Source: Oscillospiraceae bacterium (GTDB lineage Bacteria; Bacillota; Clostridia; Oscillospirales; Oscillospiraceae). From it: a DNA stretch of 33,435 nucleotides. Each line of letters begins with the position of its first letter. Position 1 is the stretch's first letter. Under the pieces are notes generated by a model. That model worked only from the letters and a program-made list of their open reading frames with translations, was not told the DNA's origin and ran no database searches. This document shows positions 1 through 33,435 of this stretch, one piece after another. Both the position numbers and the translations under genes were made by a program. Location of the stretch: contig WQTE01000018.1 of assembly GCA_009786445.1 (NCBI GenBank), forward strand, positions 337-33,771. Reading direction: 5' to 3'.

Positions 1-222
1 GATAAGGCGATTTTTGGCGAGTGCAAATGGTCAAATGATAAAGTCGGGCAAGTGGTGTTGGATGAACTTAAAAGGAAGAGCTTAATGTTTGGAAATTATT
101 CAGATAGGTCATATATACTATTTTCTAAATCAGGCTATAGTTATGATTTGCAACAGCACGCCATTGCAAATAAGGTTATCTTAGTGGATATAAATATGTT
201 ATTTGACGCAAGCATCAAGTAG
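1..222 (+). CDS. C-terminal part of an AAA-family ATPase with DUF234-like C-terminus (5' truncated by window)
   Basis: Open frame 1 from base 1 to TAG at 220-222; peptide DKAIFGECKWSNDKVGQVVLDELKRKS...YILFSKSGYSYDLQQHAIANKVILVDINMLF resembles the C-terminal nuclease-like domain of archaeal-type AAA/DUF234 proteins. Confidence 0.6.
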   Translation, partial: DKAIFGECKWSNDKVGQVVLDELKRKSLMFGNYSDRSYILFSKSGYSYDLQQHAIANKVILVDINMLFDASIK

Positions 223-254
223 CACTCCATGGGTTATACTTACAATACCTTTGT

Positions 255-623
255 ATGGATGGTGATTGGCTTATGAGCCGTACAAGTAAAATAAAAACCT
301 ATGCGGTTATATATCTGTGTTATCTTCTATATTCGATAACTATGGTTGTTGCAAAGTTTGCCGGAGAGCACCCTATCTATTCTATGCAGGCATTAGGGCT
401 GTATGCTCTTGCTTTTACACTCTTTGGTTGTTTTGCGATTATATGGCAGCAGGTATTAAAACGTCTCCCGCTTACCGTTGCTCACGCAAACCGCGCAGTA
501 ACTATCTTATACGGCATGATATTCGGTGCTGTGCTGTTTTCTGAGACAATTAGCCTTAATATGATTATAGGCGCACTGATTATTGTCGCCGGAATTGTGC
601 TTATGGTGAAAAAACATGAATGA
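255..623 (+). CDS. Small EamA/SMR-like membrane transporter, first of a pair
   Basis: 122 aa, about four hydrophobic helices, ends GALIIVAGIVLMVKKHE; overlaps the next small membrane ORF by 8 nt. Confidence 0.65.
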   Translation: MDGDWLMSRTSKIKTYAVIYLCYLLYSITMVVAKFAGEHPIYSMQALGLYALAFTLFGCFAIIWQQVLKRLPLTVAHANRAVTILYGMIFGAVLFSETISLNMIIGALIIVAGIVLMVKKHE

Positions 624-960
624 TTATATTATTTATAGCGCAGTTATACTTGCCATGGTATTTATCTCTGCTTGCTCACAAATTTTACTAAAAAAAGCAG
701 CACTTATTTCATGGAAAAGCAAACTCGCCGAGTATCTGAACTGGCGAGTGATTCTTGCTTATTTCATTTTTCTTATCGCTGCTGTAGTTAACTTTTACGT
801 GTTGCGCTATATCCCGCTGTCATTGGTACCAATACTTGAGTCGGCGGCATTTATATTTATACCGTTACTGAGTTTATTCCTTTTGAAAGAAAAACTCAAG
901 CCAACCCAATATATTGGAATCATCCTTATTATAAGCGGTATTGTTGTCTTTAGTCTCTAG
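616..960 (+). CDS. Small EamA/SMR-like membrane transporter, second of a pair
   Basis: 114 aa, four hydrophobic helices, ends QYIGIILIISGIVVFSL; ATG overlaps end of upstream gene. Confidence 0.7.
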   Translation: MNDYIIYSAVILAMVFISACSQILLKKAALISWKSKLAEYLNWRVILAYFIFLIAAVVNFYVLRYIPLSLVPILESAAFIFIPLLSLFLLKEKLKPTQYIGIILIISGIVVFSL

Positions 961-1009
961 TGTGACGTATTTTTGCTGTCGCCTAAGCTCTTAAGCTCTG
1001 CCGAGCCAG
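690..1009. repeat. Left copy of imperfect direct repeat flanking the accessory island
   Basis: 690-771 aligns to 12650-12732 with a few mismatches and one indel; 969-1009 is identical to 12727-12767 (ATTTTTGCTGTCGCCTAAGCTCTTAAGCTCTGCCGAGCCAG). Confidence 0.85.
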
Positions 1010-1119
1010 TAGCCTTTGAGTGAATGTCACCACTCAGAAGCGTAAAAAATCATTTTTATGACCGCTCTTGACCGTTTACAATCGACTTTTACATACCCGT
1101 CTATCTACCGTTTGCGATC

Positions 1120-2058
1120 CTATAATAGGTGTTCCTTAGTTAATGTAATCATAATTTTTTTCTTTAAAGTCGACATACTGCATTCATCAAAGGTTATTGA
1201 TAAAGGATACAGGTAAATCTTACCCAGTTTTGGAAAACAGTATAGAATGCCAAACTGGTACTTAAGTTTATTAACCCAAGTTTTAATTTTATCTGATTCT
1301 ATAAATTTTTTATACTCAGATTTCACCGTTGATGTATTATCGACAATAATTTCGCAATATATGTCAACGGAGTTGATGGTTACAAATATATCCATATTAT
1401 ACTCATCAAACACTAATTTTCCATCAATCCCTTGGGCATTAAGCAATTTGATAACATTTTCGAACTCTTCTCCATTAGAATAGGTGCACGACTTAGTCAA
1501 CTCAAGTGCATAGAGACCATCTAAGAGGACTAGAAGGGCACCGTTATCCGTAATTTTGTCGCAAATTCCACCCTTGATTAAGTTAAGATAACTACGTTTT
1601 TTGTTCATATTACATACATGCTTGTGCCTTGCTCGGCGGATATCAACGCTTACTCTGGAGTTTAACTTGAATGTATTAATATACAGTTCACCTTTAGAAT
1701 TACTATAGGTGAAAATAAAATTGTTCAAACTGTCACCACCCGTAATTGGTGGATTTTTCCCACTGAATATATAATCACGACAGGGGTCAAGTAACTCATC
1801 ACTCAAAAATTCTCCTTTTGCAGAGTTGCATTTTTTACAAGAGTAGTATAAATTTTCGAATAAATGCACTTTGGATGAATATTTGAGGTCGGCTTTTGGT
1901 ATAAAATGGTCAACCTCAAAATAATCTGAGTTTGCAAATCCGGTTTCCTCTTCGTGTAACCGACAGTATGCGCATGTAAATAAAAAGTCATTTCTCAGAT
2001 ACGTTTTACACTTACTGGATCTGTAGTTTGCCCATCTGAATTTTCGTTCATACTCCAT
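1120..2058 (-). CDS. HNH endonuclease with large uncharacterised C-terminal region
   Basis: 312 aa; CAYC...DYFEVDHFIPKA...NLYYSCKKCNSAKG is a canonical Zn-type HNH signature. Confidence 0.85.
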   Translation of the reverse strand: MEYERKFRWANYRSSKCKTYLRNDFLFTCAYCRLHEEETGFANSDYFEVDHFIPKADLKYSSKVHLFENLYYSCKKCNSAKGEFLSDELLDPCRDYIFSGKNPPITGGDSLNNFIFTYSNSKGELYINTFKLNSRVSVDIRRARHKHVCNMNKKRSYLNLIKGGICDKITDNGALLVLLDGLYALELTKSCTYSNGEEFENVIKLLNAQGIDGKLVFDEYNMDIFVTINSVDIYCEIIVDNTSTVKSEYKKFIESDKIKTWVNKLKYQFGILYCFPKLGKIYLYPLSITFDECSMSTLKKKIMITLTKEHLL

Positions 2059-2070
2059 AGTTACTCACCA

Positions 2071-2565
2071 TTATTGCATAGTATCAAGTTTATTTTTGAT
2101 TTCTTTAAGAATATCTATCGATTTTTCTTCAAGCACCAGTTGGGTTGCGATATTATCACGTATGATGTTTTCTTTTCGCAACTTACAAGCTCTTTTTATT
2201 TTATCTACAACATCCTTGTGACGTGCGACCATATCCGCTTTGTTAAGCTCATAATCATAATCGCCAAACTGATCAGAGAAGTCATTTAGTTGGTAATTAG
2301 TAAGTAACACAGCATATATTGTACTGTCGTGCTTACGAACTTCTCTCAATACATCAATGCCTTTATACGGCACTTGCTTCTCCAAGTGATAGTCAATAAT
2401 AAGAAAATCAATATTATTTTCCAATATAATCTCATAATATTCTTCTAGTTTTGAAGGAAGTTGCCTTAGGCACACCACACTCAGTCCTTGAGCTTCCAAA
2501 AACCGAGTATATACTTGAGCGTTTGCCTCTTCATCTTCAATAAATAACCCTGTAAAATTGTCCAT
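2071..2565 (-). CDS. Single-domain response regulator (receiver only)
   Basis: 164 aa; IEDE acidic pair, LIIDYHL phospho-Asp, LLTNY Thr, LNKAD Lys; only a short helical tail after the receiver. Confidence 0.85.
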   Translation of the reverse strand: MDNFTGLFIEDEEANAQVYTRFLEAQGLSVVCLRQLPSKLEEYYEIILENNIDFLIIDYHLEKQVPYKGIDVLREVRKHDSTIYAVLLTNYQLNDFSDQFGDYDYELNKADMVARHKDVVDKIKRACKLRKENIIRDNIATQLVLEEKSIDILKEIKNKLDTMQ

Positions 2566-2568
2566 TAT

Positions 2569-5040
2569 TTAATCATCCCCTTTCGGCAGTGAAACTTTAA
2601 ACTCTGCACCGCTTAAGATTTCAGAGCGATGCACGCTGATTGTTCCTCCATAACTATCAACAATGTCTTTTACAATATTCAATCCTAACCCAATTCCTAT
2701 TTCATCATCTTTCGTTGTATAAAAGGGTGTAAAAATAGTTCGCTCCTTACCCTTCGGTACTCCCAGTCCGGAATCTTCCACAGCAACGATAACATGTGAG
2801 ATACTTTGGGTAACACTTACTATGATCCGGCGGTATTGCAACTCTCTAATCTTTACTTGCTCAAAAGCATTAGTAATCAGATTAATAATTATAGACTCAA
2901 AGTCGATTTGCCTCATATTGTAGTAGCACTCCTTTTTGCAGTTTACTGCCAAGTCTATGTTATATGTTTTTACTATTGTAGAATAAAGTCTGCAGACTTC
3001 ATTCAACGCCTCAGCCAGATTTAAATTTACAGTAGCTTCTCTCTTTTTCTTTCGTAAAAAATTAACTATTAAGTTGCTATATGAAAACACCCTGCTGAAG
3101 TCATTAGATATAGTTGTGGCCACATCAGTTATGTCATCAATCATTAACTCTCCCTTTAGGTGGGAGTCTATTAAATATATACTTGCTGAAATTCTGCTCA
3201 CTATATCGCTTGTTTCATGCCCAAATGAACCGGTAAGCATGCCTAGTGAAGCGAGGTTTTTATATAAATTAAGCTCACTTTCCTGAAACTCAATTTTTTT
3301 TCGGTAAGCAGTTTTAGTGTCGCTATAATGCTTGTTGTATTCGTTTTGAATTGATTGTAGTTTTTTTTCCTTATCTACCGAATCTGCCACATAAGTGTTT
3401 ATTAATTGAATTATCTGATTACGAGAACTATCATCAACTCGGTGCGAAATTTCGTTCAAACTGCTGACAACAGGGTCTCGGCGATACCGTTGTTTAAATG
3501 CTTCAAACTGCTGGTCAATCTGCTCTTTCTCGCTTTCAAGCAATTGTAAATTATCTTGCTCATCCAAATAGGCTTGTCGCCTGACTTCGCTTATTAATTC
3601 TATACAGCTCGTGAGAAAATCTACAATCTGTAAATATGCCTCATTTTCAATAATTCCTTCTCTGTTTGTCGCATCTACTAGTAAAGGATTAGTATCATCT
3701 CCTATTCTGACCATGCCAATTACTTGATTATTTCCAACAAGATATCCATGTGTGTCTCTGACCTTTCTTTGATCTAGAAGGAGCCAATCGTTCCCGATGT
3801 CACCATATGGCTTTACTCTAAAACCATCGCGGTAAATTTTTATCCCACAGTATGTGTCCAACACCTTTCGAGCAAAGAGAAAATTAAATCCGGCTTCTGC
3901 ATTTGAGAGATGAGCACTTTCCCGTAAAAAAAAGTAAATTTCTACGCCCAAATCGCCACATAATAATGGTTGTTCATGTTTTATTTCAACTTTATCTTTT
4001 TTCCCTTTTTTGTCTGTATATGAAATTGAGACTTTTTGCGAATTGTCAGAAATTTGACCTTCTACTTTTGCATAACATAAGTCAAGTATTTCATTTGATA
4101 ACACAATATCTTCTATTTCGAAACCTGGTGCACTAAGCTCAATCTTAAAAGGATATTTCTCGTGTACGAATGGAGAAACCAGTAGACGCAACTCCTTTTG
4201 GAGCTTGTTGATATCCTTTTGTGACCATTCATCTCGTAACCCTTCCATGATAATAACTAGTCCAGTTTTTGGATTAGTTGGGTCATTTTTGTCATATAGC
4301 TCATTAATGTGTGTTAGGGGGTGGTTTTCTGTTCTGTTATTTAGGATTTCCAATTCATTTTCAACATCGTGGATTAGCTGCTCAGTATTTTCATATTTAA
4401 TTAATATAGGCAACACATCATTTTCGAGCACTGTAAGGATACGTGTGTTGTAGAAATCCGTATAAACAAAAGAATCTCCTCCCAAAATTTTTATAACCTC
4501 ATGTTTATCATCGGATGTTACATTCTTCACGAGGAAAAAGTTGTCAAGTTGTCCACTAACATACTTAGCAGCCGAAGAATCAGGGGAATTCTTGAGTACG
4601 GTAATTCTCTGTAATAATTGTGAGATGTCTATTGTTTCGTATTTATTCCAATTAATACTAACCTTAAAAGGTGCTTCATCAGAAGAAACGGAATACACCG
4701 TGACTTTTTCTGCAATGCGCTCAACAGAAAACCTACCAATCCCTTTTTTTCCGGTTTTTCTCCGACCTTTAGGTGTGTATGGATCTGTAACCTTGTTGTT
4801 AGTGCCGATGACCATCCACTTTCTCTCAAAATCATCTTGTGTCATGCCACATCCGGTATCTGATATAATGATTCTGCTATTTGGTGTGTTTGGTTGGTCC
4901 AGTACGATTTTCACAGCAGAGGCATCAGCATCATAAGCGTTTTTTATTAACTCGACCAATGCTGTAACAAAATCTGTCACGAGTTCTCTACCAAGTTGAC
5001 TGATATGTCGAGAGGTTGTCTTAAAATTTAGTTTTTTCAT
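2569..5040 (-). CDS. Dual GHKL protein: N-terminal MutL/MORC-like ATPase, C-terminal histidine kinase
   Basis: 823 aa; N-term ELIKNAYDA, DTGCGM, GRRKTGKKGIGRFS, then GIKIYRDGFRVKPYGDIGNDWLLLD; C-term SFGHETSDIV (H-box), NLITNAFEQV (N-box), VEDSGLGVP, IFTPFYTTK, GIGLGLNIVKDIVDSYGGTISV. Confidence 0.88.
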   Translation of the reverse strand: MKKLNFKTTSRHISQLGRELVTDFVTALVELIKNAYDADASAVKIVLDQPNTPNSRIIISDTGCGMTQDDFERKWMVIGTNNKVTDPYTPKGRRKTGKKGIGRFSVERIAEKVTVYSVSSDEAPFKVSINWNKYETIDISQLLQRITVLKNSPDSSAAKYVSGQLDNFFLVKNVTSDDKHEVIKILGGDSFVYTDFYNTRILTVLENDVLPILIKYENTEQLIHDVENELEILNNRTENHPLTHINELYDKNDPTNPKTGLVIIMEGLRDEWSQKDINKLQKELRLLVSPFVHEKYPFKIELSAPGFEIEDIVLSNEILDLCYAKVEGQISDNSQKVSISYTDKKGKKDKVEIKHEQPLLCGDLGVEIYFFLRESAHLSNAEAGFNFLFARKVLDTYCGIKIYRDGFRVKPYGDIGNDWLLLDQRKVRDTHGYLVGNNQVIGMVRIGDDTNPLLVDATNREGIIENEAYLQIVDFLTSCIELISEVRRQAYLDEQDNLQLLESEKEQIDQQFEAFKQRYRRDPVVSSLNEISHRVDDSSRNQIIQLINTYVADSVDKEKKLQSIQNEYNKHYSDTKTAYRKKIEFQESELNLYKNLASLGMLTGSFGHETSDIVSRISASIYLIDSHLKGELMIDDITDVATTISNDFSRVFSYSNLIVNFLRKKKREATVNLNLAEALNEVCRLYSTIVKTYNIDLAVNCKKECYYNMRQIDFESIIINLITNAFEQVKIRELQYRRIIVSVTQSISHVIVAVEDSGLGVPKGKERTIFTPFYTTKDDEIGIGLGLNIVKDIVDSYGGTISVHRSEILSGAEFKVSLPKGDD

Positions 5041-5049
5041 TATGACCCC

Positions 5050-6954
5050 TTACATATTCATTACGATTTCAGTTTCCTGCTCAGTTAAATTGTACAGTTC
5101 ACAGACAAGCCTGTCGAGCTCATTTCTGCTTTCAAGTAAATTCCCTTTCTTCACTGAAACAAAATCTGCGATTGATTTTGATCCTCTCACATTGAGCGGT
5201 AAGGAGTTTAACTCGTTTGCAGAGACCTGAGTATTACCACTTATGCTGCTAAAAAGATAATTAATCAATTTTGAGTTTAACATGCCAAGGAAGAAACAAA
5301 GCGTACTGTCCGGAAGTAATTCATTTCGCCCAACCTTACTGCATAAAAAATTAACATGGTTTTCTAAATAATAAATCGCATAATTATCCAAAAATTCCTC
5401 TGACATAATGCATGCTTTAAACCTAAATGCTCTGTCAAAATTTGTTGTCCGCTGAATTAGGAGCTTCCTTCCACGCATTATTAAAGGTTTTGTTTTATTT
5501 ACTATTCTTGCATACTGCTTTCTCTCAGGGTTCGCCAACTTGCTTTGATAATTAAACAAAGCAAGTTGAATATTCCCTCCGTAAATTACAGGAATGCCTT
5601 CTGAGGCTGAATCAACTAATATTTCTTTGTGCTGATTCCAAACAAATAGACCATTAGAAAACTTTTCTCCAGACTGTTCATCTTTTAACAGAGCGCCATT
5701 TGCGTATACTTTATCAATTATATCATACATCTTAATGTTTTTAGCTATAACAAACGTATAATTATTATTTTCACCCATCATGATTTTTGCGCGTTTTATC
5801 TTAAAATCCGAAACTATAGAATCGGCTTTATCGTAAAACTGGATTTGAGTTTTGCTGTTTAGTATTTTTTTCATTTCCATGCATATGATCAAAACAGCCT
5901 GTTCAGCTCCATAAAACACATTAACTCTCGGTTGAATGCTTTTGATGGATGAAATTCTCAAATCCCGGAACTTCGATCTGAGATTTTTGAAATATAACCC
6001 GGAACGAATAGACTGAGGAACTATAAAGCACATCGTGCCCTCATCACTTAAATGAGATACACCCCAGTACATAAAAAAAGAATAAATATTTGGCTGTCCG
6101 TATACGATATGCTTATATCCAGTGAGGTTCTTCGTAGAATTTGTATTCATTTTGAAGAAAGGAGGATTTCCTAAAATGATAGAAAACTTTGAATCAATCT
6201 TCTCTGTTACTGTATTTCTCAATTGAACATACTTAAAGCACAGACTCTCATCTTTCAACATTTTTACGAGGTGTTTTCTGTTCAATTCATTCTTAGAGCA
6301 CAAAAGCAATACGCAAAATACGTTAACTTTTGTGGCAATAACTGCAAAGGGATTAACATCATATCCGTGTAAATTGCTATTGACAAAATCCAGTACCTCT
6401 GCAAAATCCCACAACTCACATAGCTTTCTAACAGTTTCAGCTAATATAACTCCAGACCCACATGCTGGGTCAACAATTTTCTCCTCTGGTTTCAATTTCT
6501 TAAGCTTTTCATCAATTGAAATCAGCATTTTTTTCACAATTAAAGGCGGTGTGTAAAATTGTCCAAACACTTTCTTTACTCCTCTGTCTAAGAAGCAATC
6601 ATGTTTGTTTAGTAAGTTAATAATGCACTCAATCCCCGCACCCTCATCAACCGAAAAACTAATTGGTTCATCTGGCACAAACCAAGAAAAAAAGCCATCT
6701 GAATCAAAGAACTTTATTAAACCAGTGTAATTAGTGTGTATGCCAATACATTTGCTTAGCATATATACAATAACATGAATATATGCAATTTCATAACAAA
6801 TTGATTCAATTAGAAGGCGGTTATCTAGTTTCAAGGTTCTATGAACACCAGAGTATTCGTGTTTGCTATAATAATGTAATTCAAAGGATTTCGGAAGTTT
6901 TTTGTTTACGTTCTTTGATAGGTTTATGATTTTATCAAGGATTTCTTGGTGCAT
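5050..6954 (-). CDS. N6-adenine DNA methyltransferase (TaqI/Eco57I-like)
   Basis: 634 aa; FGQFYTPPLIVKKM, motif I DPACGSGVIL, motif IV ILGNPPFF; C-terminal target-recognition-like region. Confidence 0.88.
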   Translation of the reverse strand: MHQEILDKIINLSKNVNKKLPKSFELHYYSKHEYSGVHRTLKLDNRLLIESICYEIAYIHVIVYMLSKCIGIHTNYTGLIKFFDSDGFFSWFVPDEPISFSVDEGAGIECIINLLNKHDCFLDRGVKKVFGQFYTPPLIVKKMLISIDEKLKKLKPEEKIVDPACGSGVILAETVRKLCELWDFAEVLDFVNSNLHGYDVNPFAVIATKVNVFCVLLLCSKNELNRKHLVKMLKDESLCFKYVQLRNTVTEKIDSKFSIILGNPPFFKMNTNSTKNLTGYKHIVYGQPNIYSFFMYWGVSHLSDEGTMCFIVPQSIRSGLYFKNLRSKFRDLRISSIKSIQPRVNVFYGAEQAVLIICMEMKKILNSKTQIQFYDKADSIVSDFKIKRAKIMMGENNNYTFVIAKNIKMYDIIDKVYANGALLKDEQSGEKFSNGLFVWNQHKEILVDSASEGIPVIYGGNIQLALFNYQSKLANPERKQYARIVNKTKPLIMRGRKLLIQRTTNFDRAFRFKACIMSEEFLDNYAIYYLENHVNFLCSKVGRNELLPDSTLCFFLGMLNSKLINYLFSSISGNTQVSANELNSLPLNVRGSKSIADFVSVKKGNLLESRNELDRLVCELYNLTEQETEIVMNM

Positions 6955-7012
6955 TGTCTAGCATTCCCAACATTAAGTCTTTGTTCCCTCCATAAAGATA
7001 TAATTAAAAGCT

Positions 7013-7040
7013 ATTATATCATCAATTGCCGAAAAAGCAA
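7013..7040 (-). promoter_or_regulatory. Putative sigma-A promoter for the four-gene operon
   Basis: On minus strand TTGCTT (7035-7040), 16-bp spacer, TATAAT (7013-7018), about 55 nt upstream of the methyltransferase start. Confidence 0.5.
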
Positions 7041-7413
7041 GAACGCTTTGGTTTTGAGGTACCCAAAAAGTCGGAAAAGATTCCCAAACTTTATCATTGC
7101 CTGTTATTGTACAGACCCGACCGTGTCGCCCCTCCCTCAATAGAGAGATGAGACGGAAGATAAGAATCCCCGCCCACCCCTGCGGTGCTACCCTACTGCG
7201 ATAAAAGAAGAAATAAGTACCAAAGACCTGCATATGCGGATCTTTTTGTAAAAAACAACACCGTCAAAACAGAGATATATACGCACTGAATCAAGTAGAA
7301 AAAGACACTGTTGATAACTTTTCCACACTTGCACCCTTAAAAACACTTTGCAAGCTCTCTGCGCCATTCATGGCTGATTTCATTAACTTTTTCCGCAATA
7401 ATGTTCAACATTT

Positions 7414-7677
7414 TCAGAATTTACTGTCTGGCATATTGCACAACTTAAGGAAAGCAGTATATTCGCTTTTTCTTTGCAAATACAGTATAATCCCGCGTTT
7501 GACAGTTGCGTAGTACATAAAGAGTCCCATCTGTACTATCGGGTTCGGTTTATGTTCCTTTGAGTAACCGTATTGCTTCAACCCTTCCTCTTGTTCTATT
7601 TCAAAAAAATAGTTTGTGCAGTCGTAATACAGCACTCCAGGCTTGCGGTCAATTACTTTTGTGCTCCGCTTGTACAA
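7414..7677 (-). pseudogene. IS1634-like transposase remnant
   Basis: VLYYDCTNYFFEIEQEEGLKQYGYSKEHKPNPIVQMGLFM is the typical catalytic-region signature of these transposases; only about 87 aa remain and the sequence diverges after MGLFM. Confidence 0.75.
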
Positions 7678-7759
7678 CTCGCTATGTCTATCTGTACATT
7701 CACTATATCGAAATTATGGTGTAAAATATGATGAATATTGTTGGAGTAAGGAGATATCT

Positions 7760-8086
7760 ATGAGTGCCGACTCTATAGTGCGACAGAAAATCAGACAGTA
7801 TCGGAAAATCCATAATATAACACAAGAAGAACTTGCAGAGGAAATTGGTATCACGCCCGATTATGTATCCAGTATTGAGTCTGGTCGAAGAGGGGTTAGC
7901 ATAGAAAATCTCAAGCGTATCTGCGAGTATTTCCGTGTTAGCATGGCTGATATACTGCCTATTGAACTAGAAGATGAATCTGAACTTAAGGATCATTGGA
8001 TATCAGAAATAAACGACACACTCAGATTGCTGGACATCGGTCAGCTGGGTTTGGTACGAACTATGTTCTGCTCGTTAAAGGGATAA
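7760..8086 (+). CDS. XRE-family helix-turn-helix regulator
   Basis: IRQYRKIHNITQEELAEEIGITPDYVSSIESGRRGVSIENLKRICEYF; start chosen at ATG 7760 behind AAGGAGAT. Confidence 0.85.
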   Translation: MSADSIVRQKIRQYRKIHNITQEELAEEIGITPDYVSSIESGRRGVSIENLKRICEYFRVSMADILPIELEDESELKDHWISEINDTLRLLDIGQLGLVRTMFCSLKG

Positions 8087-8142
8087 CTTGACTCTTTTAT
8101 GTTGATGACTGACACGCAGTAGCTAGTCAGGAGGACTCATAC

Positions 8143-8592
8143 TTGAAATATATGGAATTTCGCGGCATATTGTTTCCGGTATATGAATTAGGATACAATG
8201 TATATTCTTGTGCAGATGCGGCGACAGCGAAAGGAATATCTACATCCGAAGAGCTTAAAACATTAGTTCTTAGGGCAAGTAATGGATTGTTTTATGCTCT
8301 GCACATTCCGGGAGACAAGCGTGCTAATTTTAAAGCTATAAAAAGAAAACTAAATGTGCACGATATTTTTTTAGCGGACAAAGTAGAAGATTTAAAAAAA
8401 CTAGGAACAATGCACGGTGCAGTTTGCCCATTTACTGAAAGCATATGGAACTTAGTAAATTTAGTATCGAAAGATGTGCTTGATGCTCCTAAAGTTTCGA
8501 CAAACAGCGGCAAATTAAATTCATATATTATTTTTGACCCGCGAGAACTCTTAAAAAATCCGTTAAGCATTGTAGGGAAGTTTAGCAAATGA
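8143..8592 (+). CDS. YbaK/EbsC-like aminoacyl-tRNA deacylase domain protein
   Basis: 149 aa; TTG start behind CAGGAGG; KTLVLRASNGLFYALHIPGDKRANFKAIKR...KKLGTMHGAVCPFTESIWNLVNLVSKDVLD follows the YbaK pattern. Confidence 0.6.
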   Translation: MKYMEFRGILFPVYELGYNVYSCADAATAKGISTSEELKTLVLRASNGLFYALHIPGDKRANFKAIKRKLNVHDIFLADKVEDLKKLGTMHGAVCPFTESIWNLVNLVSKDVLDAPKVSTNSGKLNSYIIFDPRELLKNPLSIVGKFSK

Positions 8593-8662
8593 TTTCGAAG
8601 TTCAAAATACAAGATTAGGCAGCGGGTAGTATCTCAAAAAGCAGATGTGTTTGAGGTGAAAA

Positions 8663-9592
8663 ATGCAAAATAGAAAAAAACGTAAAAGAAACCTGCCGCT
8701 AAGTGCCAGAGTTATTAATGGCAGCGCAATTACACTTGGTATAGCTTTTTTCTTGTTTTCTCTGTTTATTTATCGAGAAGTACCGTCACTCCATGGATTG
8801 GTGCAAGTTTTAGTTTCCATAGGTGCAGGTTTGGTTTCCGCCGTCCTCATAAATATTCTATATGAAATTCGTTCAAGAAACATCGTTCTTAAAATGATTG
8901 AAAAAGCATCTGTTGAAGCTTGGAATACTATTAGCAAGATAAGGGATGATCAATCTGTAGATCTTGTTTTCTCTAGAAAGGCAAACAAGGTAATAGTCGA
9001 GATAGAACATGAGTTTCAATATTTGGGATTAAGCCGAATTTCGTATAGGGATGATGTGTCGATTTTTAGTGATTTTAGAGGCAAAGCTCCAAGCAAGGAA
9101 AGTTTTAGTGATAGCGAGTATGTTCCAGATTTTTATTTTAAGAAAATCTCAATAAATAATTTGCCGATAAAGCGGTGGAGTCAAGATTCAGATAGAGTTG
9201 AGCTCTGCAATGTCACAAACGGAAAATTGTTCTATTCTCAAGACATTGATATGCCCTCTATGGGAGGAAAATCACAAAAATTGACATTCAACATACATAA
9301 TACTTACGATGTTGTAGATAAGTTAGTTTGGTCCTTTCAGGAACTTTCCGAAGATGCCGTAATAAACATTGAAATTAAAGATGATTGTGATGATTTAGAG
9401 TTTTTCTTTAGGGTGAATCATCCGCTCGCCAAGGATATAATACAAAAAAACATCAAATCCGTTGGAATCGATCCTAAAACCGGGAAACTATTTGAAAAAA
9501 CTATAAATATAACAATACACGAAAAGATTTTGCCATACCACGGTTTTGAAATAAGCTGGATTCCCCGTGAGTCAAAGTCATCTGTGGAATAG
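8663..9592 (+). CDS. Uncharacterised protein, two N-terminal TM helices plus cytoplasmic domain
   Basis: 309 aa; hydrophobic stretches ITLGIAFFLFSLFIY and LVQVLVSIGAGLVSAVLINILY, then a soluble region with no motif I recognise. Confidence 0.65.
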   Translation: MQNRKKRKRNLPLSARVINGSAITLGIAFFLFSLFIYREVPSLHGLVQVLVSIGAGLVSAVLINILYEIRSRNIVLKMIEKASVEAWNTISKIRDDQSVDLVFSRKANKVIVEIEHEFQYLGLSRISYRDDVSIFSDFRGKAPSKESFSDSEYVPDFYFKKISINNLPIKRWSQDSDRVELCNVTNGKLFYSQDIDMPSMGGKSQKLTFNIHNTYDVVDKLVWSFQELSEDAVINIEIKDDCDDLEFFFRVNHPLAKDIIQKNIKSVGIDPKTGKLFEKTINITIHEKILPYHGFEISWIPRESKSSVE

Positions 9593-9686
9593 GTTTGAAT
9601 AATTCTTTTCTTCAGATTGTGTCCAAATATAGTGGCAATGAGCGGAAAACATTGTATCACCTTTCTAATGTTAACCCTAAATCAAA

Positions 9687-9727
9687 TTTGCGAAAGACAG
9701 TTTGAATATCAAGCTGTCTTTTGCAAA
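9687..9727. terminator. Strong hairpin, likely (possibly bidirectional) terminator
   Basis: TTTGCGAAAGACAG / CTGTCTTTTGCAAA arms (13 of 14 complementary, remaining pair G-U) around a 13-nt loop, T-rich 3' arm. Confidence 0.65.
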
Positions 9728-9828
9728 AAGCACGTCACACAATCGCCAAAGTCGTTGTGCCACAACACTTTTAGAGAAGGAGATGCTACAAATGCTACAC
9801 CTCAATTTCAATGCAACGAGGATACTAA

Positions 9829-9927
9829 CCATTTCGTGATGAATATAACACTCAGAAACCGCCATTTCGTGAGAAATCGGCTGTTTTATACTTGCCATTT
9901 CGTGATGAATGTGCTAATATTCTCCCT
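9829..9927 (+). repeat. Three direct repeats of CCATTTCGTGA at exact 33-bp period
   Basis: CCATTTCGTGATGAAT at 9829, CCATTTCGTGAGAAAT at 9862, CCATTTCGTGATGAAT at 9895. Confidence 0.85.
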
Positions 9928-9944
9928 ATAGGAGAAATATTTGT

Positions 9945-11288
9945 ATGGTGTTAAAACGAAAAATATACAATGAATTGCTCGATTGGAAAAACGAAAGCAA
10001 TGGTGCAACAGCCTTGCTTGTTAAGGGTGCGAGGCGAGTTGGAAAGAGTTATATTTGCAGGAAATTTGGCGAAGCCGAATACGGCAGTATGGTCTTTATA
10101 GATTTCAGTAATGCAGACAATACGCTCAAAGACTTCTTCTACAAAGACACCTATAACCTCGACATTTTTTTCGCAAAAATTTCTGCATACCATGATGTCC
10201 CTTTGCGTGAGAGAAATACCTTATTCGTGTTTGATGAGGTGCAATCATTCCCAAGGGCAAGGCAGCTGATTAAGCACCTGGTAGCCGATGGCAGATATGA
10301 TTATATTGAGACAGGTTCGCTTTTATCGATAAAACAGAATGTGAAAGATATACTTATTCCTTCCGAGGAAGACGATATTGAGATGCACCCAATGGACTTT
10401 GAAGAATTTCTGTGGGCTATTGGAGCAGATACAACTCCTCAACTGCTGCAAAGCTGTTTTGAGCAAAAAATGCCTCTGGGGCAAGCTTTGCATCGCAAAG
10501 TTATGAATGATTTTCGCCAATATATTCTTGTCGGTGGTATGCCGCAGTCGCTCTTAGCTTACATAAATGATAAAGATTTTGCAGCTGCGGATAAAGCTAA
10601 ACGGCGTATTTTATCGCTCTACCGCAAAGATATTGCAAGATTTGCCCAAGGTTATGAAAGTAAAGTTTCTGCTATTTTTGATACAATACCCGGGCAATTA
10701 TCGAAAAAGGAAAAAAAGTATAGGATAACTTCCCTTGGAAAGAATGCGAGGTTGCGCGAATACGAAGATGCTTTTATGTGGCTTGCAGATGGAATGATAA
10801 CTAACCCGTGTTTTAATGCCACGGATCCGAATGCCGGATTATCTCTTAGTTTGGACCACCGCACGCATAAACTTTATATGGCAGACACCGGACTGCTTGT
10901 CACCCACGCATTTGCGGATAAGAGTTTTTCTGACAATGATTTGTATAAAGCCATTTTATTGGATAGACTTTCAATCAACGAGGGCATGATAATGGAAAAC
11001 GTAGTAGCACAAATGCTACGAAGCAGTGGTCATCGCCTATTCTTTTACTCACGAAGCGATTCGGATAATCATTCAAGCAGGATGGAAATAGATTTTCTTA
11101 TTAGAGGTGACAAGAAAATATGCCCTATAGAGGTCAAATCATCAAATTACCGAAAACATTCATCTCTTGATAAGTTCAGGCAGAAATTCAAACACGCTCT
11201 TGGCGATGCATACATACTATATGGCAAGGACTTAATGATTAAAGAAGGTATCATTCACCTGCCATTGTACATGGCGATGTTTCTGTAG
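9945..11288 (+). CDS. AAA ATPase, AAA_14/DUF4143 type
   Basis: 447 aa; Walker A VKGARRVGKSY, Walker B TLFVFDEVQ, IETGSLLSIK, C-terminal EIDFLIRGDKKICPIEVKSS. Confidence 0.85.
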   Translation: MVLKRKIYNELLDWKNESNGATALLVKGARRVGKSYICRKFGEAEYGSMVFIDFSNADNTLKDFFYKDTYNLDIFFAKISAYHDVPLRERNTLFVFDEVQSFPRARQLIKHLVADGRYDYIETGSLLSIKQNVKDILIPSEEDDIEMHPMDFEEFLWAIGADTTPQLLQSCFEQKMPLGQALHRKVMNDFRQYILVGGMPQSLLAYINDKDFAAADKAKRRILSLYRKDIARFAQGYESKVSAIFDTIPGQLSKKEKKYRITSLGKNARLREYEDAFMWLADGMITNPCFNATDPNAGLSLSLDHRTHKLYMADTGLLVTHAFADKSFSDNDLYKAILLDRLSINEGMIMENVVAQMLRSSGHRLFFYSRSDSDNHSSRMEIDFLIRGDKKICPIEVKSSNYRKHSSLDKFRQKFKHALGDAYILYGKDLMIKEGIIHLPLYMAMFL

Positions 11289-11362
11289 CGGCATAATACT
11301 TTTCGGTTTAAAAGACAATAGCGGCGATATTTTTTGTAAACTGTGTGAGTGCGAGGTGAGTG

Positions 11363-12535
11363 TCACCACTCACTCAAAAGAAAGTCTTTGATGTTTGCGT
11401 GCACTATTCCTTTTTGGCTGAAATTTACTTCATCCATCGAAACTACATACTTGGGATAGTTATCTTCAATCCTTAACAGACTTCGGAATTCACGATTTCG
11501 CGTAATTTCGTCTGCCATCAAGTAGGTCACTTGGATGTAAATGGATTCACTGTTTTTAACTCCAACAAAGTCTATTTCTTCATCATATACAGCCCCTACT
11601 GTGACTTTATATCCTCGCCTTAACAGCTCAAGGCAGATTATATTTTCGAGTATCGCACTAATGTCTTGCACTTGTTTTCCATAAACAACTTCGCGCAGAC
11701 CATGATCTGCAACAAAGTACTTTTCTGAAACTTTTAGTATCTTTTTTCCAATAATATCTTGGCGTTTAAGTTTGTAGAAGAGATACGCCTCTTCACAGGC
11801 TTTAATATAGTTAAGCACTGTATCGGTGCTAACTCTTCTGTGTTCATTTTTAAAGTACTTTGAAATAGAAGTTGCTGAAAATGTTTTGCTGATGTTAGCT
11901 AAAACATAAGTAACAATCCTGTCAAGCAAGTCAACGTCTCGGATATTATTTCGCTTTACAACATCCTTTAATACTATCGAATTGTACAAGTCTTCCAAAT
12001 AAATATTTATTGCGCCTTCGTCATTTATGATGTTGTTTATGAAAGGCATGCCGCCCAATCGCAAATAGTCGCTAAAACCTTTGCCTTTGTTGAGCTTCAA
12101 AAATTCATCGTATGAAAGTGGATACACTGTAAATTGCACATATCTGCCCGCAATGAGTGTCGCCAACTCGCCTGATAGTAATTTGGCATTGGAACCGGTA
12201 ATATAGATGTCCGCATCAAAATCGACTCTGAAAGAATTTATAACCGACTCCCAATTTGTCACTTCTTGAATTTCATCAAAGAAGAGGTACCACTTTGCTT
12301 TGCTCTCGCCAACCCTATTAACGACATAGCTGTATAACGCATCTGCATTTGTGTACTCCGCATTTTTTTTGCTTTCAAAGTTGAGATATATGCTTTGGCT
12401 AAACTCGTTAATCTCAGCTCGCAGCAGTTCAAGTAATACGGATTTGCCGCTTCGCCTGATGCCTGTAATAACTTTCACAACATCTTTCCCAATAAATGGG
12501 CGAATTTGCTCCATGTACAGCTCGCGTTTAATCAT
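11363..12535 (-). CDS. AAA ATPase, AAA_14/DUF4143 type
   Basis: Walker A ITGIRRSGKSVLL, WYLFFDEIQEVTNWE, YITGSNAKLLSGELATLIAGRYVQF; start refined to MIKRELYM (12535) behind GGAGAAAG; supplied ORF extends to 12619. Confidence 0.85.
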   Translation of the reverse strand: MIKRELYMEQIRPFIGKDVVKVITGIRRSGKSVLLELLRAEINEFSQSIYLNFESKKNAEYTNADALYSYVVNRVGESKAKWYLFFDEIQEVTNWESVINSFRVDFDADIYITGSNAKLLSGELATLIAGRYVQFTVYPLSYDEFLKLNKGKGFSDYLRLGGMPFINNIINDEGAINIYLEDLYNSIVLKDVVKRNNIRDVDLLDRIVTYVLANISKTFSATSISKYFKNEHRRVSTDTVLNYIKACEEAYLFYKLKRQDIIGKKILKVSEKYFVADHGLREVVYGKQVQDISAILENIICLELLRRGYKVTVGAVYDEEIDFVGVKNSESIYIQVTYLMADEITRNREFRSLLRIEDNYPKYVVSMDEVNFSQKGIVHANIKDFLLSEW

Positions 12536-12649
12536 AAAAATTCTTTCTCCGTTTCGCATTACATACAGCACATCATACACCATTATAATCGTTGATGCAA
12601 GCAAAAAAGGCAAAACCATCGACTATGTTCGATAACTTCCGGTAAGGTG

Positions 12650-12732
12650 AAAAAAAGCAGCACTTATTTCACGGAAAAGCAAACTCGCCGAGTATCTTAA
12701 ATCGGCGAGTAATTCTTGCTTATTTCATTTTT
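12650..12732 (+). pseudogene. Remnant of the SMR/EamA-like gene (right repeat copy)
   Basis: Aligns to 690-771 within the intact gene at 616-960, then jumps to sequence matching 969 onward, consistent with a 203-bp deletion at an ATTTTT microhomology. Confidence 0.8.
12683..12710 (-). terminator. Probable intrinsic terminator of the SpoIID-like gene
   Basis: Perfect 9-bp inverted repeat ACTCGCCGA/TCGGCGAGT, followed on the minus strand by TTGCTTTTCC. Confidence 0.5.
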
Positions 12733-12748
12733 GCTGTCGCCTAAGCTC

Positions 12749-14704
12749 TTAAGCTCTGCCGAGCCAGCGGCCGTCTGCGGCAAATCTGTGGCGTACACCG
12801 TCTATGGTGTGTGTTCTTCCGCCTACCATTGCTCCATTTGCCCGCATATAGTACCACTGTCCGCCGGTTTCTACCCAACCTGTTGCCATCACTCCGTTTT
12901 CTTCCAGGAAGTACCAGTTGCCACCGCTGCGTACCCAGCCTGTTGCCATCGATCCGTTTGAGTTTAGGAAATACCATACGTTGCCCCAGCGTACCCAGCC
13001 GGTCGCCATTGCTCCGCTCTGATGCAGTAAATACCATGACCCGCCTTCTAAAATCCAGCCGGTTGCCATTACTCCGCTCGGTTGCAGATAGTACCAGTGC
13101 CCATCGGTGTGTACCCAGCCCGTCGCCATCGCTCCGTTCTGATGCATGAAGTACCATTGATTTTCGTGAGAAAGCCAGCCTGTCTGCATAATTCCTGCAC
13201 TGTTGAAGAAATAGCTCTCGCCGCCTATACGTTGCCAGCCTTGTGCAAATCCGCCGGCATTGAACTCATACCGCCAGCCGTTATTAGTTTGCCGCCAGCT
13301 TCCTGCCTGTGCCTGTTCGCCGATAGGCGGCATCTCCATTTCTACAATTTCAACACCTGTGAAGTAGTGGGCTATGATTTGAGCGGCTGTCCTTCCGTGG
13401 ATACTTGCCATTGATTGTGCACCCCATTGACTCAAGCCGACGTTATGACCCCAGCCTGTGCCCCTGATTGTGACGTTTGTACCCACCGGAATAGCCAACC
13501 AGTCGCCCTCCGCAACACCGCTTGTTTCAATATCAAAACGTTGAGAACGCATCCCGTTTACGGTGTTAGCTGTGGTTTGAACCCCGAACAAGGATTGAAG
13601 TGCAGCACGACCTGTAAAAAGCTGTGTGAGTGCCCTTGGGCCAGAGCCACCTCCATCCACATAAACCTGAACACTGCGCACATTACCCGTAGGTGTGCGT
13701 TCAGCTACGCGAATCCACGTTACATTATCAAAGGCTTCATTGGGACGAGCAGTTCTAACACGAGCTGTAAGTGTCGCCTGCGGTACGTTATGAGTCCAGT
13801 TGTAATGAGTGATTTGGTGTGCAACATCAAGCTCAAAGGTGTCATTCACTCCGCGCAGATATGGTCTTGCCACGCCGCCGGGCCATACATTTTCGTTGTT
13901 TTCCGAACCGCCGCCGTGTGATGAAGAATAGAGCGTTTCTGCAAGTCTGCCGCCATGTGTTACAACCATGCCGCGAGTACTTGTGACCGATTGATTGGTT
14001 CTCTCATTTGCTCTGCGCCGACCCCAATACACCTGGCAGCACGCTTCAATGCAGAGGTCGAATCTGTTATCCCTTGACTTTTGAGGGGTATTTGCCATTC
14101 TGAACATCGCAAACGAACGCGCTGCAATCGCTTGCGCCCGTAGAGCTTCAATATGCCAATTAGGACTCATTTCGTAGGGAACAACACCTTTGACATAGTG
14201 CTCAATGTCCACAATATTGACGACTGTGAGCAAATTGCCGCGCCTTTCAAATCTAAAGCTCCCAAAAAAAGTATAGTCGGCACCATTAAATCTTGTGTTG
14301 CTTCTGTATCTCGTGGATGGATTCTCTCCGATGGGTCTCACGCCGAACAGTTCTGCCGTTCCGTTTTGCGCAAATGTGTGTAACACAGCATTATTGTCAA
14401 CACGTCTGATAACTAGCTGATTCGCCTCGCCGCCGACAGCTACAACGACCCTTGAGGCATCTGTAGAGCCCAGCAGAGTGAAGTTGTCATTTATTGTGTT
14501 GAATGTTCCCCATTCAAAGCCATTACCGGGATTGTTTGCTAAATCAGCGGACGGCACTGCTGTGGTGCCCCAATTCAATCCGGCTCTAATCATCCTGCGT
14601 GAAGGCATACCAGCCGAGGCAGATTCGGTTACAGTAAGTGACATAACTACGCACACTGCAAGTAATATCGCTGTGAATCCGGTCAGCTTTTTAATGAAAC
14701 GCAT
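12749..14704 (-). CDS. SpoIID/LytB-domain protein with C-terminal cell-wall (choline/glucan) binding repeats
   Basis: 651 aa; signal peptide; DIEHYVKGVVPYEMSPNWHIEALRAQAIAARSFA; tandem GW...WYYL..(S/N)G.MATGW units. Confidence 0.88.
   Translation of the reverse strand: MRFIKKLTGFTAILLAVCVVMSLTVTESASAGMPSRRMIRAGLNWGTTAVPSADLANNPGNGFEWGTFNTINDNFTLLGSTDASRVVVAVGGEANQLVIRRVDNNAVLHTFAQNGTAELFGVRPIGENPSTRYRSNTRFNGADYTFFGSFRFERRGNLLTVVNIVDIEHYVKGVVPYEMSPNWHIEALRAQAIAARSFAMFRMANTPQKSRDNRFDLCIEACCQVYWGRRRANERTNQSVTSTRGMVVTHGGRLAETLYSSSHGGGSENNENVWPGGVARPYLRGVNDTFELDVAHQITHYNWTHNVPQATLTARVRTARPNEAFDNVTWIRVAERTPTGNVRSVQVYVDGGGSGPRALTQLFTGRAALQSLFGVQTTANTVNGMRSQRFDIETSGVAEGDWLAIPVGTNVTIRGTGWGHNVGLSQWGAQSMASIHGRTAAQIIAHYFTGVEIVEMEMPPIGEQAQAGSWRQTNNGWRYEFNAGGFAQGWQRIGGESYFFNSAGIMQTGWLSHENQWYFMHQNGAMATGWVHTDGHWYYLQPSGVMATGWILEGGSWYLLHQSGAMATGWVRWGNVWYFLNSNGSMATGWVRSGGNWYFLEENGVMATGWVETGGQWYYMRANGAMVGGRTHTIDGVRHRFAADGRWLGRA
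12780..13300 (-). repeat. Tandem ~60-bp units encoding ~20-aa cell-wall-binding repeats
   Basis: Repeated ATGWV...WY.L...G.M in the C-terminal part of the SpoIID-like protein. Confidence 0.85.
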
Positions 14705-14868
14705 ACTAGGTTTCCTCCCTTTTACGTATGTGTTGCTTCTGTAATTTCAAAGCATGGAGGCTCATTATACCGTAAAATATGGAAACTTGCAATAGTTTTT
14801 TGTAACTTTCTGTAAATATTTGTTAAAGTTTTGAAAAGTTTTACCATTTTCCGCTTGCAAAAGACTAT

Positions 14869-14897
14869 TTGAAATTTGGATTTATATGTGATACAAT
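14869..14897 (+). promoter_or_regulatory. Putative sigma-A promoter for the ABC exporter genes
   Basis: TTGAAA (14869-14874), 17-bp spacer, TACAAT (14892-14897). Confidence 0.5.
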
Positions 14898-14993
14898 TCC
14901 TTGTATTGCACCCCCGATAAATTCATTTGAATAGTTTGCTGCACTCACATTATCTGCTTGCCCGTGACTTGCAGCAAGGTTTATGGAGATAAT

Positions 14994-15974
14994 ATGGAAC
15001 TTACGAAAAAGCGGTTGGCGGGGCTTACGGTTAGTTTAACTGTGATATACTTCATCCCACTCTTATACTTGCCGGAGAGCATAGTCGGCGATAGACCGGA
15101 TAATTTTTTGCTGTTTTTGCCGAGAATTTTGTTTTTTGCTATCACTGCGGCTATAGCAACGGCGTTTATTTTGCTTTTGCTTTTTAAGCGTGATTTTATT
15201 ACGGGACAGCTCTTTGCATTTTCACGCTATAAGTATTATATAGGACTCATGATTAAGCGTGACTTCGTTTCCAGGTACCGAAAGAGTATACTGGGTATTA
15301 TCTGGTCAACACTAAACCCCCTGCTCATGATGATTGTTATGGCTGTGGTTTTTTCCTATCTGTTTAGATTTGATATTCCTCACGTTGCAGTATATATCTT
15401 CAGCGGGCAGCTTATATTTAACTTTTTTAGCGAAGGCACATCGACAGCGATGAACTCTATCATCAGCAATGAGGCAATTATCAAGAAAATATATGTTCCA
15501 AAGTATGTTTTCCCTCTGACGAAAGTATTGACCGCTTCGGTTAATATGGGCTTTACTTTTATTGCATTTTTGTTTGTCCTCTTTTTCTCAGGCATTGAGT
15601 TTCACTGGACTGTGTTTCTTGTGCCGATTCCTATAATTTATACATTTGTATTCACTCTTGGTATTTCTATGTTTATTTCGTCTTTTGCTGTGTTTTTCAG
15701 GGATATCACACATCTTTGGGGTGTGTTTATGCAGTTGGTCTTCTTTCTCACACCTATCATGTATCCGGTTGAAATTTTGCCGGAATGGATCATTCCATTT
15801 TACTGGTTTAACCCAATGGTTCACTTTGTAGAATATTTCAGAGAGCTTACGATGCTTGGCACTGTCCCGAATCTCTGGGCAAACATGGTGTGCATCGGTT
15901 TTGCGCTTGCTTCTCTTTGCATGGGAACCTTTGTGTTTATGTCGAGGCAAGATAAGTATATTTTAAATATGTAA
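14994..15974 (+). CDS. ABC-2 type polysaccharide/teichoic-acid exporter permease
   Basis: IKRDFVSRYRKSILGIIWSTLNPLLMMIVMAVVFSYLF is Wzm/TagG-like; start refined to MELTKKRL behind GGAGA; supplied ORF starts 14958. Confidence 0.82.
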   Translation: MELTKKRLAGLTVSLTVIYFIPLLYLPESIVGDRPDNFLLFLPRILFFAITAAIATAFILLLLFKRDFITGQLFAFSRYKYYIGLMIKRDFVSRYRKSILGIIWSTLNPLLMMIVMAVVFSYLFRFDIPHVAVYIFSGQLIFNFFSEGTSTAMNSIISNEAIIKKIYVPKYVFPLTKVLTASVNMGFTFIAFLFVLFFSGIEFHWTVFLVPIPIIYTFVFTLGISMFISSFAVFFRDITHLWGVFMQLVFFLTPIMYPVEILPEWIIPFYWFNPMVHFVEYFRELTMLGTVPNLWANMVCIGFALASLCMGTFVFMSRQDKYILNM

Positions 15975-15986
15975 GGGCGGAATGAA

Positions 15987-16718
15987 GTGGATAATATAGC
16001 CATCAATGTTGAAAATGTCTCCATGAAGTATAGTCTTAGTAAAGATAAAATCATGAGCCTCAAAGAATATGTCGTAAAAGCCTTAAAAGGGCAGGTGTTT
16101 TACGAAGACTTCTGGGCACTGAGCGATGTCAGCTTCAATATTCAAAGAGGCGAAGTTTTTGGTCTCATAGGGTTCAACGGCGCAGGGAAATCGACACTGC
16201 TCAAGATTATTGCAGGTGTTTTTAAGCCCACTCTCGGCTCTATAACCGTCAATGGCAATATTTCACCGCTCCTTGAGCTTGGGGCGGGCTTTGACCATGA
16301 ATTTTCTGCGCGCGACAATATCTATATGAACGGTGCTATGTATGGCTATCCTCCAAAGTATATGGCGGAGAAATTTGATGAAATTATAGATTTTGCAGAA
16401 CTTCGAGATTTTGAAGATGTTGCGCTTAAGAATTTTTCTACAGGCATGAATGCCAGGCTTGGTTTTGCCGTTGCTACCAGCGTTGATCCTGATATTTTGA
16501 TTGTAGATGAGGTCTTAGGTGTTGGTGACTATAAATTTCAGGCAAAATGCAAGGAGCGTATGCACAAACTCATAAAAGGCGGTGCAACGGTTCTCCTTGT
16601 ATCGCACGATATAAATCTGATAAAATCAATGTGCTCGAGAGCTATGCTGCTCGAAAAGGGCAAAATAATCAGCATGGGTGACGTCGAGGAGGTCTGTAGT
16701 GTCTATGGGGATGAGTAG
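15987..16718 (+). CDS. ABC transporter ATP-binding protein (polysaccharide/teichoic-acid export type)
   Basis: 243 aa; GFNGAGKSTLLKIIAG, NFSTGMNARLGFAVAT, DILIVDEVLGVGD; GTG start. Confidence 0.88.
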   Translation: MDNIAINVENVSMKYSLSKDKIMSLKEYVVKALKGQVFYEDFWALSDVSFNIQRGEVFGLIGFNGAGKSTLLKIIAGVFKPTLGSITVNGNISPLLELGAGFDHEFSARDNIYMNGAMYGYPPKYMAEKFDEIIDFAELRDFEDVALKNFSTGMNARLGFAVATSVDPDILIVDEVLGVGDYKFQAKCKERMHKLIKGGATVLLVSHDINLIKSMCSRAMLLEKGKIISMGDVEEVCSVYGDE

Positions 16719-16729
16719 AGCGATTTACC

Positions 16730-19144
16730 TTATCTGCCTCTAAGACCCATCTTTCTGAATGCGAATGTCAGCCCTACATATATCGGTGTCAATGCCAGAC
16801 AGGTTAAGACTGTGAGCCATATGCCTGAACTTGTGAGCGGCGATAGTGCAGGTTCGCCATCTATTACTACACCGCTTAAGACTATTACACCGCCTATGAA
16901 ACCTGCAAGCATGGCTATGCAAAGCACAATGCGCAGTACGTTAAATGGAGTGCATAGCTTAATGAGCATGAGCATCCCTACAAATGCAATTATAATCAGC
17001 GATACCGTTGGGACTTCTGCTTGAATTTGCGCTATTGGCATATCCCACCTTGATGTGAAGAAAAACATACTCAAAAGCCCCAAAAAGCTCGTTAAACCTG
17101 CGGGGAGCGCATTTCTGAAAGCATTTATAAGAAACTTTCCCCTGACTATGTTTTTGTTTACTTCCATCGCGAGGACAAATGACGGTATGCCTATGAACAT
17201 CACGTTAAACAGCGTGAATTGGTTCGGGGCAAGCGGAAACAAAACTCCAAGCGGAATTGTAACCGCTAAGACAAATAGCAAGGTGAATACGTTTTTTGTT
17301 ATAAACAGCGCGGCACTGCGCTCTAAGTTATTTATTACCCTACGCCCTTCCATGACCACTGCGGGCATTGCTGAGAAGTCTGAATCGAGCAATACTATAT
17401 CTGAGACTTGGCTTGCCACTTCGCTTCCCGATGCCATGGCGATTGAGCAGTCTGAGTCTTTGAGAGCCAGCACGTCATTCACACCGTCGCCTGTCATTGC
17501 GACGGTATTCCCTGCTTTTTTCAGTGCTCTGACTAGTTTTCTTTTCTGATCCGGTGTCACCCTGCCGAATACTACGTATTCGCCGACTGCCTTTTTTATT
17601 TGGCGGTCGGTTGTCAGCTCTGCTGCATCTATGAACTTCTCTGCTCCTATGATTCCGGCTTCGAGTGCTATATGCGAGACTGTTACCGGGTTGTCGCCGC
17701 TTATTACTATTATTTTGACACCTTGTTTTGCGAAAAATTCAAAGGTTCCGGGCGCTTCCGCTCTTACTTTATTCGATAGTAAAATAAGCGCCAGGGGCAT
17801 TATTGATTCGGGCTCAAGTTTACCTTCTATCCCTCTGCCGGACAATGCGAGCAAAAGCACTCTGTAACCTCTTGCCGAATGTGCCTCAATAATGCTTTGG
17901 TACTTATAGTACTTCGACTGCAAGATTCGTTCTGGTGCTCCGAGCAGGTATGATGAGCCGTCATTAAATGATACTCCGCCGTATTTAACTGCTGATGAAA
18001 ACGGCATTACTTTAGATGCACGACGTCTGGCAGGTGCGTTTACATGTGTTTTGATAGCCGCCATGGTTTCATTTTCATCTGTCATATTCCCTGCATAATC
18101 GGCCAATATGCTTGCTACATCATCTTCGCTGAAACGGTCTTCGTTTAGTAGTGCGATGCCTTTTACATCCATTTTGTTTTCGGTTATTGTGCCTGTTTTG
18201 TCAACGCACAGCACGTTTACCCTCGCAAGTGTTTCTATGCAGTTTCGCTCCTGTACGAGTGTTTTTTTGCGTGCAAGACGTAGGACACTTACGGTCAGAG
18301 CGACCGAAACAAGCAGATACAGCCCGTCCGGTACCATTCCTACGAGTGCGCCGACTGTTGCTTCTGTTGCCTGTGTAACGTTTATATCATCCTGTGTCAC
18401 TTGCCTTATGAACATCGTTATTCCCACAGGAACCATTATTATTCCTATAACTTGTACGAACCGCTTGAGCGTTGCCACCATTCCTGCGGAGAGTTTGCCT
18501 TTTGTCTTTTTTGCTTCAAGTGTGAGTTGTGCGACAAACGAATCCCTGCCTACTTTGTCGAGCCTCGCAGCACATTCGCCGGAAATTATGAAGCTGCCTG
18601 AGAGAAGTCTGTCGCCGGGTCTTTTTGTTATTTCATCTGATTCTCCCGTGACGAGCGCTTCGTTTACGGAGACTTCGCCTGCAAGGACATCTGCATCTGC
18701 GTATATCTGCTGGTCTTTTGCAAACATAGCTATGTCATCAAGCACGGCTTCTTCCGGCTTGATGATTTGTTCCGCACCGTCTCTGATGACTGTTGCGTTT
18801 GGTGCTGTTATGAAAGATAGTTTTGCGAGTGCGCGTTTTGCACGCAGCTCCTGAATGATACCGATTATAGTGTTAATAATTATTACAGGCAAAAATGTGA
18901 GCTGGGCAAATGAACCTACGAGCATTAGACAGACCGCAAGCACTGTAAGCAATAGGTTTAAGTATGTGAATATATTGTCTCTTAATATCTGCGCCACGGT
19001 TTTTTCCGCTGAATCCGGTTTTACGTTTCCATATCCGTTTTCGAGACGCTCACGCGCCTGCGTATGTGTCAGTCCACTCTGAACCGGTGCTTCGATTCGC
19101 GGCAACACTCTATTTAGTCTAACTGTATTTTGCCCGGTCGCCAC
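16730..19144 (-). CDS. Cation-translocating P-type ATPase
   Basis: 804 aa; DKTGTIT, TGES, GDGVNDVLALKDSDCSIAM. Confidence 0.9.
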   Translation of the reverse strand: MATGQNTVRLNRVLPRIEAPVQSGLTHTQARERLENGYGNVKPDSAEKTVAQILRDNIFTYLNLLLTVLAVCLMLVGSFAQLTFLPVIIINTIIGIIQELRAKRALAKLSFITAPNATVIRDGAEQIIKPEEAVLDDIAMFAKDQQIYADADVLAGEVSVNEALVTGESDEITKRPGDRLLSGSFIISGECAARLDKVGRDSFVAQLTLEAKKTKGKLSAGMVATLKRFVQVIGIIMVPVGITMFIRQVTQDDINVTQATEATVGALVGMVPDGLYLLVSVALTVSVLRLARKKTLVQERNCIETLARVNVLCVDKTGTITENKMDVKGIALLNEDRFSEDDVASILADYAGNMTDENETMAAIKTHVNAPARRRASKVMPFSSAVKYGGVSFNDGSSYLLGAPERILQSKYYKYQSIIEAHSARGYRVLLLALSGRGIEGKLEPESIMPLALILLSNKVRAEAPGTFEFFAKQGVKIIVISGDNPVTVSHIALEAGIIGAEKFIDAAELTTDRQIKKAVGEYVVFGRVTPDQKRKLVRALKKAGNTVAMTGDGVNDVLALKDSDCSIAMASGSEVASQVSDIVLLDSDFSAMPAVVMEGRRVINNLERSAALFITKNVFTLLFVLAVTIPLGVLFPLAPNQFTLFNVMFIGIPSFVLAMEVNKNIVRGKFLINAFRNALPAGLTSFLGLLSMFFFTSRWDMPIAQIQAEVPTVSLIIIAFVGMLMLIKLCTPFNVLRIVLCIAMLAGFIGGVIVLSGVVIDGEPALSPLTSSGIWLTVLTCLALTPIYVGLTFAFRKMGLRGR

Positions 19145-19153
19145 GGTTCCACC

Positions 19154-19525
19154 TCACTCTACCGGACTTTCGTCCAGTTTATCTATAGCTCTTAAGACTT
19201 GTTCCTCGGTAAATGGTTTTAAAATGAAATTTTTTGCGCCCAAAACAATCGATTCGCGGACTATTATGTCTTGCCCCATTGAGCTTACCATAATTATGTT
19301 TGCATTTGGAGCGATTTTCATAATTGTTTTCAGTGTGACGAGTCCGTCCATTTCCTGCATTACTACGTCCAACGTTACTATGTCCGGTCTCAGTTTTTTA
19401 TATTCTGCCACGGCTTCGACTCCGTTTGTTGCCTCTCCGACAACTCGAAAAGAGTTTCTGAGCAAAATGCTTTTCATTGTTCTTCTCATAAAAGCCGAAT
19501 CATCAACTACTAATACTGTCTTCAT
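19154..19525 (-). CDS. CheY-like single-domain response regulator
   Basis: MKTVLVVDDSAFMRRTMKSIL...DIVTLDVVMQEMDG...MVSSMGQ...KPFTEEQ; supplied ORF extends to 19537. Confidence 0.88.
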   Translation of the reverse strand: MKTVLVVDDSAFMRRTMKSILLRNSFRVVGEATNGVEAVAEYKKLRPDIVTLDVVMQEMDGLVTLKTIMKIAPNANIIMVSSMGQDIIVRESIVLGAKNFILKPFTEEQVLRAIDKLDESPVE

Positions 19526-20324
19526 TGGAATAACCATGCCTTTGCAAGTTATTTGTGTGATACATCAGTGCTGAAAGTGCTGCGATTGGTGCGGTCTCTG
19601 AGCGTAGGATTCTCTGCCCGATTGATACTGCATATATTCCGCTCTCTCTTGCCGCTTCGGCTTCACCTATCTCAAAGCCTCCTTCAGGTCCTGATATTAT
19701 GGATATTGTCTGTTTGTTGTTAGTTATCCCGGAGGTGGGTGACCGAGTACGGTCGGCTCCGGAGTGGAAATCAAAATGTTGCTCAAGTACTTGTTTGAGG
19801 TGCAGTGTACTTTCGTCTTCATACAGCAAAATGGATAGTGTGCTCTCTTTAGCTGCAATGTCAATTATTTCACTGTATTGTTCGATATTTTTCACGGTGG
19901 GGATTATTCCTCTGCCGCACTGTTTTGCAGCTTCATGTGATATCTTGTGTAACCGTTTGAGCTTTTTTGCAACATTATCCGGTGTTGCGATGCAGCGCTT
20001 TGACTTGAACAGCACTATTTCTTTTGCTCCAAGCTCTACAGCTTTTTGTACAGCATAGTCGAGCCTGTCGCCTTTTGCATAAGCCAAGTATATTGTGCAG
20101 TCGATTGAAGGTTCTCCCCGTGATTGCTCTTGTCTGAGGATTTCCGCTGTAGTCTCTTCCGCACCCGCACACAACTTGCACACATAGTCTGTTCCTGTTC
20201 CGTCGCAAACAATAAATTCCTCATTCGGTTTTAGCCGCAGTGAACGCATATGGTATCTGTCTTCATCACTGAGTTTAATTCTTTTATTGTCTATATTCTC
20301 CGGGTTTGTAAAAAAGCGAATCAA
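19503..20324 (-). CDS. rsmE: 16S rRNA m3U1498 methyltransferase
   Basis: 273 aa; AVELGAKEIVLFKSKRC, ISGPEGGFEIGEAEAA, LGQRILRSETAPIAAL-like SIGQRILRSETAPIAAL. Confidence 0.88.
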   Translation of the reverse strand: MIRFFTNPENIDNKRIKLSDEDRYHMRSLRLKPNEEFIVCDGTGTDYVCKLCAGAEETTAEILRQEQSRGEPSIDCTIYLAYAKGDRLDYAVQKAVELGAKEIVLFKSKRCIATPDNVAKKLKRLHKISHEAAKQCGRGIIPTVKNIEQYSEIIDIAAKESTLSILLYEDESTLHLKQVLEQHFDFHSGADRTRSPTSGITNNKQTISIISGPEGGFEIGEAEAARESGIYAVSIGQRILRSETAPIAALSALMYHTNNLQRHGYSNEDSISS

Positions 20325-20428
20325 ATATTTTTACCTCCCGAATATAGTTTTTTGTTTTCTGCTCACTCTTTATAATATAACAAATGAGCAAAAAAGGCAA
20401 TTTTTTTTGTAACTATTTTACAATTTGA

Positions 20429-21730
20429 TTAAGAACCCATTTTTTCTGCTTTGCTCATGGCTGCCAGTCTTTGTTTACTTGCCGCTATCACTATTAATAT
20501 GACTATAAGCAGGGCGATGCACAGAGCGAAAGGCAGCCTACGATCCATATCTGATAGAAGTCCTGCAAGATAGCCAAACGGGATACTGAGCCCAAGCACT
20601 ATAACCATCATGAGCCCTCTTATACGCGCTCTTTCACTTGGCTCAATCAAAAGCTGTGTAAGTGAATCGCTGCGTGGTGCAACGAGACTAAATGCGAGTG
20701 CATCAATCAAAATGTATATGATGAGTGTAATCATTGCTTCTGCCGGAGATGCTATAAGAAATACTGTCCCTGCTATGTGGATGCAGAGCCCTATAAGCAT
20801 AGGACTTCTAAATCCAAAGCGTTGAAGCTTTGGCTGGATGAAGATAAGAAACGCAGCTATGACTATTGCCCTTATGACCGGGAATACGGCGAGGAAGTAT
20901 TCGGGTATCAGCAGTGTCCCTGTTACATATAGACCGAAAAAGTTTGTAATTACCATTCCTATTATGCCGAATATTGTTGTTATCGCAAGCGATAGTATCA
21001 TGTCGCGTGATGCGAATATGCGCCTGAATATCTCACCGTATCCACCCATTATTTGCCATATCGACATACCTTTTGTTTCCGTCATCCTTGTCCTTCCAAC
21101 CTCTGTTTCGTCTCCATATTTATATAGTATTATGAATTTAAGTGTCATGGAGATAAAAGAGAAGATAAATAGTATACGCATTGCGGGAACGAGGGAGAGT
21201 TGATTTACCAGCAAAAATGCTATCGGCATAAACAATATCGACAATTGCCCTATCATGTGGAGCAGACTGTAGACCTTTGCCATATAACCTTTTTGTACAT
21301 CTTCGACCAGCAGGCATGTCCATGACACGGTTGTGATTTGCATCATACCGTTAAACGCGGCTGCCGCCATAAACCACCAGAAATTTTGCGAAAACGCCCA
21401 CAGCAGACACGGTATCGACCATGCGAGTGTGTCGAAGAGAAATGTTGTCTTTTTTCGTCCGAGTTTATCTGTTATGGCTCCGCTGAACAATGCGGCTATA
21501 GCACTAAAAAACAAAAATGTCGATGCTACAAGCCCGATTTGACTGTCTGTTAGCAAAAGTGCAGCCATATAGACAGAGACAAAAGGCATATAGAGGTTAA
21601 ACGGCACCGTCCACAGCGGCTCCGTCACTAAGCAGATTTTCGGGTTTCCTTTGACCTCACGCATTGTTTTAACGAGGTCCATTTCCTTGCGGGTTTCTCT
21701 CAGACTCATATGAAAGCACTCCATTTTCAT
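20429..21730 (-). CDS. MFS transporter
   Basis: 433 aa, about 12 TM helices, SGAITDKLGRKKTTF. Confidence 0.82.
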   Translation of the reverse strand: MKMECFHMSLRETRKEMDLVKTMREVKGNPKICLVTEPLWTVPFNLYMPFVSVYMAALLLTDSQIGLVASTFLFFSAIAALFSGAITDKLGRKKTTFLFDTLAWSIPCLLWAFSQNFWWFMAAAAFNGMMQITTVSWTCLLVEDVQKGYMAKVYSLLHMIGQLSILFMPIAFLLVNQLSLVPAMRILFIFSFISMTLKFIILYKYGDETEVGRTRMTETKGMSIWQIMGGYGEIFRRIFASRDMILSLAITTIFGIIGMVITNFFGLYVTGTLLIPEYFLAVFPVIRAIVIAAFLIFIQPKLQRFGFRSPMLIGLCIHIAGTVFLIASPAEAMITLIIYILIDALAFSLVAPRSDSLTQLLIEPSERARIRGLMMVIVLGLSIPFGYLAGLLSDMDRRLPFALCIALLIVILIVIAASKQRLAAMSKAEKMGS

Positions 21731-21824
21731 TTATTGTTTGGTATCGAATAATATCACATTTATATCAATTTGCAAACTTTTTCTTGTTTTTTGTAAAATT
21801 CGTGATAAAATGCTAAGTGGTGAA

Positions 21825-21844
21825 ATTTGGCGTTTACGCCAAAT
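21825..21844 (+). promoter_or_regulatory. 5' leader hairpin upstream of the membrane pyrophosphatase
   Basis: ATTTGGCG TTTA CGCCAAAT, perfect 8-bp stem. Confidence 0.5.
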
Positions 21845-21878
21845 CACACATTTTATACAAAGGCGGAGGTTGATTCAT

Positions 21879-24044
21879 TTGGCACTAGAGCATATGTTTT
21901 GGTTTGGCATCGTAGGTGCAGTAATAGCTATTGGCTATGCGTACTTGCAAGCCCGCAGGGTTCTCAGGTTCTCCGAAGGCAATGAGAAAATGGTGAAAAT
22001 TGCCGGAGCTATCAGAACCGGTGCAGATGCGTACATGAAGCGGCAATATCGCACAGTATTTAAATTTTTTGCCATCGTGTTTGTTCTTTTGTGCGCACTC
22101 GCATTTCTCCCTATCATTCTTGGCGCAGATCTCACGCTTATTAACCCCTATGTACCGTTTGCATTTCTTTCCGGCGGTTTCTTTGCAGGTCTTTCAGGCT
22201 ATATCGGTATGAAAGTTGCAACAAGAGCAAATGCCCGCACAGCACAAGCTGCGAGCGAAAGCCTCAATAAAGGACTGAAGGTCTCGTTTGCCGCAGGTTC
22301 CGTTATGGGTTTTATCGTTGTTGGCTTTACGCTGCTTGACACAACGGCATGGTTTTTAATGCTGTTTTTTGTGTTCGGTGAAGGTGCTGATGTCATAGGA
22401 CCGACAATGGTTAAATTTGGTGTCGGTCTTGCATCAATGGCCATGTTTGCGCGTGTCGGCGGCGGTATTTTCACTAAGGCGGCAGATGTCGGTGCAGACC
22501 TTGTAGGTAAAGTCGAAGCGGGTATCCCTGAAGATGACCCAAGAAACCCTGCTGTTATTGCCGATAATGTCGGTGATAATGTCGGCGATGTCGCCGGTAT
22601 GGGTGCTGACCTTTACGAGGCTTATGCACACGCTATCATCGGCACATTTGCACTGAGTTTCTTTGCAGGTTACGGTTTTGCAGGAATGCTTCTCCCGATT
22701 CTCATGTGCGTAATCGGAGTTATAGCTTCAATTATAGGCACTATGGTCGTTCGCACAAAAGAAAATGCCGACCAAAAAAGTCTCCTCGGCTCACTACACA
22801 AGGGTGTGTATCTTGCGGGCGGTATTTCGATTGTTACCGCACTCCCGCTTACGCTTTGGGTAGCAAATCTCGCCGGCGAGGGATATGAGTATCTGGTCCA
22901 AAATCAGTGGGGAATCTTCGGCGCTATCGTAATCGGTGTGCTGTCTGGCTTCCTTATTGCATTTTTCACAGAGCATTATACATCGGATACTTCAAATCCG
23001 ACAAGAGAACTTGCAGCATCCAGCGAAACAGGCGCAGCAACTGTTATCATCGGCGGTGTATCACTCGGCATGAAATCCACGGTAGGTCCTGTTCTCACTG
23101 TCGCAGGCGCAGCATTTCTCAGCTTCTTGATTTCCGGCGGTCTTTCCGATTCTCCTGATGCATTTGTTATGGGTCTATACGGAATCGGCATCGCATCTGT
23201 CGGCCTTGTTGCAACGCTCGGCGTTAACCTCGCTTGCGATGCGTTCGGCCCTGTTGCTGATAATGCCGGCGGTATCGCTGAAATGGCGCATCTGCCTGAG
23301 GAAGTACGTAAGCGCACAGATGCTTTGGACTCTCTCGGTAACACCACAGCAGCCACAGGTAAAGGCTTCTCAATCGGCGCAACAGGTTTCTCCGCACTTG
23401 CACTGCTTGTGTCATATGTTGAGCTTGCAGAAGAAAAACTGGGTGGCGCAGGAACACTTGACCTTCATATCACAACACCAACAGTCCTCGTTGGTATCTT
23501 CATCGGTGTTGTAACCGCGTTCTTCTTCGCATCTCTCACTATAGCGGCTGTTCACAAAGCTGCACAGGGTGTCGTCCTTGAAGTTCGCAGACAGTTTAAA
23601 GAAATTACCGGTCTTATGGAGGGCACGGCTGAGCCTGATTATGCAACTTGCGTTGATATCTGCACACAGGGCGCACTCAAGCGCATGGTTGCTCCATCAC
23701 TCCTCTCATTTGTAGTTCCAATCGGTACAGGACTTCTTCTTGGCGCTGAAGGTGTTGTCGGTATGCTAGCCGGTATCGTCACAGCAGGTTTCGCTCTTGC
23801 AGTCTTTATGATGTGCAGTGGCGGCGCTTGGGATAATGCAAAGAAATACATCGAAGCAGGCAACCACAGCGGTAAGGGTAGCGACCAACACAAAGCTGCT
23901 GTTATCGGTGACACAGTAGGCGATCCTTTCAAAGACACAGCAGGTCCTTCATTTAACATCCTCATCACCCTTTCATCTGCTGTTTCCCTAGTGTTTGTCT
24001 ACGTTGCTACCGAGTTCTCACTCGTAAGGCTGCTCGGTCTGTAA
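21879..24044 (+). CDS. hppA: Membrane-bound ion-pumping pyrophosphatase
   Basis: DNVGDNVGDVAGMGADLYEAY, GNTTAATGKG, GDTVGDPFKDTAGPSFNILI; start refined to TTG 21879 behind AGGCGGAGG; supplied ORF starts 21738. Confidence 0.92.
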   Translation: MALEHMFWFGIVGAVIAIGYAYLQARRVLRFSEGNEKMVKIAGAIRTGADAYMKRQYRTVFKFFAIVFVLLCALAFLPIILGADLTLINPYVPFAFLSGGFFAGLSGYIGMKVATRANARTAQAASESLNKGLKVSFAAGSVMGFIVVGFTLLDTTAWFLMLFFVFGEGADVIGPTMVKFGVGLASMAMFARVGGGIFTKAADVGADLVGKVEAGIPEDDPRNPAVIADNVGDNVGDVAGMGADLYEAYAHAIIGTFALSFFAGYGFAGMLLPILMCVIGVIASIIGTMVVRTKENADQKSLLGSLHKGVYLAGGISIVTALPLTLWVANLAGEGYEYLVQNQWGIFGAIVIGVLSGFLIAFFTEHYTSDTSNPTRELAASSETGAATVIIGGVSLGMKSTVGPVLTVAGAAFLSFLISGGLSDSPDAFVMGLYGIGIASVGLVATLGVNLACDAFGPVADNAGGIAEMAHLPEEVRKRTDALDSLGNTTAATGKGFSIGATGFSALALLVSYVELAEEKLGGAGTLDLHITTPTVLVGIFIGVVTAFFFASLTIAAVHKAAQGVVLEVRRQFKEITGLMEGTAEPDYATCVDICTQGALKRMVAPSLLSFVVPIGTGLLLGAEGVVGMLAGIVTAGFALAVFMMCSGGAWDNAKKYIEAGNHSGKGSDQHKAAVIGDTVGDPFKDTAGPSFNILITLSSAVSLVFVYVATEFSLVRLLGL

Positions 24045-24126
24045 CTCAGGGAGCTATTTTGTTAATCTTTATGTTAGTAAGTTTTGTATAAATAATTTAT
24101 AAATTAGAATCACTGAAAATTCAATA

Positions 24127-24160
24127 AAAACAGAGCCGTCTTTACGACAGCTCTGTTTTT
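24127..24160. terminator. Intrinsic terminator between hppA and the convergent isomerase gene
   Basis: AAAACAGAGC...GCTCTGTTTTTT stem followed by T run. Confidence 0.8.
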
Positions 24161-24172
24161 TGTTTTTGTAAG

Positions 24173-25639
24173 CTAAAACGGATTTTCAGAGGGGTATGGT
24201 AGACAAGCAGGTTGGTTGTACGAAATCTTTGACACTCCAAGGTACCTAAAAACGTCAAAAATAGATTTGCCTACGTGACCGAATGCCACAGCACCGTGAT
24301 GCGGATAACGATCCTGTATTAAAACATGGCGGTAGAAACGACCCATTTCTTTTATGGCGAATACTCCTATGCCACCAAATGACTTTGTTGCAACCGGAAG
24401 AACCTCACCGTGCGCTATGTAAGCAGTGAGACCGCCCTCTGCTGTGCCTTGAATACGGTAGAATGTAATTTCCCCGGGCTTAATATCTCCCTCCAGTGTG
24501 CCTCTGGTGATATCGGGCTCACTGTCCGGCTCAAGGAGTCTGTGCATTATGAGCTGATGCTTGAGTGTTCCTTTGTTTAGGTGGCACATAGGGGTGTTTC
24601 CGCAGTGGAATCCCATGAACGTATCACTCAGAGTATAGTCGAATTTGCCTTTTATGTCACTGCTGAACATATCGGCAGGTACTGAATTGTTTATATCAAG
24701 CAGTGTCACCGGAACCCCGCTGACACAAGTGCCGATGTATTCTGACAACACACCGTAAATGTCAACTTCGCATGATACGGGAATGCCTTTTGTTGCCATG
24801 CGGCTGTTTACATAGCAGGGGACAAATCCAAACTCAGTTTGGAATGCAGGCCAGCATTTATTTGCAAAAGCAACATATTCACGGCTTCCCTTGTTTTGCT
24901 CGGCAAGGTCAAGGAGAGTAATCTCAAATTGGGCGAGTTTTGGCAATATACCCGCCATTTTGTTACCATCGCCGAGTTCCTTTTCCATGTCTGCTACAAC
25001 GCCGGGGATTCGCGGGTCATCTTTATGTTTGTTAAACGCAACCAGCAAGTCCAGTTCTGAGTTTTCTTGAATCTCCACGCCCAAGTTAAATAGTTGCTTT
25101 ATTGGGGCGTTGCAAGCCATAAAGTCTTGCGGTCGCGGACCGTATGAAAGGATTTTGAGGTTTTTAACGCCTATTATTGCTCTTGCTACCGGGATGAACT
25201 CCTTTATCATCTTTGCAATTTCATCAGGTGTGCCAACCGGATATTCGGGTATAAATGCTTTAAGGTTGCGCAGCCCCAGATTATATGAGCAGTTGAGCAT
25301 ACCGCAGTAAGCATCGCCGCGACCACCCATAAGCTTGTCTGCGGCATCCTCTGCTGCCGCAACATACATAACGGGACCGCAGAAATATTGTGCTATCAAG
25401 GTTTCTGATGTCTCGGGACCGAAGTTTCCGAGAAAAACCACCAGTGCATTTACACCTGCGGCTTTGACATCTTCGACGGCTTTGAGCATATCGTTTTCGT
25501 TTTCAACCGTTGTTTTGCACTCGTAGATGTCTCCGTATGCCCCTGCAACTGCCGTGCGCCTCGCACTTGACAGCTCAATCGGGAAGCAATCTCGTGATAC
25601 GGAAATGATTCCTAGTTTTACGTTTGGGATGTTTGTCAT
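24173..25639 (-). CDS. L-fucose/L-arabinose isomerase family protein
   Basis: 488 aa; NALVVFLGNFGPETSETLIAQYF, GFHCGNTPMCHL; located with AraD-like and FGGY kinase genes. Confidence 0.75.
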   Translation of the reverse strand: MTNIPNVKLGIISVSRDCFPIELSSARRTAVAGAYGDIYECKTTVENENDMLKAVEDVKAAGVNALVVFLGNFGPETSETLIAQYFCGPVMYVAAAEDAADKLMGGRGDAYCGMLNCSYNLGLRNLKAFIPEYPVGTPDEIAKMIKEFIPVARAIIGVKNLKILSYGPRPQDFMACNAPIKQLFNLGVEIQENSELDLLVAFNKHKDDPRIPGVVADMEKELGDGNKMAGILPKLAQFEITLLDLAEQNKGSREYVAFANKCWPAFQTEFGFVPCYVNSRMATKGIPVSCEVDIYGVLSEYIGTCVSGVPVTLLDINNSVPADMFSSDIKGKFDYTLSDTFMGFHCGNTPMCHLNKGTLKHQLIMHRLLEPDSEPDITRGTLEGDIKPGEITFYRIQGTAEGGLTAYIAHGEVLPVATKSFGGIGVFAIKEMGRFYRHVLIQDRYPHHGAVAFGHVGKSIFDVFRYLGVSKISYNQPACLPYPSENPF

Positions 25640-25652
25640 ATTGAAGTTCCTC

Positions 25653-26357
25653 CTATTTTTGTTGTGTTTTCTGCCCGTAATAAGCGTTTGCTCCGTGTTT
25701 GCGTAGATAGTGTTTGTCCAGCAGTTCTTGCCGCATGGGTTTTATGTCCGGATTTAGCATTATATCATGCCATGCCATGAAAGCTACTTCCTCCAGTACG
25801 ACGGCGTTGTGCACTGCGTCAAAAGCATCTTTGCCCCATGTGAACGGGCCGTGGCTGTATACCAAAGCCGCGGGTATGCTGTTTGCATTTAGTCCGAGAA
25901 ACCTTTCGACTATGACTTTACCTGTCTCGGCCTCGTAGTGTCCGGCTATTTCAAAAGGAGTCATTTCTCGTGTGCATGGAATTTCACCGTGGAAGTAATC
26001 GGCATGTGTTGTGCCGAGTGCGGGGATACCTTTGCCCGCTTGGGCAAACAGAGTTGCCCAGCGGCTATGGGTGTGCACAACTCCGCCGATATCCGGAAAT
26101 TCTTGATATAGAGCCAAATGTGTGGCTGTGTCTGATGAGGGAGACAGTTTACCGCCTATTGTTCTGCCTGTTTCCAACTCGACGACGACCATGTCGTCTG
26201 AAGTCATATCGTCATATTCTATGCCGGATGGTTTTATTACGACAAGTTTTTCCTCTCTGTCTATTGCTGAGACATTGCCCCAAGTGAATGTGACAAGACC
26301 GTGCTTTGGTAGTAGCATATTTGCTTCAAACACCTGGTTTTTAAGGACTTGCAACAT
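25653..26357 (-). CDS. araD: L-ribulose-5-phosphate 4-epimerase (class II aldolase family)
   Basis: 234 aa; [61 protein letters not shown]. Confidence 0.88.
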
Positions 26358-26435
26358 ATCTTTTCTCCTGTTTGTTTTTTTGTGGGACGAGCAAGCCCGT
26401 CCTCTGCGATGTGCGCTGTTTTTCGATTTTTGCAG

Positions 26436-27995
26436 TTATAGATTGTCTACGGCGGTGCGCTCTATTTTTAAGGCCGCTTTGTAGGTTTCCAGATACTTAT
26501 TAAAACCTTCTGCATCTGAGGGGTCGGGAGTTATAGTGCTCAGAGCAGCATCTGCGAAGATTTTGTTATCCAGAAAATCTTCCAAAGATTCTCCGAATTC
26601 CTTACTTTCTGAGTATGCTGCAAGCAATGCTATTCCCCATGCGCCGCCTTCTCCTGCTGATTCCATAACAGCTACAGGGGTTTCGAGAACACCTGCCATC
26701 AATTTTTGACCGACTATCGGTGTTTTGAACAACCCACCGTGACCCAGCCATTTGTTTGCCTTCACGCCTTCTTCATTTGTCAGGATATTCATCCCTATTT
26801 TGAGAGTTGCCATAGAAGAAAGTAGTAGCGAACGCATGAAGTTTTCTACAGAAAATTTGCTATCCGGTGTTCTTGCAAACAGCGGGCGCCCTTCGTGGAA
26901 GCCTGTGGTGTGCTCACCGGAGAGATAACTCACAGCTACAAGTCCTCCGCAGTCCGGGTCTCCTCTTAATGCTGCATTATACAGTGTGCGGTAAAGCTCC
27001 GTTTTATCCGGTGGTGCTGACATTTTTGTCATTACATCACCAAACAAAGCGACCCATGCATCTAAATCTGACGTACAGTTGTTGCAATGAACCATTGCTA
27101 CGGGCTTGCCTGCCGGTGTTGTTATCATATCAATGTCAACATAGAGTTTCGATAGTGCTTTTTCCAGAACAAGCATTGCAAATATTGATGTTCCTGCCGA
27201 TATGTTTCCGGTTGCGGGTTTTATGGCATTTGTCGCTATCATTCCTGTTCCTGCATCGCCCTCCGGCGGACAAAGCGGGATTCCGGCTTTGAGTGTTTCT
27301 GTGGGGTCGAGCAGTTTCGCTCCGGCTTCCGTCAGATATCCGGCATTTTCCCCCGCTACCAATATTTCGGGGAGTATGTCTTTTAATTTCCAAGGAAGAT
27401 TGTATTCTGCTATTAGGTTGTCAAATTTTTCAACCATTATTTTGTCATATTCGTTTGTGGTGCTGTCTATGGGAAACATTCCCGAAGCTTCTCCTATACC
27501 TACAACTTTTTTTCCTGTCAGTTTGTAGTGTATATACGAGGGAAGGGTTGCAAGGAAGCTTATTTCGCTCACATGCGCCTCTTTGCCTTTAACTGCGCGA
27601 TGCAGATGTGCTATCGACCAGCGCTGCGGGATATTGAAATTGAACGTTTCTATAAGTAACTTTGATGATTCTTCTGTTATTGTGTTGCGCCATGTGCGAA
27701 AATCGACAAGTTGCTGACCATCTTTGCCGAGCGGTAAGTAACCATGCATCATCGCAGATATGCCTATTGCAGCGATTTCAGGTGCTGACCCGTGTTTTTT
27801 GCTATAGTCATTCACAAGTTCTTTGTAGCTTTCCCTAAGCCCGGTCCACACATCGTCCATGCGATATGTCCACATACCGTTTTCAAAGCGGTTTTCCCAA
27901 TCATACCCCCCTGCGGCAAGCGGTTTTCCTTTTTTGTCGATTGCAACAGCTTTGATGCGAGTTGAGCCTAACTCTATACCTAAATATACTTTCAT
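26436..27995 (-). CDS. FGGY-family carbohydrate kinase (xylulokinase/ribulokinase-like)
   Basis: MKVYLGIELGSTRIKAVAID N-terminus; start at 27995 behind GGAGGAG; supplied ORF extends to 28061. Confidence 0.82.
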   Translation of the reverse strand: MKVYLGIELGSTRIKAVAIDKKGKPLAAGGYDWENRFENGMWTYRMDDVWTGLRESYKELVNDYSKKHGSAPEIAAIGISAMMHGYLPLGKDGQQLVDFRTWRNTITEESSKLLIETFNFNIPQRWSIAHLHRAVKGKEAHVSEISFLATLPSYIHYKLTGKKVVGIGEASGMFPIDSTTNEYDKIMVEKFDNLIAEYNLPWKLKDILPEILVAGENAGYLTEAGAKLLDPTETLKAGIPLCPPEGDAGTGMIATNAIKPATGNISAGTSIFAMLVLEKALSKLYVDIDMITTPAGKPVAMVHCNNCTSDLDAWVALFGDVMTKMSAPPDKTELYRTLYNAALRGDPDCGGLVAVSYLSGEHTTGFHEGRPLFARTPDSKFSVENFMRSLLLSSMATLKIGMNILTNEEGVKANKWLGHGGLFKTPIVGQKLMAGVLETPVAVMESAGEGGAWGIALLAAYSESKEFGESLEDFLDNKIFADAALSTITPDPSDAEGFNKYLETYKAALKIERTAVDNL

Positions 27996-28076
27996 GGGCA
28001 CTCCTCCATAATCTGTAATTTTTCTATCACTTATAGTATCATCTAAAAGCTGTTTTCGCAAGGTTAAAAGAGAAGA

Positions 28077-28094
28077 AGTTGCATTTTTGCAACT
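28077..28094 (-). terminator. Probable terminator of the SH3b-repeat gene
   Basis: AGTTGCA/TGCAACT stem followed on minus strand by TCTTCTCTTTT. Confidence 0.6.
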
Positions 28095-28130
28095 CCCACT
28101 CTATCTATGTGAAAAAACTATTCTCTATTT

Positions 28131-29669
28131 TTATCGCGGTCTGGCATCAAAAGCCTCTTGAACCGCTGCCCTCAGTGCCCGTTGGTATGATTGGCTTCTT
28201 GTGACTGTGCCGGCAAAGTGTAAACATAGATGCCCATTCATGCCATTGCCGCTGATTGTGCTTCCGGCGTGCGGCATACCGTTGAGAGCTGCAGCGAATG
28301 TGCGGTTGCCGATTGTTACCCATACCGGTCGGGGCGACCATGCCCATACGCCGTTTCGGCTTCTGAATATTGCATCAGTGTCCGCTCTGGTGGGCGGTTC
28401 AACATCTGCATGTCCACCCAGAGAAAATGCTCTGAGATTAAATGTGATGCCTGTTCGTACATCCACAACGCGCATATCGGTTCTCATCGGAATGAGCGAG
28501 CGGACTTGCTGCCAAGTAAGGAGCTCAACGCTACCAACGCCTCCGCCGCCTTCTACACTAAGTAAATCAGAGCGTATAAAGCCCTCTCTTCCGTTATGCC
28601 TGACTCTTGACCAACCGTTTGCGTTTTGAGCTATGACTTCTACGCTGGTGCGCGGCGAGAGCAGGTCTATTCTTGTTGAATTTGCAGATGGCTCTGTTCT
28701 GAAGTTGACAGAACCGTTTGTTCTGAGTGTTGTAGTGCCGGATACCTCTCCGTCTGTGAGCAAGTCACTTCTGATGAAGCCTTCTCTTCCGTCATGTCTA
28801 ACTCTTGACCAGCCGTTTGACTGATTTTCAAGCACTTCTACACTTGTGCCTCTCGCCAATAGTCTGATGAGACTGGAGGATGCTGATGCACTCGCTCTGA
28901 GATTTACCGAACCTCTGGTTCTGAGTGTTGTTGCACTGCCTGATGTCGGCGCGGATTCTGAAATTAAGTTGCTGCTGACGAAACCGACCGTGCCGCCGTG
29001 CCTGACCCTTGACCAGCCGTTTGACTGATTTTCAAGCACTTCTACGCTTGTACCACGGCTCAGTGTGCTTATGATGTTTGCGCTCGCTGAACCTTCTGAC
29101 CTGAAATTCACATTACCCGTTGTCCACATCGTTGCTATCACTGTGCTGTCCGCAGGGGGTGGGGCTTCCGAGCCGGTTTCCGGTATTGTTTCACCACTGA
29201 CACTGCTGAATTTCAGAAAATCAGACCTGACATAACCAACAGCATCACCCACTCTGACACGAGACCATCCTGCCGGATTGTGCTCAACTACTTCTATGTC
29301 TGCCCCTACATTGACTGTTCTGACAACACCGGAATCCGTTGAGGCTCTTTCCCTAACGTTAACTCCGGCTGTTGTGCTAAACATACCGTTATTTGTCAAT
29401 CTCAGAAAATCTGACCTGATAAATCCAACGGAGTCTCCGATTTGAACTCTGGACCAACCCGATGGATTGTGACTGAGCATTGTCACGTCTGTATCGACAT
29501 TGACTGTTCTGACAACGGCTGCGTTTGTGTTTGCTTCTGCCCTTAGGTTTACTCCGGCAGTTGTGCGAAATGTAGCGCCCGAGGCTTCGGCATCCATTGC
29601 AAAAGGCATACCGAACAATAAACTCAATATGACTGCCAGATATGTAATTGCGTTTAAAGTGCGTTTCAT
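28131..29669 (-). CDS. Secreted SH3b-repeat protein with distinct C-terminal domain
   Basis: 512 aa; signal peptide; five SH3b-like units (e.g. TTAGVNLRAEANTNAAVVRTVN...GWSRVQIGDSVGFIRSDFL); C-terminal SLGGHADVEPPTRADTDAI...NGHLCLHFAGT. Confidence 0.82.
   Translation of the reverse strand: MKRTLNAITYLAVILSLLFGMPFAMDAEASGATFRTTAGVNLRAEANTNAAVVRTVNVDTDVTMLSHNPSGWSRVQIGDSVGFIRSDFLRLTNNGMFSTTAGVNVRERASTDSGVVRTVNVGADIEVVEHNPAGWSRVRVGDAVGYVRSDFLKFSSVSGETIPETGSEAPPPADSTVIATMWTTGNVNFRSEGSASANIISTLSRGTSVEVLENQSNGWSRVRHGGTVGFVSSNLISESAPTSGSATTLRTRGSVNLRASASASSSLIRLLARGTSVEVLENQSNGWSRVRHDGREGFIRSDLLTDGEVSGTTTLRTNGSVNFRTEPSANSTRIDLLSPRTSVEVIAQNANGWSRVRHNGREGFIRSDLLSVEGGGGVGSVELLTWQQVRSLIPMRTDMRVVDVRTGITFNLRAFSLGGHADVEPPTRADTDAIFRSRNGVWAWSPRPVWVTIGNRTFAAALNGMPHAGSTISGNGMNGHLCLHFAGTVTRSQSYQRALRAAVQEAFDARPR
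28556..29567 (-). repeat. SH3b-encoding repeat region
   Basis: Recurrent VNxR...NGWSRVRxxGxxGFxxSDLL coding units. Confidence 0.75.
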
Positions 29670-29929
29670 TTATTTTCTCCCTTGTCATTGCTGTTTACAA
29701 AAAAAGTTACAAGTAATATCGTGTAAGTTAGGTCAGTTTACCACACATAATTAATTATGTCAACCATTTTTGTTGTTAAATTGAAACTTTTTGTAACTTT
29801 TAGATTTCACTCTCACATGATACAATTGTTTTGGGAACTGATTCTATTAGAAAAGTACCCAATTTTGTAGCTCTGAGAGGAACAGGTAAGCAAAAAATTC
29901 TTTTGCGAAAAGAAATAGGAGTATCTGTA

Positions 29930-31084
29930 ATGAACAAGGATAACTTTGATAAAGCCAAGTGGGTTCCTATTATTATAACGGCTGTTATTCTTATGCTTAT
30001 TTGGTATGCTCTGGGTAATGTCGGGCTTATCACTTCTATTATTTTGCAGTTTTTTTCCGTTATTGCTCCTTTACTGTATGGTATTTTGTTTGCATATTTT
30101 ATATATCCTCCGCATCATGCTGTTGAAAAATTGCTCAAAAAAGTTAAGATTAGATTCATTTCAAGTCGTGCCCGTGGCTTTAGCACCATAATAATATTTA
30201 TTTTGCTGCTCATCCTAATAGTTGTTATTGTCAGTTTTGTGATTCCTATTTTATTTACCAGTACCGTTAATCTGGCGAACAGTATCCCCATTTACGTTAC
30301 CGAACTTCTCAATTATCTCGACAATCTCCCCTCAGAGTCTTTTTGGGCCGATTTTGATATTGCAGGAACTATTAATGCATTTTCCTCCCAGTTGATGGTT
30401 ACCATATTAAATGCCGAAGGACTCGGGCAAGCCGCGGGAGCCGTTATTGGATTTGCCGGTGGACTTTTCAGTATTGTTCTCGGTCTTATAATTTCGCTTT
30501 ATATTTTAATGGACAGGGATCGGATTTCTGAATTTTTTCTCAGACTGAATAGTGCTATTTTTAAGAGCGAATCCAGGCGGGTGCGGTCTGCAAGGTATTT
30601 TGGACAAGTTAACAAGGTGCTTTTCACTTTCATCGCCAGCAAGGGTCTTGACAGCTTGATTAACTTTGTAGTTGCCACTACCGTTTTGCTTATTTTTGAT
30701 GTTCCTTACTCTTTGCTGCTTGGTCTTATTGCGGGAGCTTTTAACTTTATTCCGTTTATCGGATCTTTTTTCTCTGCTGTTCTCATCAGCTTGATTGCAC
30801 TGGTTACTCGGGATGTTGGTGTTGCGCTTCCGGTTGCAATTGCTCTAATCGTCTTCAATCAGCTTGATGCTAACTACATCGAGCCGCGTATTATGAAGTC
30901 TTCGCTTAAGATAAGCCCTATCCTTGTTATTGTTGCTGTCGTCGCCGGTGGTGCCTATTTTGGAATCGTCGGAATGTTTCTCGCCGTGCCCCTCACTGTT
31001 GTAATAAAGCAGCTTGTTCTTGAATATATTGACTCTACTGAGCAAGGTCTTGGTGACATAGAAGGTGATGAGCCTATTGAGTGA
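29930..31084 (+). CDS. AI-2E family transporter
   Basis: FNFIPFIGSFFSAVLISLIAL...IEPRIMKSSLKISPILVIVAVVAGGAYFGIVGMFLAVPL; start refined to MNKDNFDK behind AGGAG; supplied ORF starts 29831. Confidence 0.85.
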   Translation: MNKDNFDKAKWVPIIITAVILMLIWYALGNVGLITSIILQFFSVIAPLLYGILFAYFIYPPHHAVEKLLKKVKIRFISSRARGFSTIIIFILLLILIVVIVSFVIPILFTSTVNLANSIPIYVTELLNYLDNLPSESFWADFDIAGTINAFSSQLMVTILNAEGLGQAAGAVIGFAGGLFSIVLGLIISLYILMDRDRISEFFLRLNSAIFKSESRRVRSARYFGQVNKVLFTFIASKGLDSLINFVVATTVLLIFDVPYSLLLGLIAGAFNFIPFIGSFFSAVLISLIALVTRDVGVALPVAIALIVFNQLDANYIEPRIMKSSLKISPILVIVAVVAGGAYFGIVGMFLAVPLTVVIKQLVLEYIDSTEQGLGDIEGDEPIE

Positions 31085-31117
31085 GCGTTTTCAGGAGGTT
31101 TGGAACTCCCGGGTTTC

Positions 31118-32101
31118 CTAAAGGGTTACTGTCAGAAATTCGTTTGTTCCAGTTACGGTGTAAACCTGCTCACCTGCCGGAATGAATAGGGTTTCGCCCT
31201 TTTTTATGGTAAACGACTCGCTTTGAGCCTTAATTGTTCCTGCACCATCTATGCAAATTATGGATATGAAGCTTTCTTTGCTGCCCGTTATATCCACTGT
31301 GGAATTTTTTAGTTTGTAGCTGTATGTGGTGAAGTAGGGGCATGAGCGGAGCAAAGCTATCTGTCTCACCGAGCTGTCGTCGAGGATTTGCTCAGGTGCG
31401 GTGTTTAGGTTTTGAGGTTCGGGCGTTGCTACGTCCAGACCTTTTTTTATGTGTAAAGGGCGTTTATTGCCCTCTTTATCAGTTCTGCCGTAGTCGTAGA
31501 GTCTGTAGGTCACGTTTGAGCTTTGCTGAATCTCGCAGATTACTATGCCTTTTCCGATGGCGTGTATGGTTCCTGCCGGGATGAAGTAGATTTCCCCTTT
31601 TTTTACGGGTACTTTTCTCAGAATGGTTTCCATATCGTCTGTTTTTATTTTTTCTTCAATCTCAGAGCGAGTGGTTTTTTTGCTCACCCCGTAGTATAAA
31701 TAAGACCCCGGCTCGCTTTCTAATATCAGCCACATTTCGGTTTTGCCGTTGTCTCCCTCGTTTATTTTTGCATATTCATCGCCGGGGTGAACCTGGATTG
31801 ACAGGTCATCCCTTGCATCTATGAACTTAATAAGTATCGGAAGCTGTCCGTTTTTTGTTTTTGCTTTAGTTCCGAGCGGATTTTCTCCGGTTTCTTTTTC
31901 GAGGTCTATTAGGTATTGCTCAAGTGTTTTTCCCGCATTTTCACCATCTGCTATTTTGCTGCCGCCATCTTTGTGTGTGGAGAGTTCCCAGCTTTCGGCT
32001 ATTATGTCGCCTGCACCGTCTTTGCCGTAGTAAGTTTCTAAAACGCTGCCGCCCCATATGTAGTTTGCATAGTGCGGCGCCAGTTTCACAGGTTTTAGCA
32101 T
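31118..32101 (-). CDS. manA: Mannose-6-phosphate isomerase, class I
   Basis: 327 aa; YANYIWGGSVLETYYGK, LPILIKFIDARDDLSIQVHPGDEYA, FIPAGTIHAIG. Confidence 0.9.
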   Translation of the reverse strand: MLKPVKLAPHYANYIWGGSVLETYYGKDGAGDIIAESWELSTHKDGGSKIADGENAGKTLEQYLIDLEKETGENPLGTKAKTKNGQLPILIKFIDARDDLSIQVHPGDEYAKINEGDNGKTEMWLILESEPGSYLYYGVSKKTTRSEIEEKIKTDDMETILRKVPVKKGEIYFIPAGTIHAIGKGIVICEIQQSSNVTYRLYDYGRTDKEGNKRPLHIKKGLDVATPEPQNLNTAPEQILDDSSVRQIALLRSCPYFTTYSYKLKNSTVDITGSKESFISIICIDGAGTIKAQSESFTIKKGETLFIPAGEQVYTVTGTNEFLTVTL

Positions 32102-32123
32102 TTTTGTCTCCTCTTTATGTTAT

Positions 32124-32219
32124 GCAGATGACGGGCGGTTTGCGGAGTCTTTTTTGCGAGAACAGTGGCGCAATGCTCTCTGGCTCGCAAAAAAGCGGAG
32201 CAAATTGCCCATCATCTGC
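32124..32219. repeat. 96-bp imperfect inverted repeat between glucokinase and manA
   Basis: Arms 32124-32160 and 32184-32219 share GCAGATGA, GGGC, TTTGC and TTTTTTGCGAG blocks in inverted orientation. Confidence 0.75.
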
Positions 32220-32246
32220 GGTGGCGGGACGGGCAGGGCCCATCTT

Positions 32247-33200
32247 CTACATTTTTGCCAGCATTGCTGCTCCGATGATTCCCGCATCATTTCCGAGCTC
32301 TGCGAGGACTATTGGTGGGTTTTCTGCTTGATTTCTTGTAAATGTCAGATGTTTTGTCTTTTCTGTTAGTGGTTTCATCAATTTGTCGCCCGCATTGCTG
32401 ACTCCGCCGCCGACTATGACTACCTCCGGGCGAAATAGCGACATCATTGACCCGACTCCTGCTGCTACATATGATATGTACTGATCCACAACTTTTATTG
32501 CAACGTCATCTCCCTTGTCCATTGCATCAAAGGCGGTCTTGGCTTCTACTTTGTCGAGATTCCCTTCGCACAGCTTGTTTAGCAGGCTTTCCGGATGCTG
32601 CTTTATCGCCTGTTTTATCTGCCTAATCAGTGCAGTCGCAGATGCGTATGCTTCAAAGCAGCCTTTTAGTCCGCAAGAGCATATTTCACCGCCATATAAT
32701 AGAGTTGTGTGCCCTATTTCGGCACCAAGTCTGTCGCTGCCGCTGAATATTTTTTTGTCAATAATTATGCCGCCACCGACTCCGGTACCCAGTGTTATCA
32801 TACACGCATTTTCATAGTCTCGTGCTGCTCCTACAAGAACTTCTCCGAGTGCGGCGCAGTTTGCATCGTTTTCAATATATACAGGCATAGCAAAGTGCTT
32901 TTCAAGTTCATCCTGAAACGGCACGTTTTCCCAGCCTAAATTATTTGAAAATACGAGTAGATTTGTTTTGCGGTTTACGCACCCCGGTGAGCCAACACCT
33001 ACCGCTTCAATATCCCCCATGTCGAGATTTGCTTTTTTTGTTGCTTCAAAAGCGGCATTTGCAATTGATGCGCAGACTTCTTCAAATGTCCTGCTCGCAT
33101 TTGTCGGTTCACTATATTTGGCAATAATTTTGTAGTTTTCATCCACTACTCCTGCCACTATGTTTGTGCCGCCAAGGTCGATTCCCACATAATACTTCAT
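32247..33200 (-). CDS. glk: ROK-family glucokinase
   Basis: 317 aa; GIDLGGTNIVAGVVD, ENDANCAALGE, TLGTGVGGGIIID, GAEIGHTTLLYGGEICSCGLKGCFEAYAS. Confidence 0.88.
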   Translation of the reverse strand: MKYYVGIDLGGTNIVAGVVDENYKIIAKYSEPTNASRTFEEVCASIANAAFEATKKANLDMGDIEAVGVGSPGCVNRKTNLLVFSNNLGWENVPFQDELEKHFAMPVYIENDANCAALGEVLVGAARDYENACMITLGTGVGGGIIIDKKIFSGSDRLGAEIGHTTLLYGGEICSCGLKGCFEAYASATALIRQIKQAIKQHPESLLNKLCEGNLDKVEAKTAFDAMDKGDDVAIKVVDQYISYVAAGVGSMMSLFRPEVVIVGGGVSNAGDKLMKPLTEKTKHLTFTRNQAENPPIVLAELGNDAGIIGAAMLAKM

Positions 33201-33256
33201 ACTTTGTCTCCTTTGCCGGAACTTTTCATAATTTTCAAACTATTCTACCATATATA

Positions 33257-33286
33257 TTACAATTAGCAAATAAAATGTGGTATACT
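33257..33286 (+). promoter_or_regulatory. Putative sigma-A promoter reading out of the window to the right
   Basis: TTACAA (33257-33262), 18-bp spacer, TATACT (33281-33286). Confidence 0.45.
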
Positions 33287-33402
33287 TACATTACAAGACC
33301 CACCGACAGATAATGTGTGGTAGACGGCTTGTGACCTCGTTTGTTCTGCTACCCCACTGAGGCAAGAATAAACAATAACATAGATATTTCAATGTCCGAG
33401 GG

Positions 33403-33427
33403 GCAAATATTTTTGTCAAATATTTGC
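33403..33427 (+). promoter_or_regulatory. Hairpin in leader/ncRNA region at the window edge
   Basis: GCAAATATTT TTGTC AAATATTTGC, perfect 10-bp stem, downstream of the 33257-33286 promoter-like sequence. Confidence 0.5.
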
Positions 33428-33435
33428 GAATAATA

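What the first reader, a model, noticed from the sequence alone, without database searches (positions are those of the whole stretch)
1120..7040. Candidate phosphorelay-gated restriction-modification system: MTase, MORC/MutL-like ATPase fused to histidine kinase, receiver, HNH nuclease
Seen directly: four minus-strand genes with gaps of 9, 3 and 12 bp behind one promoter-like sequence. Order is N6-adenine MTase, dual-GHKL kinase, stand-alone receiver, HNH nuclease. From family knowledge: MTase plus HNH nuclease is a modification/restriction pairing, and MutL/MORC-like GHKL ATPases are recorded in R-M contexts (work by Iyer, Abhiman and Aravind, recalled from memory). Inference: the ATPase/kinase senses unmodified or invading DNA, phosphorylates the receiver, and phosphorylation licenses the HNH nuclease instead of transcription. 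The MTase is transcribed first and the nuclease last, which would favour self-protection before restriction. I cannot match the set to a named defence system, but novelty is unproven.
Basis: partly seen in the sequence, partly recalled or inferred. Interest (0 to 1): 0.85.

Follow-up and report, generated by a model that had tools for sequence, protein, structure and literature searches.

The report
Two-component-gated restriction-modification-like operon
This is an intact four-gene bacterial operon, found in many phyla and probably an anti-phage defence, in which a DNA-marking enzyme travels with a sensor kinase, a phosphate-accepting switch protein and a DNA-cutting enzyme; the nuclease is swapped for an unrelated one in sister lineages, while the sensor and switch stay.

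Summary
The operon is real and intact: N6-adenine MTase (5050-6954), dual-GHKL histidine kinase (2569-5040), stand-alone receiver (2071-2565) and HNH protein (1120-2058), all on the minus strand with gaps of 9, 3 and 12 bp. The same four families are adjacent in 24 other loci from at least nine phyla, and three more kinase-receiver-HNH loci run off a contig end. Catalytic signatures are conserved, including phospho-acceptor His608, phospho-acceptor Asp58, the HNH/zinc residues, and the E/N of the MORC-type ATPase. Sister clades keep the kinase and receiver but replace HNH with a ComEC-type metallo-beta-lactamase nuclease or with unassigned proteins. The MTase also swaps: N6 type, C5 type, or another N6 subfamily. 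So the constant core is kinase plus receiver. A receiver that gates a nuclease explains this better than transcriptional control, because the receiver has no DNA-binding domain. This is inferred, not shown. It is not wholly unknown: a kinase, receiver and flanking R-M genes were noted in Listeria island LGI1 in 2010, and a distant branch (HEF_HK/Response_reg_2, C5 MTase) was predicted in 2021 to be an R-M-linked two-component system. I found no phage-defence assay, no defence-database model for the kinase, and no description of this branch. Verdict: new variant of a known kind.

The parts
5050..6954 (-). N6-adenine DNA methyltransferase, 634 aa (motif I DPACGSG, motif IV N263-P-P-F)
   Evidence: Pfam Eco57I 60.8 bits and N6_Mtase 56.1 bits, both over cut-off; PADLOC MTase_II 182.6 bits; below cut-off for Alw26I/Eco31I TIGR02987; NPP kept in about 96% of 46 relatives
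2569..5040 (-). Dual-GHKL sensor histidine kinase, 823 aa
   Evidence: HATPase_c_3 and HATPase_c; 47 invariant positions in 27 kinases; AlphaFold mean pLDDT 79
4633..4971 (-). N-terminal MORC/MutL/Hsp90-type GHKL ATPase domain (kinase aa 24-136; E30, N34, D61-x-G-x-G-M)
   Evidence: Pfam HATPase_c_3 80.7 bits; MORC3 best PDB match; BbrUII/HgiDII restriction-enzyme family matches the same stretch, 81.9 bits, below its 550-bit cut-off
3655..4263 (-). Conserved alpha/beta middle region (kinase aa 260-462; P411, G413, D418-W-L, R460), read here as the S5-like transducer of MORC/paraMORC proteins
   Evidence: invariant columns; mixed strands and helices in the model; the S5 assignment is inference from the paraMORC architecture in PMC2292703
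3058..3642 (-). Coiled coil running into the DHp helices (kinase aa 467-661)
   Evidence: helices 467-520 and 537-661 in the model; aligns with DHp of HK crystal structures
3217..3219 (-). Phospho-acceptor His608 (followed by Glu609)
   Evidence: invariant in 27 kinases of the clade, with an equivalent invariant His in 34 of other clades; aligns with the 'HE' of 3a0r_A
2581..2910 (-). C-terminal catalytic ATP-binding domain (kinase aa 711-820; N720/N724, D756-x-G, G782-x-G-x-G)
   Evidence: Pfam HATPase_c 94.9 bits; Foldseek match to HK853 and others
2071..2565 (-). Stand-alone receiver, 164 aa; phospho-acceptor Asp58 (2392-2394), acidic E10/D11, T89, K109; no output domain
   Evidence: Pfam Response_reg; NF052378 228.7 bits against cut-off 150; D58 in 27 of 27, T89 93%, K109 89%
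1120..2058 (-). HNH nuclease effector, 312 aa
   Evidence: Pfam HNH 34.4 bits; closest PADLOC family PtuB, 52.7 bits; AlphaFold mean pLDDT 90.6
1810..1974 (-). HNH (beta-beta-alpha-metal) domain, aa 29-83: C29, C32, H51, N69, C74, C77, N78, K81
   Evidence: all eight residues in 29 of 29 relatives; profile matches retron I-A PtuB HNH and PacI
1141..1470 (-). C-terminal PD-(D/E)xK-fold domain (aa 197-306), Hjc-like; D223 and E236 kept, canonical Lys absent
   Evidence: Foldseek to Hjc, I-Ssp6803I and SPARDA chains, E about 1e-3; alignment of six close relatives
7013..7040 (-). Promoter-like TTGCTT-16-TATAAT with extended -10 TGA
   Evidence: read directly; not listed by the consensus scan

Best explanation
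A mobile anti-phage (or anti-plasmid) system that joins a DNA modification mark to a His-Asp phosphorelay and a nuclease. Proposed working: (1) the MTase marks host DNA with N6-methyladenine. (2) The kinase's N-terminal MORC/MutL-type GHKL ATPase, with its middle region, closes as an ATP-driven clamp on unmarked or phage-altered DNA, or on the MTase held there. (3) Closure is passed down the long coiled coil to the DHp/CA kinase core, which autophosphorylates His608. (4) The phosphate passes to Asp58 of the stand-alone receiver. (5) The phosphorylated receiver binds, or lets go of, the HNH protein and so switches it on; the nuclease then destroys DNA of the invader or of the whole cell. Shown here: intact operon, conservation and linkage of all parts, intact catalytic residues, absence of a DNA-binding output in the receiver, exchange of the nuclease for a ComEC-type MBL nuclease behind the same kinase-receiver core. 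Inferred: the trigger, the direction of the receiver's effect, the nuclease's target, and the defence role itself.
For: Four genes adjacent on one strand in 25 loci including the window, often overlapping by 1-8 bp. Three more kinase-receiver-HNH loci end at a contig edge. The kinase tree shows the effector type following the kinase lineage: 10 changes against 52 in shuffles. Pairwise identities of kinase and receiver correlate best of all pairs, r=0.94, as expected of cognate partners. Phosphorelay residues are invariant or nearly so. The DHp/CA region matches HK structures, its best sequence hit being the kinase of the 3a0r entry; the receiver profile's best hit is chain B of the same entry. 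In the MBL clade the gene after the receiver encodes a ComEC/Rec2-type MBL (profile E 8.9e-17) with the HxDxDH metal motif. Distribution is sporadic: 6 of 396 genomes of the order, 1 of 19 in the genus by the receiver family, and several copies on plasmids. VcSduA, another GHKL-plus-nuclease protein, is an experimentally proven defence that needs its GHKL glutamate (PMC12137116).
Against: No phage, restriction or methylation experiment exists for any member that I found. No receiver-HNH fusion was seen; one apparent receiver-MBL fusion (L091) was an ORF-calling artefact. Kinase and receiver could have a function unrelated to the MTase. The MTase of the nearby relatives L023/L024 belongs to another subfamily (17-18% identity, against 48-49% for the kinase), so the kinase is not bound to one methylase. 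PtuB-type HNH proteins need not act on DNA.
Confidence: 0.6

Rival explanations
1. Abortive-infection reading: same phosphorelay, but the effector acts without sequence specificity (on cell DNA or RNA) and kills or stalls the infected cell; the MTase serves as self-marker or bait rather than as shield for a site-specific enzyme.
For: The effector is exchangeable between unrelated folds: HNH, ComEC-type MBL, and two unassigned families. That is unlikely if the effector had to read the same site as the MTase. The closest PDB profile hits of the HNH protein are retron I-A PtuB effectors. Detocs, the known two-component defence, destroys ATP (PMC11249213).
Against: An MTase accompanies every complete HNH locus, which is not a general feature of abortive systems. 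The HNH C-terminal PD-(D/E)xK-fold domain could give DNA specificity in this subclade.
Confidence: 0.35
2. Transcriptional control: the two-component pair tunes expression of an ordinary type II R-M system, like a control (C) protein.
For: The 2021 paper suggested signalling that controls R-M 'directly or indirectly' (PMC8011034). Two-component pairs mostly regulate transcription.
Against: The window receiver is 164 aa with no HTH or other output domain; the receivers of 25 relatives show no recognisable DNA-binding domain in the alignment and end in a charged, probably helical tail. Kinase and receiver are locked to the effector type, which a generic regulator would not need.
Confidence: 0.08
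3. The kinase is not a working kinase: its GHKL domains act as a MORC-like DNA motor for restriction, and receiver and DHp are structural remnants.
For: MORC/paraMORC proteins act in R-M operons without phosphorelay (PMC2292703). The BbrUII/HgiDII GHKL family of restriction enzymes matches the N-terminus.
Against: Phospho-acceptor His, CA-domain N and G motifs, and receiver Asp are conserved in essentially all members over great distances. Remnants would have decayed.
Confidence: 0.07

Closest known systems
HEF_HK / Response_reg_2 two-component-like pairs (Bellieny-Rabelo et al. 2021, PMC8011034; PF19191, PF19192)
   Same: HATPase_c_3 + DHp + HATPase_c soluble kinase next to a receiver gene, linked to R-M genes, proposed paraMORC relative
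   Different: There the receiver protein is long (the query was 600 aa) and the linked MTase is mostly C5 with Vsr; the short receiver with a separate HNH or MBL effector is not described. PF19191/PF19192 do not match the window proteins, and hit only 3 of 34 kinases and 1 of 30 receivers of sister clades
Listeria LGI1 genes LM5578_1850-1853 (PMC2834635); receiver family NF052378
   Same: Response regulator and kinase (1851, 1852) flanked by R-M components (1850, 1853); the window receiver passes NF052378 at 228.7 bits
   Different: Noted only in passing as a two-component system with R-M components; no function assigned. I did not compare the LGI1 sequence directly
paraMORC R-M systems (Iyer, Abhiman, Aravind 2008, PMC2292703)
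   Same: N-terminal GHKL ATPase in operons with MTase and, for paraMORC1, HNH nuclease
   Different: No histidine-kinase fusion or receiver is described there (the word 'receiver' does not occur in the paper)
Detocs (defensive two-component system)
   Same: Histidine kinase and receiver used for defence with an enzyme effector (PMC11249213)
   Different: Three genes; best-described effector is an ATP-cleaving PNP. No MTase and no GHKL N-terminus, from my own knowledge. Here the receiver is separate from the nuclease
Septu / retron I-A PtuB
   Same: HNH effector is the nearest relative in PADLOC (52.7 bits) and PDB
   Different: No PtuA ATPase or reverse transcriptase in this operon; activation here would be by a receiver

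Membership tests
Restriction-modification system (type II-like) | DNA methyltransferase with intact catalytic motif | tested here: met
   Eco57I/N6_Mtase over cut-off, NPP motif kept
Restriction-modification system (type II-like) | Linked nuclease with intact active site | tested here: met
   HNH with eight invariant residues in 29 of 29
Restriction-modification system (type II-like) | Methylase and nuclease act on the same site; cognate methylation protects | not testable with these tools
   needs methylation calling and cleavage assays
Two-component system | Kinase with phospho-acceptor His in DHp and intact CA domain | tested here: met
   H608-E609, N, G motifs invariant
Two-component system | Receiver with phospho-acceptor Asp and conserved Thr/Lys | tested here: met
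   D58 100%, T89 93%, K109 89%
Two-component system | Phosphotransfer between the two | not testable with these tools
   only indirect: identity correlation r=0.94
HEF_HK / Response_reg_2 (PF19191, PF19192) | Match to the two Pfam domains | tested here: not met
   no hit at E<=0.1 for the window proteins; a few sister-clade members match
HEF_HK / Response_reg_2 (PF19191, PF19192) | HATPase_c_3 + DHp + HATPase_c architecture beside a receiver and R-M genes | tested here: met
LM5578_1851 response regulator (NF052378) | Score over the curated cut-off of 150 bits | tested here: met
   228.7 bits
Detocs | Kinase + receiver + receiver-effector, PNP or other effector, no MTase (definition partly from my own knowledge) | tested here: not met
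   one receiver, separate HNH effector, MTase present
Septu (PtuAB) | PtuA ATPase with PtuB HNH | tested here: not met
   PtuB-like HNH matches but no PtuA-type gene in the operon
MORC/paraMORC | N-terminal GHKL with ATP motifs | tested here: met
   HATPase_c_3 80.7 bits; MORC3 best PDB match
MORC/paraMORC | S5 domain after the GHKL domain | tested here: inconclusive
   conserved alpha/beta region aa 260-462 in the model; no direct S5 match obtained

The most novel reading that the evidence does not exclude
A modular family of defences in which one constant core (MORC-type sensor kinase plus receiver) is wired by direct phosphorylation to interchangeable DNA nucleases (HNH or ComEC-type MBL) and interchangeable DNA methyltransferases: restriction licensed by a His-Asp phosphorelay acting on the nuclease and not on transcription.
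Probability: 0.5. Interest if true: 0.88.

Novelty: new variant of a known kind. Interest (0 to 1): 0.7.

Why it matters
If right, restriction is not always decided by the nuclease reading a site: a two-component phosphorelay decides, and the nuclease is a replaceable output. That would give receivers a direct job in DNA defence, give a role to the MORC-type ATPases that have sat in R-M operons without a mechanism since 2008, and make the question testable with point mutants (H608, D58, E30, H51, NPP). Because the kinase and receiver are constant and the outputs differ, the family offers natural swaps for working out what the sensor detects.

Tried and rejected
An apparent receiver-MBL fusion in L091 was rejected: its N-terminus is probably an out-of-frame overlap and gives no receiver hit. 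A caspase/CHAT-like reading of the effectors in L031, L095, L108 and L109 (conserved HG and Cys) was not confirmed by Pfam (all four), PADLOC (L031 and L095) or PDB searches, so it is left unassigned. Viral contigs: a single-sequence scan gave no relatives, and two alignment scans got no answer from the machine. Phages: one weak partial hit. The window receiver alone gave no plasmid match. A Pantoea kinase-receiver-HNH query found nothing in E. coli genomes. Neighbouring genomes did not show an empty insertion site. Papers: no text holds LM5578_1851, and none combines phosphorelay, HNH, methyltransferase, response regulator and phage defence; only openly licensed papers are held, so absence is weak evidence.
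Full report
OBSERVATION. The window holds four intact minus-strand genes exactly where stated, spaced 9, 3 and 12 bp: N6-adenine MTase, dual-GHKL kinase, stand-alone receiver, HNH protein. Pfam supports each over its cut-off. A perfect TATAAT with an extended -10 and a weak -35 lies at 7040-7013, but the consensus scan did not list it and the region is not enriched in promoter-like sites, so the promoter is plausible only.

WHAT THE PROTEINS ARE. The kinase's N-terminus is a MORC/MutL/Hsp90-type ATPase (best PDB match MORC3, E 4.8e-4; also the stretch shared with BbrUII/HgiDII restriction enzymes). Its C-terminus is an ordinary DHp/CA histidine kinase core that aligns with solved kinases, the phospho-acceptor His608-Glu609 falling on the His-Glu of chain 3a0r_A. 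No transmembrane segment is evident in the domain map or model (no dedicated prediction was run). The receiver is 164 aa with Asp58 and no output domain; it belongs to the curated family LM5578_1851_RR (228.7 bits, cut-off 150). The HNH protein is nearest to PtuB effectors in PADLOC and, as a profile, to retron I-A PtuB and PacI in the PDB. Its AlphaFold model (pLDDT 90.6) shows a second domain at aa 197-306 of PD-(D/E)xK fold, matching Hjc resolvases, I-Ssp6803I and SPARDA chains at E about 1e-3. D223 and E236 are kept in six close relatives but the usual lysine is not, so it may bind DNA or the partner and not cut. HNH proteins over 300 aa occur only in the Bacillota subclade around the window; most relatives have about 160-260 aa.

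CONSERVATION ELSEWHERE. A profile scan of one genome per species returned 80 relatives; plasmid records added more. Gene calls and profiles around them show a pattern. In 24 loci besides the window the kinase is adjacent to receiver, HNH and N6 MTase; in three more the contig ends after HNH. The MTase is first in 17 of these 25 and last in 8, so order is not a rule. The loci come from Bacillota, Planctomycetota, Verrucomicrobiota, Kiritimatiellota, Pseudomonadota, Bacteroidota, Chloroflexota, Deinococcota and candidate phyla. Catalytic residues: HNH C29, C32, H51, N69, C74, C77, N78, K81 in 29 of 29; receiver D58 in 27 of 27; MTase NPP in about 96% of 46; kinase E30, N34, D61, G63, G65, H608, E609, N720, N724, G758, G782, G784 and G786 invariant in 27.

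MODULARITY. In a sister clade the gene after the receiver is an MBL-fold protein (13 loci in the tree clade) whose profile matches the MBL domain of ComEC/Rec2 (E 8.9e-17) with a conserved HxDxDH motif. Another clade has a long receiver and a 230-280 aa unknown protein plus N6 MTase; another has a 340-450 aa receiver, with cluster-4 MTases (C5 type: PF00145 in L009) in ten of 23. On a kinase tree the effector labels need 10 changes, against 52 when shuffled. Kinase-receiver identity correlation is the highest of all pairs (r=0.94; kinase-HNH 0.82, kinase-MTase 0.78); this measures shared descent and is only consistent with a cognate pair. Between the window and L023/L024 the MTase belongs to a different subfamily (17-18% identity) while the kinase keeps 48-49%: the methylase is a module too.

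MECHANISM. The receiver has no part with which to act as a normal transcription factor, lies beside the effector, and stays when the effector changes. The most economical account is that receiver phosphorylation gates the effector. The MORC-type ATPase occupies the sensor position, and MORC/MutL relatives are DNA-handling clamps (established knowledge); so I infer that it detects unmodified or foreign DNA, or a stalled MTase. Because HNH and MBL nucleases can replace each other, the effector probably does not read the MTase's site; self/non-self reading is then on the sensor side, and abortive action is a serious possibility. None of these steps is shown experimentally.

WHAT IS KNOWN. In 2010 the authors of the LGI1 description noted LM5578_1852/1851 (kinase, receiver) with R-M components 1850 and 1853 (PMC2834635). 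In 2021 Bellieny-Rabelo et al. [quoted passage not shown] Their Pfam models do not hit the window proteins and hit few sister-clade members. Iyer et al. 2008 described paraMORCs in R-M operons, including HNH neighbours, without a kinase fusion or receiver. VcSduA shows a paraMORC-type GHKL working in defence (PMC12137116). PADLOC has partial hits only. So the kind, a two-component pair tied to R-M, is known as a prediction; this branch and the effector exchange appear undescribed in what I could search.

LIMITS. ORFs in relatives were called mechanically; the tree is a quick one with several long branches; the four-gene count depends on loci chosen by kinase similarity; complexes could not be modelled; literature was limited to open papers.

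Noticed in passing
window 1141-1470: The HNH protein carries a C-terminal PD-(D/E)xK (Hjc-like) fold that lacks the canonical lysine; the extension is found only in the Bacillota subclade.
   Followed up: partly
L067 10286-10999 and eight relatives: A family of 230-280 aa with conserved HxD, HP and H residues follows the long receiver and mostly precedes or accompanies an N6 MTase; no Pfam family above cut-off. A possible unknown effector.
   Followed up: partly
L108 3-845, L095 6628-7476, L031 9634-10272, L109 157-837: Effector-position proteins with conserved His-Gly and Cys look caspase/CHAT-like by eye, but no profile or PDB search confirmed it; L109 has what reads as a C5-type MTase upstream.
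   Followed up: partly
L005 6486-8756 (Klebsiella variicola plasmid): The four-gene locus is present but the kinase gene is broken into pieces by frameshifts.
   Followed up: no
L023, L024: The MTase is from another subfamily (17-18% identity to the window's) while kinase, receiver and HNH are still close: methylase replacement within the operon.
   Followed up: partly
window 7414-7677: Short minus-strand ORF upstream of the operon reads like a transposase remnant by eye; Pfam gave no hit.
   Followed up: partly
window 690-779 and 969-1009 against about 12650-12767: Two short stretches in and beside the EamA-like gene recur at 91-100% identity about 12 kb away in the same contig.
   Followed up: no
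window 9945-12619: Two AAA_14/DUF4143 ATPase genes, facing each other, lie a few kilobases from the operon.
   Followed up: no
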